Shown here in pieces: positions 1 to 64,000 of a DNA stretch of 64,000 bases (position 1 is its first letter; each line of letters begins with the position of its first letter). The translations under genes and the position numbers were made by a program. A model generated the notes under the pieces. It worked only from the letters and a program-made list of their open reading frames with translations, ran no database searches and was not told the DNA's origin. The stretch spans positions 1,426,001 through 1,490,000 of the forward strand of contig NZ_CP009630.1 in assembly GCF_000959445.1 (NCBI RefSeq), in the 5' to 3' direction. Source of the stretch: Burkholderia vietnamiensis LMG 10929. Lineage in GTDB: Bacteria > Pseudomonadota > Gammaproteobacteria > Burkholderiales > Burkholderiaceae.

Positions 1-2
1 AC

Positions 3-566
3 ATCAGCTGGAAGCTGCAGTGCCGCGACTGGCGCGTGGTCTACGAGCCGCATGCGCTCAGCTGGATCCTGATGCCCGAGACGCTGAAAGGACTGTACCG
101 ACAGCGGCTGCGCTGGGCGAAGGGCGGCATCCAGGTGCTGCTCAAGTACGCTGGCACGCTCGCGCGGCCGACCCAGATGATGATGTGGCCGCTGTTCGCC
201 GAGTATCTGATCGGCATCGCATGGGCGTACGCGATGTCGTTCATCCTGCTGCTCGCGCTGATCGACGTGGTGTACCCGCTCCCGGCGAACTGGCATGTGT
301 CCGTGGTGCCGCACTGGCACGGGATGCTGCTGGTCGCAACCTGCATCCTGCAGCTGATCATCGGCAGCATGATCGATCGTCGTTACGACGAAAAACTCCT
401 GATGTACTTCCTTGACACCATCTGGTACCCCGTGGCGTTCTGGCTGATCAGCATGATCACCACCGTCGTCGCGTTACCCGCCGTCGTACTGCGGGGCCGC
501 GGCAAGCGCGCCGTGTGGGTCAGTCCCGACCGAGGCATTCAACATGAAGAACGCGCCGATTATTGA
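3..566 (+). CDS. pgaC: PNAG synthase glycosyltransferase PgaC, C-terminal part
   Basis: The frame is open from the left edge, so the N-terminal GT2 catalytic half lies outside the window. The visible part carries the processive-synthase motif QRLRWAKGG (the QxxRW signature that binds the growing chain), followed by about four hydrophobic membrane segments. This fits poly-beta-1,6-N-acetylglucosamine synthase, which polymerises UDP-GlcNAc at the inner membrane for the biofilm matrix. The stop overlaps the next gene by 23 nt, and that gene is PgaD-like, which supports pgaC over cellulose or hyaluronan synthase. The assignment to family is strong; the exact polymer is inferred from the neighbourhood. 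Confidence 0.85.
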   Translation: MSWKLQCRDWRVVYEPHALSWILMPETLKGLYRQRLRWAKGGIQVLLKYAGTLARPTQMMMWPLFAEYLIGIAWAYAMSFILLLALIDVVYPLPANWHVSVVPHWHGMLLVATCILQLIIGSMIDRRYDEKLLMYFLDTIWYPVAFWLISMITTVVALPAVVLRGRGKRAVWVSPDRGIQHEERADY

Positions 567-1032
567 CCTTTCCCTGCGTGCGCCGCACGAGATGATCGCG
601 GAGCGCGGCACGCTCGTCGGCCCCGTGCTGGTCGCATGGTTCCGCCTCGTGCGGCCCGCGCTGGTGGGCGGGGTCTGGGCATCGATCTGCATCTATACGT
701 ACCGCTATCTGCTGCCCTTCAACGAGGCCGAGATGCCGATCGAGCAGATCGTGTTCTATGTGACGAGCATCGCGCTGATCGCCGGCACCATCGTCACGTG
801 GCTGATCGCGGGGCGCGTCGTGCATCCGCTCGCGTACCGGCTGCGCGTGTCGAAGATGCTGCGGCGCTCGGCCAGCGTGCAGGCGCGCGCGGTGCCCGCG
901 AACGCGCTGGCCGGCGCACGCCGCCACGGCGCGCGGCGCACGACGCGCATTCTGGTCGCGTCGCATGACGCGAACGGCTCGATCGCCGGCATCGAATGGA
1001 TCGCGCACGCGGGGCCGCAGCCCCGCGAGTAG
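544..1032 (+). CDS. pgaD: PgaD-like PNAG synthesis accessory protein
   Basis: A 162-residue protein with two membrane helices (roughly residues 38-60 and 66-90) and a basic cytoplasmic tail. PgaD proteins are small two-helix partners that hold PgaC in an active, c-di-GMP-responsive complex at the inner membrane. Sequence conservation in this family is low, so the call rests on size, topology and its position: it overlaps the end of pgaC by 23 nt, which implies translational coupling. The C-terminal tail, rich in Arg and Ala, is longer than in the enteric protein. Two diguanylate cyclase/phosphodiesterase genes lie 36 kb away, but no direct link is visible. Confidence 0.75.
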   Translation: MKNAPIIDLSLRAPHEMIAERGTLVGPVLVAWFRLVRPALVGGVWASICIYTYRYLLPFNEAEMPIEQIVFYVTSIALIAGTIVTWLIAGRVVHPLAYRLRVSKMLRRSASVQARAVPANALAGARRHGARRTTRILVASHDANGSIAGIEWIAHAGPQPRE

Positions 1033-1123
1033 GTCGGCGTGCGCGTCCGTCCGCGCGCGGCGCATCGTTCGCTTTGCGCCGCGCGCCGGGCGGCAACTTC
1101 CCGTTCTGTAGACGAGGTGAATC

Positions 1124-2943
<1,820 letters not shown>

Positions 2944-2947
<4 letters not shown>

Positions 2948-4227
2948 TGGGGCGGCTGGCCGTCGTCGCGCATGCGGGCCGGCGCGGCGCTCGCGCGCGG
3001 CTCGGGGCGGCGCTGTGCGGCGTCTGCTGGGCTGCCGCGGTCCCGTCGCTCGCGTGTGCAGGCACCTCGGCCGTGCATACCGTCACCGTGCAGGAACGCG
3101 CCGCGCCGCAGGACGACGGCGACCCGCGGCGCTTCATGCACGGGGTCGGCGTGGCCGACGCCGGCGGCGGGCGACGCTGGGTGTTCTTCAGCAGCTCGGG
3201 CATCGCGCCGCGCGGCGCACTGCGCAGCGGCAACTGGCCGCACGACGTGTACGTCGGCGAATGGCTTCCCGGCAAGCCGCGCATGCTGCGCGTCCATACG
3301 TTCATCAGCCGACCGGAGGCGCAGGAGCCCGTGTCGATCGCGCAGAACCCGCGCGGCGACATCTTCGTCACGTTCGAGGACGGCTGGAATACGCCGCAGG
3401 TGGTCAGCCAGCGCTACGGCATCTATCGGCGCGACCTGAAACCGGTCAAGCCCTATCCGAACGACGTCGAGTCGGGCGGACATTCGGGCCATGTCGCCGC
3501 GGTCGGCGAACGCTTCGTCGTGTTCTATTCCACCGATTGGATCGACGGCGGCGGCGTCGACAATCTCGGCACCGGCAACGGCGTCTATGTGAAAACCTAC
3601 GATGCCGAAGGACGCGTGCTGAACCACGTGCCGGTCGCGCCGCATCGCCGCGAATGGTGGCCGCTGGTCGCGGGCTCGCCGCGCCGCGCGCTGCTGGTCT
3701 GGCAGAAGTACATCGCCGGCAGCACCGACGCGACGCTCGAATACGCGATGTTCGATCCGGTCACCGCGAAGCTCGACAAGCTCGGCACGCTGAGCGACGC
3801 GATCCAGTACTACGTGTACTCGTCGGCCTACGTGCCGGCGATCGACCGCTTCGTCGTCGTGACGACGACGGCCGACGAGCGCGGCGTCGCGATGCTGATC
3901 GATCCGGACGGGCGCCGCGTCGCGACGCTCGACTGTCTGCCGGCGTCGGTGCGGGAGTCGGGGATCGGCATCGACGGCGCACACGCGTACGTGCCGACCC
4001 GCGACGGCCGGCTGCTGACATTGGCGCTGTCGCCGACCGGCATGACCGTAAGCGGCGTGCAGCGCTCGCCGGTGCCGTGGGGGGCGACCGGCATCGTCGG
4101 ATTCCCGGCGCGCGCCGCCGCGATGCATTTCGTGTCGCTGACACCGACCGGCGTACGCGAAGCCGACTTCGACACGGCGCGCGAGACGCCATTGCCGAAC
4201 GCGGACGCGCAGTGTGCGCGCCGCTGA
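2944..4227 (+). CDS. Secreted protein of unknown function coupled to glmS
   Basis: A 427-residue protein whose ATGA start overlaps the glmS stop, so it is translated from the same message as the PNAG genes. An Arg-rich start and a hydrophobic stretch (about residues 20-40, ending near LACAGTSA) look like a signal peptide, placing it in the periplasm or outside. The mature part has many short hydrophobic, aromatic and Gly/Asp-rich strands (for example [34 protein letters not shown]) at intervals of roughly 50-60 residues. That pattern suggests a beta-propeller, but I do not recognise a named family. A role in matrix binding, processing or export of PNAG is suggested only by position. Confidence 0.75.
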
Positions 4228-4273
4228 CCATCAAGGTGCGGCGAGCGCCCGCGCGCACATCGTGGCTGCGCGT

Positions 4274-4411
4274 TCAGCGCTCGTTGCTCGTCACGGTTTC
4301 GAACTGCGAGCGATAGACGCCTTCGCGAACGATGCGCTCGAGCGTTGAGACGCCGTCCAGCAGCGTGTCCGGATGGAAATTCGGCGTGACGGGAAATTCC
4401 GGGCCGACGCC
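4274..4411 (-). pseudogene. Fragment of a DUF3626-family gene
   Basis: In the otherwise empty 4228-4712 gap, one minus-strand frame encodes NFHPDTLLDG, then LERIVREGVYRSQFET, then SNER and a stop. NFHPD followed by a GVYRSQFET block is the conserved start region of DUF3626 proteins, which are normally several hundred residues long. Only about 43 residues are recognisable, and the frame ends where the family continues with a Gly-rich stretch. This is therefore a degraded stump. The family call is from memory of the motif. The rest of the gap (4412-4712) shows nothing else I can support. Confidence 0.55.
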
Positions 4412-4712
4412 AGTTGGCTGGCCACGATCGTCGGATATGGGCAAAGCGTACGGTCTGCGACAGTGTCCATGCCGATGGTCCGGTAGCGTCGGCGCGACCG
4501 ACTGTATCGCGATGTCCGCGATGCCGTGAAGGAGGCAGCGCACCGCACCGCGCATGTTTCGGTACCCGATGCTATATCGCGCGCACGCTGCACGCCGCGC
4601 GTTCCGAAGTCGCCAACGCCGCGCGCACCGGCTAGACTGTCGCCCGATCCCATTCACCGGCCAGCGCCCCTGCAGTTTTCTCGCGGCCGGAACACCCTCG
4701 TACGGAGAACGA

Positions 4713-5549
4713 ATGCTGAAGCGCCGGTGGTTTTCGCTGTTGTTGCTGCTCGCGTGCGCGCTCGCCACGCACGCATCCGCACAGTCCGCGCTCGAACTCG
4801 ACACCGGCGGCGCGCCGCGCGTGCTGACGCGCGACGCCTTGCTCGCGCGCGCCGATGCGACCGAGCTGCACGTGCCGCACGACATCGCGTACGGGCGGCC
4901 GATGACGTTCCGTGCGGTGCCGTTCGCAGCGCTGCTCGGCGATGCGCCGCTGCCGGCGGACGGCGTGCTCGAAACGCGCGCGGCGGACGGTTTCGCCGCT
5001 CAGCTGCCGCTCGATCTGGTGCGCCGTCGTGCGCCGGCCGGCGCCGTTGCATGGCTCGCGATCGAGGACCCGGCGCGGCCGTGGCCGAAGCTGCCGGGCA
5101 AGCAGGTCAGCGCCGGCCCGTTCTATCTGGTGTGGTCGGGGCCGGACGCGGCGTCGGTGCGCGGCGAGCAGTGGCCGTATCAGATCGTGCGCATCACGAT
5201 CCAGTCGTCGCCGCTCGCGCGCTGGCCGTCGCTCGCGGTCGATCCCGCATTGCCGGCGAACGCGCCGGCCCGCGCCGGGCAGCGGCTGTTCGTCACGCTG
5301 TGCCTCGCCTGCCACCGCATCGACGGCGCCGGCAGCAGCCAGGCCGGCCCCGATCTGAACACGCCGATGAATCCGGTCGACTACTTCCAGCCGGCCGCGC
5401 TGCGCCGCTACATCCGCGATCCGGCCTCGGTGCGCGACTGGCCGGGCCGCGTGATGCCGGCGTTCCCGCCCGAGCAGCTGAGCGACCGGGAACTCGACCA
5501 GATCGTCGCGTACCTGACGTACGTCGCGCGGCGCAAGCCCGGCAAATAA
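4713..5549 (+). CDS. Exported c-type cytochrome
   Basis: A 278-residue protein. The frame is open further upstream, but the ATG at 4713 is preceded by CGGAGAA and begins a classic signal peptide (MLKRRWFSLLLLLACALATHASAQS), so this start is chosen. Residues of about 30-180 form a domain resembling the molybdopterin-oxidoreductase-like fold found in some thiol- or sulfite-related cytochromes. The C-terminal 90 residues are a class I cytochrome c with the haem motif CLACH and a likely Met ligand in VMPAFPPEQLSDRELDQIV. It would act in the periplasm as an electron carrier. No partner oxidoreductase or assembly gene is adjacent, so its redox partner is unknown. Confidence 0.8.
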   Translation: MLKRRWFSLLLLLACALATHASAQSALELDTGGAPRVLTRDALLARADATELHVPHDIAYGRPMTFRAVPFAALLGDAPLPADGVLETRAADGFAAQLPLDLVRRRAPAGAVAWLAIEDPARPWPKLPGKQVSAGPFYLVWSGPDAASVRGEQWPYQIVRITIQSSPLARWPSLAVDPALPANAPARAGQRLFVTLCLACHRIDGAGSSQAGPDLNTPMNPVDYFQPAALRRYIRDPASVRDWPGRVMPAFPPEQLSDRELDQIVAYLTYVARRKPGK

Positions 5550-5559
5550 GCCACGGCGC

Positions 5560-5800
5560 TCACGGGCGCTTCGCGGCACCGCTTGCAGCAGCACGTTGGC
5601 GCCGGCCGTCGACCATTCCGGCGTGATCGCGTCGGCCTCGTTTGGGCCGAGACCGTCGACGCACGGCACGCGCGGCATGGCACGCGTCGTGGCCTGCGCC
5701 CGACACGATGTCCAGGTGCGACAAGCCGAACGCCTGCGCCGCGTCGCGCACCGCGCCGATGTGGCGCGCATACGACATCGGGGCCTTCAGCACACGCAGA
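5560..5800 (-). pseudogene. Remnant of a Zn-dependent amidohydrolase (AllC/hydantoinase-type)
   Basis: The minus strand shows the C-terminal landmarks of the M20-type N-carbamoyl amino acid hydrolase/ureidoglycolate-type family: SHLDIVSGAGHDACHAAR, then in another frame VPCVDGLGPNEADAITPEWS and AGANVLLQAV. In intact members these blocks lie in one frame with about eight more residues between them (a PTAMIF-like strand). A small frameshifting deletion has therefore removed that piece. Everything upstream, including the metal-binding N-terminal half, is missing. The fragment lies next to the toxin-antitoxin operator and has no readable start. The family recognition is strong; the deletion size is inferred. 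Confidence 0.7.
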
Positions 5801-5857
5801 TGTTGTCGTAGCGGCCGCGCGTCGGCGATGCCCCAGCTTGCGGACGTCACTCGATGT

Positions 5858-5881
5858 ATATATGATACGCATATCATATAT
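5858..5881. promoter_or_regulatory. AT-rich palindrome, likely antitoxin operator/promoter
   Basis: A 24-bp inverted repeat centred at 5869/5870, with one mismatched pair near the centre, lies 11 bp before the start of the ribbon-helix-helix antitoxin gene. The half-site is ATATGATA. It stands out sharply from the 67% GC background. Toxin-antitoxin operons of this class are repressed by their own antitoxin binding such palindromes over the -10 region. A Shine-Dalgarno GGAG follows immediately. Confidence 0.6.
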
Positions 5882-5892
5882 CGGAGAATGCC

Positions 5893-6111
5893 ATGAGCCG
5901 CATCCTGATCGATCTGTCGAATGGCCAGCTCGACGAGCTGGCCGCCATCGTCGACACTGAGCAACGCCCTCGCGCCGCGATCATTCGCGATGCAATCGAT
6001 GCGTATATCGCACAACACAAGCGATCGCATGCCGATATCGTGTTCGGCCTGTGGAAGGACCGCGCCGTCGACGGGCTCACCTATCAGGAGGCACTGCGTT
6101 CAGAATGGTAA
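5893..6111 (+). CDS. Ribbon-helix-helix (CopG-like) antitoxin
   Basis: A 72-residue protein starting MSRILIDLSNGQLDEL, with the short N-terminal strand and two helices of a ribbon-helix-helix DNA-binding domain (RAAIIRDAIDAYIAQH). The C-terminal tail FGLWKDRAVDGLTYQEALRSEW would wrap and neutralise the toxin. GGAG precedes the ATG. The gene is complete. Its stop overlaps a second reading frame (ATG at 6105) that begins like a VapC toxin, and a functional toxin lies a little further downstream. It probably represses its own promoter through the palindrome at 5858-5881. Confidence 0.8.
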   Translation: MSRILIDLSNGQLDELAAIVDTEQRPRAAIIRDAIDAYIAQHKRSHADIVFGLWKDRAVDGLTYQEALRSEW

Positions 6112-6281
6112 AAGCGATCATCGACACCCGTTACGTCACCGCATGCCGGAGCCGCCGGCTTGCGGCCGACGCTCGTCCCGCACGGCTTCGGCCGCCGCAT
6201 GCCGGCACCGTGTTCGGTCTCTGGAAAACGCGCGCGCTCGACGGGCTCGCGTATCAACAGGCGTTGCGCGCGGAATGGTGA
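6105..6281 (+). pseudogene. Chimeric stub: VapC-like start joined to a second antitoxin tail
   Basis: This 58-codon frame starts inside the antitoxin stop with MVKAIIDT, which resembles the true toxin start MVNALFDT. It runs through about 25 unmatched residues and ends VFGLWKTRALDGLAYQQALRAEW, a diverged copy of the antitoxin tail. Its stop overlaps the start of the real toxin by 7 nt. The simplest history is a tandem duplication of the antitoxin-toxin pair followed by a deletion from within toxin 1 to within antitoxin 2. The product is probably not functional, but the frame keeps translational coupling across the scar. Confidence 0.7.
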
Positions 6282-6640
6282 ATGCCCTCTTCGACACCAA
6301 CATCCTGATCGACTATCTCGGCGGCGTGGAAGCCGCGCGCGAGGAACTCGCCCGCTACGAGTCGCGCGCGATCAGCGTGGTGACCTGGATGGAAGTCCTG
6401 GTCGGCGCAACGGCAAGCGACGACGCAGCGATCCGCACGTGGCTGTCGTCGTTCGACATCATTCCGCTCGACGGCGCGGTGGCGAATCGCGCGGTCGCGA
6501 TTCGCCAGGCGCGCCGCATTCGGTTGCCCGATGCGATCGTGTGGGCTTCCGCGCAAGTGAACGGCCTGCTGCTCGTATCGCGCAACACGAAGGATTTTCC
6601 CGTCACCGAACCGGGCATCCGGGCGCCCTATCAGTTGTAG
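6275..6640 (+). CDS. PIN-domain toxin, VapC family
   Basis: A 121-residue protein with the four acidic residues of a PIN nuclease: Asp7 (LFDTNILID), Glu40 (WMEVLVG), Asp86 (RLPDAIVWA) and Asp107 (NTKDFP). VapC toxins are Mg-dependent ribonucleases cutting tRNA or rRNA, held inactive by the partner antitoxin. The ATG at 6275 overlaps the stop of the antitoxin-tail stub, so it depends on translation through that stub. The intact antitoxin is 164 nt upstream rather than adjacent, which is unusual for this class. It is full length and appears intact. Confidence 0.85.
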   Translation: MVNALFDTNILIDYLGGVEAAREELARYESRAISVVTWMEVLVGATASDDAAIRTWLSSFDIIPLDGAVANRAVAIRQARRIRLPDAIVWASAQVNGLLLVSRNTKDFPVTEPGIRAPYQL

Positions 6641-7194
6641 CGAAGGCGGCGGCGGGGCGAATGTCTGCCCCGTCCTGCCCTGCCAGTCGCTGCCGCATGG
6701 CGGCAGCCGCGCGACCGTATAGGCCAAGCGTCGCACGCCGGTCCACGCGTGCCGGCGCTCGACGTACTCGATACGCTTCGTGCGCTCGACGACGCCCCGA
6801 CACGCACTACACGCATGGACTAACCGCCGCATCGCGCAACCGCACCACCGAGCAACGGCACATGCGAAGCACCCGGCATTTCCGTACATCGCGTGGCCGC
6901 GGTGCCGATATCGCATCGGCCTCGTGCCCAGCGACCAGCGACCGATCGCAGCGCCCCGGCGATGCATCGAGCTTCCTCGCGTTCGGCCACGGCGCACGCG
7001 CCGCACGCAATGCTGCCCCTCCGTGCCTCGCTCCGCCTCACGGATCCAAAGCCCCGCCCATGCCCGTTCGGAACCGCGCCGCAACCAGATAGAAATTCCC
7101 GATGCAGCGGATTAAAACAAGCAATTTCACAAGGCAAGGGTGAACCCGGATACTGAGCACACTTCATCAACACCACCGCAAAGGAACGCTCAAG
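6641..7194. other. Intergenic region upstream of ahpC
   Basis: About 550 bp with no frame I can support as a gene in either direction; the open frames here have no start context and no recognisable motifs. The last 100 bp before ahpC are less GC-rich and should contain its promoter. I could not assign a specific OxyR site by eye. Confidence 0.5.
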
Positions 7195-7758
7195 ATGCCG
7201 ATCATCAACACCCAAATCAAACCGTTCAAGGCAACCGCATACCACAACGGCGATTTCGTGCCCGTGACCGAAGAGAACTTCAAGGGCAAGTGGTCCGTCG
7301 TCGTGTTCTATCCGGCCGACTTCACGTTCGTGTGCCCGACCGAACTGGGCGATCTGGCCGACCGCTACGCCGAATTCCAGAAACTGGGTGTCGAAATCTA
7401 CGGCGTGTCGACCGATACGCACTTCACGCACAAGGCATGGCACGACACGTCGGAGACGATCGGCAAGATCAAGTACCCGATGATCGGCGACCCGACGCTC
7501 ACGCTGTCGCGCAACTTCGACGTGCTGATCGAGGAAGAAGGGATGGCGCTGCGCGGCACGTTCGTGATCAACCCGGAAGGCGAGATCAAGCTGTGCGAAA
7601 TCCATGACAACGGCATCGGCCGCGACGCCGGCGAACTGCTGCGCAAGGTGCAGGCCGCGCAATACATCGCCGCACATCCGGGCGAAGTGTGCCCGGCAAA
7701 GTGGACGCCGGGCGCGGAAACGCTGACCCCGTCGCTGGACCTGATCGGCAAGATCTGA
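7195..7758 (+). CDS. ahpC: Alkyl hydroperoxide reductase subunit C (peroxiredoxin)
   Basis: A 187-residue typical 2-Cys peroxiredoxin. The peroxidatic Cys47 lies in FTFVCPTEL and the resolving Cys166 in [10 protein letters not shown], the same positions as in enteric AhpC. It reduces hydrogen peroxide and organic peroxides in the cytoplasm. The start is preceded by AAGGAACG. The reductase partner ahpF begins 120 nt downstream on the same strand, so the pair forms one operon ending at the hairpin at 9515. In related bacteria this operon is under OxyR; no oxyR gene is in the window. Confidence 0.97.
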
Positions 7759-7877
7759 CGATCGCCCCGCGCGCGCCGCACGGCGCGCGCCACGCCACCG
7801 CGGGCCGGCCCTCGCCGCCCGCCCTCCTCCGGCACCCCGTGCCCGAGCAGCCACATCAATACGGAATTCAGAACGCC

Positions 7878-9476
7878 ATGCTCGACGCCAATCTCAAGAA
7901 TCAACTGAAAGCGTACCTCGAAAAGATCACCCGCCCGATCGAACTCGTCGCCTCGCTCGACGACGGTGCGAAATCTCGGGAACTGCTTGCGCTGCTGAAC
8001 GAGATTGCGTCGCTGACGTCGCGCGTGACCGTCATCGAGCGCCGCGACGATGCCGAGCGCAAGCCGTCGTTCTCGATCGGCGAACCCGGCAAGCCGGCCG
8101 GCATCCGCTTCGCCGGCATTCCGATGGGCCACGAATTCACGTCGCTCGTCCTCGCGCTGCTGCAGACCGGCGGCCATCCGATCAAGCTCGACGACGACGT
8201 GATCGAACAGATTCGCGCGCTCGACGGCGACTTCGCGTTCGAAACGTATTTCTCGCTGTCATGCCAGAACTGCCCGGAAGTCGTGCAGGCGCTGAACGTG
8301 ATGGCACTGATCAACCCGCGCATCCGCCACGTCGCGATCGACGGCGCGCTGTTCCAGGATGAAGTCGACGCGCGCCAGATCATGGCCGTCCCGACGATGT
8401 TCCTGAACGGCGCAACGTTCGGCCAGGGCCGCAGCAGCGTGAAGGAAATCCTCGCGAAGCTCGACACCGGCGCGAGCGCACGCGCCGCCAAGTCGCTCGA
8501 AAACAAGCCGGTGTTCGACACGCTGGTCGTCGGCGGCGGCCCGGCCGGCGCGGCCGCGGCGATCTACTCGGCGCGCAAGGGCATCGCGACGGGCGTCGTC
8601 GCCGAGCGCTTCGGCGGCCAGGTGCTCGACACGATGGCCATCGAAAACTTCGTGTCGGTGCAGGAAACCGAAGGGCCGAAGTTCGCGGCCGCGCTCGAGC
8701 AGCACGTGAAGCAGTACGACGTCGACATCATGGACGTGCAGCGCGCCGAGGCGCTGATCCCCGGCGACGTGCATCAGATCCGCCTCGCGAACGGCGCGGT
8801 GCTGAAGGCGAAGACGATCGTTCTCGCGACCGGTGCGCGCTGGCGCGAAATCAACGTGCCGGGCGAGCGCGAGTACCGCAACCGCGGCGTCGCCTACTGC
8901 CCGCACTGCGACGGCCCGCTGTTCAAGGGCAAGCGTGTCGCGGTGGTCGGCGGCGGCAACTCCGGCGTCGAGGCGGCGATCGACCTCGCCGGCATCGTGA
9001 AGGAAGTCACGCTGCTCGAATACGGCGCACAACTGCGCGCCGACGAGGTGCTGCAACGCAAGCTGCGCAGCCTGCCGAACGTCACGATCGTCACGCAAGC
9101 GCAGACGACCGAGCTGACCGGCGACGGCAACAAGCTGAACGCGCTCGTCTACAAGGATCTGCAGTCGGGCGAAACGAAACGTATCGCGCTCGAAGGCGTG
9201 TTCGTGCAGATCGGCCTCGTGCCGAACACCGAATGGCTGAAAGGGACGGTCGAGCTGTCGAAGCACGGCGAGATCGTCGTCGATGCCCGCGGGGCGACGT
9301 CGGTGCCCGGCGTGTTCGCCGCCGGCGACGTGACGACGGTTCCGTTCAAGCAGATCGTGATCGCGGTCGGCGAAGGTGCGAAGGCATCGCTCGGCGCGTT
9401 CGATCACCTGATCCGGCAGGACGCGACGCCGGTCACGACCGCCGCGCCGCAGCCCGCCGAAGCACTCGCCGCGTAA
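7878..9476 (+). CDS. ahpF: Alkyl hydroperoxide reductase subunit F
   Basis: A 532-residue NADH-dependent disulfide reductase that recycles AhpC. The frame is open upstream, but the ATG at 7878 gives the family's usual length. The N-terminal double-thioredoxin-fold domain carries CQNC at residues 129-132. The thioredoxin-reductase-like part has the FAD motif [12 protein letters not shown], the redox pair CPHC, a second nucleotide motif [10 protein letters not shown] for NADH, and the late FAD motif GVFAAGDVT. All catalytic features are present. It follows ahpC and precedes a strong terminator. Confidence 0.97.
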
Positions 9477-9514
9477 CGCGTAACGCGCGACGCGCGCACC
9501 GATTCGTCTCTCTT

Positions 9515-9553
9515 GGCCCCGCATGCTCTGGTCGGCGTGCGGGGCCCTTTTTT
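9515..9553 (+). terminator. Rho-independent terminator of ahpCF
   Basis: An inverted repeat of about 11 bp (GGCCCCGC arm, with one G-T pair near the loop), a loop of about 10 nt, the matching arm GCGGGGCC, and then a run of T (CTTTTTT). It lies 38 nt after the ahpF stop. This is the clearest intrinsic terminator in the window. Confidence 0.85.
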
Positions 9554-9589
9554 ATCCGGCGTCGCGCCGCGCGAGCGCGCTGCCGCTCG

Positions 9590-10405
9590 TCACGGGGCGA
9601 CAGGCGCGCCGTTCGTCGACGCGGGCGTCGTCCTGATGGTGCTCGATTGCCGCACCAACTGCTCGGTCATCGCGGCGGCAACCGGGTTCGAGCCGGCGGC
9701 CGCATGCGGTTGCGCGAGGCCCGGCGTCGCCACGTATTGCGGCGGCGGCAACGACGGATCGAGCTTGGCGGACTCGCGCACCAGCGCGGCGGTTTCAGGT
9801 GTTTCGGCGCGCTGCGCCGGCTGCGCCGTTGCCGCGTGGCGCTCGAGGCCGTCGCGGGTGCGTGCGGCATGGCGGCTCGGCTGGCTCGGTTGCTTGCCGG
9901 ACCGAGGCGCTTGCGCGGCGTCAACCGGTGCAGCGGGTTGCGCTGCGCGAGTCGGCTGAGCCGGTTGAATCGTCTGCGGCGCTGCCTGTGGCAACTGCGC
10001 GGGTTTCGCATTCGTCGGAGTCGAATCGGCCGGCTCGACCGCGACCACGTGGACGGCGGGCGGCGGTGCAGCCGGCTTCGGCGCCGGCACGGCAGCGACG
10101 GGCGCGGCCGGCGCAACTTGCGCGACCGCCGCAGACGCCGGCACCGAACGGTCACGTGCGGCCGCTTGTTGCGGCAGTGCCTCATCTACATGCGCGGAAG
10201 GAGCGGCATCGGGCGGGGGCGGCGCGATCGCGCCCTGCGAGGTGCGGCCGTCGGCTGGGGCCGTAGCAGCCGGTGCGGCTGCGTCGCCGATGCCGGCCTC
10301 TGCGATCGCGCGGTGGTCCGCACGCAGCAGCATTACGTAGCCGGCGCCCGCGGCCGCGACCAGCAGCCCACCGGCGATCCACAATGTCTTTCGGGTACTC
10401 GTCAT
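9590..10405 (-). CDS. Pro/Ala-rich membrane-anchored protein of unknown function
   Basis: A 271-residue protein with an N-terminal anchor (MTSTRKTLWIAGGLLVAAAGAGYVML) and then a long low-complexity Pro/Ala/Gln-rich region (about residues 40-190) that should be extended and periplasmic. The last 70 residues are more ordered (for example LDPSLPPPQYVATPGL and AAAMTEQLVRQSS). The layout resembles cell-envelope linker proteins of the TonB or SPOR-less type, but no named domain is recognised. It sits alone, converging with ahpF. Function unknown; coding is supported by the codon pattern and the anchor. Confidence 0.65.
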   Translation of the reverse strand: MTSTRKTLWIAGGLLVAAAGAGYVMLLRADHRAIAEAGIGDAAAPAATAPADGRTSQGAIAPPPPDAAPSAHVDEALPQQAAARDRSVPASAAVAQVAPAAPVAAVPAPKPAAPPPAVHVVAVEPADSTPTNAKPAQLPQAAPQTIQPAQPTRAAQPAAPVDAAQAPRSGKQPSQPSRHAARTRDGLERHAATAQPAQRAETPETAALVRESAKLDPSLPPPQYVATPGLAQPHAAAGSNPVAAAMTEQLVRQSSTIRTTPASTNGAPVAP

Positions 10406-10572
10406 GCTTGCTCACCGATCGTGTCGACGTGAACAAGCCATGATACCCGCGCGTCGGCGCGCGATCCCGTGCGAATACATTTGGTTGCATTGACGCGCAG
10501 CCGGCCCACCATGCAGCGCGGCTCCGCGATCGTCAGCCCGCCCGAACCGCCCCGCTGCCGCCCGTCATGCGA

Positions 10573-11472
10573 TCAGACCCAGAATATCGCGACCGCGATC
10601 CCGCCGAACAGCGCCCACTTCACGATGTAGTACACGGTCCGGTTCCACGCCTTCAGCCGCTTGCCCAGGCGCCGAATCGCATACAGATACTTGAACGCGT
10701 GATTGAGGCCGCCGGTGCGGTCGCCGGTTTCGTTCGGCGACGCCGCCGCGCGCATCAGCAGCTGCCCGAACGCGTCGTTGACGCGCTGCGCCCAGCGGTA
10801 TTTCATCGGCCGGTCGATGTCGCAGAACAGGATCACGCGATCGTGCTCGGTGCGGTTCTCGGCCCAATGCAGATAGGTTTCGTCGAACATCACGGCCTCG
10901 CCGTCGCGCCATGCATACGACTCGCCGTCGACGACGATCCGGCACGCCGCGTCGTTCGGCGTGTCGAGCCCGAGGTGGTAGCGCAGCGACCCCGCATACG
11001 GATCGCGATGCAGGCCGAGCTTCCCGCCCGGCGGCAACTGCGCGAACATCGCGGCCTTGATCGACGGAATCCGCGACAGGATCTCGACCGTGCGCGGACA
11101 CAACGCCTGCGCGGACGGATGCGGCGCGTCGTACCACTTCAGGTAGAAGCGTTTCCAGCCGTTGCGAAAGAACGAATTGAAGCCGATGTCGTTGTACTCG
11201 GCCGACGCCTTGATCCGGCTCGAATCGCGCAGCGCGAGCGCTTCGTCGCGGAAGGTGCGCCATTCGCGCTGCAGCACCGCGAGTTCAGGAAAGTGGCCGA
11301 TCTCGATGAACGGCGTGGTCGGCACCGACGAGAACGCATACGAAAAGCAGTTCAGCGGCGCGGTGAAGGTCGAGTGATCGGATAGTTGCCTGAACAACCG
11401 ATGCCGAACCTTGCCGCGCCGATGCGTGTGGACCACACACGCAATGAACACGATCAACAGGACCCAGCGCAT
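10573..11472 (-). CDS. lpxO: Aspartyl/asparaginyl beta-hydroxylase family, LpxO-like lipid A hydroxylase
   Basis: A 299-residue protein with an N-terminal membrane helix (MRWVLLIVFIACVVH), a Fe(II)/2-oxoglutarate dioxygenase domain and a C-terminal hydrophobic helix (IVKWALFGGIAVAIFWV). The metal-binding His and acid appear in KLGLHRDPYAG and the second His in ETYLHWAENRTEHDR; downstream Arg residues would bind 2-oxoglutarate. Membrane-anchored members of this family are LpxO enzymes, which 2-hydroxylate acyl chains of lipid A at the inner membrane. Length and both-end anchors match LpxO. The gene stands alone with its own promoter region. Confidence 0.8.
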   Translation of the reverse strand: MRWVLLIVFIACVVHTHRRGKVRHRLFRQLSDHSTFTAPLNCFSYAFSSVPTTPFIEIGHFPELAVLQREWRTFRDEALALRDSSRIKASAEYNDIGFNSFFRNGWKRFYLKWYDAPHPSAQALCPRTVEILSRIPSIKAAMFAQLPPGGKLGLHRDPYAGSLRYHLGLDTPNDAACRIVVDGESYAWRDGEAVMFDETYLHWAENRTEHDRVILFCDIDRPMKYRWAQRVNDAFGQLLMRAAASPNETGDRTGGLNHAFKYLYAIRRLGKRLKAWNRTVYYIVKWALFGGIAVAIFWV

Positions 11473-11598
11473 CGATATTTCCCCCGTAAGTTCTTTGCAG
11501 AAATTTTAGGGAAGGGGAAAAATTCATGCACTGAAGCGCACGCGAAACGACGCGCGCAATCCACGCGCGACCACGATGCCGGCCGCCCGCTCTCACAT

Positions 11599-11632
11599 CG
11601 CCGAAAAGCCCGTGCCGACGGGCTTTTCGGCG
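11599..11632. terminator. Bidirectional-type terminator hairpin
   Basis: A perfect 15-bp inverted repeat with a 4-nt loop (arms 11599-11613 and 11618-11632). The core AAAAGCCCG/CGGGCTTTT gives A-tract and T-tract on either side of a GC stem, a common terminator form in these bacteria. It lies just past the 3' end of the minus-strand gene at 11682-12236 and likely terminates that transcript. Confidence 0.7.
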
Positions 11633-11681
11633 CCATCGCAACGCATGCGCGCGATGCCGGCCGCACCTGCGCACGCGGCAA

Positions 11682-12236
11682 TTATTCCGAAAACGGCAAA
11701 TCAGTTTGTCCGTCTGCGCGCATACCGAACGTGTTGAGCGTCATCGCGACCAGCGCGTAATAGCCGAGCAGCGCGACCAGATTGACGACCGTCTCGTGGC
11801 CGAAGCGCGCGCGTGCGCGCGCGAACGTCGCGTCGCTCACGCGCTGCGTGTCGTAGAGCTCGGTCGCGAACGCATGGATCAGCGCATCGTCGTCCGATTC
11901 GAACGCCGGCTTCACGCCGCGCCGGATTGCGTCGGCCGTTGCGGCCGGCACGCCGGCTTCGAGCGCGATCGGATGATGGATGTGCCACTCGGCTTGCGAG
12001 CGCCAGCGCGCGGCGGTCACGAGGATCGCCAGCTCCGACAGCCGCAGCGGCAAGCCGGTGCGATAGCGGCAGAACGCGCCGAGCCGCTGCGCATGCTGCG
12101 CCAGCTCGGGGCTCGCGATCCAGCCGACGAACGGGCCGTTCAGGTTGCCGCGCGGGCCGCCGAGGATTTCGGCCAGCACGGCCTTCTGCTCGTCGCTCGC
12201 CGATGCCGGATCGAACGGAGGCAATCTGTCTGTCAT
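11682..12236 (-). CDS. Carboxymuconolactone decarboxylase-like protein
   Basis: A 184-residue protein with the all-helical AhpD/CMD core: LRLSELAILVTAARWRSQAEWHIHHPIA. It lacks the CxxC pair of AhpD, so it is not a peroxidase partner; the retained Glu and His residues fit the decarboxylase-like branch, whose substrates are diverse. The start at 12236 is chosen because the longer frame has no family similarity. It lies 25 nt downstream of the class III aminotransferase gene on the same strand and is probably cotranscribed with it. Substrate unknown. Confidence 0.8.
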   Translation of the reverse strand: MTDRLPPFDPASASDEQKAVLAEILGGPRGNLNGPFVGWIASPELAQHAQRLGAFCRYRTGLPLRLSELAILVTAARWRSQAEWHIHHPIALEAGVPAATADAIRRGVKPAFESDDDALIHAFATELYDTQRVSDATFARARARFGHETVVNLVALLGYYALVAMTLNTFGMRADGQTDLPFSE

Positions 12237-12261
12237 CGCAACCTCTCCAGGGGTTCGGGAT

Positions 12262-13596
12262 TCACGCGCCGGCCGACGCGAGCGCCGCACCGATCGCGCC
12301 GGACAGCCGTTCGACGATCGTGTCGATCTGCTGCGCGGTGCAGATGAACGGCGGCGCGACGAGAATGTGATCGCCGTGCACGCCATCGATCGTACCGCCC
12401 ATCGGATACACCATCAGCCCGCGCTGCATCGCCTCGCGCTTGACCGCCGCATGCAGCTTCAGCTTGGGATCGAACGGCGCCTTGCTGTCTCGATCGCGCA
12501 CCAGCTCGACGCCGACGAACAGCCCGCGCCCGCGCACGTCGCCGACGTGCGGATGCGCAGCGTAGTGCTCGCGCAGCGACGCGCGCAGTTGCTCGCCGCG
12601 CGCCTTCACGTTGTCGAGCAGCTTCTCGTCGGCAATCACGCGCTGCACTTCGAGCGCGGCCGCGCACGCGGTGGCATGGCCGAGATACGTGTGACCGTGC
12701 TGGAAGAAGCCGGAGCCGTCGACGATCGTCCGATAGATGCGATCGCTCACCAGCGTCGCACCGATCGGCTGGTAGCCCGCGCCGAGCCCTTTCGCGATCG
12801 TCAGCAGGTCGGGCGCGACATCGTCATCGTCGCACGCGAACAGGTAGCCGGTGCGCCCCATCCCCGACATGATTTCGTCGAGGATCAGCAGCACGCCGTA
12901 CTTGTCGCAGACCGCGCGAATCTTCTTCAGGTACGTACGTACCGGCGGCACCGCGCCGGCGGTCGCGCCGACCACCGTTTCGGCAACGAACGCCGCGACG
13001 TTCTCCGCGCCAAGTGCGACGATCTTCTGCTCGAGCTCGTCGGCGAGGCGCTGCGCATACGCTTCGTCGGTCTCGCCCGCCGCCTGGTCGCGATACGCAT
13101 AGCACGGGCTCACGTGATGCGCTTCGATCAACAGCGGCAGGAACGGCTCGCGCCGCCATGCGTTGCCGCCGATCGCGAGCGCGCCGAGCGTGTTGCCGTG
13201 ATAGCTCTGGCGGCGCGCGATGAAGTGGCGGCGCTGCGGCTCGCCCTTCTCGACGAAATACTGGCGCGCGAGCTTCAGCGCGGCCTCGATCGCCTCGGAG
13301 CCGCCCGACACGAAATACACGTGCTCGAGCCCTGCCGGTGCGGCCTCGACGAGCCGGTCGGCCAGCTCCTCGGCCACGTCGGTCGTGAAGAACGACGTAT
13401 GCGCGTACGGCAGCTGCTGCACCTGCCGCTTGATCGCGTCGATCACGCGCTGGTTGCTGTGGCCGAGACACGATACGGCCGCGCCGCCGCAGGCGTCGAT
13501 ATAGCGTTTGCCGGTCGAATCGATGATCTCGATGCCGTCGCCTGCGACGGCGACGGGCAAGGTGGCGCGCGGAGCGCGATGAAAAACGGTCGTCAT
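12262..13596 (-). CDS. Class III PLP-dependent aminotransferase
   Basis: A 444-residue class III aminotransferase (fold type I). Visible landmarks: the phosphate-binding region VSGGSEAIEAALKLARQY, the PLP-contact segment LLILDEIMSGMGRTG, and the Schiff-base Lys in LLTIAKGLGAGYQPIGA, followed by HTYLGHATACAAAL. ATG 13596 follows GAGG at good spacing; an ATG four codons upstream is also possible. Related genes are annotated as aspartate-aminotransferase family or omega-amino acid transaminases. The neighbours downstream (CMD-like) and upstream (remains of an acyltransferase and amino acid ABC transporter genes) suggest uptake and catabolism of an amine or amino acid derivative. The substrate cannot be named. 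Confidence 0.9.
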   Translation of the reverse strand: MTTVFHRAPRATLPVAVAGDGIEIIDSTGKRYIDACGGAAVSCLGHSNQRVIDAIKRQVQQLPYAHTSFFTTDVAEELADRLVEAAPAGLEHVYFVSGGSEAIEAALKLARQYFVEKGEPQRRHFIARRQSYHGNTLGALAIGGNAWRREPFLPLLIEAHHVSPCYAYRDQAAGETDEAYAQRLADELEQKIVALGAENVAAFVAETVVGATAGAVPPVRTYLKKIRAVCDKYGVLLILDEIMSGMGRTGYLFACDDDDVAPDLLTIAKGLGAGYQPIGATLVSDRIYRTIVDGSGFFQHGHTYLGHATACAAALEVQRVIADEKLLDNVKARGEQLRASLREHYAAHPHVGDVRGRGLFVGVELVRDRDSKAPFDPKLKLHAAVKREAMQRGLMVYPMGGTIDGVHGDHILVAPPFICTAQQIDTIVERLSGAIGAALASAGA

Positions 13597-13611
13597 GCGT
13601 TGCCTCATGGA

Positions 13612-13890
13612 TCAGGACGCGCGGGGCGCGTGCCCGGACGGCACGATGCGCGTCGCGAAGCGCTGCGTGCCGTGTTGATGGATCGTGAAGTCGATCGCGG
13701 TGTCGCGGATCTCGAACACCGCGGTCGCCAGCGTGTTTTCGTCGTCCGGGTCGTCCGGGTCGTCCGGGTCGGCCGGATCGTCGCGATAGATCGGCAGCCC
13801 TTCCGGTGCGCGGTCGCCGAGCGCACGCAGCAGCGCGGCTTCGTCAGGCACGTCGATGCCCGGCAGCAGCGCATCGACGCGCCGCCGACG
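13612..13890 (-). pseudogene. 3' end of a C45-family acyltransferase/peptidase gene
   Basis: The last ~90 codons of a gene reading [20 protein letters not shown], then an Asp/Pro repeat (DDPADPDDPDDPDDEN), then TLATAVFEI and a stop. This is the C-terminal region of C45 autoproteolytic acyltransferases (related to penicillin acyl-CoA transferase), which are normally about 350 residues long with a catalytic Cys exposed by self-cleavage. The whole catalytic part is missing. Upstream sequence belongs to an ABC ATPase gene in another frame, so a deletion has joined the two. The Asp/Pro run comes from a 9-bp tandem repeat at 13742-13768. Confidence 0.7.
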
Positions 13891-14438
13891 GTCGCCGGAC
13901 GATCTCGTGCGTGACGACGATCATCGTCATCCCTTCGGTCGCGAGATCCTGCATCGCCTTCAGCACTTCATGGCGCAATTCCGGATCGAGCACTGACGTC
14001 GGCTCGTCGAACCGCATCAGCCGCTGCCGCGGCCGGATCGCCAGCGCCCGCGCGATCGCGACGCGCTGCTGCTGGCCGCCCGACAGCTCCGACGGATAGT
14101 GATTCGCGCGCGATGCGCCGCGCACCTGGATCGGCCCGAACATCACGTTCTCGAGCGCGGTCATTTGCGGAAACAGGTTGAACCGCTGGAACACCATGCC
14201 GCCTTCGAGCCGGATGTCGCGGATCGTCGTCGCGTTGCCGCGCACGCTCTGGCCGTCGACCAGCAGCTCGCCGCCGGTGATCTTCTCGAGCGCGTTGATA
14301 CAGCGCAGCATCGTCGACTTGCCGGAGCCCGACGGGCCGACCACGACGACCACCTCGCCCGCGTCGATCTTCAGGTCGATGTTCTTCAGCATCGGCACGT
14401 GGCCGAAGCTCTTCGACACGTTCTGGAATTCTGCTCAT
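13844..14438 (-). pseudogene. Polar amino acid ABC transporter ATPase, degraded
   Basis: Walker A (GPSGSGKST), Q-loop region ([12 protein letters not shown]), signature [15 protein letters not shown], Walker B (FDEPTSVLD) and the switch His (VVTHE) are all readable, so this is a GlnQ/HisP-type ATPase. Three lesions are visible. The ATG at 14438, overlapping the permease stop, is one base out of frame with the ATPase frame (readable from about 14419). About 20 residues expected between VRGASRA and [10 protein letters not shown] are absent. The C-terminus after VVTHEI switches into C45-gene sequence and stops. Family members are about 240-260 residues; here about 175 remain. Probably inactive. 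Confidence 0.75.
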
Positions 14439-14881
14439 AAGATTTTCATCCGCTTTTCGACGAGCCGAAGCGCCAGCGTCATCGCACCGGTCAGTATCAG
14501 ATAGATGACGGCCACCGCGAGCCCCGCTTCGGTCAACCCCTTCGGGATCGACAGCAGCGCGCCTCGCACCACTTCCGCGAGATACGCGCCCGAATTCACC
14601 GTGATCGCGGCCGTCAGGCCGTCGATGCGGATATGCGCGAGCAGCGGCAACGCGAAGTACAGGAACATCACCTGTACGACGATCGGCGTGCCGCGGATCA
14701 GTTCAATATCAATCTGGGCGAGCATGTTCATCGCCTTCGGTCCGTATGCGCGGAACATGCTCGCAATCATCCCGACGACGAAACCGCCCACCAGCCCCAC
14801 CAGTGCGATGAACACCGTCAACCGGACCCCGTCCATCAGGTCCGGCAGCGCTGCCCAGATCGCCGACCAATCGAAATTCAC
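14435..14881 (-). pseudogene. Polar amino acid ABC permease with internal deletion
   Basis: The N-terminal part (FDWSAIWAALPDLMDGVRLTVFI ... IELIRGTPIVVQVMFLYFALPLLA) and the extreme C-terminus (AVAVIYLILTGAMTLALRLVEKRMKIL) are those of a GlnP/HisM-type inner-membrane permease. Between SIPKGLTEAGL and AVAVIYLI about 55-60 residues found in the family are missing, including the EAA loop that docks the ATPase. The total is 148 residues from the GTG start at 14881 against about 215-220 expected. The frame is intact, so a shortened product could still be made, but without the coupling loop transport is unlikely. The expected length is from family knowledge. Confidence 0.75.
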
Positions 14882-14941
14882 GTGTCGCTCCCCGTTCGAT
14901 TCAAGACCGGCGCGGCCGCCCGGCCGCGCCATCGTGTGGCG

Positions 14942-15667
14942 TCACGCCCACATCTTCGGCGGCTCGGCGCCGAACCACTTCTTGTAGATCAGCGCGTAGC
15001 GGCCGTCGGCCTTGATCTTCACGGGCGACGCGTTGACCTTCGGGAAGCCGATCCCGTACTGGTCGCCGCTGACGGGCTGGCCCGCGACCTTCACCTTGCC
15101 CTTGCCTTCGTTGTTCACGAAGAACGGCACGTTCGGCGTGTCGCGCATCGCCGCGTCGACGCGGCCTGCCTCGAGCGCGAGGTACGCCTGGTCGATGTTC
15201 GGGAACTGGCGGATTTCCTTCGGCTTCAGGTGTGCCTTGATCCAGTCGATCGTCGCGGTGCCCGTTTTCGCGGCGATCACCTTGCCGTTCAGGTCGTCGA
15301 TCGACTTGATCGACGTATTGCCGGTCTGCACCATCGCCGCGAGCCCGCTGTCGTAGTACGGCGCGGAGAAGTCGATCGCCTTCTTGCGCTCCTCCTTGAT
15401 GGTCATCCCCGACAGCGCGACGTCGATGTTCTGCGTCTGCAGCGCCGGAATCAGGCCCGCGAAATCCATCGGCTGGATCGTGTACTTCCAGCCCGGGTCC
15501 TTCGCGATCTCGGCCCACAGGTCGAGATCGAAGCCGACGTACTTGTCGCCCTGCTTGAACTCGAACGGCATGAACGACGTATCGGTCCCGACGACGAGCG
15601 TCTTGGTGTCCGCGCGGGCGATGCTGGCGCCGAGCGCGGCAGCTTTCAGGAAGGAACGGCGACTCAT
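14942..15667 (-). CDS. Polar amino acid ABC transporter substrate-binding protein (possibly defective)
   Basis: A 241-residue GlnH/HisJ-type periplasmic binding protein: VVGTDTSFMPFEFK, GFDLDLWAEIAK, DVALSGMTIKEERKKAIDFS and the C-terminal YALIYKKWFGAEPP. The start MSRRSFLKAA has the twin-arginine motif, but the hydrophobic core is only about 10 residues before the mature part (ADTKTLVVG), shorter than a working signal peptide. A loop near the C-terminus (GIGFPKVNASPVKIKADG) also looks several residues short. With the damaged permease and ATPase downstream, the whole transporter is probably non-functional. Left as CDS because the frame is intact. Confidence 0.7.
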   Translation of the reverse strand: MSRRSFLKAAALGASIARADTKTLVVGTDTSFMPFEFKQGDKYVGFDLDLWAEIAKDPGWKYTIQPMDFAGLIPALQTQNIDVALSGMTIKEERKKAIDFSAPYYDSGLAAMVQTGNTSIKSIDDLNGKVIAAKTGTATIDWIKAHLKPKEIRQFPNIDQAYLALEAGRVDAAMRDTPNVPFFVNNEGKGKVKVAGQPVSGDQYGIGFPKVNASPVKIKADGRYALIYKKWFGAEPPKMWA

Positions 15668-16313
15668 GACTTTTCTTCGCATGGTTGAGCGAGGTAACCG
15701 GCCGGCTGGGCGGGGAACGACGACATCAAGCCGCACCGCAACATGCGATGTTTAATTAGACATTAGTTCAACATGTGTTGTCAACGTGGATACTACGACA
15801 ACAAAAAAGTGCGCAACGGAAAAATGTATCGAGACAAACCCGAGACGGTGCAAGCGGGTTTGATCGGGGGAAAGGGGGCGTCAGAGATGCGGGGCGGGAG
15901 CGACCGGTCGGTCGGTGTCAATGGCGCGCCGTTGCGGAGCGTGGAAGTGCGACAGTGCCGACGAGGCGATGTGGGCGAGCGCCGTTGCGGCGAACTCGTG
16001 TGTTGCCGTGGCGATCCGGGAATGGACTGACGACTGCGCATCCCGCGGAAGGAGCGAGCGAGGGACGCTGCCGCGGGCAGCGGGGCCGGATGCTTGGTGC
16101 GAAGCGTCCCCTCTCACGCTGGGCCGGCGCGCGCCGGTCGCCGTCGACCGCGTTCCTGCGCCGCAAAGCCGGCGCGCCGCCGTTCAAGCGTGCGATGACC
16201 GTTGCGCCCGCATCGAACGCATCCCACGACGTTCACGCGCGCGGCGCGGGCGGCGCCGGGCGAGCCCACGCACGCAGCGGCGCGGGCATCGCCGGCTCGT
16301 TACCTCATCGTCG
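15668..16313. other. Intergenic region between ABC cluster and MAPEG gene
   Basis: About 645 bp. Near the left end (about 15740-15780) a short AT-rich stretch with the near-palindrome CAACATGTGTTG may be the promoter/operator of the ABC cluster. The remainder is GC-rich with open frames lacking starts or motifs. Nothing else is supported. Confidence 0.4.
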
Positions 16314-16685
16314 TCACGGCGCGGCGAAGAACAGCGCGACGACGCAGGCCATCCCGGCGAACCACACGAGCGAGCGCAGCGCCGCCCAGTCCAGCACGTA
16401 CATCAGCGCATACACGATGCGGATCGCGACGAACGCGATCGCCAGCTGGTCGACGTGATGCGCATTCGCGCCGTTGTGCCACGCGACGACGAGCCCGGCC
16501 GTAAACAGCGCGAGCGCTTCCCACGCGTTCTGGTGCGCGGCCTGCGCCCGCGCGCGCCAGCCTTCGAGCCGCGCGAGATACGCGCGCGGCGCATGGTTGT
16601 CGTAGCCCTTGCGGGCCTTCGCGAGAAACGTCATGGGGAACGGCAACAGCGCCACGATGAACAGGCACAGCTGGGACGTCGTCAT
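16314..16685 (-). CDS. MAPEG-family membrane protein
   Basis: A 123-residue, four-helix membrane protein. The pattern KARKGYDNHAPRAYLARLEGWRARAQAAHQNAWEALALF matches the MAPEG family (membrane-associated proteins in eicosanoid and glutathione metabolism), where the Asn/Glu/Arg motif in helix 2 binds glutathione in the eukaryotic enzymes. ATG 16685 is preceded by a near-perfect AAGGAGGAG. Bacterial members are mostly uncharacterised. The gene stands alone. Confidence 0.8.
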   Translation of the reverse strand: MTTSQLCLFIVALLPFPMTFLAKARKGYDNHAPRAYLARLEGWRARAQAAHQNAWEALALFTAGLVVAWHNGANAHHVDQLAIAFVAIRIVYALMYVLDWAALRSLVWFAGMACVVALFFAAP

Positions 16686-16990
16686 CAAAGTCTCCTCCTT
16701 TATGATTACATCGATCAATGACACGGTCTCGCAGAGCTTAGCATCGCGACACCCCGTTCGCGCACCGGTTTTCTAGACGGCGGACTCGGCAAGGCCGGCT
16801 GCGCGAAGTCGCGACGACCCGCCCGCGAGATCGAATATTCCACCAAATCGACGCTAAATACGTTAATTAAAACTGGCCCAACATACATAAGATAGCGATC
16901 GAAACTGGCTTGGCACGTCGCCACGCCACCCTGCCGACCCCGCGCTGCACCGTCGTGCGCGCGCCGAACGACCTTCGATCCGAACCGACC
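16686..16990. other. Divergent promoter region, MAPEG gene and alr
   Basis: A 305-bp divergent spacer. An AT-rich patch at about 16840-16905 is the likely promoter area for alr; AT-rich sequence near 16695-16720 likely serves the MAPEG gene. No defined operator is recognised. Confidence 0.4.
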
Positions 16991-18112
16991 ATGCCCCGTC
17001 CCATCGTCGCCCATATCCGTCCCGACGCCGTCCGCCACAACCTCGACTTCATCCGCCGCACCGCCGCGCACTCACGCGTGTGGGCCGTGATCAAGGCCAA
17101 TGCATATGGTCACGGGATCGAGCGGATCTATCCGGGCCTCGCGGCCGCCGACGGCATCGCGCTGCTCGATCTCGACGAAGCCGTGCGCGTGCGCGAGCTC
17201 GGCTGGGACAAGCCGGTGCTGCTGCTCGAAGGGATCTTCGAGCCGGTCGACGTCGAACTCGCCGACCGCCACCGGCTCACGGTAGCCGTGCACTGCGACG
17301 AGCAGCTCGATCTGCTGATCGCCGCGCAGCCGCAACGACCGATCGACATCCAGCTGAAGATGAACTCGGGGATGAACCGGCTCGGCTACCGTCCGCACCT
17401 GTTCCGCGCCGCGTGGGAACGCGCGGCGGCTGCACCGTCGATCGGCAACATCACGCTGATGATGCACTTCGCGAACGCCGACGAAGGCGAAGTCGCCTGG
17501 CAGCTCGACCAGTTCGATGCAGCCACGGCCGGGATCCCGGGCGAGCGTTCGACGTCGAATTCGGCCGCCGTGCTGTGGCATCCGCAGGCGCATCGCGACT
17601 GGGTGCGGCCCGGCACGATCCTGTACGGCGCATCGCCGACCGGCGCGTCGCGGCACATCGCCGATACGCCGCTGATGGCGGCGATGACGCTCACCAGCAA
17701 GATCATCGGCGTACAAACGCTCGCGCCGCAGGAAACGGTCGGCTACGGCCGCCGCTTCACGGCCGAGCAGCCGATGCGGATCGGCGTCGTCGCATGCGGC
17801 TATGCGGACGGCTATCCGCGCCACGCCCCGACCGGCACGCCGATCGCCGTCGACGGCGTGATGACGCGCGTGATCGGCCGCGTATCGATGGACATGCTGA
17901 CCGTCGATCTGACGCCGTGCCCGAACGCCGGCATCGGCTCGAGCGTCGAGCTGTGGGGCGATCAGGTGAAGGTGGACGACGTCGCGGAAGCGAGCGGCAC
18001 GATCGGCTACGAGCTGATGTGCGCACTCGCACGCCGCGTGCCGGTGGTGGTCGTGCCGCCCGGCGCGTCGGCAGCGGAGCCGGCGCTGCGCACCGGCAGC
18101 TACGGACGTTGA
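16991..18112 (+). CDS. alr: Alanine racemase
   Basis: A 373-residue fold type III PLP enzyme interconverting L- and D-alanine for peptidoglycan. The PLP Lys is K35 in [11 protein letters not shown]. Other landmarks are [13 protein letters not shown], the region with the second catalytic base Tyr ([10 protein letters not shown]), and [15 protein letters not shown]. The start at 16991 is chosen because upstream codons of the open frame lack family similarity. It has all expected residues and length. Whether this is the biosynthetic Alr or a catabolic DadX cannot be told, since no dadA or murein gene is adjacent. Confidence 0.93.
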
Positions 18113-18265
18113 CGAGCGCGGCGGCGGCGCGTTGCAGGTGCCGTCAGCGCGCCGCATACGGTTGCGGGCCGCATTGCACGCGGCGCGTGCGCGCAGCCGC
18201 CGCGTAGAGGCGCCGCGCATCGGCGAAGGCAACGCTGGCCCCGCACCGCGCCGCTCCCCTGCCCG

Positions 18266-19060
18266 CTACGAACGCCAGATCGGCTCGCGCTTCTCCAGGA
18301 ACGCGTCGATTCCCTCGCCCGCATCTTCTTCCATCATGTTGCGGGCCATCACGTCGCCCGCATACGCGTATGCATCGTCGAGCGGCAGCTCGCGCTGCCG
18401 GTAGAACATCTGCTTGCCGTAGCGCACCGCCGCCGGGCTCTTCGCGACGATCTCCGCGACCTTGCGCGCGACGGCAGCGTCGAGCGCATCCTCCGGCACG
18501 GCCTCGTTGACGAGCCCCCACGCGGCGGCCGTCGCCGCATCGACGAAGCGGCCGGTGACCAGCATGTCGAACGCGCGCTTGGCGCCCACGTTGCGGCTCA
18601 GCGCGACGGCCGGCGTCGAACAGAACAGCCCGACGTTGATCCCCGACACCGCGAAACGCGCGGTATCGGCCGCGATCGCGAGATCGCATGCGGCAACCAG
18701 CTGGCAGCCGGCCGCCGTCGCGATCCCCTGCACGCGCGCGATCACCGGCACCGGCAACGCGCGCATCGCGAGCATCACGCGGCTGCATTGCGCGAACAGC
18801 GCACGGTAGTAATCGAGTTCCGGCTTGCCGCGCATCTGCCGCAGGTCGTGGCCCGCGCAGAATGCGCGGCCTTCGGCGGCGAGCACCACGCAGCGCGCCT
18901 GCGGGTCGGCGGCGATCGAATCGAATGCCGCCTGCAGGCTCGCGAGCAGTTCCTCGGACAACGCGTTGAACTGCTGCGGACGGTTCAGCCGCAGCGTGAC
19001 GACGCCGTCACGCACGTCGTGCAACAGGATGGGTGCTGCCGAAGCGGAATTCGTATCCAT
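18266..19060 (-). CDS. Crotonase-fold protein (enoyl-CoA hydratase/isomerase family)
   Basis: A 264-residue crotonase-fold protein with the oxyanion-hole segments CAGHDLRQM and GIATAAGCQLVAACDL. The two catalytic glutamates of true enoyl-CoA hydratases appear to be absent: the first falls at Gln in AAGCQLVA and the second region reads FAVSGINVGLFCS. This pattern matches the ECHDC3-like branch, whose reaction is unknown. Start MDTNSAS at 19060 follows GGGGA. The next gene on this strand (cheY) is a separate unit starting at 19500. The hydratase label should be used with care. Confidence 0.85.
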   Translation of the reverse strand: MDTNSASAAPILLHDVRDGVVTLRLNRPQQFNALSEELLASLQAAFDSIAADPQARCVVLAAEGRAFCAGHDLRQMRGKPELDYYRALFAQCSRVMLAMRALPVPVIARVQGIATAAGCQLVAACDLAIAADTARFAVSGINVGLFCSTPAVALSRNVGAKRAFDMLVTGRFVDAATAAAWGLVNEAVPEDALDAAVARKVAEIVAKSPAAVRYGKQMFYRQRELPLDDAYAYAGDVMARNMMEEDAGEGIDAFLEKREPIWRS

Positions 19061-19134
19061 GACGTCCCCGGTTGAAATGATGTCGATGCGATCACGCATC
19101 AATATAGTCCAACGGGGAAGCCCACGCCGCGCGG

Positions 19135-19500
19135 TCAGCCCGCGAGTTTCTTCAGCGCGTCGAGCACCGCGTCGCCCTTGAACGGCTTGACGATCCAGCC
19201 CTTCACGCCGGCCGCCTTGCCGCGCTCCTTCATCGCCGGGCTGCTTTCGGTCGTCAGCATCACGACGTTGACCGACGTGTTCGCCAGTTCGCCGCGGATT
19301 TTCTCGACCATCGTCAGGCCGTCCATGTTCGGCATGTTGACGTCGCTGATCACGAGGCGCACGCCGGGCGTCGCCTTGAGCTTCGCGAGCCCGTCCTTGC
19401 CGTCCACCGCCGTCGCGACGTCGAGCCCGTGATTGCGCAGGAAGCCCGCGACTTCGTCGCGCACCGTGCCCGAATCGTCGACCACCAGAATCTTTGCCAT
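19135..19500 (-). CDS. Stand-alone CheY-type response regulator
   Basis: A 121-residue single receiver domain. Acid pocket Asp8/Asp9 (VVDDSGTVRD), phospho-acceptor Asp53 (VISDVNMPNMDG), Thr at 83/84 (MLTTES) and Lys105 (IVKPFK) are all in place, so it should be phosphorylatable. No output domain. It is the last gene of a five-gene unit with a CheA-like kinase and two CheX-like phosphatases, which makes it the probable phosphate acceptor of that kinase. It starts 38 nt after the upstream CheX-like gene. The absence of nearby flagellar genes leaves its target open. Confidence 0.92.
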   Translation of the reverse strand: MAKILVVDDSGTVRDEVAGFLRNHGLDVATAVDGKDGLAKLKATPGVRLVISDVNMPNMDGLTMVEKIRGELANTSVNVVMLTTESSPAMKERGKAAGVKGWIVKPFKGDAVLDALKKLAG

Positions 19501-19538
19501 GCTTTCTTCCCCTTTTGCGTCGTTGCCGACTTCAATGT

Positions 19539-20498
19539 TCAAAACAGTTCGAGCTCGCCCGACTCGACCATCGGCCCGACGTCGTGCACCGTTTCGCGGA
19601 AATCCTCCGGCGACCAGCTCAAGCTGAATACGAAGCGCTGATCGAGCTGCACCGCGCGGCCCGACGCGCGGTCCGTCACGCGATACTTGAAGCACAGCTG
19701 CGGGCAGTCGCCGCCGAACGAGATGAACTTCTGCTTGTGATTGACGACGAGCGGCACCTGCACCGGATGGCGCGCGAGCGCGTCGGCGTCGCCGAGATAG
19801 CGGTCCTTGAACGCGCCCCACACGAGATTCGTCAATTCGCCGAGCACGCTGTTGACGTCGCGAAAATCGGGTGCGCGGCCGTCGTCGCGCGTGCCGCCGA
19901 TCATGTCGAGCAGCGGCTGCTCGCTCGTCTGCAGCAGCATGTAGCCGCGGCACCACGCGCTTTCGAGCGCGATCAGGCTGAACACTTCGCCGAAGATGAT
20001 CTGGTCGCGCACGATGCACGGCGTGTCGCATTCGATCGCCATCCCCGGAAACAGGCCGTCGAGGCGCGCCTCGGTGATCTCCGCGATGCCGCGCACGAGC
20101 GCGTTCGGGTAATCGCGGCCGAACAGGTATTCGTCGACGGCGCGCTTGAGCGGCGTCAGGTCATCGGCGACGTAGGCCGCGCACGCGACGCGCGCGAGCG
20201 CATCGGGCAGCCCGTCGCGCGACGCATCCGCCGCGCGGCGCAGGATGATCGGCAACTCGGGGCGCAGCGCGTCGATCTGCGTCGCGACGATCGCGCTCTC
20301 GGCCGGCGAGCCGCCGTAGTCTTCGGCGAGCAGGATCGCGCCGAGATCGATGTTCGAGCGCAGCACCTGCAACAGGCGGTTGCGGCGCACGGTCAGGCCC
20401 ACGAGGTTGTGCTCGTCGCAAAAGCGCTTGATCGTCGCGGCATGCGCGCGGCTGTCGTCCAGCACGAGCACCTTGCTGACGGGTTGGTCCACGGTCAT
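19539..20498 (-). CDS. Receiver-like plus CheX-type phosphatase fusion protein
   Basis: A 319-residue protein. Residues 9-125 look like a receiver (KVLVLDDSRAHAATIKRF), but the strand that should carry the phospho-Asp reads GAILLAEDYGG, so the domain is probably degenerate or uses a shifted acid. Residues of about 130-300 resemble the CheC/CheX/FliY phosphatase fold, with the catalytic Glu-x-x-Asn motif at E221/N224 (SVLGELTNLVWGAF). It likely dephosphorylates the adjacent CheY. The last six residues, GELELF, are identical to those of the next phosphatase-like gene, down to the codons. The CheX assignment rests on the ExxN motif and fold pattern. Confidence 0.75.
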   Translation of the reverse strand: MTVDQPVSKVLVLDDSRAHAATIKRFCDEHNLVGLTVRRNRLLQVLRSNIDLGAILLAEDYGGSPAESAIVATQIDALRPELPIILRRAADASRDGLPDALARVACAAYVADDLTPLKRAVDEYLFGRDYPNALVRGIAEITEARLDGLFPGMAIECDTPCIVRDQIIFGEVFSLIALESAWCRGYMLLQTSEQPLLDMIGGTRDDGRAPDFRDVNSVLGELTNLVWGAFKDRYLGDADALARHPVQVPLVVNHKQKFISFGGDCPQLCFKYRVTDRASGRAVQLDQRFVFSLSWSPEDFRETVHDVGPMVESGELELF

Positions 20499-20520
20499 CT
20501 CGGATAATCCTCGGATTCGG

Positions 20521-21105
20521 TCAAAACAGTTCGAGCTCGCCGCCCGTGTCCACCGCAGCCGCTTCCGGCACGTGGAAATCCACCGGCGCGTTCGCGCACA
20601 CGCAGAGCGTCGCGCCGATCCGCACGTCGCCGTCGAGCGTCACGTCGTACGCGGCCGTGTGAGCGGGATGCAGCGCGGCCAGGTAATCGACGCTCTCGCC
20701 GCTCAGCAGATAAGGCGTCGACATCCCGAGATCGGGAAATGGCGCGGTGAGCGCCTGGTTGATCGCGCCGCAGCACAGGTTCGCGACTTCCATGAACGCT
20801 TCGGCCAGCGGCCGCTGCGTGCTCGCTCCGGGCGTCGTCGCGGCGAAATGACGTTGCGTCGGCGCATCGTCGCGAAAGCGCAGCGCGAGCAGCAGACGGA
20901 AATGCAAGGCCGAGATCGTCAGCACGACGACCTGCTCGCGCGCATCGGGCTTGGCGCGCCGCTGGGTGCGCGACGGATCGTCCGGTGCGCGCCCGGCATC
21001 GTGCGCGACCGGCCGGATCTCGCATGGGCCGCCGCCCGCGAGCCGCGTGCGCGCCGCATCGAAGAAGATCCGCTCGAAGCCGGCACGCGCCTGCGCACTG
21101 ATCAC
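20521..21105 (-). CDS. CheX-like phosphatase
   Basis: A 194-residue protein starting at a GTG whose first bases overlap the stop of the MCP-like gene (GTGA), with AAGGAG upstream. It has a single CheX-like domain with the ExxN motif at E106/N109 (AEAFMEVANLCCGAINQAL). A long open frame extends upstream, but it lies over the MCP-like gene and is not used. Together with the following 319-residue protein it gives the operon two different CheX-type modules. The tail GELELF is shared with that protein. It probably acts on the CheY of this operon; specificity is unknown. Confidence 0.75.
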   Translation of the reverse strand: MISAQARAGFERIFFDAARTRLAGGGPCEIRPVAHDAGRAPDDPSRTQRRAKPDAREQVVVLTISALHFRLLLALRFRDDAPTQRHFAATTPGASTQRPLAEAFMEVANLCCGAINQALTAPFPDLGMSTPYLLSGESVDYLAALHPAHTAAYDVTLDGDVRIGATLCVCANAPVDFHVPEAAAVDTGGELELF

Positions 21106-21848
21106 GCCGCCGCTCCTTCGAGCCGCGCGTGCAGTTGCGCCGCGAGCGTCTCGACGGTTGCCAGCGCGGCGGTGATCATCTTGCCGCCGGCCTGGATGTC
21201 CTGGAACGTCGCGGCCGTCACGAGGTCGTTGCGGTTCAGGCTGTCGCGATAGCTGTTCGACAATTGCTGCGAGCGCGCCGCCAGCCCGCGCACCTCGCTC
21301 GCGACGATCGAGAAGCCGCGCCCGGCCGCGCCGGCGCGCGCCGCTTCGATCGACGCGTTCAACGACACGATCGACACGTGCGCGACGATCGCCGACAGCT
21401 CCTGGTTCTTCGCGCGCATGTCCTGGTTCTGCGTGGTGAGCGAGATCATCTGCTCGTGCCAGCGCTCGAACGTGCCGGCCAGCCCGCGCAGCCGCGCGGC
21501 TTCGTCGGCGAGCTTCGTCGCGTGCTGCGACAGCGCCGCGCGCTCGGCCGCGAGCGCCTGCAGCGCGTCGCGCCGCTCGTCGGCGCCGGCCGTCTCGCGC
21601 GCCAGCGCCTGTTCGAGCTCCGCTTCCCGCTGCGTCCAGGCCAGCGCCGCCTGCGCATGCGCGGCGACGGCCGCGTCGGCACGCGCGTCGGCGGCGTTCA
21701 GCGCGTCGCGCAATGCGTGCGTTTCGCTCGCGATCGCGGCTGCGGAACGCGCGCGCAACACCCGCGCGACGATGAAGGCGATCGCCGCGGCCGCCACGCC
21801 GCCGCTCAGAGCGGCGCCGACCGGAATCATCCACGCCTGCACGTTCAC
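21102..21848 (-). CDS. Short methyl-accepting-chemotaxis-like signalling protein
   Basis: A 248-residue protein: one N-terminal membrane helix (about residues 7-32), an Ala/Glu-rich coiled coil, and an MCP hairpin tip with IVSLNASIEAARAGAAGRGFSIVASEVRGLA. There is no periplasmic ligand domain and no HAMP, and only about 55 residues follow the tip, so the return helix is short. In known systems the tip contacts CheA and CheW; here no CheW exists. The start overlaps the stop of the kinase gene (ATGA), and the stop overlaps the next start. It may be a membrane scaffold for the neighbouring CheA-like kinase. Confidence 0.85.
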   Translation of the reverse strand: MNVQAWMIPVGAALSGGVAAAAIAFIVARVLRARSAAAIASETHALRDALNAADARADAAVAAHAQAALAWTQREAELEQALARETAGADERRDALQALAAERAALSQHATKLADEAARLRGLAGTFERWHEQMISLTTQNQDMRAKNQELSAIVAHVSIVSLNASIEAARAGAAGRGFSIVASEVRGLAARSQQLSNSYRDSLNRNDLVTAATFQDIQAGGKMITAALATVETLAAQLHARLEGAAA

Positions 21849-24235
21849 TCCGCTGCGTCGACGTTCGCGATGCCGGCGCGCGCGTGCGACTCGACGTCCC
21901 GGCCGTCGCCCTCGGCCGCGAAACGCGCCGGCAGCGACACGATCGTCTCGAACGCGCGATACGACGCGCCGACGCGATCGTCGGTGAAGCGCAGCGCGAT
22001 GTCGCCGCCGTCGCGCTTCAGAAAATTGCGCACCGCGTCCATCCCGACGCCGCGCCCCGACACTTCGGTCACCGCGCGCGCGGTCGAGAAGCCCGGCCGG
22101 AAGATCAGCTCGGCCACGGCTTCATCGGTCATCGCCGCGTCGTTGCCGGCGTCGATCCAGCCGCGCTCGCGCGCGATCGCGCGGATGCGGGCGAGCGCAA
22201 GACCGCGGCCGTCGTCGCGCAGCACGAAGCGCAGCGCGTCGCCGTCGGCGGCAACCGCGATGTCGATCGTGCCGGCCACCGGCTTGCCGGCCGCGCGCCG
22301 CTCGTCGGACGTTTCGATGCCGTGGTCGAGCGCGTTGCGCAGCAGATGCATGAACACGTTCTTCAGCGTCGCGCCGATCTCGCTGCGCACGCGCTGCCCG
22401 TTGCTGTCGATATGCACGACCGGCGCGGGCTTGCCGAGCTCGGCCGCGAGCGACGGCAGCGATTCGATCACGCCGCCCAGCGCATCGCCGATCCGCTGCG
22501 TGCCGAACTGGCTCAGCAGGCGGCGCACCGAATCGCGCGCGGCGAGCCAGTCGCTCGCGTTCGCGGGATCGGCGCCGTCGAGCATGCGCAGGCTCTCGCT
22601 GATATGCGCGCGCTCAACCATCAGGTAGTCGGCGCCGTCACGCGGCACCGGCTCGCCGTCGCGGCCGAGCGTCACCGCGTTGATCGTCGCGTAATGGTCG
22701 ACCGCGTCGCGCACGCGGGCCAGGTCTTCCATCAACGCATCGCGGTTCCATTCGGGGCCGCCGTCCGCGCGGCGCAGCGATTCGTACGCCTGCTCCGCCT
22801 CGTGCACGATGTTGGTCAGGTGCTGCAGGCTGTACGTGCGCGCATTGCCCTTGATCGTGTGCATGTTGCGGAACAGCGCGGCGACGATCGAATGATCGGC
22901 GCGCTCGTGCTGGCGGATCATCCGCTCGTTTTCGCTGAGGAAGCCCTTCGCGCTGTGCACGAAGTCGTGGAACTTGTCCTGGCTGATCGACAGGATCTCG
23001 CCGATCATCTCGAGCCGGCGCTGTTGTTCGCCCGCTTGCGCGGTCAGCTCGCGAATCTCGGTCACGTCGCGCACGCACAGCATCAGCCGCACGACCGTGT
23101 CGGTGTCGTCGGTGATCGCCGACCAGCTCAGGTCGAGCCATTTCTCGCGGCCGTCCGGCATCCGCTTCGCGACTTCGTTGACGAGCAGGTGCTCGTTGAA
23201 CGCGAAGTTCATGCTGTCCTCGCCGAGACACGCGTGCACGGCCGCTTCGACCTGCGAGCGCGCGTCGGCGCCGATGCTCGAATCGTCGAACACGAGCGCC
23301 ATCAGGTCGCGGCCCGCGATGTCGTCGGTCTCGAAGATGGTTTCCAGATACGCCGAATACTCGCCGTGCACGCGCGCGCCTTCGACGACGGTCAGGATCC
23401 CCTGCTGCATGTTCTGCAGCATCGCCTGGATGTCGGCCGTCTTCTGCTTCAGCTGCGCGGCGTTCTGCTGGATCTTCTCGATCATCCCGTTGAACGCGAC
23501 GATCGAGTGACCGATCTCGTCCATCCGCCCGACCGGCACGCGCCGCGTGAAGTCCTGGCTCGTCGCGATCTCGCTCATCATCGTCTGCATCCGGCTCAGC
23601 GGGCGCGTGATCTGGCGGTACAGCACGAAGCCGAGCGCCGTCAGCAGCACGACGACCGTACCCGCGACGCCCGCGATCGCGGTCGCCGTGGTCGCCAGCA
23701 TGCCGTTCAGCGCGCTGATCGCGTCGTCCTTCTGGCGGTTCTTCTCGATGCGCAGCGTGTCGACGATCCCTTCGAGTTCGTCGCGATACTGCGCGACGTT
23801 CGCGAACAGGTACGCCTGCGCCATCTCCGCCTTGCCGTCGGCCTTCATCTTGACGGTGTCGTCGATCGCGGCGAAGTAGTTCGCGGCGCTGTCGCGCGCC
23901 TGCGCGACGAGCCCTTGCTGCGCCTGGCCGACCGCCGACTTCGCCTGCGCGTCGAGCGCGGCGCGCAGCGCCGCCTGCTTCGCCTTCAGCTCGTCGCGCG
24001 CCTGCGAGGCGGTTTGCGGGTCCGGTGCGTACACCAGCGTCATCGTCGCGATCTGGATGTTCTTCACGTCGGCGACGAGATCCGCCGACGCGAGCGCGCT
24101 CGGCACGATTCCCTGGGTAACCTGACGGACCTCGGCGGCGCTCTTGCGCGTCTGGTACACGGCGTACGCGCCGATCGAGGACAGCGCGATGAACGTCAGG
24201 ACGACTAGCAGCGTAATGCGATGACGAATGGTCAT
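21845..24235 (-). CDS. Membrane-bound CheA-like histidine kinase (HAMP-PAS-HPt-HATPase)
   Basis: A 796-residue protein. Membrane helices at about 8-27 and 182-206 flank a helical periplasmic domain (4-helix-bundle MCP type). HAMP follows at about 207-260, a PAS-like domain at 270-395, and an HPt-like helical domain with the phosphorylatable His459 in RNMHTIKGNAR. The CheA-type ATPase has the N box HLLRNALDHGIE (630-641), G1 DDGRGL (674-679) and G2 GRGVGMDAVR (727-736). The chain ends after the ATPase: the CheW-like regulatory domain of CheA is absent. It looks like receptor and CheA kinase fused into one protein, heading a five-gene operon. Signal unknown. Confidence 0.88.
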   Translation of the reverse strand: MTIRHRITLLVVLTFIALSSIGAYAVYQTRKSAAEVRQVTQGIVPSALASADLVADVKNIQIATMTLVYAPDPQTASQARDELKAKQAALRAALDAQAKSAVGQAQQGLVAQARDSAANYFAAIDDTVKMKADGKAEMAQAYLFANVAQYRDELEGIVDTLRIEKNRQKDDAISALNGMLATTATAIAGVAGTVVVLLTALGFVLYRQITRPLSRMQTMMSEIATSQDFTRRVPVGRMDEIGHSIVAFNGMIEKIQQNAAQLKQKTADIQAMLQNMQQGILTVVEGARVHGEYSAYLETIFETDDIAGRDLMALVFDDSSIGADARSQVEAAVHACLGEDSMNFAFNEHLLVNEVAKRMPDGREKWLDLSWSAITDDTDTVVRLMLCVRDVTEIRELTAQAGEQQRRLEMIGEILSISQDKFHDFVHSAKGFLSENERMIRQHERADHSIVAALFRNMHTIKGNARTYSLQHLTNIVHEAEQAYESLRRADGGPEWNRDALMEDLARVRDAVDHYATINAVTLGRDGEPVPRDGADYLMVERAHISESLRMLDGADPANASDWLAARDSVRRLLSQFGTQRIGDALGGVIESLPSLAAELGKPAPVVHIDSNGQRVRSEIGATLKNVFMHLLRNALDHGIETSDERRAAGKPVAGTIDIAVAADGDALRFVLRDDGRGLALARIRAIARERGWIDAGNDAAMTDEAVAELIFRPGFSTARAVTEVSGRGVGMDAVRNFLKRDGGDIALRFTDDRVGASYRAFETIVSLPARFAAEGDGRDVESHARAGIANVDAAE

Positions 24236-24740
24236 GAGTACAGCTCCCCGCAGCGATCCGGCTTCAATCGCCCTCTGGTCTATTGAAAGAATATGAGCGG
24301 CGAATTATCGGGGATGGTGTATGACGGTCCGATGACCGGAAATCAATGGATCGTTGATGAAATTGCAATGATTAATTGCGCAGCCGAATTCCTAAAGTTC
24401 CGACGGAATCGGCCGTTAATCGTTATCCGGCAAGGGTTCGCCATCTCCTTTCAGCGCGGCGACGGGCGAATTCGGATATTCGCTTTCCATTCGTAATTCG
24501 GCAATTCAAATGGTGTCGATTCCGGCAGAACGCCTGCAAATCGTCGAGGTCGGCTGGCTGCCGGCCGGACATTTGGCGGCAGTTTTCCGGTGGCTGATTC
24601 GCAATACGCGCGACGCAGCGCCGGCCGCGATGCCGGACGGCATTCATTCCTGTCGGGAAAGGATCAATCACCATCCGGCGGTTCACGCTGCCGGCTGCGC
24701 GGCATAGACTGTCGGATCGTTTCGCTACCGGACCCACGCG
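24236..24740. other. Divergent regulatory region of the CheA-like operon
   Basis: About 500 bp between the kinase gene and the carboxylesterase gene. The part at 24285-24500 is clearly less GC-rich than the surroundings and should contain the operon promoter. No coding frame or recognised operator is visible. Confidence 0.45.
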
Positions 24741-25430
24741 ATGACCGACGTTGCCCAGCTGACCACCGACCCCGAATCGGGCCTCCACTACCGGCTGCGC
24801 GCGGCCGTCGGCCGCCCGGCGGGCCGCCTGTTGCTGCTGCACGGCGTCGGCGGCAACGAAACCAATCTGCTGAACCTGGCCGATACGATCGACCCGCGCA
24901 TCGAAATCGCGTTCCTGCGCGCGCCGCTGGCGTTCGGGCCAGGCCAGCATGCATGGTTTCCGGTGCGCTTCGGCCCGAACGGCCCGGAAATCGACGCGGC
25001 CCGCGCCGATGCGAGCCGCCTGAAGCTGATCGCGCTGCTGCGCGCGCTACGCGCGCGCGACGCCGCGCAGCAAGCCGCCGCGTTGCCGGTCGCGATCGCC
25101 GGCTTCAGCCAGGGCGGCATCATGAGCGCGAGCGTCGCGCTCACGTCGCCGTCCGACGTCGCCGCGTTCGCGGTGCTGTGCGGGCGCATCCTGCCGGAAA
25201 TCGATCCGCTGATCGCACCGCGCGACGCGTTGAAGCCGCTGCACGCGCTGGTGATGCACGGCCGCTTCGACGACAAGCTGCCGCTCGCATGGGCCGACAC
25301 GGCCGACGCGAAGCTGACGGCGCTCGGCGTCGCGCACGACACGTGGCGCTACGACGCCGGCCACGAACTCACCGCGCAGATGGCGGCCGATTTCAGCCAA
25401 TGGATCGGTGCGCGGTTCGGCTTGAACTGA
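24741..25430 (+). CDS. Phospholipase/carboxylesterase-type alpha/beta hydrolase
   Basis: A 229-residue serine hydrolase of the carboxylesterase/thioesterase (YpfH/acyl-protein thioesterase-like) family. It has LLLLHGVGGNETNLL around the oxyanion hole, the nucleophile in GFSQGG, an Asp in GRFDDKLPL and the catalytic His in DAGHELT. It is cytoplasmic, with no signal peptide. Substrates of such enzymes are short acyl esters or thioesters. It stands alone between two minus-strand units, and no pathway link is visible. Confidence 0.88.
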   Translation: MTDVAQLTTDPESGLHYRLRAAVGRPAGRLLLLHGVGGNETNLLNLADTIDPRIEIAFLRAPLAFGPGQHAWFPVRFGPNGPEIDAARADASRLKLIALLRALRARDAAQQAAALPVAIAGFSQGGIMSASVALTSPSDVAAFAVLCGRILPEIDPLIAPRDALKPLHALVMHGRFDDKLPLAWADTADAKLTALGVAHDTWRYDAGHELTAQMAADFSQWIGARFGLN

Positions 25431-25473
25431 GCGCGGTGGGCCGGCCGGGCGCCGGCGCGCGCGGCCGGCATCG

Positions 25474-26985
25474 TCAGACGCTGCCCGCGGGATCGGCGGC
25501 GATCGGCGAGGCAGCCTGGGCCGCGGCCGCAGCAGCGGCATCGCGCGCCGCGCCGCGCTTCGCGAGCTTCCAGCCGACCACCAGCGCGAGTACGACGACC
25601 GGAATCATCGCGACGGTCCACGTGCCGCCGGGATAGTCGAACGCCATCAGCACCAGCACGCTGACCAGGAATCCGAGCGTGAGCCACGACGTGAACGGCG
25701 CGCCGGGCATCCGGAACGACACCGGGCTCAGCTCGCCGCGATCGACCGCGCGGCGGAACAGGATCTGGCACATCACGATGAAGCCCCAGGTCGTGATGAT
25801 GCCGAGCGACGCCATGTTCAGCACGATCTCGAACGCCTGCGCCGGCACGATGTAGTTCAGCGGCACGCCGAGCGCGTTGACCGCGACCGTGACGAGGATG
25901 CCGCCGTACGGCACGCCGCGCGCATTCATCCGCGACACGAAACGCGGCGCCGAGCCGCCCATCGCGAGCGAGCGCAGCACGCGCCCGGTCGAATACAGGC
26001 CCGAGTTCAGGCTCGACAGCGCGGCGGTGAGCACGACCACGTTCATCACCGTGCCGACGTACGGCACGCCGAGCTTGCTGAAGAACGTCACGAACGGGCT
26101 TTCGTGGGCGCTGTACGCGGTCCACGGCAGCAGCATCGTCAGCAGCACGACGGAGCCGACGTAGAACAGCGCGATGCGCCACATCACGCTGTTGATCGCC
26201 TTCGGCAGCACCTTGCGCGCGTCGGCGGTCTCGCCCGCGGCGACGCCGACGAGCTCGATGCTCGCATACGCGAACACGACGCCCTGCACGATCAGCACGG
26301 CCGGCAGGATGCCGTGCGGAAAGATCCCGCCGTGATCGGCGACCAGATGCAGGCCCGGCATCTGCCCGGCGACCGGATGGCCGCTCGCGAGAAACACCGC
26401 GCCGACCGCGAGGAACAGCGCGAGCGTCCCGACCTTGACGATCGAGAACCAGAATTCCATTTCGCCGAACACCTTCACGCCGATCATGTTCATCACCGAC
26501 ACGATGCCCAGCGCGCCGAGCGCGAACACCCATTGCGGCACGTCGGTGAACACCGCCCAGTACTTCATGTAGATCGCGACGGCGGTGATGTCGACGATGC
26601 CGGTGGTCGCCCAGTTCAGGTAGTACATCCAGCCCGCGACGAACGACGCGCGCTCGCCCATGAACTCGCGCGCGTACGACACGAACGAGCCGCTGGTCGG
26701 CCGGTGCATCACGAGCTCGCCGAGCGCGCGCATGATCAGGAACGCGAACGCGCCGCACACCAGGTAGACGAGCGCGAGCGCGGGCCCCGCGCTCTGCAGG
26801 CGCCCGCCCGCGCCGAGAAAGAGGCCGGTGCCGATCGCACCGCCCATCGCGATCATCTGCACGTGGCGCGGCTTGAGCTTCTGTTCATAGCCGGCCTCGT
26901 GCGACGCGAACATCGCGTCGCGCTCGGCATCGCGGGGTTGCGCGCCGCCGGTCTTGGCCGGCGCGCGCTCGCTGACGTGCTTCAT
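25474..26985 (-). CDS. ansP: Amino acid permease, probably L-asparagine transporter
   Basis: A 503-residue APC-superfamily permease with about 12 membrane helices, starting from the conserved [23 protein letters not shown] and [20 protein letters not shown]. The ATG at 26985 is chosen since upstream residues are basic and non-conserved. The sequence is of the AnsP/CycA type. It follows the aspartase gene by about 100 nt on the same strand, and an asparaginase is nearby, which supports asparagine as substrate. The spacer contains an 11-bp inverted repeat (27021-27031 with 27066-27076) that may modulate expression. Confidence 0.85.
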
Positions 26986-27084
26986 GGTGTGTCTCCGTTT
27001 CTTGATGTGTCGCGCCGCCGACGCGGCGCCGCGGGAACGGCGCACGGGCGGCCGGCGGCAGGCGCCGGCGCCGCGTGGCCGAAA

Positions 27085-28491
27085 TCAGTAAGCGCGCGGG
27101 CGGATCAGCGCTTCGGGTTGCAGCGCGTCGTCGAGTTGCGCATCGGTCATCAGCCGGTGTTCCAGCACGACCTCGCGAATCGACTTGCCGCTCTCGTGCG
27201 CCTCCTTGGCGACGGCGGTGGCGCGCTTGTAGCCGATGTACGGGTTCAGCGCGGTGGCGAGCGCGACCGAGCGCTCCATCGTGTCGCGCAGCCGCTCGGG
27301 GTTCGCGGTGATGCCGCTCACGCAGCGATCGGCGAGCGTCGTGCAGGCCGCGCTCAGATGGCCGAAGCTGCGGAACAGCGCGCTGGCGATCACCGGCTCG
27401 AACGCGTTGAGCTGCAACTGGCCGGCCTCGGCGGCGAACGTCACGGTCAGGTCGTTGCCGAACACCTCGAACGCGACCTGGTTCACGACCTCCGGAATCA
27501 CCGGGTTCACCTTGCCCGGCATGATCGACGAGCCGGCCTGCACCGGCGGCAGATTGATCTCGCCGAAGCCGGCGCGCGGGCCGCTCGACAGCAGCCGCAG
27601 GTCGTTGCAGATCTTCGACAGCTTGACGGCGATCCGCTTCAGCACGCCCGACATCTGCACGAACGCGCCGCAATCCTGCGTCGCCTCGATCAGGTTCGGC
27701 GCGGTGCTCAGGTCGAGGCCGGTGATGCGCCGCAGCGCGGCCAGCGCCTTCGCCGCATAGTCGGGATGCGCGGTGATGCCGGTGCCGATCGCGGTCGCGC
27801 CGAGGTTGATCTCGCGCATCAGCCAGCCGGCCTCCTGCAAGCGCGCGATGTCTTCGCTCACCATCACCGCATAGGTCGAGAACTCCTGGCCGAGCGTCAT
27901 CGGCACCGCGTCCTGCAACTGCGTGCGGCCGAGCTTGAGCAGATCGGCGAACGCGTCGGCCTTCTGCGCGAACGCGTCGCGCAGGTGCGCCATCGCCTCG
28001 AGCAGTTGCTCGACCGCGAAGCAGGTCGCGATGCGGATCGCGGTCGGGTAGACGTCGTTGGTGCTCTGTGCGAGGTTGACGTGCTCGTTCGGATGCAGAT
28101 GTTCGTACTGGCCGCGTGCATGCCCCATGATTTCGAGCGCGCGGTTGCAGATCACCTCGTTCGCGTTCATGTTGGTCGACGTGCCGGCCCCGCCCTGGAT
28201 GACGTCGACCACGAACTGGTCGTGCAGGCGGCCGTCGCGGATTTCGGCGCAGGCGGCGGCGATCGCGTCGCGATACGCACGCGGCAGCAGCCCGAGCTCG
28301 CAGTTCGCGTCGGCGGCCGCTTCCTTGACCGCCGCCAGCGCGACGACGAGGTACGGCAGCGACGCGATCGTGCGCCCGGAGATGTCGAAGTTCTCCTGCG
28401 CGCGCAGCGTATGGACGCCGTAGTACGCCGAGTCGGGCACGTTTCGCTGCCCTAATAGATCCGCTTCGACGCGAAAGCCGCGTTCCGTCAT
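27085..28491 (-). CDS. aspA: Aspartate ammonia-lyase
   Basis: A 468-residue member of the aspartase/fumarase superfamily, with the signature GSSIMPGKVNPVIPE on the flexible catalytic loop, plus VVDVIQGGAGTSTNMNANEV and HPNEHVNLAQSTNDVYPTA. The GTSTNMNANE segment and the length distinguish aspartase from class II fumarase reasonably well, and the neighbours (asparagine permease, asparaginase) agree. It deaminates aspartate to fumarate and ammonium in the cytoplasm. It is divergently arranged with a LysR gene that is the likely regulator. The product is complete. Confidence 0.9.
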   Translation of the reverse strand: MTERGFRVEADLLGQRNVPDSAYYGVHTLRAQENFDISGRTIASLPYLVVALAAVKEAAADANCELGLLPRAYRDAIAAACAEIRDGRLHDQFVVDVIQGGAGTSTNMNANEVICNRALEIMGHARGQYEHLHPNEHVNLAQSTNDVYPTAIRIATCFAVEQLLEAMAHLRDAFAQKADAFADLLKLGRTQLQDAVPMTLGQEFSTYAVMVSEDIARLQEAGWLMREINLGATAIGTGITAHPDYAAKALAALRRITGLDLSTAPNLIEATQDCGAFVQMSGVLKRIAVKLSKICNDLRLLSSGPRAGFGEINLPPVQAGSSIMPGKVNPVIPEVVNQVAFEVFGNDLTVTFAAEAGQLQLNAFEPVIASALFRSFGHLSAACTTLADRCVSGITANPERLRDTMERSVALATALNPYIGYKRATAVAKEAHESGKSIREVVLEHRLMTDAQLDDALQPEALIRPRAY

Positions 28492-28642
28492 GGTGTCCCT
28501 CCTGTTGTCTCGTTGCGCTGCCGAAAACGGCGGCGTGCACCGCTGTCCGACGCGCGGGATCGCATTCTATGCCTTTGCAGAGTGATGCTCGTTTCTGTAT
28601 TATCGAAAGCGGTTTTGCGTGGAACGCAACAGCAGGAGACGG

Positions 28643-29617
28643 ATGAACACCATGGCGAGAGACACCGGCATCGATCACCTCGGCGCGATGCGCGCGTTCG
28701 TGCGGGTCGTCGAAATGGGGAGCTTTTCCGCGGTGGCAAAGGAGATGCGCGTGTCGACGTCGACGGTCGCGCGCAAGATCACCGCGATCGAGGACGCGCT
28801 CGGCGTCGCGCTGCTGCATCGTTCGACGCACAGCGTGACGCTGACCGAGGCCGGCCACATCTACCTGGAGCGCGCGGTCACGCTGATCGCCGATCTCGAC
28901 GACACGCTGCGCGTCGTCGCCGAGCTGAACGCGCAGCCGAGCGGGCCGCTGAAGCTCACCGCGCCGGTCGCGTTCGGCCGCCGCCATCTCGCGCCGCTGA
29001 TCGCGCCGTTTCTCGCGCGCTACCCGACGATCCAGCTCGACGTGCGGCTCACCGACAACCACAACGATCTGGTCGCCGGCGGCTTCGATCTCGACATCCA
29101 CGAGGGCGAGAACTATCTGGACAATCTCGTCGTCCACCGGCTGTCGCGCAACGACAGCGTGCTGTGCGCGACGCCCGGCTATCTCGACCGTTGCGGGCGA
29201 CCGGCGACGCCGCAGGATCTGCAGCAGCACAATTGCCTGCGCTACGTGCATCCGGACGGCGATCCGCGCTGGGAACTGGTGCGCGGCGACGAGCGGCACA
29301 GCGTGCTGCCGGCCGGCAACCTCGTCACCGATCACTCGGAGCTGCTGCTCGACGCGACCTGCGCGGGGCTCGGCATCGCCGAGTTCGAGATCTGGCTGGT
29401 GCGCGACCTGCTCGCGAGCGGCCGGCTCGAGGCCGTGCTGCCGCGCTACCGGCTGCACAACAAGCTGACCGGCGACTACATCTACATCGCGTATCTGGCG
29501 AACCGGCGCAGCTCGGCGAAGCTGCGCGTGCTGAAGGACTTTCTGGCCGAACATCTCGCGCACATCGGCGAGCTGTCGGAGGTCGAGCTGATGAAGATTC
29601 GCGACGCGCTCGCGTAA
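28643..29617 (+). CDS. LysR-type transcriptional regulator, likely of the aspA-ansP operon
   Basis: A 324-residue LysR regulator. The winged helix-turn-helix lies at about residues 10-70 (FVRVVEMGSFSAVAKEMRVSTSTVARKITAIEDALG), followed by a periplasmic-binding-protein-like effector domain. ATG 28643 follows AGGAGACGG; an ATG eight codons upstream is weaker. It is transcribed away from aspA across a 150-bp spacer, the usual arrangement for a LysR and its target, and converges on an asparaginase gene. Asparagine or aspartate as effector is an inference. Confidence 0.88.
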   Translation: MNTMARDTGIDHLGAMRAFVRVVEMGSFSAVAKEMRVSTSTVARKITAIEDALGVALLHRSTHSVTLTEAGHIYLERAVTLIADLDDTLRVVAELNAQPSGPLKLTAPVAFGRRHLAPLIAPFLARYPTIQLDVRLTDNHNDLVAGGFDLDIHEGENYLDNLVVHRLSRNDSVLCATPGYLDRCGRPATPQDLQQHNCLRYVHPDGDPRWELVRGDERHSVLPAGNLVTDHSELLLDATCAGLGIAEFEIWLVRDLLASGRLEAVLPRYRLHNKLTGDYIYIAYLANRRSSAKLRVLKDFLAEHLAHIGELSEVELMKIRDALA

Positions 29618-29782
29618 CCGGCGCGGCGGCGGCCGCGATCGCGGCCGTGCCATCGCATGGGCGGTGTCGCGCCAGGCATGCGGGCGTCAGGGTCAGCGGC
29701 ATCGCCATGGTCCGTTCGGATACCGGGCTCCACGGCGTGTGCAGCGGCCGAGCGCTTTCCGCGCCCGGCGCGGCGGCTCGCG

Positions 29783-30847
29783 TCAGGCCGGCTGCAGCTC
29801 GAACGGGAAGCGCGCGTGCCCGATCTCGACACCCTGCGTGTTCAGCATGCGCGGCCGATGGAACGCGGCGAGCTGCGCGCGCTGCGCGTCGGTGCCGATC
29901 CCCAGCCGCTCGAGCAACTCGCTGACGACCATGTACAGCACGTCGATGTTGCCGTCGCCGATCTTGACCGAGATGCCGAGCGCGCCCTGCGCGCCGAGTT
30001 CGCGCGTGCGTGCGCAGGCGCGCACGCCGATCCCGTAGCATGCATCGGCGCCGAGCTTGCCGACCACCTGCCCTTCGAACGCGTTCATCAGCACCGTGCA
30101 GTAGCGGCCATCTCCGGCGACCAGCTCCGGATGCGCCGTCATCGCCCGATGGATGCGCGCGAGCGCGCGCACGCGATCGGTGGTCGCGACGCTGCCGGCT
30201 TCGACCGCATCCGCGCTGTCGGCGAGCGACGCGTAGAGACGCGCGAGCCGGTCGAGCGGGAATGCCGGGGTCGGCAGATTGCAGCCGTCGATCGCCCAGT
30301 CGACCTCGTCTTCGCGCAGCCCGCACGCGTCGGCGAGCACCTCCTTGACGCGCAGCTGCATCGGGTGCTCGGGCAGATGGTAGTCGGCGATCGCGGCGCC
30401 GAGCACGCGCGCGCCGGCCAGCATGCCGACGTGCTTGCCCGAACAGTTGCTGCACACGCCGGTAGGCGTGTAGTCGCGCTTGATCCACGAGCGGTACACC
30501 TCATCCGACAGCGGCGCATGGCCGCCGCAGCGCAGGTCCGACTCGTGCGCATCGACCTTCGCCAGCATCGCGCGCGTGCGCGCGATGTGCCGCTCCTCGC
30601 TGCTGTGCGATGCGCACATCAGCGCGATGTCGGCGTCGTCGAAACCGAAGCGCTCGGGCGCGCCCGTCTCGATCACGGACAACGCCTGCGCCGGCTTCGC
30701 CGCCGAACGCGCGAGCGTCACCCGGAACGGATCGCCGAACTGGAACAACAACTTGCCGTGCGCATCCACCACCGCGATATCGGCGACGTGCGTGTTCTCG
30801 ATCGCATTGCCGCGGTACGTGACGACCGCTGCGCGTTGGGTGTCCAT
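29783..30847 (-). CDS. Asparaginase, thermolabile/II-like family
   Basis: A 354-residue protein of the Rhizobium-type asparaginase family, unrelated to the EcAII fold. Landmarks: RSAAKPAQALSVIETG near the N-terminus, CASHSSEERHIARTRAML, LRCGGHAPL, CSNCSGKHVGMLA and DGCNLPTPAFPLDRLARLY. It hydrolyses L-asparagine to aspartate, which the neighbouring aspartase converts to fumarate. No signal peptide, so cytoplasmic. It converges with the LysR gene and has its own promoter. Confidence 0.88.
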   Translation of the reverse strand: MDTQRAAVVTYRGNAIENTHVADIAVVDAHGKLLFQFGDPFRVTLARSAAKPAQALSVIETGAPERFGFDDADIALMCASHSSEERHIARTRAMLAKVDAHESDLRCGGHAPLSDEVYRSWIKRDYTPTGVCSNCSGKHVGMLAGARVLGAAIADYHLPEHPMQLRVKEVLADACGLREDEVDWAIDGCNLPTPAFPLDRLARLYASLADSADAVEAGSVATTDRVRALARIHRAMTAHPELVAGDGRYCTVLMNAFEGQVVGKLGADACYGIGVRACARTRELGAQGALGISVKIGDGNIDVLYMVVSELLERLGIGTDAQRAQLAAFHRPRMLNTQGVEIGHARFPFELQPA

Positions 30848-31173
30848 CTTCTACTGTCTCCTTCGTCGGGGCCTGATTCGCCGGGGCCCGTGCAACCGGT
30901 ACGGCAGTGTATCGACTCGCCGTTCGAGCGCAGCGCCCACCGATGGAAAGCGGCTTTGCGCGATGCGCAAAGCCGTCGCCGCGCTCCGCGCCGTGAGTAT
31001 GACGATTTCGTTGCGGAACAATACGATTGTTTACATATTTCCTACCGCTCCGTACAATCGCAATCACTAATGCGAATCATACGCATTTGTATTGACGTTT
31101 TCCGACACGACGGCCGCGGCCGGCCGTGTCGCGACGACGCGTCCGATTCACGCTACTTTCGCTGCCTTTCGCC
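30848..31173. other. Divergent promoter region, asparaginase and TonB receptor
   Basis: About 325 bp. The stretch 31015-31095 is AT-rich and holds the inverted repeat described separately. The rest shows no gene. Confidence 0.45.
31070..31086. promoter_or_regulatory. Inverted repeat resembling a Fur-type site
   Basis: A 17-bp interrupted palindrome (ATGCGAATCATACGCAT) 87 bp upstream of a TonB-dependent siderophore receptor, within an AT-rich promoter stretch. The GAATCAT core is reminiscent of a Fur box, but the match to the consensus is only partial. Iron regulation is expected for this receptor class. Confidence 0.4.
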
Positions 31174-33426
31174 ATGTCCGTCCCGTTCAAGACGCGGCCT
31201 CGTGCCGTCGTGTCTGCACTCGCCTGCTCCGTGTTCCTGACGCCGCTGCTCGCGCGTGCGGAAACCGCCGCCGCTTCGGCCCCGTCCACGGCTTCGACCG
31301 ATTCCTCCCGTTCCGCAGCGCCCGCGCCGTCGGCGACGCTGCCGGCCATCGCGGTGCAGTCGTCCGCGCTGTCGGACATGCAGGTGAAGCGTTCGCCGTC
31401 GTACAAGTTCACCGCGCCGCTGCTCGACACGCCGCGCTCGGTCACGGTGATTCCCGAGCAGCTGATCAAGGAGAAGAACGTCACCTCGTTCGCGGACGCG
31501 CTGCGCTCGGTGCCGGGCATCACGTTCCTCGGCGGCGACGCGGCCGCGAACCCGTCGGCCGACCGTCCGGTGATCCGCGGCTTCGAATCGCGCAACTCGA
31601 TCTTCGTCGACGGGATGCGCGATTCGGGCGTGCAGAACCGCGAGACGTTCGCGGTCGAGCAGATCAGCGTGATCAAGGGTCCGGACTCCGTGTACGCGGG
31701 CCGCGGCTCGGTGGGCGGCAGCATCGACATCGTCACGAAGACGCCGCAGAACGACAACTTCGTCAACGGCAGCATCGGCTTCGGCACCGACGGCTACAAG
31801 CGGGCGACGCTCGACGCGAACCGCAAGATCGGCGACACGACGGCCGTGCGGCTGAACGTGATGGGCCACGACGCGAACCAGCCCGGCCGCAACGACGTGT
31901 ACAACAAGCGCTGGGGCGTCGCGCCGTCGGTCGTGTTCGGGCTGAACACGCCGACTACCGTCACGGTCAGCTACTACCACATGAACTCGTACGACATGCC
32001 CGACTTCAGCGTGCCGTTCCGCGCGTCGGGTGGCACGCCGGTGCCGACCGATCGCGGCCGGTTCTTCGGGCTGAACACGCGCGACTACCGCTACGGCCAG
32101 ACCGACACCGGCGAAGTGCGCGTCGAGCACCGCCTCAACGACGCGTGGAAGCTGAAGAACACGACGATGTTCGGGCGCTCGACGCTCGACTACGTCGCGA
32201 CGAACCCGCAGATCCTCGCGTCGAACCCGAACCTGATCGCGTTGCAGGCGAAGAGCGGCAAGTACGCGCTGAACAGCATCGCGAACCAGACCGAAGTGAC
32301 CGGCAGCGCGCAACTGTTCGGAATGAAGCACACGATGACGGCCGGCGTCGAGTTCAGCCATGAGCAGTCGCGCTACGAGGGCTATCTGGTGTCCGATGCC
32401 GCCGGCCACAACATCCGCACCGGCGGCCCGTGCTCGGTGGCCGGCAACTGCACGCCGCTCGCGGGCGGCTGGAACCCGAACATGCCGTGGACCGGCAGCA
32501 TCGTGCTGAACGGCGACAAGGGCTTCCCCGGCGCGACGACGAACACGCGCACCGACACCGTGTCGGCGTACATCTTCGATACGGTCAGGCTGTCCGAGCG
32601 CTGGCAGTTCAACACCGGGCTGCGCTTCGACCGCTACGACACGACCGGCAAGCAGGCCGGCGTCGCCGACCTGTCGAATACGTCGAACCTGTTCAGCTAC
32701 CAGTTCGGCCTCGTGTTCAAGCCGGTGACGAACGTGAGCCTGTACGCGTCGTACGGCACGTCGTCGAACCCGCCGGGCTCGAACGCGGGCCTCGGCGGCG
32801 GCTCGGACCAGATCACCGCGACGAACCAGGATCTCGCGCCCGAGCGCTCGCGCAACATCGAGGTCGGCGCGAAGTGGGACGTGCTGCAGGATCAGCTGTC
32901 GCTGACGTCGGCGCTGTTTCAGACCGACAAGACCAATGCGCGCGTGAGCGACGGGCTCGGCCATACGGTCAACGCGGGCAGCCAGCGCGTGCGCGGCGTC
33001 GAGCTCGGCTTCGCGGGCAACCTGACGCGCAAGTGGCGCGTGTTCGGCGGCTACTCGTACCTGAATGCGATCACGACCGATGCGGGCCCCGGCAGCCCCG
33101 GCGCGTCGGGCCTGCCGATGGTGATGGTGCCGAAGCACAACTTCACGCTGTGGACGAGCTACGACGTGCTGCCGCAGCTGACGCTCGGCGCCGGCGCGAC
33201 GGTGATGAGCAAGACCTACGCCTCGGTATCGTCGACCGTGAAGAAGTGGACGCCCGGCTACGCGCGCTTCGACGCCGCGGCAACGTGGCGCGTGAACAAG
33301 ACGATGGATGTGCAGCTGAACGTGCAGAACCTGTTCGACAAGCAGTATTACGCGAGCGCGTATCCGATCTACGCGACGTGGGCGCCGGGCCGCTCGGCGA
33401 TGGTCACGCTCAACTTCTATCAGTAA
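31174..33426 (+). CDS. TonB-dependent siderophore receptor (Fiu/catecholate-like)
   Basis: A 750-residue outer-membrane receptor. The ATG at 31174 begins a signal peptide ending near LLARAETA. A plug domain follows (DTPRSVTVIPEQLIKEKN, LRSVPGITFLGGDAAANPSADRPVIRGFESRNSIFVDGMRD, then KGPDSVYAGRGSVGGSIDIVTK). A 22-strand barrel ends in a terminal aromatic (NFYQ) recognised by the assembly machinery. The sequence is closest in feel to catecholate receptors of the Fiu type. It imports a ferric siderophore using TonB-ExbBD; none of those genes, nor any biosynthesis gene, is adjacent. Confidence 0.9.
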   Translation: MSVPFKTRPRAVVSALACSVFLTPLLARAETAAASAPSTASTDSSRSAAPAPSATLPAIAVQSSALSDMQVKRSPSYKFTAPLLDTPRSVTVIPEQLIKEKNVTSFADALRSVPGITFLGGDAAANPSADRPVIRGFESRNSIFVDGMRDSGVQNRETFAVEQISVIKGPDSVYAGRGSVGGSIDIVTKTPQNDNFVNGSIGFGTDGYKRATLDANRKIGDTTAVRLNVMGHDANQPGRNDVYNKRWGVAPSVVFGLNTPTTVTVSYYHMNSYDMPDFSVPFRASGGTPVPTDRGRFFGLNTRDYRYGQTDTGEVRVEHRLNDAWKLKNTTMFGRSTLDYVATNPQILASNPNLIALQAKSGKYALNSIANQTEVTGSAQLFGMKHTMTAGVEFSHEQSRYEGYLVSDAAGHNIRTGGPCSVAGNCTPLAGGWNPNMPWTGSIVLNGDKGFPGATTNTRTDTVSAYIFDTVRLSERWQFNTGLRFDRYDTTGKQAGVADLSNTSNLFSYQFGLVFKPVTNVSLYASYGTSSNPPGSNAGLGGGSDQITATNQDLAPERSRNIEVGAKWDVLQDQLSLTSALFQTDKTNARVSDGLGHTVNAGSQRVRGVELGFAGNLTRKWRVFGGYSYLNAITTDAGPGSPGASGLPMVMVPKHNFTLWTSYDVLPQLTLGAGATVMSKTYASVSSTVKKWTPGYARFDAAATWRVNKTMDVQLNVQNLFDKQYYASAYPIYATWAPGRSAMVTLNFYQ

Positions 33427-33473
33427 GCGCGAGCGGCGGGCGATGGCGCGGGGCGGCTTGCGGGCCGCCCTGC

Positions 33474-33543
33474 TCACCGCTCACCGCTCACCGCTCACCG
33501 CTCACCGCTCACCGCTCACCGCTCACCGCTCACCGCTCACCGC
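33474..33543. repeat. 7-bp tandem repeat (TCACCGC), ten copies
   Basis: Ten perfect head-to-tail copies of TCACCGC occupy 70 bp between the stop of the TonB receptor and the 3' end of the converging DUF2891 gene. Perfect copies imply recent slippage. It lies outside both reading frames, 48 bp after one stop and 8 bp from the other. A length change would not alter a protein but could affect 3' ends of both transcripts. Confidence 0.95.
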
Positions 33544-33551
33544 GATGGAGA

Positions 33552-34574
33552 TTACGCTTCGATCGCGAGCAACGCGAACGTCGCGAGCCAATGTTCGCCC
33601 ATGTAGTCACCGGCCACGTGCGCGAGCGCGCTCGACAGATGGCGCTCGGCCGCATCCAGCAGTTTCGCGCGCCGCCCGTCGTGTTCGGGCAGCGCGCGCG
33701 CCAGTGAACGCTGGCACCACGCGCGGCTCAGGTTCAAGCCGTCCAGATGCGCGATCTTGCCGTCGCTGCGGTCGCTGACCGTCGCCGGCGTGAACAGCGT
33801 CGCCGGTTCGCCGCGCGCGAGATCCGGCAGGAAGCGTGCAAACCAGCCGTCGAAGTCGGCGGCCGGCAGCACGCGCCGCATCAGCTCCGCCTCCATCAGC
33901 GCGGGCGACAGGAACTCGTCGCCCGAGGGCTCCCACGCCTGGCACGCGACGTCGTTCAGATGCCAGCGCTTCGCGGTATCGGCGATCAGCGCGGCGAGCC
34001 CGTCGCGCCGCGTGGCGCGCGCGAAATCATGCGCGAGCGCGAGCGCGAACGCGGTGTTGAAGTGCGTGCCGACGCGCAGCGGATAGGTCGCTTTCGGCAG
34101 GAACGTCTCGAAGCGCGACACGAACAAGTCGGCGAGCGGCGCCATCGTCTTCGCCCAGCGCGCCGCCTGCGGCACCGCGCCGCTCAGCGCGAGCCGCTCC
34201 AGTTGTCCGGACAGCGCGAGCAGCCACGCCCAACCATAGGGCCGCTCGAAACCTCTGTTGTGCGGCAGCGCGAGATACGCGCGTTCGCCGGCGACGTTCG
34301 CGTCGGTGAAATGCGCATCGACGACGGCGACGATCTGCGCGGCCTGCGGCAGCGCCGGATAGCGCTCGAGCACGCGCAGCACGAGCCAGTAGCCGTGCAC
34401 GCAGGAATGCCAGTCGTAGCTGCCGTAGAAGATCGGGTGCAGCGCACGCGGCCCCTGCACGTCGTGCGGGCCGGCGAGCTCGTGCGTGAGCTTGTTCGGA
34501 TATTCGCGGGTCAGGTGCGCGAGCGCGAGCGACGCGAATTTCGCGGCCAGCTCGGCAGTCAGTCGGTCGGTCAT
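33552..34574 (-). CDS. DUF2891 family protein
   Basis: A 340-residue protein with the DUF2891 pattern: LTREYPNKLTHELAGP, HPIFYGSYDWHSCVHGYW, and late DGLNLSRAWCQRSLA plus EHWLATFALLA. The fold is probably an alpha/alpha toroid, and the conserved His/Trp/Asp residues suggest an enzyme acting on a peptide or sugar, but no reaction is known to me. It begins 9 nt after the DUF979 membrane gene, so the three genes DUF969-DUF979-DUF2891 form one operon. In other bacteria DUF969/DUF979 pairs sit beside pyrrolidone-carboxylate peptidase; here DUF2891 takes that position. Confidence 0.85.
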   Translation of the reverse strand: MTDRLTAELAAKFASLALAHLTREYPNKLTHELAGPHDVQGPRALHPIFYGSYDWHSCVHGYWLVLRVLERYPALPQAAQIVAVVDAHFTDANVAGERAYLALPHNRGFERPYGWAWLLALSGQLERLALSGAVPQAARWAKTMAPLADLFVSRFETFLPKATYPLRVGTHFNTAFALALAHDFARATRRDGLAALIADTAKRWHLNDVACQAWEPSGDEFLSPALMEAELMRRVLPAADFDGWFARFLPDLARGEPATLFTPATVSDRSDGKIAHLDGLNLSRAWCQRSLARALPEHDGRRAKLLDAAERHLSSALAHVAGDYMGEHWLATFALLAIEA

Positions 34575-34583
34575 GGGGTCTCG

Positions 34584-35534
34584 TCAGTAGCGGAATACGA
34601 ACGCGTACATCAGCAGCGTATTGACGGCCAGCAGCAGCACGGCGGTCGGCCACTGCGCCTTGATCACGCCGTTCTTGTCCTTCAGTTCCAGCAGCGCGGC
34701 CGGCACGATGTTGAAGTTCGCGGCCATCGGCGTCATCAGCGTACCGCAGAAGCCGCTCAGCATCCCGATCGCCCCCAGGATCGCCGGATTGCCGTGAAAC
34801 TGATGGACGATCAGCGGCAGGCCGATGCCGGCCGTCATCACCGGGAACGCCGCGAACCCGTTGCCCATGATCATCGTGAACAGCGCCATCCCGACCGTGT
34901 ATGCGGCGACGACCGCGAACGGCGAATCGACCGGCACCCAGTCGCGCACGAGCCCCGACACCACGCCGCCGACGCCCGCGAGCGCGAACAGCGCGCCGAG
35001 CGCCGCGAGCATCTGCGGCAGGATCGCGGCCCAGCCGACGGCGTCCATCGTGTGACGCGCCTCTTTCAGCGCATGAACGGGCGAATCGCGCAGCATCGCG
35101 AGCGCGACGGCGAACGCGACGAGCGTGCCGAGCACGAGCGAAATCAGCGTCACGCTCTTCGGTTCGACGAACGGCACGAGCTTGAGCACGAACGTGCCGA
35201 TCAGCGTGACGACGGGAATCAGCAGCGCGGGCAGGAACAGCCTGTTGCCGAAGCGCAGCGCGTTCGCCGCGCGCCGCGCGGCCGCCGCCTCGCCGGCTTC
35301 GTCTGACTTGCCGCGGCCGAGCTTGCCCGAGCCGGCGATCAGCGCCAGCGCGATCGCGAGACAGCCCGTCACGAAGTGCGGCAGCAGCGCACCGAACAGA
35401 AACGTCAGCGCATAGATGGCCCAGAACGCGAAATTGACGACGCGGCGCGGGTTCGTGCGGTCCATCAGGTTGAAGCACGCGAACGCGGCGAACATCGCGC
35501 CGGCCACCGAGTACAGCGGTTCGAGACCGATCAT
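34584..35534 (-). CDS. DUF979 membrane protein (putative permease subunit)
   Basis: A 316-residue integral membrane protein with about nine helices and conserved loops GNGFAAFPVMTAGIGLPLIV and LSGFCGTLMTPMAANFNIVPAALL. Together with the preceding DUF969 protein it resembles the two halves of an anion transporter of the IT superfamily. Its ATG overlaps the DUF969 stop (ATGA), so the two are made together, presumably as a heteromer. Substrate unknown; 5-oxoproline or peptides are suggested by gene context in other genomes only. Confidence 0.85.
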   Translation of the reverse strand: MIGLEPLYSVAGAMFAAFACFNLMDRTNPRRVVNFAFWAIYALTFLFGALLPHFVTGCLAIALALIAGSGKLGRGKSDEAGEAAAARRAANALRFGNRLFLPALLIPVVTLIGTFVLKLVPFVEPKSVTLISLVLGTLVAFAVALAMLRDSPVHALKEARHTMDAVGWAAILPQMLAALGALFALAGVGGVVSGLVRDWVPVDSPFAVVAAYTVGMALFTMIMGNGFAAFPVMTAGIGLPLIVHQFHGNPAILGAIGMLSGFCGTLMTPMAANFNIVPAALLELKDKNGVIKAQWPTAVLLLAVNTLLMYAFVFRY

Positions 35535-36220
35535 CGCGCGCCCTCCCGCGCGAACGCGCCGAAGCCGCGCGACAGCCGCCGGTCGAGCAGCGCGAGCCGC
35601 GCGCAATGGATCAGCAGCGCGGCGAGCGCGGTCGGAATCGCCCACACCGACAGCTGCAGCGGCTCGATCGAGATGCCGTTCTGTTCGAGAAAGCCCTTGA
35701 TCAGCAGGATCGACTGGATCGCGATGAAGATGTCCTCGCCGAAGAACACGGCGACGTTGTCGGCCGCCGAGGCGTGCGCGCGGATCTGCTGGCGCACCGA
35801 CTCCGGCAGCTCGCCGTGGCGGCCGACCGCCGCGGCCTCGGCCATCGGCGCGATCAGCGGCCGCACCATCTGCGCGTGGCCGCCGAGCGACGTGAGGCCG
35901 AGCGCGGCGCTCACCTGGCGCAGCACGAAGTACAGCATCAGCACGCGCCCGGTCGTCGCCGCGTGCACGCGCGAGATCATCCGCTTCGCCTGCTCCTTCA
36001 GTCCGTTGCGCTCGAGCAGCGCGATCACCGGCAGCGTCAGCCAGATGAGGCCCATGTAGCGGTTCTCGGCGAACGCCTTGCCGAACGCGCTCACGATGCC
36101 GACGATGTCCATCCCGCCCGCCAGCCCCGTCGCGAGCCCGGCGATCGTCACGACCAGCAGCGCGTTGAAGCGCAGCGCGAAACCGATCACGACGATCGGC
36201 ACCCCAATCAGCACCAGCAT
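35531..36220 (-). CDS. DUF969 membrane protein (putative permease subunit)
   Basis: A 229-residue membrane protein: LVLIGVPIVVIGFALRFNALLVVTIAGLATG, then NRYMGLIWLTLPVIALLERNGLKEQAKRMI and TSLGGHAQMVRPLIAPMAE. This is the DUF969 partner of DUF979. The ATG at 36220 follows AAGGAG, and the longer open frame upstream lacks membrane character. First gene of the operon. The spacer upstream (36221-36484) holds its promoter and no other gene. Confidence 0.85.
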   Translation of the reverse strand: MLVLIGVPIVVIGFALRFNALLVVTIAGLATGLAGGMDIVGIVSAFGKAFAENRYMGLIWLTLPVIALLERNGLKEQAKRMISRVHAATTGRVLMLYFVLRQVSAALGLTSLGGHAQMVRPLIAPMAEAAAVGRHGELPESVRQQIRAHASAADNVAVFFGEDIFIAIQSILLIKGFLEQNGISIEPLQLSVWAIPTALAALLIHCARLALLDRRLSRGFGAFAREGAR

Positions 36221-36484
36221 TGCCGCTCCTTCCGTTGGATGCGCGGCGCCGTCCCGGCACGCCGCAGGCCCGGTTTCGACCGGGTTCAGGCGGCAAAATC
36301 TAACACGAGAATTTATCGATAAAAAGTCGATGATTTGCGGCTTCGGGTAAACGTTGAAGCGTGCCGGCACGCGGCGGCGGCGCGCCGTCGGCAGGCTGCG
36401 GCGGCCGCATGGCGCCGGTGCGCGGCGCGTCGCGCCGGCACGGGCGCACGCCGGGCCGCGTGGCGCGGCACCGGTGCGGCGACC

Positions 36485-36672
36485 AGGGCATGTTCACGCT
36501 GATAACGGGCTTGCGAACGAGCCTTTGCGCCCGCCGGGCAAAAAGAGAGGGCGCGATAGCCGTAGTAGCTATTGCAACGACGAACGACGACGCCCTGCGC
36601 GCGCAAAGGCTCGTTCCCTGTTTGGAAAAGTTCGTTCGTGGGGCTGGCCCGTTATTAGCGCGAACATGCCCT
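36485..36672. repeat. 188-bp structured inverted-repeat element (MITE-like)
   Basis: Terminal inverted repeats of 26 bp (36485-36510 and 36647-36672) match with only two mismatches. Inside, a second exact 16-bp inverted repeat (36515-36530 with 36601-36616, GAACGAGCCTTTGCGC) and a central palindromic stretch around ATAGC/GCTAT give a multi-stem fold. No transposase-like frame fits in 188 bp. Such elements in GC-rich genomes are usually dispersed MITE or REP-type repeats mobilised in trans. Only one copy is seen in this window. No clear target duplication was identified. Confidence 0.7.
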
Positions 36673-36708
36673 AGACTGGAAAGCATCGCAACGTATGGGA
36701 GAGCCGCC

Positions 36709-36933
36709 ATGATCGACGTATTTCAGACCATCGGCAGCCGCGCGTTCTCCGCTCATCTGGCGAAGGACGGGATGGTGACGTTGATGGAGCAGCGCCACGA
36801 GGTCGACCGCGTGACGCTCGCCACCGCGTACGCCGCGCTCGTCGAGGCATCCGAGCAGGAGGCCGATCTGCGCGACGCGACGGTCGAAGGGATGATGCGC
36901 GCGCTGATCCAGGGGTACGCGCGCAGCCATTGA
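36709..36933 (+). CDS. Small hypothetical protein
   Basis: A 74-residue acidic, mostly helical protein starting MIDVFQTIGSRAFSAHLAKD, with GGGAGAG before the ATG. No membrane segment, no Cys. Codon use matches neighbours, and the ribosome site is good, so it is likely real. I do not recognise a family. It begins 37 bp after the inverted-repeat element, so its promoter may lie in or at the edge of that element. Confidence 0.6.
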   Translation: MIDVFQTIGSRAFSAHLAKDGMVTLMEQRHEVDRVTLATAYAALVEASEQEADLRDATVEGMMRALIQGYARSH

Positions 36934-37215
36934 CCTGAGCCGCGCCGCCGAGGCGGCGCGTCGGCCGGCAACCCCGACCCGCGTGCGACATCGCGTCGTG
37001 CCTGCGCGGGCATCCGGCACGTTCCCGCATCCGGCGCGATAATGGCGCGCTGCGCGGCCCGCCTGCCGCAGCGTTCGGCGGTCTCGCGCGCAACGGTTGG
37101 CGCGCCGCGCCGGCATGCAGGCGCGAGCGCCGGCCGACCGGCCGCGTTCGCGCGGATCCGATCCCGATGAAACGCCGCCACACTCCCTCAGCCATCGCGC
37201 AATCCGGCATCGATC

Positions 37216-38331
37216 ATGACCAGTGACTTCACCCGCCCGCCCGGCGGCTCGCATGCGGCGCTCGACACTGCGCGCGGGCCGCGCACGCCGACCGCCGACA
37301 CCCCGGCGATGGTTCTGCTGGTCGACGACCAGACGATCGTCGCCGAGGCGATCCGGCGCGCACTCGTCGACGAGGAAGGGATCGACTTCCACTACTGCCC
37401 GCGCTCGGACGACGCACTGGCCGTCGCGATCGACACGCGCCCGACGGTGATCCTGCAGGATCTCGTGATGCCCGGCGCGGACGGGCTGAGCCTCGTGAGC
37501 GCGTACCGCGCGAACCCGGCGACGCGCGACGTGCCGATCATCGTGCTGTCGACCCAGGAAGACCCGGCGATCAAGAGCACCGCGTTCGCGTGCGGCGCGA
37601 ACGACTACCTCGTCAAACTGCCGGACCGCATCGAGCTGGTCGCGCGGATCCGCTATCACTCGCGCTCGTACATGAACCTGCTGCAGCGCGACGAGGCCTA
37701 TCGCGCGTTGCGGCAGTCGCAGCAGCAACTGCTCGAGGCCAATCTGGAACTGCGGCGCCTCACGCACTCGGACGGCCTCACCGGGCTGTCGAACCGCCGC
37801 TACCTCGACGAATATCTGGCCGCCGAATGGCGCCGCGGCGCGCGCGAGCGCAGCGAGCTGTCGCTGCTGATGATCGACGTCGACAACTTCAAGCTGTACA
37901 ACGACACGTACGGGCACGTGTCGGGCGACGGCGTGCTCAGGCAGGTAGCCACGACGATCGAGCGCTGTCTCGCGCAGTCGGGCGATTTCGCCGCGCGTTT
38001 CGGCGGCGAGGAGTTCGCGGTCGTGATGCCGGCCACGACGCCGGGCGCCGCGCGGCTGCTCGGCGAGAAGATCCGCCTCGCGGTGGAGGCGTTGCGGCTG
38101 GAGCACACGCATTCGTCGACGGGACGCTACGTGACGATCAGCATCGGCGGCGCGAGCATCGTGCCCGCGCCGGGCGTGCCGGCCACCTTGCTGATCGAAG
38201 CGGCCGATCGCGCGCTGTATCGCGCGAAGCACGGCGGCAAGAATCGCGTCGACGTGGATGCGCAACCCACGCCGGCACCGCGGGCGCCGTCGGCCCCCGG
38301 CAGCGATCCGGACCGCTCGCCTACGCGGTGA
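37216..38331 (+). CDS. Response regulator diguanylate cyclase, WspR-like
   Basis: A 371-residue protein: receiver domain (about 32-155; phospho-acceptor Asp82 in VILQDLVMPGADG), a coiled linker (RQSQQQLLEANLELRRL), then a GGDEF domain with the active-site GGEEF at 263-267. It makes c-di-GMP when phosphorylated, like WspR. The inhibitory RxxD site five residues upstream reads QSGD, so product inhibition may be weakened. A disordered Pro-rich tail follows. No wsp chemosensory genes are adjacent. Its 3' end overlaps the converging phosphodiesterase gene by 11 bp. PNAG synthesis is a plausible but unproven target. Confidence 0.9.
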   Translation: MTSDFTRPPGGSHAALDTARGPRTPTADTPAMVLLVDDQTIVAEAIRRALVDEEGIDFHYCPRSDDALAVAIDTRPTVILQDLVMPGADGLSLVSAYRANPATRDVPIIVLSTQEDPAIKSTAFACGANDYLVKLPDRIELVARIRYHSRSYMNLLQRDEAYRALRQSQQQLLEANLELRRLTHSDGLTGLSNRRYLDEYLAAEWRRGARERSELSLLMIDVDNFKLYNDTYGHVSGDGVLRQVATTIERCLAQSGDFAARFGGEEFAVVMPATTPGAARLLGEKIRLAVEALRLEHTHSSTGRYVTISIGGASIVPAPGVPATLLIEAADRALYRAKHGGKNRVDVDAQPTPAPRAPSAPGSDPDRSPTR

Positions 38332-40570
38332 CGAGGCGGCGCGCGTAGTCGGCCGCTTCGAGCGGCCGGTCGAACAGGTAGCCCTGTTGCATGTCGCAAC
38401 CGATCTGCTGCAGGAACCGCGACTGCGCTTGCGTCTCGACGCCTTCCGCGGTCACCTTCATGCCGAGCGAGTGCGCCATCGCGACGACGGCCTGCGTGAT
38501 CGCCACCGAGTCGCGGTGATCGGGCACGCCCGACACGAACGAACGGTCGACCTTCAGGTTGTGCAGCGGGAAGCGCTTCAGGTAAGCGAGCGATGAATAG
38601 CCGGTGCCGAAGTCGTCGACGGAGATCCGCACGTTCAGGTCCGCGAGCGCTTCGAGCATCGGCAGCACGGTTTCCGTGTCGTTCATCAGCACGCCCTCGG
38701 TGATTTCGAGCTGCAGCGCGCGCGGATCGAGCTTCGTCAGCGCGAGACAGCGATAGACCGATTCGACGAGGCCCTCGTGGAACTGCCGCGGCGACAGGTT
38801 GACGGACAGCATCATGTCGGGCGCGATCGTGCGGCGCCATTCGGCGGCCTGCCGGCAGGCCGTTTCGAGCACCCATTGGCCGATCGCGACGATCAGGCCC
38901 GTGTCTTCCGCGACCGGGATGAACTCCGCCGGCGACAGCGGCCCGAGCTCCGGACTGGTCCAGCGCAACAGCGCCTCCGCGCCGACCGTGCGGCCGCTGC
39001 GCGCGTCGACGACCGGTTGATACGCGAGCCGCAGCGCATCCGACGAGATCGCGCGGCGCAGCGACTGCTCGATCGCGAAGCGGCGCTGCAGCCGCAGGTT
39101 CAGCTGCGCGGTGAAGAACGTGAAGTGGTTGCGACCGCGCTGCTTCGCGTCGTACATCGCGGAATCGGCGTTGCGCATCAGCGTGGCCGCGTCGTCGCCG
39201 TCGCGCGGCGCGACGCTGATGCCGATCGACACGCCGAGCCAGTACTCGTTGTTCGCGATCTCGAACGGCTTCGCGATCGCGTCGATCACCTCGCGCGCGA
39301 GCGCGGCCAGCGCGTCGGGATCGTCGCAGTCCTCGACGAGGATCACGAACTCGTCGCCGCCGACGCGCGTGAGCGCATGGCGGCCGCTGCCGCATACGAC
39401 GAGCCGCGCCGCGACGCTGCGCAGCAGCGCGTCGCCGGCGTCGTGGCCGGCCGTATCGTTGACCTTCTTGAAGCCGTCCAGATCGATGAACAGGACCGCG
39501 ACGCGCGCGGGTCCGGCAACCGGGTCGCGCTTGCCGAACAGCTCGCGCATCCGCTCGGACAGCCAGCGCCGGTTGTACAGACCGGTCAGCGCATCGCGCG
39601 TCGCCAGATAGCGCAGCTGCTGCTGCGCCTCGCGCACGGGTCCGATGTCGTGGAACGACAACAGCACCGATTCCGGCTGCGTGGCGCCCGGCTTGACGAT
39701 CGGCACCGCGTTGCCGCGCACCCAGATGATGTCGCCGTCCGCGAGCCCGAAGCCCGCCGCATAGTCGAGCTGCGAGGCGCCCGTGACGAGCGCGCGTCGG
39801 CTCGGCCAGTCGTCCGGCGCGATCGACGTGCCGTCCTCGTGCACCTTGTAGAGAATCACCGTCGACAGCCGGCGCCCGACCAGATCGCCCTTCACGCGCA
39901 TCATCCGGTGCGCGCTCGGATTGCACGCGGTCACCACGCCGTCGCGCGACACGACCAGGATGCCTTCGTTCAAGCTGTTGACCACCAGCCGATGATGTTC
40001 CTCGCTGCGCACCAGTTGCCGAGCGATCGAATCCTGGTGCACCGCGAGGCCGACGCTATTGCCGATATCGCGCAGCAGGTCGGTTTCGGTGTCGGTCGGA
40101 CACCGCGGCTCGTGATGGTAGACGGCGAACGCGCCGAGCACGGTGCCCGCGTCGTCGAGAAACGGCACCGACCAGCACGCGCGCAGGCCGAACGACAGCG
40201 CGAGCGCACGATAGTCGGCCCAGAGCGGATCGGTTTCGATGTCCTCGACGGCGACCATCCGGCGTTCGTGCATCGCCGTGCCGCACGAACCGACGGCCGG
40301 CCCGATCGGCAGGCCTTCGATCGCGGCGCTGTACTGTTCAGGCAGCGACGGCGCCGCGCCGACGTGCATGTGGATGCGATCCGCATCGAGCAGCAGGATC
40401 GAGCAGGCCGCCCCGTCGCCGAGCAACGCCTCGGCACGCCGGCATACCTCGAGGAGCAACTCGGGCAGCGGCGTGTTGCGCGTGATCAGCCGCAGCACAC
40501 TCTGCTCGGACGCGAGTACTTCCGCTGCGAGCCCGGCGCTGTAGCGAGAACTTTGCGGTTCGGTATTCAA
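38321..40570 (-). CDS. GAF-PAS-GGDEF-EAL signalling protein
   Basis: A 749-residue cytoplasmic protein. GAF domain at about 20-180 (GSCGTAMHERRMVAVEDIETDPLW), PAS at about 190-310, GGDEF domain with RVGGDEF, and EAL domain with EALLRW, SVNLSPRQFH, LEITEGVL, DDFGTGYSSLAYL, LKVDRSF and AEGVET. All EAL metal and catalytic residues appear present, so it should hydrolyse c-di-GMP; the GGDEF motif is also intact but lacks an RxxD site. It may be bifunctional or GTP-regulated. No transmembrane segment. It converges with and overlaps the diguanylate cyclase gene by 11 bp. Confidence 0.9.
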   Translation of the reverse strand: MNTEPQSSRYSAGLAAEVLASEQSVLRLITRNTPLPELLLEVCRRAEALLGDGAACSILLLDADRIHMHVGAAPSLPEQYSAAIEGLPIGPAVGSCGTAMHERRMVAVEDIETDPLWADYRALALSFGLRACWSVPFLDDAGTVLGAFAVYHHEPRCPTDTETDLLRDIGNSVGLAVHQDSIARQLVRSEEHHRLVVNSLNEGILVVSRDGVVTACNPSAHRMMRVKGDLVGRRLSTVILYKVHEDGTSIAPDDWPSRRALVTGASQLDYAAGFGLADGDIIWVRGNAVPIVKPGATQPESVLLSFHDIGPVREAQQQLRYLATRDALTGLYNRRWLSERMRELFGKRDPVAGPARVAVLFIDLDGFKKVNDTAGHDAGDALLRSVAARLVVCGSGRHALTRVGGDEFVILVEDCDDPDALAALAREVIDAIAKPFEIANNEYWLGVSIGISVAPRDGDDAATLMRNADSAMYDAKQRGRNHFTFFTAQLNLRLQRRFAIEQSLRRAISSDALRLAYQPVVDARSGRTVGAEALLRWTSPELGPLSPAEFIPVAEDTGLIVAIGQWVLETACRQAAEWRRTIAPDMMLSVNLSPRQFHEGLVESVYRCLALTKLDPRALQLEITEGVLMNDTETVLPMLEALADLNVRISVDDFGTGYSSLAYLKRFPLHNLKVDRSFVSGVPDHRDSVAITQAVVAMAHSLGMKVTAEGVETQAQSRFLQQIGCDMQQGYLFDRPLEAADYARRLVTA

Positions 40571-40904
40571 TATGAATGCTGCCGTCAGTTCGACCGGGCT
40601 ATTGCGCCCGATTCGTTGGTTTTATGTGCACTCTTTATCGCCCCGCGTCGACAGGCCCCGCGGTGCGTCCCCTTTCGTGCCCGCCCCGAGCGCGCACGCC
40701 CTTACATTTAACACCAATCCATACAAAACAGTACTCTCGCTCGCATCGGGGCTTACGCTCAGTCAATCCACGCGGCCCCAACGGCGCCCCGATTTATCCG
40801 ACGATTCACGCGCGCGCACGCCCATGGCGCCTGCCTGTGGAACCGTTTCCCGACGCTGCGCCGTCGCGCGCGGGCATGCGCCGCGCCGGCCGCCCGGCAC
40901 CGCG
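40571..40904. other. Intergenic region
   Basis: About 330 bp upstream of the GAF-PAS-GGDEF-EAL gene and downstream of a LysR gene. A slightly AT-rich stretch at 40690-40745 may be the promoter of the former. No gene is supported. Confidence 0.4.
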
Positions 40905-41864
40905 TCACGGCGGATCGCCGACGAAGCGCAACTGCGCCGACTCCCCCATCAGCAACGCGCGATTGAGCTCGGCGGCCGCGCGCAGGTAATCCCACAAGGC
41001 GGTTACGCGCCGCAGCTTGCGCAGATCTTCGCGACAGGTCAGCCAGAAACAGCGCGTGACCACCACGTCGTGCGGCAACACCGGCACCAGCGCCGGCTGC
41101 GTGGCGGCCATGAAGCACGGCAGGATCGCGAGCGCGCCGCCCTGCAGCGCCGCGAACACCTGTGCGATCACGCTCGTGGTGCGCAGCCCGGCCGTCGCGC
41201 CCGGCACCGCGCGCTCCAGGTACAGCAATTCGCTGCTGAACGCGAGATCGTCGACGTAGCTGATGAACGCATGCTGCGCGAGGTCGTCGGTGCTCGCGAT
41301 CGGCGGATGGTTCGCGAGATAGTCGCGCGTCGCATAGAGCCGCAGCTGATAGTCACATAGCTTCGTGACGACGTAAGGGCCGCGCTCCGGCCGCTCGAGT
41401 GTGATCGCCAGATCGGCTTCGCGCTTGGGCAGATTGACGAAGTGCGGGACGGGCAGCAGATCGACCGTCACGTGCGGATGCGCGACGCGGAACTGCGCAA
41501 GCTGCGGCGCGAGGAAAAAGCAGCCGAAGCCTTCGGTCGAGCCGATCCGCACATGGCCCGACAGCGCGTGGCCGGTATTGGCGAGCTGATCGCAGGCGGA
41601 TTGCACAGTCGTCTCCATCGCGTCCGCATACGCGACGAGCCGCTGCCCCTCGGCCGTCAGCGTGAAGCCGCCCGAGCGCGACTTGTCGAACAGCAGCGTG
41701 CCCATCGCGGTTTCGAGCGCGCGAATGCGGCGCGCCACGGTCGTGTAGTCGACGCCCAGCCGCTTGGCCGCCCCGCTCGCGCGCTGCGTGCGCGCGACTT
41801 CGAGGAAAAAGCGCAGGTCGTCCCAGTTCAGGCTGCCGGAAGCCGGCTCGGTGGATGGTCGCAT
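40905..41864 (-). CDS. LysR-type regulator, likely of the mms/transport genes
   Basis: A 319-residue LysR protein. Helix-turn-helix: LNWDDLRFFLEVARTQRASGAAKRLGVDYTTVARRIRALE; effector domain from about residue 95. The ATG at 41864 is chosen over an upstream start since the extra 50 residues are unrelated to the family. It lies divergent to the MHS transporter gene with a 164-bp spacer, so it probably controls the transporter and mmsAB in response to a valine-derived or 3-hydroxy acid compound. That effector is inferred. Confidence 0.88.
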   Translation of the reverse strand: MRPSTEPASGSLNWDDLRFFLEVARTQRASGAAKRLGVDYTTVARRIRALETAMGTLLFDKSRSGGFTLTAEGQRLVAYADAMETTVQSACDQLANTGHALSGHVRIGSTEGFGCFFLAPQLAQFRVAHPHVTVDLLPVPHFVNLPKREADLAITLERPERGPYVVTKLCDYQLRLYATRDYLANHPPIASTDDLAQHAFISYVDDLAFSSELLYLERAVPGATAGLRTTSVIAQVFAALQGGALAILPCFMAATQPALVPVLPHDVVVTRCFWLTCREDLRKLRRVTALWDYLRAAAELNRALLMGESAQLRFVGDPP

Positions 41865-42028
41865 CGGTGCGAAAGGCAGGGAAAGGCGGGTGTCTCCGGG
41901 CCGGCCGTCGATATGCAGAAATGCATAACCAACCGGATTTCTTGTCGGTACATCATGGATCTGCGCATAACTATACTCGACCGTGACCTGCGGACCATGA
42001 GCCGCGGGCAACAAAATCAGGAGACACC

Positions 42029-43348
42029 ATGCAGACCCGATCCACCCTCGATGAGCACGCGGCCGTCGCGGCGCCGGCGCCCGCCCGCACCGCGAAGCAC
42101 TATCTGCTGGCCGGTTGGGCCAGCATGGCCGGCACCACGATCGAGTGGTACGACTTCTTCCTGTACGGCACCGCCGCCGCGCTCGTGTTCAACCGCATCT
42201 TCTTCCCGTCGCTCGATCCGGTCGTCGGCACGCTCGCCGCATTCGGCACGTTCGCGGTCGGCTTCATCGGCCGGCCGATGGGCGGCATCGTGTTCGGCCA
42301 CTTCGGCGATCGCATCGGCCGCAAGTCGATGCTGATGATCACGCTGCTGCTGATGGGCGTGCCGAGCATGATCATCGGGCTGATCCCGTCGTACGAGCAC
42401 ATCGGCTACTGGGCCGCCGCGCTGCTGATCGCCATGCGCTTCCTGCAAGGGATGGCCGTCGGCGGCGAATGGGGTGGCGCGGTGCTGATGGCCGTCGAGC
42501 ACGCACCGAAGGGCCGCAAGGGGCTGTTCGGCAGCCTGCCGCAGACCGGCGTCGGGCTCGGACTGATCCTGTCGTCTGTCGCGATGGCCGCGGTAGCCGC
42601 GCTGCCCGAAGCCGACATGCTGTCGTGGGGCTGGCGCGTGCCGTTCCTCGCGAGCATCGCGCTGGTCGGCCTCGGCTGGTTCATCCGTGCGAAGGTGCCG
42701 GAGTCGCCCGACTTCGAGAACGTGCGGCGTCAGGGCAAGGCCGAGAAGTCGCCGGTGACGGCCGCGCTGCGCCGCCATCCGCGCGAGGTGCTGACGATCG
42801 TCGGCGCGCGTGCGGCCGAAAACACGTGGTTCTACATGGTCGTCACGTTCTCGCTCGCCTATGCGACGCAGCAGCTGCACCTGCCGAAGGCCGAGATGCT
42901 GCACGCGATCACGGCAGGCGCCGCGCTGTCGCTCGTCACGATGCCGTTGTGCGGCCATCTCGGCGACCGCATCGGCCAGCGCCGGATGTTCGCGCTCGGC
43001 CTCGTGCTGATGTGCGCGTTCGCCGCGCCGTTCTTCATGCTGCTCGGCACGCAGCAGACCTCGTATGCGTGGTGGGCGATCGTGCTCGGCCTCGGCGTCG
43101 TGTTCCCGATTCTGTATGCGCCCGAGTCGCTGCTGTTCGCGCAGCAGTTTCCCGCGGAAATCCGCTACAGCGGCATTTCGCTGTCGGTGCAGCTGGCCGG
43201 CGTGATCGGCGGCGGCTTCGCGCCGATGATCGCGACGTCGCTGCTCAAGGCCGGCGGCGGCCAGCCGCACTACGTGATCGCGTATCTCGTCGGCTTCGGC
43301 GCGTTCGCGCTGCTGTGCACCGCGCTCATGCGTCCGGCCCGGGCGTAA
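42029..43348 (+). CDS. MHS-family major facilitator transporter
   Basis: A 439-residue, 12-helix permease of the metabolite:H+ symporter family. Signature loops: [25 protein letters not shown] near the N-terminus, [19 protein letters not shown] between helices 2 and 3, and [19 protein letters not shown]. Relatives carry dicarboxylates, shikimate, proline/betaine or citrate. With mmsA and mmsB immediately downstream, a branched-chain-derived hydroxy or keto acid is a reasonable guess. The ATG follows AGGAGACACC. Confidence 0.9.
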
Positions 43349-43475
43349 GCCGCGCCGCCCAACGCTGCACCGCAATCCCTTTTTCCGTTCGACCTCACGT
43401 TCGCCGCCGCTGCATGCGCGGCGGACGCGGGGCGACCATTTTTCCCGCACCCACACCGTTTCTCCGGAGAGTGAC

Positions 43476-45002
<1,527 letters not shown>

Positions 45003-45016
45003 ACGGGAGCATGACC

Positions 45017-45907
45017 ATGGATATCGCATTCATCGGGCTCGGCAACATGGGCGGCCCCATGGCCGCCAACCTGCTCGCCGCCGGCCATGCGCTGACGGTG
45101 TTCGACCTGGACGCGCACGCGCTCGACGCGGCAGTGCGCGCCGGCGCGACGGTGGCCGGGTCGCCGCGCGACGCGGCCGCGCGCGCGTCGCTGGTCGTCA
45201 CGATGCTGCCGGCCGCGCAGCATGTGCGCGCCGTCTATCTCGGCGATGACGGCGTGCTGGCCGGCGCTCGCGCCGGCGCGACCTTCGTCGACTGCAGCAC
45301 GATCGACCCGGACACCGTGCGCGCCATCGCCGACGCGGCCGCGCAGCGCAACTTCGCGTTCGCCGATGCGCCAGTATCGGGCGGCACGGGCGGCGCGCAG
45401 GCCGGCACGCTGACCTTCATGGTCGGCGCGGAGGCGGCGCTGTTCGCGCGTATTCGCCCGTTGCTGCTCGACATGGGCAAGAACGTCGTGCATTGCGGCG
45501 GCACGGGCACCGGCCAGATCGCGAAGATCTGCAACAACCTGCTGCTCGGAATCTCGATGATGGGCGTGTCGGAAGCGATGGCGCTCGGCGCGGCGCTCGG
45601 CATCGATCCGGTCGTGCTGGCCGGCATCATCAACACGTCGACCGGCCGCTGCTGGAGTTCGGAAACCTGCAACCCCTACCCCGGCGTGAACGATGCGGCG
45701 CCCGCCGCGCGCGGCTATGCGGGCGGCTTTGCCGCGAACCTGATGCTCAAGGACCTCGGCCTCGCGACCGAAGCCGCGCGCCATGCGCGCCAGCCGGTGT
45801 GGATGGGCGCGCTCGCGCAGCAGCTGTATCAGTCGATGAGCCAGCACGGGCTCGGCGCGCTCGATTTCTCCGCTTGCGTGAAGCTGTACGACGCGCAGCC
45901 GGCGTGA
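45017..45907 (+). CDS. mmsB: 3-hydroxyisobutyrate dehydrogenase
   Basis: A 296-residue beta-hydroxyacid dehydrogenase. N-terminal Rossmann motif IAFIGLGNMGGPMAANL, substrate-binding DAPVSGGTGGAQAGTL, and catalytic Lys in GQIAKICNNLLLG. Of two ATGs six bases apart, 45017 has proper spacing from GGGAG. It oxidises 3-hydroxyisobutyrate to methylmalonate semialdehyde, the substrate of MmsA just upstream, so the two genes catalyse consecutive steps of valine degradation. Confidence 0.94.
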   Translation: MDIAFIGLGNMGGPMAANLLAAGHALTVFDLDAHALDAAVRAGATVAGSPRDAAARASLVVTMLPAAQHVRAVYLGDDGVLAGARAGATFVDCSTIDPDTVRAIADAAAQRNFAFADAPVSGGTGGAQAGTLTFMVGAEAALFARIRPLLLDMGKNVVHCGGTGTGQIAKICNNLLLGISMMGVSEAMALGAALGIDPVVLAGIINTSTGRCWSSETCNPYPGVNDAAPAARGYAGGFAANLMLKDLGLATEAARHARQPVWMGALAQQLYQSMSQHGLGALDFSACVKLYDAQPA

Positions 45908-45928
45908 CGCGCCAGATGCGCGCGGCAC

Positions 45929-45961
45929 GGCCCGCGCCGCCGGTAGACGGCGGCGCGGGCC
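45929..45961. terminator. GC-rich hairpin after mmsB
   Basis: A perfect 13-bp inverted repeat (45929-45941 with 45949-45961, 7-nt loop) lies 22 nt after the mmsB stop, between converging genes. It lacks a T run, so it may stabilise 3' ends rather than act as a full intrinsic terminator. Confidence 0.5.
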
Positions 45962-46013
45962 GGTAGCGCGGATTGCACGGCGGATCGCCGCAGTCGTGCG
46001 GGTGACGCGATGC

Positions 46014-46346
46014 TCAGCTGCGCGGGTTCGACGCCGTCTCGAAGGTCGGATGGCACTCGAAGGCCAGCTCCGAGCGCGCGTCGACGCGGCGGCCGCCGGT
46101 CAGCGACTCCTGCTTCAGGCTCGCGCGCATACCGCGCTGCGTGCAGTAGCTGGTCGCTTCGCTGACGGCTTTTTCATGGGCGTCGGCCCACGTCGTCGAC
46201 ACGCCGAGCGTGCGCGTCGTCACGGTGAAGACGTTCGGGTTCGACGTCGTGGTCACGTCGGAGGCGGTCGAGCACGCGGCGAGCAAGCATGCAGCCGCCG
46301 CGATGGTCAACCATCGCAGGGATGGAAAAAGTACTGGGATGGACAT
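46014..46346 (-). CDS. Small lipoprotein
   Basis: A 110-residue protein with a lipoprotein signal peptide (LRWLTIAAAACLLAAC, lipobox LAAC). The mature part (TVTTRTLGVSTTWADAHEKAVSEATSYCTQRGMRASLK) looks like a small alpha/beta domain with a pair of cysteines (CTQRG and FECHP) that may form a disulfide. The start at 46346 gives a standard signal length; a start at 46376 is possible. No function is known. It is likely anchored in the outer membrane facing the periplasm. Confidence 0.7.
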   Translation of the reverse strand: MSIPVLFPSLRWLTIAAAACLLAACSTASDVTTTSNPNVFTVTTRTLGVSTTWADAHEKAVSEATSYCTQRGMRASLKQESLTGGRRVDARSELAFECHPTFETASNPRS

Positions 46347-47217
46347 GAGGGCAAGCGCGCGTCGATTCGACGGCATCGGACAACATGGGCGACAGTATGC
46401 CTGCATGATCGCCGAAGATCATGCCCTTTTCAGTGAACAGATTGTTTCGGCTGGTTAAACGATCGCTGGGCGCTCGGCGGGTGGCGCCGCCCGGGACGCG
46501 CTGTGTCGTTGCCGTGGCGCGTGGTGTTTGTGCGAGTCGACGGTTGCTTGCGGAGTCGTCGGCGCGCGGCGCATGGCGACCTGAAACTGTGCGCGCTGCT
46601 CGATGCACTGCCGATCGCTCGGCAGGACATGCATAGGTTCATGCATGGAGCACGATGCTCCGATGCGCGGGTATTCGGTCGGAGGTGCAGCGCCCCGAGC
46701 GTGTTCAGCATGTCGAGCGCCGCTGAGGTCGCCCGCATGTCGCGTGTGCGTCGGCGGATGCGCATCGAACTCCCGTGTCCAGCGGACCGCTCATCATCAA
46801 TGGTTTGCTCCAATCAGATCGATGCGTACGCAACCAACAAGAAGTAGCCATCGACTACGTCCACGCGCATTGCTCTCATGAATCGCGTTGCGTTTTAAAC
46901 GCTTTTCCTGCATGTGCGGATTCGGCCGCGATGAGAGCGTCATCTCGTAGGGCGCCGAATCGCTCTTTTTACAAACGTGTGCCGCGAATCGCGCGCTCGC
47001 GCATCACGCGCATCACGCGCATCGCGCGTCGTGCGCAACGCTCCCACCGTCGGCGCGATCGCGCGCATCTCGCCGTGCGGGCACGCGCGTTGCGGCATCC
47101 ATGCGCCGCCGCTCTGGCGGACAGCAATCATTCTTCAATCCAGGCGCTGCGTCCCGCGCGATGCTCCGCGCGGCGACACCGCATCGCCAGCAGGTAACTC
47201 CTGAACGAGAGGACGAC
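46347..47217. other. Long intergenic region
   Basis: About 870 bp between two lipoprotein genes. It contains a short inverted repeat ATGCAT..ATGCAT near 46629-46646 and a brief tandem CGCGCATCA repeat near 47000-47025. Several open frames exist on both strands, but none has a convincing start, family motif or hydrophobic/ordered pattern. Promoter of the downstream lipoprotein gene is expected near its right end. Confidence 0.4.
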
Positions 47218-47982
47218 ATGAAATCCATTCGAACGATAGTGGCGCTGTGCTCGGTCATCACCATGCTCACGGCATGCGGTGGAGACGGCAACGACGTCGG
47301 CACCGTGCTCGGCATCTCGAAGCCGCAGGCACGCTTCATCAACGCGGTGCCGGCCGGCCCGAACCTCGACTACTACCTGAACGCGAAAGTCGATGCGTCC
47401 GGCGTCGCGTACAAGGGCGTGACCCGTTATCACGACATCGACTCGGGCACGCAGAACGCCAGTTACGACATTTCGGGCACCAACGCCACCGTCGCGTCGC
47501 AATCGTTCAGCGCGGCCAACGGCCACCACTACACGACCGTCGCGCTGCCCAGCACGTCGTCGCCGATCTCGGTGATCGACGATCCGTATGACAAGGGCCT
47601 GCTGTCGGACAAGGCGCGCGTACGCGCCTTCAATGCGTCGCCGAACGCGCAGAACGTGGACGTCTACGTCGTGCCGCCGGGGACGGACATCAACACGCAG
47701 AGCCCGACGCTCTCCGGCGCGGCGTACCAGAACGCGGCGCCTGCCACGGGCCAGGACTCGATCTATCTGAACGGCGGCAGCTATCAGGTGATCGTCACGA
47801 CTGCCGGCAGCAAATCGCCGATCCTGACGACTCCGCCGGTGACGATCAACAACAACGCCGACTGGCTGCTCGTGACGATCCCGTCGGGCGGTATCGGTGA
47901 CGTGACGCCGAACGACATCCACGTGCTCGTCGCCCAGGGCAACGATGCGGATACGTCGGCGCAGGAGCTCGGCCCGCAGTAA
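47218..47982 (+). CDS. DUF4397-type lipoprotein
   Basis: A 254-residue lipoprotein: signal MKSIRTIVALCSVITMLTAC with lipobox LTAC, then two Ig-like repeats of the DUF4397 type. The repeats are marked by ARFINAVPAGPNLDYYLN and ARVRAFNASPNAQNVDVYVVPPG, each about 100 residues. GAGAGGAC precedes the ATG. Such proteins sit on the outer membrane; roles are unknown. It follows a long gene-free region and stands alone. Confidence 0.82.
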   Translation: MKSIRTIVALCSVITMLTACGGDGNDVGTVLGISKPQARFINAVPAGPNLDYYLNAKVDASGVAYKGVTRYHDIDSGTQNASYDISGTNATVASQSFSAANGHHYTTVALPSTSSPISVIDDPYDKGLLSDKARVRAFNASPNAQNVDVYVVPPGTDINTQSPTLSGAAYQNAAPATGQDSIYLNGGSYQVIVTTAGSKSPILTTPPVTINNNADWLLVTIPSGGIGDVTPNDIHVLVAQGNDADTSAQELGPQ

Positions 47983-48033
47983 ATGATGGCGGCGGATCGC
48001 CGTTCGGCGGTCCGCCGCGTGACGGGCGCGCCG

Positions 48034-48588
48034 TCAGTTGCCGGTGCGCTCGAAACGAATCACATGCTCGACGCGTGCGCCGGCGCCATGCTCGGTCACG
48101 ACGTCGCCGACGTACGTGACCTGCCAGCCGGGCCGCGCGGCGATCAGCGGCATGTTGCCGCCCGGACGGCTTTCGAAGCCGCCGAGGCCGTCGGCCGGCG
48201 TGTTCACCGCGTTGTCGAGCGACGCGTTCGAATAGATCACGTTGTCGTGCCATTCATCGGCGCCGGTGCGCGCCTCCATGCCCTTGCCGTCGACGTCGAC
48301 CGTGTTGTCGGTGGCCGCCATGTTCGCGTTGTCGATCGTCACGATCCGGCTGGCTGCGCGGCGCACCGGGTCGCCGCTGTCGACCGCATGCGCGTCGACG
48401 TCGATGTCCGGCAGGCCGGTCGGCGTTTTGCCCGCGACCGATTCGGGCGTTTGCGGCCGTTTGGCCACTTCGGCAGCCTGGGTCGCCGCATCCGGCATGT
48501 CGCCACCGGCCGCGGGCGTCTTCACCGGGCTCTGCTTGATCTGTTCCCGCTGCTGTTGCGGGGTTGGGTTCGATTCCGCGTTCTGCAT
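48034..48588 (-). CDS. Hypothetical protein, possibly DUF3005
   Basis: A 184-residue soluble protein. The first 65 residues are low-complexity and Pro/Gln-rich; the rest is ordered: RIVTIDNANMAATDNTVD, DNVIYSNASLDN, ESRPGGNMPLIAARPGWQVTYVGDVV. The C-terminal block resembles DUF3005 proteins seen in Burkholderia, by memory only. The ATG follows AAGGAGG, so expression is likely. No signal peptide or membrane helix. Function unknown. Confidence 0.65.
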   Translation of the reverse strand: MQNAESNPTPQQQREQIKQSPVKTPAAGGDMPDAATQAAEVAKRPQTPESVAGKTPTGLPDIDVDAHAVDSGDPVRRAASRIVTIDNANMAATDNTVDVDGKGMEARTGADEWHDNVIYSNASLDNAVNTPADGLGGFESRPGGNMPLIAARPGWQVTYVGDVVTEHGAGARVEHVIRFERTGN

Positions 48589-48839
48589 CGCACCTCCTTG
48601 TTCGGGACCTTGCAGCGCGGTCCGGACGGGCCGCCGCCGTCGTCAGCCGGCGGCTGCGATCGGCCGCGTGACGAGCGCCATCGGCGCCGGGAATCGCTAC
48701 AACGGTCCTTGCAAATCTTTCACACACGCGTAGCGCGGCCGCGCGCCCGAGAGCGCGCGTGCCGCCTGGCTCCGCCATTGCGGCGGCGCAGCGCGGGCGG
48801 TGCTGCACGTGCCGCCCGGCGCCGCCCCGCGAGGCGCGA

Positions 48840-49130
48840 TCAGCCGCCGCTCGCGCCCGTCGTCCCCGACGCCGCGCCCGGCATGCTGGCCGCGCCGCCG
48901 GTGGTGCCGGCCGTGCCGCTGTCGGCGCCCGCCGCGCCGCTGCTCGGCGTGCCCGACGGTGCGGTCGATGGCGCGGGCGACATGCCGCCCACGGCGCTCG
49001 CGTCCGACGTGGCGCCGGCGCCCGTGTCGGTTTCGCTCTTCTTCTGACAGCCTGCCCCCGCCGCCAGGCCGGCGATCAGGATGCCGGCGAAGACGGCCCG
49101 CGATACGTGACGAATGGAATATCGCTGCAT
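48840..49130 (-). CDS. Low-complexity small lipoprotein
   Basis: A 96-residue protein: signal peptide MQRYSIRHVSRAVFAGILIAGLAAGAGC with a lipobox-like GAGC, then a Ser/Gly/Ala/Thr-rich disordered tail with no recognisable domain. GGAGG precedes the ATG. Probably a surface or periplasmic lipoprotein of unknown role. The 250-bp spacer to the DUF3005-like gene holds nothing else. Confidence 0.6.
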   Translation of the reverse strand: MQRYSIRHVSRAVFAGILIAGLAAGAGCQKKSETDTGAGATSDASAVGGMSPAPSTAPSGTPSSGAAGADSGTAGTTGGAASMPGAASGTTGASGG

Positions 49131-49665
49131 GACACCTCCGCTTGATGTCGATGAATGGATGGAACCGACCCGTTCGCAATTCGCGTGCCGTCACCGCTGC
49201 GCCTCATTCGTTTTTTGAATGGCGGCCTGCCGAATATTTAATTTCCCATCGCGGCGACGGCCGCCCATACTCGCGGACGAATGGGACATATGACGTCCAC
49301 GGCGGTCCGCCCGCGCTGCACGCACGGCGCACGCCGCGGCCATGGAAGGAGACAACGCGTGCGACCGCAAACCCGCGTCGAAGCGATCGAACGCCGCGCC
49401 AGGCTTGCGGCGACGCGCGAGCATGCGCATGCGGTTTGCGGCGGCTCACGCATGCGGAGAAAACCCGACGCCGGCAGCGAGCCGGCCGCCGAATGGCCGA
49501 ACGCAGATGCGGGGCGGATCGCTGCTACCACTACGCGAGCGGCCGTGAATCGCGGCGTGCCGCAGCCACGCATCGATGTCGCGCGGACGGCCTGTCGACT
49601 GCCGGTGCAGCTTCGGCGGCTGGCGCACCGTCGAACGCCGACGCACCGCGTGAACGGATAGCGAC
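49131..49665. other. Intergenic region upstream of NodD-like LysR gene
   Basis: About 535 bp. A short AT-rich patch at 49225-49245 may be a promoter for the lipoprotein gene. No coding frame with a credible start or motif is found. Confidence 0.4.
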
Positions 49666-50844
49666 ATGGATAGCGACATGCGCAACCCACCGGCACGGCA
49701 CGGCGCCATCGCCGACACCCGCGATGCAGGCGGCGCGCTCGACCTGCTCGACGCGCGGCTGATGCGCATCCTGCTCGTGCTGCTCACCGAGCGCACCGTG
49801 TCGCGCGCGGCGGTGCGGCTGAACATGTCGCAGCCCGCGACGAGCGCCGCGCTCAAGCGCCTGCGCACGCTGCTCGGCGATCCGCTGCTGGTGCGCAGTC
49901 GGTACGGGATGGTGCCGACGGAGTTCGGCGCGCGGCTGATCGATCCGCTGCGCAACGCGCTGCGGGTGATCGACTTCATTCGGAGCCAGCAGCCGCGCTT
50001 CGCCGCACGCACGTCGGTGCGAACCTATCGGATCGGCTGCCCGGACTACCTGAACGTGCTGTTCGTGCCGAAGCTCGTCGCACTGTTCCGCGAACGCGCG
50101 CCCGACGCGCAGCTCGTGTTTCATCCGCTCGGCGACGGCTTCGATGCGCAGCGCGCACTCGCGGACGGCGCGCTGGACGTCGTGATCGACAACCGCCCGG
50201 CGCACCCGGCGCGGTTCCGGCACGACGCGCTGTTCGACGACCGCATCGTCTGCGTGATGCGCGCGACGCATCCGCTCGCGCGCCGCGGCGCGATGACCGC
50301 GGAAGAATTCGCGCAGGCGCCGCAGTTGTGTCCGACGCCGTCGTGGCTGGAGGCGTCCGGCGCGATCGATCGTCAGCTGCAACGCGTCGGGCTGCGACGG
50401 CGGATCGTCGTCACGCTGCCGCATTTCGAACTCGCCGCCCATGCGCTGGTGCGCTCCGATCTGGTCCTGACCACGACCTACCGGCTCGCGAGCCACTACG
50501 CGAAGCTGTTGCCGCTGGGCATCGTTGCGCTGCCGGCTCAACCACCCGACATCACGTACCGGCTCGCCTGGGACGAAACCGGCGCCTGCGCGGACGCGGT
50601 ACGCTGGCTGCGCGGGCTGATCGTCGAAGCGACGCGCGCATGGCTCGACGCAGAATCCGCGCTGCCGGCCGTCACGGCCGTCGCCGCGCGTGCGCCGACG
50701 TCCATCGCCGCACCGCTCGCCGGCGCGGCGGCCGAATCCGCGCGGCGCGGTCGACGCAGGCAACCGACGCAGTGCGACGCGACACCGCAGCCGAGCGCCG
50801 CACGCGCGACGCGCGCCCATCGGATCGCGATGAAGGCGCGCTGA
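49666..50844 (+). CDS. LysR regulator of the NodD type with a long tail
   Basis: A 392-residue LysR protein. HTH region: LDARLMRILLVLLTERTVSRAAVRLNMSQPATSAALKRLRTLLGDPLLVRSRYGMVPTEFG; the effector domain spans about 115-325. The DPLLVR and PTEFG motifs fit the NodD/LinR-like subgroup. The last 70 residues are Ala/Arg-rich and disordered, an unusual extension for LysR proteins of about 300-320 residues. The frame and codon bias carry through to the stop. The targets are not obvious from the neighbours. Confidence 0.82.
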   Translation: MDSDMRNPPARHGAIADTRDAGGALDLLDARLMRILLVLLTERTVSRAAVRLNMSQPATSAALKRLRTLLGDPLLVRSRYGMVPTEFGARLIDPLRNALRVIDFIRSQQPRFAARTSVRTYRIGCPDYLNVLFVPKLVALFRERAPDAQLVFHPLGDGFDAQRALADGALDVVIDNRPAHPARFRHDALFDDRIVCVMRATHPLARRGAMTAEEFAQAPQLCPTPSWLEASGAIDRQLQRVGLRRRIVVTLPHFELAAHALVRSDLVLTTTYRLASHYAKLLPLGIVALPAQPPDITYRLAWDETGACADAVRWLRGLIVEATRAWLDAESALPAVTAVAARAPTSIAAPLAGAAAESARRGRRRQPTQCDATPQPSAARATRAHRIAMKAR

Positions 50845-51233
50845 GGCCGGTGTGCCGACGCGCGTGCGTGGCGTCGCGTGCGGCAGCGGTCGAACGCTCG
50901 GTAAAGACTGACATCGCCACGAACGCGACTGCGATGTCCGCGCGGCGCGGCGCCATCACCGATGCAAATGCTGCGCCGTACGATGACGGAGGCGTCGTGC
51001 ATCGGCGCATCGAACGACTTCGCGAGCAGCTTGGTCCAACGCGACGCAGCCGGGGCCGCTGCACGCACCGCAATGCCACATAGCCACGCGCGGACGCGCG
51101 ATTTGACCACCTGCGCATCGCCCCATCAAACGACTTCACGAGCAGCCCGACCGAACATGAAACGCAACTGCGGCCGCCGCACGCAACGTACCGCCACGCC
51201 ACCCCGCCACATCACCCAGCCAGAACCGCCCCA
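50845..51233. other. Intergenic region with a diverged direct repeat
   Basis: About 390 bp between converging genes. Two imperfectly matching segments of about 72 bp (51008-51079 and 51124-51197) share runs such as ACGACTTC and GAGCAGC in the same order, which suggests an old local duplication. No gene is supported. Confidence 0.45.
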
Positions 51234-52808
51234 TCACATACCCACATCGCGCATCGGTTGCACGAGCAACCAATATGCAACCGCAGCGCCAACCAGCGCG
51301 AGCACACCGCTCACCGTCAGCGCCGTCGAAAACCCGGCCGCGAACGCCACCGGTGCGACATCGTGCAGCACACGCGCGGCCGTCGGCGGCAGGCGTCCGA
51401 GCGCCTGCGCAAGATCGCCGGCCAGCAGGCTCGACATGAACCGCGCATCGACGAACGCGCGTACGTCCGGCATCGCGGACAGCCGTCGCACGAGCTGCGC
51501 GTGCGTACTGCCGGCCAGCACCGCCCCGAGCACGCCCACCGCCGTCACGATCGCCGAGAAGCGCGTGGTCGTGCTGATGCCCGATGCCATGCCCGTGCGG
51601 TTCCGCGGCACGCACGCGATGATCGCCTTCTGCGTGTCGCCGTTCATGATGCCCGCGCCGCAGCCCGTCACGCAGATGCCGAGCGCAACGAGCCGGTAGT
51701 CGGCGCCGGCCGTCAGCAGCGCAGTCGCAAGATTGCCGACGCCGATCAGCGCGAGGCCGCCCGCCAGCACGCCGCCGGACGACATGCGCGCGGCCAGCTT
51801 CGCGCCGAGCGACGGCCCGACGATCATCGCCAGCGCGAACGGCAGCATGCCGAGCCCCGCGTCGATCGCCGACATCCCGAACGCGTTCTGCAGATACAGC
51901 GGCAGGAACGTCATCATCACTTGCGCGCACGCCGCATAGCCGAACATCGCGACGACCGCGCCGACGAAGCGCGGCTGCCCGAACAGCGCGAGGTCGACCA
52001 TCGGCCGCGCGTGGCGGCGCTCGACGGCGACGAACGCGGTCGACAGCGCGGCGGCGAGCCCGAGGCGGCCGAGCGTCGCGCCGGTCAGCCAGCCGTGCGA
52101 CGGCGCGCCGATCAGCGCCGCGATCGCGCACGCGAGCGCCGCACCGAACAGCAGGCTGCCCGGCGCGTCCACGCGCGTCGCATGCGGATCGCGCGACTCC
52201 GCGATCGCCGCGCGCACGCCTGCCGCGAGCAATGCACACGCGGGCAGGTTCAGCAGGAACACCCAGCGCCAGCCGATCCATTGCGTGATCGCCCCGCCGA
52301 TGAGCGGCGCGAGCGCCGTCGCGATGCCCATGCACATCCCCCAGATCGCCCACGCTCGCGCGCGTTCGCGTCCGTCCGGGAAACGGTTCGCGATGACCGC
52401 CAGTGCAGCGGTCAGCAGCATCGCGGCCCCACCGCCCTTCACGGCGCGCGCGGCGATCAGCCACGCCGCCGACGGGGCGAGGCCGCACCCAAGCGATGCG
52501 AGCGCGAACAACGCGAGGCCGGCTGCCAGCATGCGCTTGCGCCCGAAGCGATCGGCGAGGCCGCCGGCCGGCAACAGGCACGCGGCGAACGCGGTCATGT
52601 AGGCGCTGACGACCCACTCGATCTCGGCGAAGCTCGCATGAAAGCCGCGCGCGATGCTCGGCAGCGATACGGCCACGACGTTCGTGTCGAGCACGATCAG
52701 CGAGCACGTCGCGGACGCAACCGCGAGCGTCGCGGCGGCAGGCGCGCCAGCGCCGCCGCCCGAGCGGGAAACGGAGGACATGGGGGAAACGGGGGACGGC
52801 TGCGGCAT
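51234..52808 (-). CDS. DHA2-family multidrug efflux MFS transporter
   Basis: A 524-residue, 14-helix drug:H+ antiporter of the EmrB/QacA type. Motif LDTNVVAVSLPSIARGF in helix 1 (the DHA2 motif D1), LADRFGRKRMLAAGL between helices 2 and 3, and CGAGIMNGDTQKAIIACVPRNRTGMASGI late in the protein. The start MPQPSPVSP at 52808 has GGAG upstream. It is divergent from a LysR gene across a 100-bp spacer, a common efflux-regulator arrangement. Substrate unknown. No membrane-fusion or outer-membrane partner is adjacent. Confidence 0.88.
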   Translation of the reverse strand: MPQPSPVSPMSSVSRSGGGAGAPAAATLAVASATCSLIVLDTNVVAVSLPSIARGFHASFAEIEWVVSAYMTAFAACLLPAGGLADRFGRKRMLAAGLALFALASLGCGLAPSAAWLIAARAVKGGGAAMLLTAALAVIANRFPDGRERARAWAIWGMCMGIATALAPLIGGAITQWIGWRWVFLLNLPACALLAAGVRAAIAESRDPHATRVDAPGSLLFGAALACAIAALIGAPSHGWLTGATLGRLGLAAALSTAFVAVERRHARPMVDLALFGQPRFVGAVVAMFGYAACAQVMMTFLPLYLQNAFGMSAIDAGLGMLPFALAMIVGPSLGAKLAARMSSGGVLAGGLALIGVGNLATALLTAGADYRLVALGICVTGCGAGIMNGDTQKAIIACVPRNRTGMASGISTTTRFSAIVTAVGVLGAVLAGSTHAQLVRRLSAMPDVRAFVDARFMSSLLAGDLAQALGRLPPTAARVLHDVAPVAFAAGFSTALTVSGVLALVGAAVAYWLLVQPMRDVGM

Positions 52809-52908
52809 CGAGCGCTCCGGAACGGGATCAACGACGCGTATGCTAGGCTTGCCCCACATTGCCCGTCATTGACACACCGGAGCCATTTGATTGACGAAAA
52901 TTGCAATC

Positions 52909-53787
52909 ATGAATCCGCTCGAATTCCGCCATGTCCGCGCGTTCCTCGCCGTCGCGGAGCACCTGCATTTCGCACGCGCGGCCGACGCGCTCGACATGGC
53001 CCCGCCCGCGCTCACGCGACAGATCCAGGAAGCCGAGCGGCTGCTCGGCGTGCGGCTGTTCGACCGCTCGCGGCGCGCGGTCACGCTGACGGCGGCCGGC
53101 GAGGCGTTCGGCGCCGACGCGCGCGCCGCGTTCGAGCATCTGCAGCGCGGCCATGAGCTCGCGCTGCGGGCCGAGCGCGGCGAAGTCGGCCGGATCGAGA
53201 TCGGCTATGTGTCGTCGGCCGTCTATTCGGGCACGCTGCAGCGCACGGTCGGCGCATTCCGCGCGTCGCATCCGCGCATCGACCTGAACCTGCGCGAGGT
53301 GCCGATGGACGACGTCGCGAAGCAGCTCGACGCCGGCCGGCTCGACCTCGCATACGTACGCCCGCCGTTGCCGCTGCCGGGCGGCGTGCGGACCGTGACG
53401 CTGCAACGCGACGTGTTCGTCGCCGCCGTGCCGGCCGACTCGCGCTATGCGTCGATGCCGACGTTGCGCGCGGCCGACCTTGCCGATGCGCGCTTCGCGG
53501 TGCCCGAACAGGAGGGCGGCACGCTCGAAGTCGCACGGCGCGGCCGCTTCGCTCCGGTGATCGACGCGCGGCCGGGCGGCTTGCTCGCGGTGCTCGCGTG
53601 CGTGTCGGTGAACGGCTGCGTCGCGGTGATCCCGGACGCGCTGGCCGGCTGCGTGGCGCTGCCCGGCGTCGTATACCGGCCGCTCGCCGGCAAGCCGATC
53701 ACGTCGGAGCTCGCGCTCGCGCATCGCCGCTTCGAGAAGGCGCCCGCGGTCCGCGCGTTCCTGCGCACCGTCACCGCGGCAGGCTGA
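52909..53787 (+). CDS. LysR regulator, likely of the adjacent efflux pump
   Basis: A 292-residue LysR protein starting MNPLEFRHVRAFLAVAEHLHFARAADALDMAPPALTRQIQEAE, the usual start for this subgroup; a TTG six codons upstream is open but not needed. The effector domain spans about 90-285. It is transcribed away from the DHA2 pump gene with about 100 bp between starts, so pump control is the most likely role. It resembles BenM/CatR-type activators in overall sequence, but the inducer is unknown. Confidence 0.88.
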   Translation: MNPLEFRHVRAFLAVAEHLHFARAADALDMAPPALTRQIQEAERLLGVRLFDRSRRAVTLTAAGEAFGADARAAFEHLQRGHELALRAERGEVGRIEIGYVSSAVYSGTLQRTVGAFRASHPRIDLNLREVPMDDVAKQLDAGRLDLAYVRPPLPLPGGVRTVTLQRDVFVAAVPADSRYASMPTLRAADLADARFAVPEQEGGTLEVARRGRFAPVIDARPGGLLAVLACVSVNGCVAVIPDALAGCVALPGVVYRPLAGKPITSELALAHRRFEKAPAVRAFLRTVTAAG

Positions 53788-53938
53788 GCACGCGCCGCGG
53801 CGGCCGGGCTCGTCACCGCGCGCCACCGCTCTCGCGCGAATAAGCATTGCGCGATTCGATGTTTGCCGCGGCGAAACCGATTCCGTAATCTGCCGGTCAG
53901 CCGTGCATGCCGCGCGGATTACCGAGGATTGCATACCG

Positions 53939-54928
53939 ATGACTTCGCCCGCCTCCCCGGCCCGTCGCCGCGCGCTGCTGCGCGCGAGCGCGCTGGCCGC
54001 CGCACCGTTCGCCGGCGCCGCCGCATTCCCCGCGTGCGCGGCCGGCGCCAACCTGTCGAACGTGACGCTGGTGCTCGGCGATCAGGCCGGCGGGCTGCGC
54101 GCACTGGCCGAAGCCGCGCGCGTGCTCGACGGCGTGCCGTACCGGTTTCGCTGGGCGAATTTCCAGGGCGCCGCGCCGCTGTTCGAAGCACAGCGCGCGG
54201 GCGCGCTCGATCTCGCGCCCGCCGGCGACCTGCCCGTGCTGACGGCCGCGCTCGGCGATCCGGCGCTGCGCATCGTCGCGACGCGCGCCGGCTCGCCGAC
54301 GTCGCTCGGCATCGTCGTGCAGCCCGATTCGCCGGTGCGAAGCGTCGCCGACCTCAAGGGCCGCACCGTGGTCGTATCGTCGGCGCGCGGCAGCATTTCG
54401 CAATACCAGCTGTACGGCGCGCTGCGCGAACACGGCCTCGCGGCGCGCGACGTCGACGTGCGCTTCGTGCTGCCGGTCGACGCGTTCGCCGCGTTCGAAG
54501 CGAAGCAGATCGGCATCTGGGCGACCTTCGATCCGTATTACGGGCACGTGGTGCAGCGCGGCGCGCGCGTCGTGCGCGACGGCAGCGGCATCAATTCCGG
54601 GCTGGCGTTCCTCACGTCGCCGGTCGACACGCTCGACGACCGGCTCAAGCGCGCGGCGCTGGCCGACGTGCTCGCGCGGCTCGCGCGCGCCGGCCAGTGG
54701 GCGCTCGCGCATCCGGCCGATTACGCGAGCGTCTATGCGTCGGTCACGCGGCTGCCGCGCGACGCGGCCATCGACATCGTGCGCCGGGCACCGCTCGCGC
54801 AACGCGACGTCAGCGGCACGGACATCGACGTGCTGCAGCGCGTCGCCGATCGCGCGGCCGCCGATGCGATCCTGCCGAAGCGCATCGACGTCGCGTCGAT
54901 CGCGGTGCGCAACCTGTCGGCGGCGTAA
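53939..54928 (+). CDS. Orphan ABC transporter substrate-binding protein (SsuA/TauA-like)
   Basis: A 329-residue periplasmic binding protein of the sulfonate/nitrate/taurine class. A twin-Arg-like start (ARRRALLRASALAAAPF) suggests Tat or Sec export. Landmarks: GALDLAPAGDLPVLTAAL, ADLKGRTVVVSSARGSISQY and the late region FEAKQIGIWATFDPYYGHVV. No ABC permease or ATPase gene lies nearby, so it must use a transporter encoded elsewhere or have lost its partners. It resembles the protein at 59305-60297 in class but is clearly a different paralogue. Confidence 0.85.
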   Translation: MTSPASPARRRALLRASALAAAPFAGAAAFPACAAGANLSNVTLVLGDQAGGLRALAEAARVLDGVPYRFRWANFQGAAPLFEAQRAGALDLAPAGDLPVLTAALGDPALRIVATRAGSPTSLGIVVQPDSPVRSVADLKGRTVVVSSARGSISQYQLYGALREHGLAARDVDVRFVLPVDAFAAFEAKQIGIWATFDPYYGHVVQRGARVVRDGSGINSGLAFLTSPVDTLDDRLKRAALADVLARLARAGQWALAHPADYASVYASVTRLPRDAAIDIVRRAPLAQRDVSGTDIDVLQRVADRAAADAILPKRIDVASIAVRNLSAA

Positions 54929-54944
54929 CCGGCTTCTCGTACGT

Positions 54945-55319
54945 TCAGCGCGGCCTCGACATGTCGAGATCCGGCACGTCGTCGCCGAACGTCGACGCGA
55001 CCAGCGTGCGCATCGCGGCCACCAGCAGCGTCGGCCCCGACTGGTTGAACGTGCAGCGCTCGCCGGCCGCAGGCACGGCCCGATGCAGCACCGCGCGCCA
55101 CGCGCCGCGGCCGCCGTCGCGCTCGAACGCGCCGAACGGCAGACGCTCGACCAGCGGTCCGCCGTCCGCCCATGCGGACGACGGCGCATACGGCGCCGGC
55201 GCGCCGCCCGGCTCGCGAATCACCGTACAGCGCGCAGCATCGACCCGCGGCGCGTCGAGCGCCTGGGCCATCGCCACCCAGAAATCGAGCGCGGCGCCGG
55301 TCAGCTCCTGAACCTGCAT
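54945..55319 (-). CDS. DUF2591-like small protein
   Basis: A 124-residue protein: [21 protein letters not shown], then [19 protein letters not shown], and the late [24 protein letters not shown]. This ordering (L/V-x-E-L-T-G, W-x-x-GGP-ER, and AAMR-x-V-AS-FG) is that of DUF2591, also seen in phage NinX-like proteins. The ATG at 55319 follows AAGGAGG. It may be a phage-derived gene or a housekeeping relative. Function unknown. Confidence 0.75.
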
Positions 55320-55575
55320 CGCCACCTCCTTCGGCATCGAAAGTGCCCATCGTAGCGCCGATCGCTCCGCCGCCGGGCAGCGCGAGGCGCCGCATTGCGC
55401 CTGCGCCGATACATGTTACGAATCGGCGAACCCTTCCTACAATGAACTCGACACCTGTCGACCGGTCCGCGGGGGCCGCCGCGTCGCAGCCGAATGCGCG
55501 CGCTCGGACCCGTTCGGCAGATATCGATTCGAACCTCACGGTGCAGCACCGGCCGGATCTCTGGGGAGCCGCAGC

Positions 55576-56655
55576 GTGCCGACGCACGCCAGGAAACCGC
55601 TGCTCTCGCTCGTCGTGCCGTTTCATGACGAAGAAGAAACGATCGGCCCGTGCTTTGCCGAAACGCTGCCGATCCTCGCGTCTGGTCGACGGCGTGCAGT
55701 TCGAAATCATCTGCGTCAACGACGGCAGCCGCGATCGCACGCTCGAGCGGCTGCTCGCGATCGCCGCCGCCGACTCGCGCGTGCGGGTCGTCGATCTCAC
55801 CCGCCGCTTCGGCAAGGAAGCCGCGCTCACCGCGGGCCTCGACGAAGCGGCCGCGGCGCCGCGGTGATCCTGATCGACGCCGACCTGCAGGACCCGCCCG
55901 CGCTGATTCCCGCCATGATCGAACGCTGGCGCGACGGCGCCGAAGTCGTCGCCGCGAAGCGCACCGACCGCATGTGCGATCCGTACCTGCAGCGCGCCGC
56001 GGCCGCGCTCTACTATCGCGTCCACAACGCGCTGTCCGAGGTCGAGATGCCGGAGAACGTCGGCGATTTCCGGCTGATGGACCGCGAGGTCGTCGCTGCG
56101 CTGCGCGCGCTGCCGGAGCGGCGGCGCTTCATGAAGGGGCTGTTCGCGAGGGTCGGCTTTCGCACCGCGATCGTCGAGTACACGCGCGCGCCGCGCAGCG
56201 GCGGCCGCTCGAAGTTTTCCGGCTGGCGGCGCTGGAATTTCGCGCTCGAAGGCATCACCAGCTTCAGCACGGTGCCGCTGCGCGTATGGACTTACGTGGG
56301 CGTCACGTTCGCGCTGCTGTCGCTGCTGTATGGCGCGTTCATCGTCGTTCGGACGCTGCTGTACGGGAACCCGGTGCACGGCTACCCGTCGCTGATTTCG
56401 GTCGTGCTGTTCGTCGGCGGGATTCAGCTGATCGGCATCGGCGTGATCGGCGAATACCTCGGCCGCGTCTATCACGAATCGAAGCAGCGCCCCGTCTATC
56501 TCGTGCGGCGACGCTATCGCGCCGAGCGCGATGCGGCCGGCGCGCCAGCGTCGACGCTGCTGCAATTCCCGCTCAAGCGCACGCACGCGGCGCGCCGCCG
56601 CACGCCGATGCCCGCGGGCGGCAACGTCGCGGCGCGCAAGGCGTCGTTCAAGTAG
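55576..56655 (+). pseudogene. GT2 bactoprenol glycosyltransferase (GtrB/ArnC-like) with two frameshifts
   Basis: The start [23 protein letters not shown] and the part from [16 protein letters not shown] onward are in one frame, ending with two membrane helices (residues about 235-310). Between them (about 55680-55860) the family sequence ([35 protein letters not shown]) is in the next frame. One base appears gained near 55680 and one lost near 55860. The frame stays open, so a 359-residue protein could be made with about 60 scrambled residues in the nucleotide-binding part of the GT-A fold, and it would probably be inactive. Intact members transfer a sugar to undecaprenyl phosphate. Confidence 0.75.
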
Positions 56656-56692
56656 AACGGGGCCGCGCCGCTTGAACGCCACACCGCAATCG

Positions 56693-57688
56693 ATGCGCCG
56701 CGCGCGGCGGCCGGTCGTCGCCTGGCTCACGCCGCGCCGCGTGGTCGTGTACAGCATCGTGATGCTGGTGTTCTCCGCGCTGTTCGTCACGATCCGGGCG
56801 TGGGTCGCGCATGCGTTCCCCGAGCGCGTGCCGCCGCGCGTCGGCGCCGACTTCTCGGTGTTCTGGACCGCCTCGTACCTGATGCTGCACGGCTCGCCGG
56901 CGCAGGCGTACGACTTCTCCGCGCTCTCCCGGCTGTCGGCCGCGCTGTTCGACACGATTCGCCACGGCGCATTCGCGCCGTGGCTGTATCCGCCGACCTA
57001 TCTGCAGCTCGTCACGCCGCTCGCGCTGTTGCCGTTCGCGCTCGCCTATCCGCTGTTCGTCGCGCTCGGCGTCGGCGTGCTCGGCTGCGCCGCCTGGCGG
57101 GTGGCAGGCCTCGGCGCCGTGGCCGGCGCGTCGCGCGCGGGCGCACTCGCGCTGGTCGCCGCGCCGTGCGTGTTCGTCACCGCGACGCTCGGGCAGAACG
57201 CCTTCCTCACCGCGTCGTGCGCGGCGCTCGCCGTCTATTGGGCCGAGCGCCGGCCATTGTGGGCAGGCCTGTGCATCGGGCTGCTGTCGGTGAAGCCGCA
57301 GATGGCGCTGCTGTTCCCGTTCGTGCTGATCGCCGCCCGCGCGTGGCGCACCCTCGCGTGGGCCGCGCTCGCCAGCGCCGCGTTCGTCGCGCTCAGCGTG
57401 CTGGTGTGCGGCACAGAATCGCTGCGCCTGTTCGTCGCGAGCGCGGGGCTCGCGCGCTCGATCGTGCTCGAGCACGGCGTGGTGTTCTGGCTCGTGTCGC
57501 CGACGCCGTTCGCGGCGCTGAGGCTCGCCGGCGTGCCGTTGAACGCGGCCTATGCGGCCCACGCCGGTGTCGCCGCGATCGCGATCGCCGCCGCGTGCGT
57601 CGCCTGGGCCGGCACGCGCGACGTCCGCGTGCGCGCGGCGGTGCTGGCAGTCGCGCGAAGGCGTGCGGCACGAGCGCAGCCGCGATGA
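56693..57688 (+). pseudogene. GT87/DUF2029-type membrane glycosyltransferase, 3' truncated
   Basis: A 331-residue membrane protein with about eight helices: VGADFSVFWTASYLMLHGSPAQAYDF, PWLYPPTYLQLVTPLALLPF and GLLSVKPQMALLFPFVLIAARA are typical of polyprenyl-phosphate-sugar-dependent GT87 enzymes. After VRAAVLAVA at about 57655 the frame leaves family sequence and stops 11 residues later; intact members continue for another 60-90 residues with more membrane segments. The DNA beyond that point reads as cpaA on the other strand, so a deletion has fused the two loci. It is transcribed after the frameshifted GT2 gene, with which it normally forms a glycosylation pair. ATG 56693 or TTG 56672 may be the start. 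Confidence 0.75.
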
Positions 57689-57801
57689 AGTACAGCGCCG
57701 CGAACGCCGACACCAGCCAATTCGACAGGCGACGCGCGCGCACGTCCTGCATCACGAGCGACGCCAGCACGAGCGGCCGCCGCTTGCACAAGATAGAGCA
57801 T
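57655..57801 (-). pseudogene. 5' stump of a Tad prepilin peptidase gene (cpaA-like)
   Basis: Downstream of the Flp pilin gene, the minus strand reads MLYLVQ in one frame and then LVLASLVMQDVRARRLSNWL and VSAFAALYFIAAALVPHAF in the next. The D-x-R-x-R-R-x-x-N pattern after the first membrane helix is the active-site region of A24-type prepilin peptidases (CpaA/TadV). Only about 45 residues remain before the sequence becomes the 3' end of the GT87 gene on the other strand. One frameshift and a 3' deletion are visible. In Tad loci this gene normally follows flp. Confidence 0.65.
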
Positions 57802-57889
57802 CGGAGAACCGTCCGTCGGCGCGCCGCGTCCGGGTCCGCCTTACTGCCGCGGAGCCGTGTATTCGTCGGCGACGCGCGGGTTCAGGAGA

Positions 57890-58069
57890 TCAGATCAGCG
57901 ACGAGACCTTGTTGATCAGCGTCGTGAAGATCGACGACAGCCCCGAGCTGCCGCTGAGCACCGTGCCGACGGCCGCGAGCGCGACCACGACGATGCCGGC
58001 CAGAACCGCGTATTCGAGCGAGCTGACGCCCCGTTCATCGCGCAACAAGGTCTTGACGTATTGCAGCAT
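57890..58069 (-). CDS. Flp/Fap-type pilin
   Basis: A 59-residue prepilin: MLQYVKTLLRDERGVSSLEYAVLAGIVVVALAAVGTVL. The cleavage site G14|V15 with Glu19-Tyr20 (GxxxxEY) is the Flp signature, followed by the hydrophobic assembly helix. GGAGG precedes the ATG. It needs the Tad machinery (peptidase CpaA, ATPases, secretin); here only a broken cpaA follows, and no tad gene is in the window. The pilin is therefore an orphan unless the machinery is encoded elsewhere. Confidence 0.9.
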   Translation of the reverse strand: MLQYVKTLLRDERGVSSLEYAVLAGIVVVALAAVGTVLSGSSGLSSIFTTLINKVSSLI

Positions 58070-58702
58070 GACAACCTCCGTATGACCGGGCCGCTGATCG
58101 ACCGTTGATATATTGGCGCTGCACTGCTTCGGGTGGCGCATGACATTCGCCCGTTCAAGACTCATGCTGCGGCCGCTGTATCGGGCCGTCGGCGTCCCCC
58201 GGAATCCCTTCGATCGCTGCGCCGCGCGACGTGCGCGCGTCGATTGCATGAGCGCATTCAGCACGATGCGAATCACGCTATTTCGTCTATGGCATGGACA
58301 ATTTTTTCGGCGATTTCCAATCATTCGGTGTCGGAATAGATTTATGAAAAAACGGTTATCGAAGCGGATCGGCGCGAATTATTTACCGTTATTTAACCGC
58401 CGCGATGCCGACGGTTCCGGGCCGGACGTAAGAATATTAACGATGATGCATATTGTTTCAGATACCTGATCGTCGGCGGTAATTCCGCACCTGTTTTCAA
58501 CGGCATTGCAATTCGCGCCGGTAATTGTGCAGCGCACGGATTTACGCAAAAAAGTTCGGGAACGTCCATTGCCCCAACCGCATCCCGCTGCAGCTTTTGC
58601 GCAATGCGCGCATGCTCTCAGTTGGTCGACGCGGCCATCGCCGCGCACATCCTCGCAGCTCGCTTCCACGCGGCGCTCCCACCGTCTCCCGGAGGAACCA
58701 CG
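58070..58702. other. Intergenic region with an AT-rich core
   Basis: About 630 bp. The part 58260-58560 is clearly more AT-rich than the genome, with several TTAT and AATT runs, and includes the upstream region of flp. No coding frame with a credible start is found. It could hold the flp promoter. Confidence 0.45.
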
Positions 58703-59110
58703 ATGTCGATCAGCCCCGATACACCGTCTCGCCCCGTGAAGTCGCCCGGCCCCGACCATCCGATCACGATCGAACCGCATCCGTCGCGCGTCGTCGTCAA
58801 GGCGGGCGGCAAGGTCGTCGCCGATACGCGCCGCGCGCTGGCGCTGCGCGAAGCGAGCTATCCGGCCGTGCTCTACATTCCGCGCGACGATGCCGACATG
58901 TCGCTGCTGCAGCGCACCGACCATGCGACCTACTGCCCGTACAAGGGCGATTGCGCGTACTACTCGATTCCGGCGGGCGGCGCGCGCGCCGTGAATGCGG
59001 TATGGACCTACGAGCATCCGAATCCGGCCGTCGAAGCGATTCGCGGCCATCTCGCGTTCTATCCGGATCGCGTCGATGCGATCGAGGAAAGCGCGGCCGG
59101 CAGCGATTGA
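58703..59110 (+). CDS. DUF427 family protein
   Basis: A 135-residue protein of the DUF427 family: HPITIEPHPSRVVVKAGGKVVADTRRALALREASYPAVLYIPRDDAD, then CPYKGDCAYYSI and a final AFYPDRVD. The repeated beta-strand layout and CPYKGxxxYY block are diagnostic. GGAGGAACC precedes the ATG. Function is unknown; the Cys in CPYKG is conserved in the family and may be catalytic or bind a cofactor. Stands alone. Confidence 0.9.
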   Translation: MSISPDTPSRPVKSPGPDHPITIEPHPSRVVVKAGGKVVADTRRALALREASYPAVLYIPRDDADMSLLQRTDHATYCPYKGDCAYYSIPAGGARAVNAVWTYEHPNPAVEAIRGHLAFYPDRVDAIEESAAGSD

Positions 59111-59304
59111 CCGCGACGACGGCCCACCGCGCCGTCGTTCATGCATCGTCGCACTACTGATTTGCATATGCGGATTCGTTGGTTGGCCGGCCGGACAGGC
59201 CGCCGTATCGTGCTGAGTCTCGCGCGGGGCAGTTCGCGCCCGGTTTGAGTCGGGCCACGTCGCTGCGCAGCCCATGAACTCGCCGCAGCCCGCAGGACGC
59301 CTCG

Positions 59305-60297
59305 ATGAACGACATTTCGCCCGACACCCTCGACACGCCGCCGCAAAGCACGCGCCGCCGCCGGTGGCTGCAAGGCACCGCCGCCGCGCTCGCCGGCGTC
59401 GCGCTCGGGCCGCTCGCCGGCCTGCCCGCCCGCGCACAAGCGGGCGGCACGCGGCTGCGCATCGGCTTCCAGAAATACGGCAACTTCGTCGTGCTGAAAG
59501 CGCGCGGCACGCTCGAGAAGCGGCTCGCGAGCCAGGGCGTGACCGTGGAGTGGCTCGAGTTTCCGGCCGGCCCGCAACTGCTCGAAGGATTGAACGCGGG
59601 CGCGATCGACGTCGGCACGGTCGGCGAGACGCCGCCGATCTTCGCGCAGGCGGCCGGCGTCGACTTCGTCTACATCGGCAACGAGCCGCCCGCGCCGCGC
59701 GGCGAAGCGATCGTCGTGCTGCCCGATTCGCCGATCCGGACGCTCGCGCAGCTGCGCGGCAAGAAGGTCGCGCTCAACAAGGGTTCGAACGTCCACTACC
59801 TGCTCGTGAAGGCGCTCGAGCATGCGGGCATTCCATACACCGACATCCAGCCGATTTTCCTGACGCCCGCCGACGCGCGCGCCGCATTCGTGCAGCGCAA
59901 CGTCGACGCATGGGTGATATGGGATCCGTATCTCGCGGCCGCCGAGCGTCAGCTCGGCGCGCGCGTGGTCGCGAACGGCGAAGGGCTCGTGCGCAACACG
60001 CAGTACTATCTCGCCGCGCGCCGGTACGCGCGCGCGCAGCCGCAGATCCTGCGCGCGTTGCTCGACGAAGTCGACGCGGTCGATCGCTGGGGCCGCGATC
60101 ATGTCGGCGAAGTCGCCGCGCAACTGTCGCCGCTCGTCGGGCTCGACACGGCCACGCTCGAAGTCGCATTGAAGCGCACCGGCTACGGCGTGCAGCCGGT
60201 CAGCGACGCAACGCTCGCCTATCAGCAGAACATCGCCGATGCATTCAGCGCGCTGAAGCTGATTCCCGGCCGCGTGAGCGTCGCCGACGCTCGCTGA
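59305..60297 (+). CDS. ssuA: Aliphatic sulfonate ABC transporter substrate-binding protein
   Basis: A 330-residue periplasmic binding protein with a twin-Arg-rich leader (TRRRRWLQGTAAALAGVALG). LRIGFQKYGNFVVLKARGTLEKRL, FPAGPQLLEGLNAGAIDVGTVGETPPIFAQAAG and LRGKKVALNKGSNVHYLLVKALE are typical of SsuA. It should capture alkanesulfonates in the periplasm. No ssuD, ssuC or ssuB gene is within the window, so it is an additional receptor using a transporter encoded elsewhere, or an isolated paralogue. Confidence 0.88.
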   Translation: MNDISPDTLDTPPQSTRRRRWLQGTAAALAGVALGPLAGLPARAQAGGTRLRIGFQKYGNFVVLKARGTLEKRLASQGVTVEWLEFPAGPQLLEGLNAGAIDVGTVGETPPIFAQAAGVDFVYIGNEPPAPRGEAIVVLPDSPIRTLAQLRGKKVALNKGSNVHYLLVKALEHAGIPYTDIQPIFLTPADARAAFVQRNVDAWVIWDPYLAAAERQLGARVVANGEGLVRNTQYYLAARRYARAQPQILRALLDEVDAVDRWGRDHVGEVAAQLSPLVGLDTATLEVALKRTGYGVQPVSDATLAYQQNIADAFSALKLIPGRVSVADAR

Positions 60298-60315
60298 GCC
60301 GCGGTTGCCGCCGCG

Positions 60316-60945
60316 CTACGCGCGAGCGCTCGCACCAATGCGCCGCCACTCGTCGTAATCGATGACGAGGCCTGCGTCGTCGACCGCGATGTCGGCCGCA
60401 TAGGCGCCGCTCTCATAGCGGTACACGCGCTCGGCCGTACGCGTATAGCGTTGCTCGCCGCGCACGAGCTCGAACTCCGGAAAACGCAGCCACGCGGTAT
60501 GGATGACGGCCGACGCGCCGACCGTCAGTCCGAGCCGCCGGATCGGCAACGTATTGGTCGACGGGCTGAAGCCGAGATCGATGTCGGTCGCACCGTCGAG
60601 CGCCGCCGCGTGTGCGCCCTCGATCGCCCACCGCCCTACTTCGCAGCGGATCTCGAGCCGCTGCGGCGGCGCCGCGCCGTGGCGATGCACGACGCGCACC
60701 GAACGCGTGAGCCAGTCGGCGCCGCATTCGATCGCATAGTCGATGCGGAACGGCGTGCCGTCGAGCGCGCCGGCGATCGTACCCGACAGGTCGATGCCCG
60801 CGGGCGCGGGCGCGAGCCGGCACCATTCGGCGGCTTGCCAGGTGTGCAGGACCTGCCATGCGACGCATCGGACGGTCGTGGCGGCTTCAGCCCCTTGCCT
60901 CATACCGCCGTCTTCGCCGGTCACCATCCCCGCCGCCTTCACCAT
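60316..60945 (-). CDS. Putative glycolipid-binding protein (DUF1089-like)
   Basis: A 209-residue soluble protein. VRCVAWQVLHTWQAAEWCRLAPAPAG is followed by repeating beta strands (FRIDYAIECGADWLTRSVRV, LEIRCEVGRWAIEG) and DIDLGFSPSTNTLPIRRLGL; the latter block and the terminal DDAGLVIDYDEWRR are typical of the putative glycolipid-binding family. The frame is open upstream, and the ATG at 60945, overlapping the stop of the dehydrogenase gene, is chosen; 60927 and 60903 are alternatives. Probably the last gene of a three-gene operon. Function not established. Confidence 0.75.
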   Translation of the reverse strand: MVKAAGMVTGEDGGMRQGAEAATTVRCVAWQVLHTWQAAEWCRLAPAPAGIDLSGTIAGALDGTPFRIDYAIECGADWLTRSVRVVHRHGAAPPQRLEIRCEVGRWAIEGAHAAALDGATDIDLGFSPSTNTLPIRRLGLTVGASAVIHTAWLRFPEFELVRGEQRYTRTAERVYRYESGAYAADIAVDDAGLVIDYDEWRRIGASARA

Positions 60946-62096
60946 GCCTGCCGATAAATCGCGAGCGCATCGGCCTCCGTCACTTCGCGCGGATTGTTGA
61001 CGAGCAGACGCGTCTGCACCATCGCATCCGCCGCCATCCTCGGCAGGTCGGCCTCGCCGACGCCGACTTCGCGCAGCGTGCGCGGAATGCCGGTCGCGAC
61101 GATCAGCCGGTCGATCTCGTCGATCAGCGCCTGCGTCCTCGCTGCGTCGCTGCCCGTCGCCGACGGCGCGACGATCGCCGCGAGCTCCGCGTACAGCGGC
61201 GCGGCAGCCGCCGCGTTGAAGCGCAACACGTGCGGCAGCACGAGCGCGTTCGACAAGCCATGCGGCACGTGGAAAATGCCGCCGATCGGGTAAGCGAGCG
61301 CATGCACGGCCGCCACCGGCGCATTCGCGAACGCCTGACCCGCGAACATCGCGCCGACCAGCATCGCTTCGCGCGCCGCGCGATCGTGGCCGTCGTCGCA
61401 TGCCTTCAGCACATTGCGCGACAGCAACGTCAGCGCGTGCACGGCCAGCATGTCCGACACCGGGTTCTTCAACCGCGCCGACGTAAAGGCTTCGATCGCG
61501 TGCACCATCGCGTCGATGCCGGTCGCTGCCGTCGCGGCGCGCGGCAGCCCGAGCGTGAGCTCGGCATCGAGGATCGCGACGTCCGCGAACAGCTGCGGCG
61601 ACACCACGCCCATCTTGCGCGCTTCGCCGACCGTGACGATCGATACGGCCGTCACTTCCGAACCGGTGCCGGCCGTGGTCGGCATTTGCACGAGCGGCAG
61701 CCGCGGCGTCGCGACCTTGTCGACGCCGTACATGTAGGCCAGCGCCTGCCGGCCCGGCGCGAGCACGGCGATCAGCTTCGCGACGTCCATCGACGAGCCG
61801 CCGCCCAGGCCGAGCACGATCTCGGCGTCGGCGGCCACCGCGCGCGCGGTCGCTTCGAGCACCACGTGCTCGGGCGGATCGGCGACGACGTCGTCGATCA
61901 CGCTCACCTGCCAGCCGTGCGCGGCGAGGCTCTCGAGCGCGGGTGCGAGCACGCCGCTGCGATGCAGGAACGCGTCGGTGACGACGCACAGCCGCACGAG
62001 CGACGGAAAGCGTTCGCGCAACAGCGCTCCAAGCCGGCGTGCTGCGCCGAATTCGACGATCTGCGTCGCGACGGTACGGAATTGAAACGGGTTCAT
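60939..62096 (-). CDS. Iron-containing alcohol dehydrogenase
   Basis: A 385-residue group III alcohol dehydrogenase. NAD(P)-binding GGGSSMDVAKLIAVLA, the QMPTTAGTGSEVTAVSIV segment, and metal ligands in GIDAMVHAIEAF, NAPVAAVHALAYPIGG and FHVPHGLSNALVLPHV. Substrate could be a primary alcohol, a diol or a lactaldehyde-type compound; the neighbours give no clear pathway. The ATG overlaps the stop of the monooxygenase-like gene (ATGA), and its stop overlaps the next start, so the three genes are tightly coupled. Confidence 0.9.
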   Translation of the reverse strand: MNPFQFRTVATQIVEFGAARRLGALLRERFPSLVRLCVVTDAFLHRSGVLAPALESLAAHGWQVSVIDDVVADPPEHVVLEATARAVAADAEIVLGLGGGSSMDVAKLIAVLAPGRQALAYMYGVDKVATPRLPLVQMPTTAGTGSEVTAVSIVTVGEARKMGVVSPQLFADVAILDAELTLGLPRAATAATGIDAMVHAIEAFTSARLKNPVSDMLAVHALTLLSRNVLKACDDGHDRAAREAMLVGAMFAGQAFANAPVAAVHALAYPIGGIFHVPHGLSNALVLPHVLRFNAAAAAPLYAELAAIVAPSATGSDAARTQALIDEIDRLIVATGIPRTLREVGVGEADLPRMAADAMVQTRLLVNNPREVTEADALAIYRQAW

Positions 62097-62428
62097 CGAG
62101 CGGCTCCCGGTAGCGTCGCCGTGCCGGTGTCCGGCTGCACCATGTAGCGCGTCACGTCGCGGCGATCGAGCAGCGGAATGATCTCGCCGATGCCGATGCG
62201 CTGGAAATGCGGCGTTTCCCGATGTGCGTCGAGGCCGCCGGCGTCGCGGTAGCGCTCGAGGATCACGATGTGGTCGGGATCGACCGGCGACCGGAAGTAC
62301 GCGTAGTCGAGGTTGCCCGGTTCCGCTCGCGTGGGCGGCGCGAGCTGCGCGAGCAGCTCGATCACGCGCTCGCCGTTGCCGGGTTTCGCGAAGTAATGCG
62401 CGATGACCTGCAGGTAGGGTTCGTTCAT
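62093..62428 (-). CDS. ABM-type monooxygenase-like protein
   Basis: A 111-residue ferredoxin-like protein of the antibiotic biosynthesis monooxygenase family: VIAHYFAKPGNGERVIELLAQLA, AEPGNLDYAYFRSPVDPDHIVILERYRD, then HRETPHFQRIG. The E-R-Y/W and H-x-x-T-x-H-F pattern is conserved. Members dimerise and may be enzymes (cofactor-free oxygenases, LsrG-like isomerases) or binding proteins. First gene of the operon with the Fe-dependent dehydrogenase. The start at 62428 is chosen because upstream residues are basic and unrelated. Confidence 0.85.
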   Translation of the reverse strand: MNEPYLQVIAHYFAKPGNGERVIELLAQLAPPTRAEPGNLDYAYFRSPVDPDHIVILERYRDAGGLDAHRETPHFQRIGIGEIIPLLDRRDVTRYMVQPDTGTATLPGAAR

Positions 62429-62536
62429 GCTGCGCTCCGGAGTCGTCGGCTGGTCGGCACGCCGACACGGCGCGCGCACCTCGACGTCGCATTGTATTGA
62501 ATCGGCGCGACGCGCGCAGAGCGCGACCGTCGCGCG

Positions 62537-63253
62537 CTACCAGGGCACCGTGCGGCCCTGGTAATCGAGGTATTCGAGCCCCGGGCGGCGGCGCTTGTCG
62601 AGCAGGACGTTCACGAGGCCCGGCACGCTTTCGTCGATCGTCAGCCGCGCATCGGGGCCGCCGAGTTCGGTGCGGACCCAGCCGGGCGCCATCAGCACCA
62701 TCGCGCGCGCCGTACCGGCCTGACGCGCGGCGAAGCTGCGCATGAACTGGTTCAGCGCGGCCTTGCTGCCGCGGTACACCTCGCGCATCCCGTTGACGTT
62801 GTTCGACACGCTGCCCTGCCCCGACGACATCGCGCCGATCAGGCCGTCCGCCGTCACGAGATCCTGCAGCGTCTCGATCGTGCGCATCGGCGCGAGCGCA
62901 TTCGTGATCATCACGCGCACGAACTCGTCGGTCGTGACTTCGCCGATCGTCTCGGCCGGATCGTTGCTCGTGCCCGCGTTGACGAACAGCATGTCGAAGC
63001 GCCGCCCCGACAGGCGCGCGCGCAGCGCGGCAAGCTGCGCGGGCTCGCAGATGTCCAGCGTCTCGATGTCGAGCCGCGCGCCGACGCGCTCGGCGAGGTC
63101 GTGCAGCTTCGAGCAGCCCGAGCCCGCGCGGACCGTGCCGGTCACATGCCAACCGTGATTCAGGAACTGCTCGGCCATCGCGAGCCCGAGGCCGCGCGAT
63201 GCGGCGACCAGCAGGATCGAGGGTGTGCCGGCGTGCGAGAGAGTCGGTTGCAT
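62537..63253 (-). CDS. Short-chain dehydrogenase/reductase
   Basis: A 238-residue classical SDR. The dinucleotide loop reads LLVAASRGLGLAMAEQF, where the usual first Gly or Thr-Gly is replaced by Ala; NAGTSNDP, and the catalytic Tyr-x-x-x-Lys is YRGSK. The catalytic Ser would be in IGAMSSGQGSV. NADP use is likely from the Arg after the first Ser. It is divergent from the LysR gene at 63386 across a 132-bp spacer. Substrate unknown; such SDR/LysR pairs are common in Burkholderia. Confidence 0.88.
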   Translation of the reverse strand: MQPTLSHAGTPSILLVAASRGLGLAMAEQFLNHGWHVTGTVRAGSGCSKLHDLAERVGARLDIETLDICEPAQLAALRARLSGRRFDMLFVNAGTSNDPAETIGEVTTDEFVRVMITNALAPMRTIETLQDLVTADGLIGAMSSGQGSVSNNVNGMREVYRGSKAALNQFMRSFAARQAGTARAMVLMAPGWVRTELGGPDARLTIDESVPGLVNVLLDKRRRPGLEYLDYQGRTVPW

Positions 63254-63385
63254 CGTATTCACCTTGGAGATCGTTCGTCTCCGGCTACTGTAGGCGCTCG
63301 CCATCGGATGCACCAGACGCACCGAACGCAATCCACGATTGCACCGGACGCCATGTCACGCCGCGCCATGCCTTATGCTGTCGGG

Positions 63386-64000
63386 ATGGAAGACCTCGAT
63401 CTGAACCTCGTCACCGCGCTCGATGCGCTGCTCGGCGAAGCGAGCGTGACCGGCGCCGCGCGCCGGCTGGGCTTAAGCGCGTCCGCGATGAGCCGCACGC
63501 TCGCGCGCTTGCGCGCGGCCACCGGCGACCAGCTGCTCGTGCGCGCCGGACGCCGGCTCGTGCCGACGCCGCACGCGACGGCGTTGCGCGAGCGCGTGCA
63601 CGCGGTCGCACGCGAAGCGCAGGCCGTGCTGCGGCCGGCAGCGGCCGACCTCGACCTCGCGACGCTGTCGGCCACCTTCACGCTGCGCGCGGCGGCGTCG
63701 TTCATGGAGATGCTGGGCGGCCCGGTCGTCGCCGCGATCGGCGACGTCGCGCCCGGCGTGCGCGTGCGCTTCGTGCCGCGGCTCGCGCGCGACCCCGGGC
63801 CGCTGCGCGACGGCTCGGTCGATCTCGACATCGGCAAGCGCGGCGACGACGCGCCGGAGTTGCACACGCGCGAGCTGTTTCTCGACGCGCACGTCGCGGT
63901 GGCGCGCAGCGGCCACCCGCTGTTCGCCGCGGCCAGAATCACGCCGGCGCGCTACGCGGCCTGCCGCCACGTGATCGCGGCGCAGCTCGGCGACTTCGGC
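63386..64000 (+). CDS. LysR-type regulator, partial at window edge
   Basis: The first 205 residues of a LysR protein: MEDLDLNLVTALDALLGEASVTGAARRLGLSASAMSRTLARLRAATGDQLLVRAGRRLVPTPHA. The ATG at 63386 is the only sensible start. The effector domain continues past the right edge. It is divergent from the SDR gene and likely regulates it. The DQLLVRAGR motif fits the NodD/LinR-like subgroup. Confidence 0.88.
   Translation, partial: MEDLDLNLVTALDALLGEASVTGAARRLGLSASAMSRTLARLRAATGDQLLVRAGRRLVPTPHATALRERVHAVAREAQAVLRPAAADLDLATLSATFTLRAAASFMEMLGGPVVAAIGDVAPGVRVRFVPRLARDPGPLRDGSVDLDIGKRGDDAPELHTRELFLDAHVAVARSGHPLFAAARITPARYAACRHVIAAQLGDFG

Follow-up and report, generated by a model that had tools for sequence, protein, structure and literature searches.

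A conserved five-gene locus of flagellated bacteria encodes a membrane CheA-type kinase without P5 and two CheX-type proteins with a common C-terminal tag

The window, a 64,000-nucleotide stretch of the Burkholderia vietnamiensis LMG 10929 genome (contig NZ_CP009630.1), carries five minus-strand genes at 19135-24235, which we designate K, M, X1, X2 and Y. The gene set and its placement agree with the first-pass annotation of this sequence, which also described the first three genes as overlapping by ATGA or GTGA; both overlaps are GTGA (K/M at 21845-21848, M/X1 at 21102-21105), and neither is ATGA. X1 and X2 are separated by 22 bases, and X2 and Y by 38 bases. The six genes checked at the flanks (16314-19102 and 24741-28491) have functions in metabolism or transport, namely MAPEG, alanine racemase, enoyl-CoA hydratase, carboxylesterase, amino acid permease and lyase. 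The earlier statement that no cheW, cheR, cheB or flagellar gene lies nearby holds for cheW across the whole window, the six CheW matches of the genome all lying outside it, and for cheR, cheB and flagellar genes among the six flanking genes.

K (21845-24235, 796 aa) is assigned by profiles, alignment and a predicted model as a membrane sensor kinase with the order four-helix-bundle (4HB) sensor-HAMP-PAS-HPt(P1)-P3-P4 and no P5. Residues 1-257 (23465-24235) hold the sensor, two hydrophobic stretches read by eye from the sequence (approximately residues 7-24 and 184-206) and HAMP, with Pfam matches to 4HB_MCP_1 (1.2e-11) and HAMP (1.9e-9). Residues 276-391 (23063-23410), weakly matched to PAS in Pfam (0.03), adopt a PAS-like fold in the predicted model, and H290, E292, Y293 and S294 of this domain are invariant in the alignment (16/16). 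The HPt four-helix domain (residues 419-522, 22670-22981) is found by Pfam (Hpt, 7.2e-7; matched in 16/16), profile, alignment and model, with His459 invariant in all 16 aligned K sequences. The CheA-type P3-P4 dimerization and ATPase region (residues 542-775, 21911-22612; HATPase_c 1e-9) matches the P3-P4 structure 4xiv by profile (E 2.2e-48), and a fold match was obtained as well. The 4HB, HAMP, Hpt and HATPase_c matches bear out the earlier description of receptor and kinase in one protein, including HAMP, His459 of HPt and the CheA-type ATPase; the PAS-like domain stands by the model.

Comparison of the K profile with CheA structures covered P1 and P3-P4 (best E 3.2e-56), and the match stops before P5. 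The lack of a CheW-like domain in the kinase, on which the first-pass annotation had staked its reading beforehand, was upheld by profile search, in which none of the 16 K sequences (the window K and 15 orthologues) matched CheW at E 0.1. A hidden P5 was rejected on this count and for want of room after P4, with 41-78 residues following the SGRGVGM motif in the 58 ORFs measured. Arguing against a CheA-type P3, Pfam H-kinase_dim was unmatched and the P3 helices are short in the model. HisKA was matched in 0/16. The top hit in a fold search with K was a WalK-YycH model, at a TM-score of 0.16.

M (21102-21848, 248 aa, GTG start) is a mini-MCP with an N-terminal hydrophobic segment, read from the sequence, followed by a coiled coil and an MCP hairpin tip. 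MCPsignal is matched in the window (1e-14) and in 17/17 M sequences, and this recognizable tip counts against a CheW-free role. Compared with 21 MCPs that could be parsed among the 24 others in the genome, M has 58 residues after the tip motif rather than 109-244, and lacks the FQTN stretch present in 21/21. After the tip it carries a conserved patch, N207-D208 ... T214-F-Q-D-I-Q-A220, unseen in the 21 ordinary MCPs and overlooked at first pass. The patch includes FQD at residues 215-217 (21198-21206), a motif absent from the 21 parsed MCPs between 40 residues before and 70 residues after the tip motif. FQD is the sole feature that M has in common with CheZ, and homology to CheZ was rejected: CheZ is absent from the best 25 of 158 families (E<=10) and from 58 structures (E<=1).

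X1 (20521-21105, 194 aa, GTG start) and X2 (19539-20498, 319 aa) confirm the two CheX modules of the first-pass annotation, each keeping the catalytic E-x-x-N. X2 matches CheX in Pfam (1.5e-8), and its profile matches CheC/CheX structures (best 3.3e-8). The window X1 falls below the CheX cut-off (0.015), while 13 of 17 X1 sequences match (best 3.8e-5). Structure matches of the X1 model are to CheX, CheC and C-ring proteins; the 14 hits at E<=0.001 comprise 13 CheX/CheC chains and one flagellar C-ring chain, with TM-scores by query of 0.42-0.55. E106 and N109 of X1 are invariant (17/17), as are E221 and N224 of X2 (16/16 aligned; the X2 of L072, with one internal TGA, was left out), and longer patterns around E-x-x-N fit 58/59 X1 and 60/61 X2 ORFs. 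N-terminal to its CheX domain, X2 has a receiver that is, judged by sequence, degenerate: the Asp position is D in two of 16 rows, window included, and the active-site Lys is absent in all seven rows compared, again including the window.

Both proteins end in the same tag, GELELF (X1, 20524-20541; X2, 19542-19559). The strict form G-E-L-[ED]-[LF]-F is found in 54 of 59 X1 ORFs and 60 of 61 X2 ORFs, these being counts of loci and not of independent species, and near variants occur in the other six; a looser pattern fitting all ORFs was drawn up after the variants had been seen. Across 13 genomes, the tag followed by a stop gave 22 matches, assigned by position to 13 X2, eight X1 and one lone X2 paralogue, and a reversed-tag control gave none. 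In the predicted X1 model the tag is preceded by a disordered linker. Profile comparison of X1 with X2 is weak (probability 65%) and partly driven by the tag itself. Neither the common tag nor the degenerate receiver had been noted at first pass.

Y (19135-19500, ATG start) is a single-domain CheY response regulator (Response_reg, 1.4e-23), with the phosphoacceptor Asp, the Thr and the Lys of the receiver (D53, T83, K105) invariant in 17/17. It is only 42% identical to a relative's flagellar CheY, which counts against a flagellar role.

The search for the same gene order elsewhere, proposed at first pass, found it identical in 47/48 related loci, and because the order recurs in this way we regard the five-gene set as a real unit, beyond chance. 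The genes are present in numerous genomes of Burkholderia, Caballeronia and Paraburkholderia. The set also occurs in the same gene order in 16 sampled genomes from 13 genera, two other taxonomic orders included, except that one K is truncated at a contig end and another is unlinked. Across 16 diverse loci, neither cheR nor cheB is a common neighbor, and neither is any other che or flagellar gene, bar ordinary MCP genes close to the operon at L069, L075 and L107. The system is not gene-linked to a flagellar cluster, a linkage that the first-pass annotation had named as a refutation. One further ORF group, found in five of the 16 loci and considered as a sixth conserved output gene, consists of ABC-transporter ATPases at varying places and was set aside as ordinary; the remaining neighbor groups are pairs.

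Upstream of K, a conserved minus-strand element, GTCATCGGAC-GTCATA-...-CCCGATAAT (24303-24340), is possibly the K promoter region. Farther out, on the plus strand at 24393-24419, lies a candidate FliA/sigma-28-type promoter, TAAAGTTC-N11-GCCGTTAA, which is directed away from K and had escaped the first-pass annotation. The FliA/sigma-28 consensus is TAAAG-N14-GCCGWTAA; it is matched exactly in the window and in 0 of 100 shuffles, and among seven flagellin upstream stretches it found one exact and two near sites. The site is conserved across most loci of Burkholderia, Caballeronia and Paraburkholderia: 44 of 48 have it upstream of K (38 exact), where 44 again counts loci rather than independent species and the two locus collections partly overlap (the site sequence of L080 equals that of L048). 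It was found near the operon in 0/14 loci of more distant lineages, four of which lack K or its upstream stretch. A role as the K promoter is ruled out by its orientation, and a conserved sRNA or gene beyond it was rejected, as an alignment of 15 loci showed no extended conservation there.

Flagellin is encoded in 16/16 genomes bearing the system. Within the order sample this is 13/13 bearers against a background of 273/399. Counted by genus it is 10/10 against 118/158 (hypergeometric 0.049, kinship uncorrected), a modest enrichment that counts against the strength of a flagellar reading. Non-flagellated or CheW-less carriers, sought as a sign of independence, were absent from the genomes tested.

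We consider it fairly probable, on sequence and model evidence, that the locus encodes an autonomous, CheW-independent chemosensory-type circuit, in flagellated bacteria, acting probably on flagellar behavior. The gene set, domains, missing P5, active residues, tag, flagellin co-occurrence and sigma-28-type element are all sequence or model observations. In this pathway, K would do its own sensing, through the four-helix bundle in the membrane together with HAMP and PAS, and its CheA-type P3-P4 core would autophosphorylate His459 of the internal HPt, followed by transfer of the phosphoryl group to Y. Y~P would be dephosphorylated by X1 and X2 through the E-x-x-N mechanism of CheX, and the GELELF tag would dock both on one common partner within the module, most likely Y, as with the C-terminal helix of CheZ, or alternatively M or K. 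M may serve as a membrane-anchored helical hairpin, a scaffold or regulator acting without CheW, and the output would probably be flagellar behavior. A bolder form of this proposal, which we regard as unlikely, is a second, CheW-free flagellar input, in which a receptor-kinase under flagellar regulation bypasses the arrays, the same tag tethers two phosphatases to one target, and the mini-MCP has turned into a scaffold or, through its FQD patch, a third CheZ-like phosphatase.

The same circuit may instead have a non-motility output such as biofilm, gene expression or a second messenger, with flagella marking a motile, versatile lifestyle; this is possible but doubtful. The lack of a flagellar gene as common neighbor, the distance of Y from a flagellar CheY and the presence of CheZ in 15/16 bearing genomes all favor it, and the available parts of two papers report that the Comamonas Flm chemosensory pathway regulates biofilm (PMC8880074, PMC6391922). 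However, linkage to an output gene is likewise absent, and flagellin in every bearer together with the conserved sigma-28-type element points to the flagellar regulon, contrary to the probable non-taxis output put forward at first pass. That element could itself drive an unrelated outward transcript or a neighboring gene, leaving the flagellar link accidental: it faces away from K, the sequence beyond it is mostly unconserved, and the next plus-strand gene in the window encodes a carboxylesterase-type hydrolase. We find this somewhat unlikely, since its distance from K remains within 156-224 bases while the far-side neighbor, listed from crude ORF calls, differs between species, indicating that it travels with the K operon.

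A distinctly unlikely alternative is that the module joins canonical arrays, the M tip recruiting CheW or CheA encoded elsewhere, and K or Y cross-talking with the main chemotaxis pathway. CheW is encoded in 12/12 other genomes of the order tested as well as in this one, so that its action in trans is possible, which counts against autonomy, and all 17 M sequences match MCPsignal. Against such joining, M lacks the FQTN stretch and is short after its tip motif, and K lacks the P5 needed to enter a CheW ring. The CheW-independent circuit is the preferred reading.

The five-gene circuit may be undescribed: titles and opening lines of abstracts, in a search that most subscription papers lie outside, gave no published description of the set. 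The CheW-like P5 ties CheA to receptor arrays, and according to the available part of a survey of 13,673 CheA sequences it is found in every one (100%), a figure that the collection step may presuppose (PMC10782961). A conserved family with the CheA catalytic core and its own sensor, and without P5, tests the need for array control in CheA-type signaling, and through the common tag the targeting of phosphatases to a response regulator can be approached directly.

K resembles CheA in its HPt with catalytic His and its P3-P4 core, by profile and fold, and differs in having no P5/CheW domain and in that its single chain also includes HAMP, PAS and a membrane sensor of its own. With PAS/HAMP histidine-kinase two-component systems it has in common the joining of sensor and kinase in one chain and a dedicated response regulator, whereas its HPt is paired with a CheA-type ATPase in place of HisKA, its regulator is a single-domain CheY, and its partners are CheX-type. 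M has the hairpin tip and MCPsignal profile of MCPs, but is short, has no extracytoplasmic sensor, and shows an altered tip with an extra conserved patch after it.

X1 and X2 share the fold and E-x-x-N of CheX/CheC. The available part of one account describes the insertion into CheY of an Asn and an acidic residue by CheX-type phosphatases (PMC3035606); the accessible text of a root-exudate paper mentions CheX once, for a Rhizobium operon (PMC5789663). They differ in occurring as two per operon with a common C-terminal tag, and in the fusion of X2 to a degenerate receiver. E. coli CheZ, as described in the accessible part of one study, binds CheY~P mainly by a C-terminal helix that is short and flexibly tethered (PMC1447658). 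X1 and X2 are CheZ-like as phosphatase-type proteins with an acidic-hydrophobic C-terminal tail ending in F, and M in its FQD motif; X1 and X2 nevertheless have the CheX fold and a shorter tag, and M has no CheZ match among the families and structures listed. The CheZ C-terminus of relatives reads V-D-[DE]-L-L-[EA]-S-L-G-F in 7/8 loci, those where it was read. The likeness to the tag is in composition only, which counts against the docking analogy. What is new here is the tag common to X1 and X2.

We confirmed five minus-strand genes with the coordinates, order and strand assigned by the first-pass annotation: a sensor-HAMP-PAS-HPt-kinase, K (21845-24235; Pfam 4HB_MCP_1, HAMP, Hpt and HATPase_c), a mini-MCP, M (21102-21848; MCPsignal), two CheX-type proteins, X1 (20521-21105; CheX below the Pfam cut-off) and X2 (19539-20498; CheX), and a CheY, Y (19135-19500; Response_reg). 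Both gene overlaps in the operon read GTGA. The reading of K as receptor and kinase in one protein stands. The six adjoining genes examined are metabolic or transport genes, and the six CheW matches in the 6.93 Mb genome all lie outside the window. Among the papers listed by literature searches, judged by title and start of abstract and with most subscription papers outside coverage, none describing the five-gene system was found.

A genome-contig scan with X2 as query defined a set of 48 loci from Burkholderia, Trinickia, Caballeronia, Paraburkholderia and one uncultured betaproteobacterium, of which 47 have the order K-M-X1-X2-Y. The exception, L049 of Caballeronia sordidicola, has an intact X2 and pieces of X1 and Y, with neither a K nor an M match in the fetched stretch, and is apparently a decaying operon. 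In the order sample, X2 was present in 13 of 399 genomes (10 of 158 genera) and adjoined by M, X1 and Y in all 13; K was present in the main order in seven, the order was K-X2-Y-M-X1 in three and M-X1-X2-Y-K in two, and one had M-X1-X2-Y with just a weak piece of K at a contig end. The class sample (369 genomes) yielded three more strong cases (G405, G629 and G635) and a marginal fourth (G747, 9.2e-4), and the phylum sample (398 genomes) added nothing beyond weak partial matches. The main order recurs in G405 and G629; G635 (L106, L142, L143) has M-X1-X2-Y without K and, elsewhere in the genome, two K homologues whose open frames (1097 and 1093 aa) stop behind the ATPase part (P4), despite one internal stop per match in the search output. 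In a large protein database, at least 1684 proteins matched X2 at E<=0.001 (7997 candidates scored); among the 120 matches listed, those with names were mostly "chemotaxis protein CheX" or "hypothetical protein". Around 16 diverse loci, ABC-transporter ATPases occurred near the operon in five, at varying distance, and no further ORF group was common to more than two. L069, L075 and L107 each have an ordinary MCP gene no more than a few kb from the operon; L071 (G060) and L108 (G629) hold a second, lone X2 paralogue with K, M, X1 and Y matches absent nearby. The X2 of L060 contains one in-frame TGA, in an assembly of ~600 contigs.

Upstream of K, an exact match to TAAAG-N14-GCCGWTAA, the FliA/sigma-28-type consensus, was found at 24393-24419 on the plus strand, pointing away from the operon; it is the only such site in the window, and 100 shuffles gave none. 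With at most one mismatch, the site was present upstream of K in 44 of the 48 loci (38 exact; missing in L037, L042, L049 and L051), 156-224 bases from K and always on the opposite strand, both boxes retained and the spacer sequence free. It occupies the same place in L080 and L081, and a scan of 1.08 Mb gave three other sites only. No site was found near the operon at 14 loci from more distant lineages, including four without K or its upstream stretch. Because the gene past the site differs between loci and the sequence following it is mostly without conservation, the site is assigned to the K region. Among seven flagellin upstream stretches read, L148 had the exact form and L149 and L152 near forms; by eye, a flagellin upstream stretch from the same genus reads TAAAGTTT...GCCGTCAA. 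Before K (~24303-24340, minus strand), a direct repeat of GTCAT, its copies 11 bases apart, and CCCGATAAT are conserved, possibly as an activator site and promoter. After this repeat, nearer K than the sigma-28-type site, CCGATAA occurs in 17 of the 18 rows examined from Burkholderia and Trinickia; none of the 10 other rows has it in this position. Beyond the sigma-28-type site lies a AAAACGTTTGCG-like palindrome, conserved in many Burkholderia loci and presumably similar to LacI-family operators.

The first-pass annotation had proposed a non-taxis output, a reading left without support: flagellin was found in every system-bearing genome examined (12 of 12 other order genomes, the window's own genome and three of three class genomes). 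In the order sample as a whole, flagellin was present in 273 of the 399 genomes and in 118 of the 158 genera; against this background, the hypergeometric chance is 0.0066 for 13 of 13 genomes and 0.049 for 10 of 10 genera, both uncorrected for kinship. CheZ was present in 15 of 16 system-bearing genomes, and CheW in the 12 other order genomes and the window's own; system-bearing genomes therefore have ordinary chemotaxis parts too. A possible flagellar role of the five-gene system is somewhat favoured.

The X1 model (mean pLDDT 85, confident except for one loop and the tail) has its matches, at modest TM-scores, among CheX, CheC and C-ring structures, and X2 matches CheC/CheX structures (best 3.3e-8). 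The catalytic motif E-x-x-N is invariant in both alignments; CheX-type enzymes reach into CheY with an Asn and an acidic residue (PMC3035606). In the N-terminal receiver of X2, the phosphoacceptor position is D in 2 of 16 sequences, the window's included, and the active-site Lys is absent in all seven rows compared.

X1 and X2 end in a common tag, G-E-L-[ED]-[LF]-F, in 54 of 59 and 60 of 61 ORFs, respectively; the six non-strict forms are GMLELF, GALEMF, GTLELF, GALELF, GEMEMF and GDLELF. The tag also closes proteins in L105-L107 (X1 of L106 has GALELF) and both lone X2 paralogues (GELEFF). A tag-plus-stop DNA pattern gave 22 matches in 13 genomes and none with the reversed control: judged by position, 13 X2 ends, eight X1 ends and the lone X2 of G060, five X1 escaping because their tags are variants. 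Before the tag, the X1 model has a stretch of pLDDT <50. That two proteins so divergent elsewhere have a tail in common suggests that both dock on one partner within the module. In relatives, CheZ has the C-terminus V-D-[DE]-L-L-[EA]-S-L-G-F in all seven loci, of eight, for which this end was read, and E. coli CheZ binds CheY~P mainly via a short, flexibly tethered helix at its C-terminus (PMC1447658); by analogy with these tails, Y would be the first candidate partner.

M matched MCPsignal in 17 of 17 members, and its profile matched 13 MCP-type structures; for 11 of them the match stops by position 201, and for the remaining two it extends to 220 and 240. The tip of M reads AHVSIV, versus FQTNIL in the 21 MCPs parsed from its genome. 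After the tip, N207, D208, T214, F215, Q216 and Q219 are invariant, and TFQ[DQ][ILM]QA occurs in 59 of 59 ORFs; in none of the 21 parsed MCPs was FQD found between 40 residues ahead of the tip and 70 behind it. FQD resembles the DFQDLTGQ stretch of CheZ, a likeness for which homology is not claimed.

The K profile matched solved CheA proteins over the HPt (P1), dimerisation (P3) and P4 parts (best 3.2e-56). Its AlphaFold model (mean pLDDT 79) shows a PAS-like fold (276-391), a four-helix HPt (419-522) and a CheA-like P4, in an arrangement that is unreliable given the pTM of 0.37. CheA P3P4 and P4 entries were among its best Foldseek matches, behind a WalK-YycH model with a TM-score of 0.16. 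N-terminal sensors vary in distant loci (GAF domains in two, for example), and the PAS-HPt-kinase part is retained. As the first-pass annotation had read it, K has no CheW domain: none was found in 16 K sequences, and only 41-78 residues follow the SGRGVGM motif (58 ORFs). The accessible text of a published survey gives a CheW domain in 100% of 13,673 CheA sequences, a figure that the collection step may presuppose (PMC10782961). With a CheA-like core, K would yet fall outside CheA by that survey's definition, since all CheA surveyed have the domain that K lacks.
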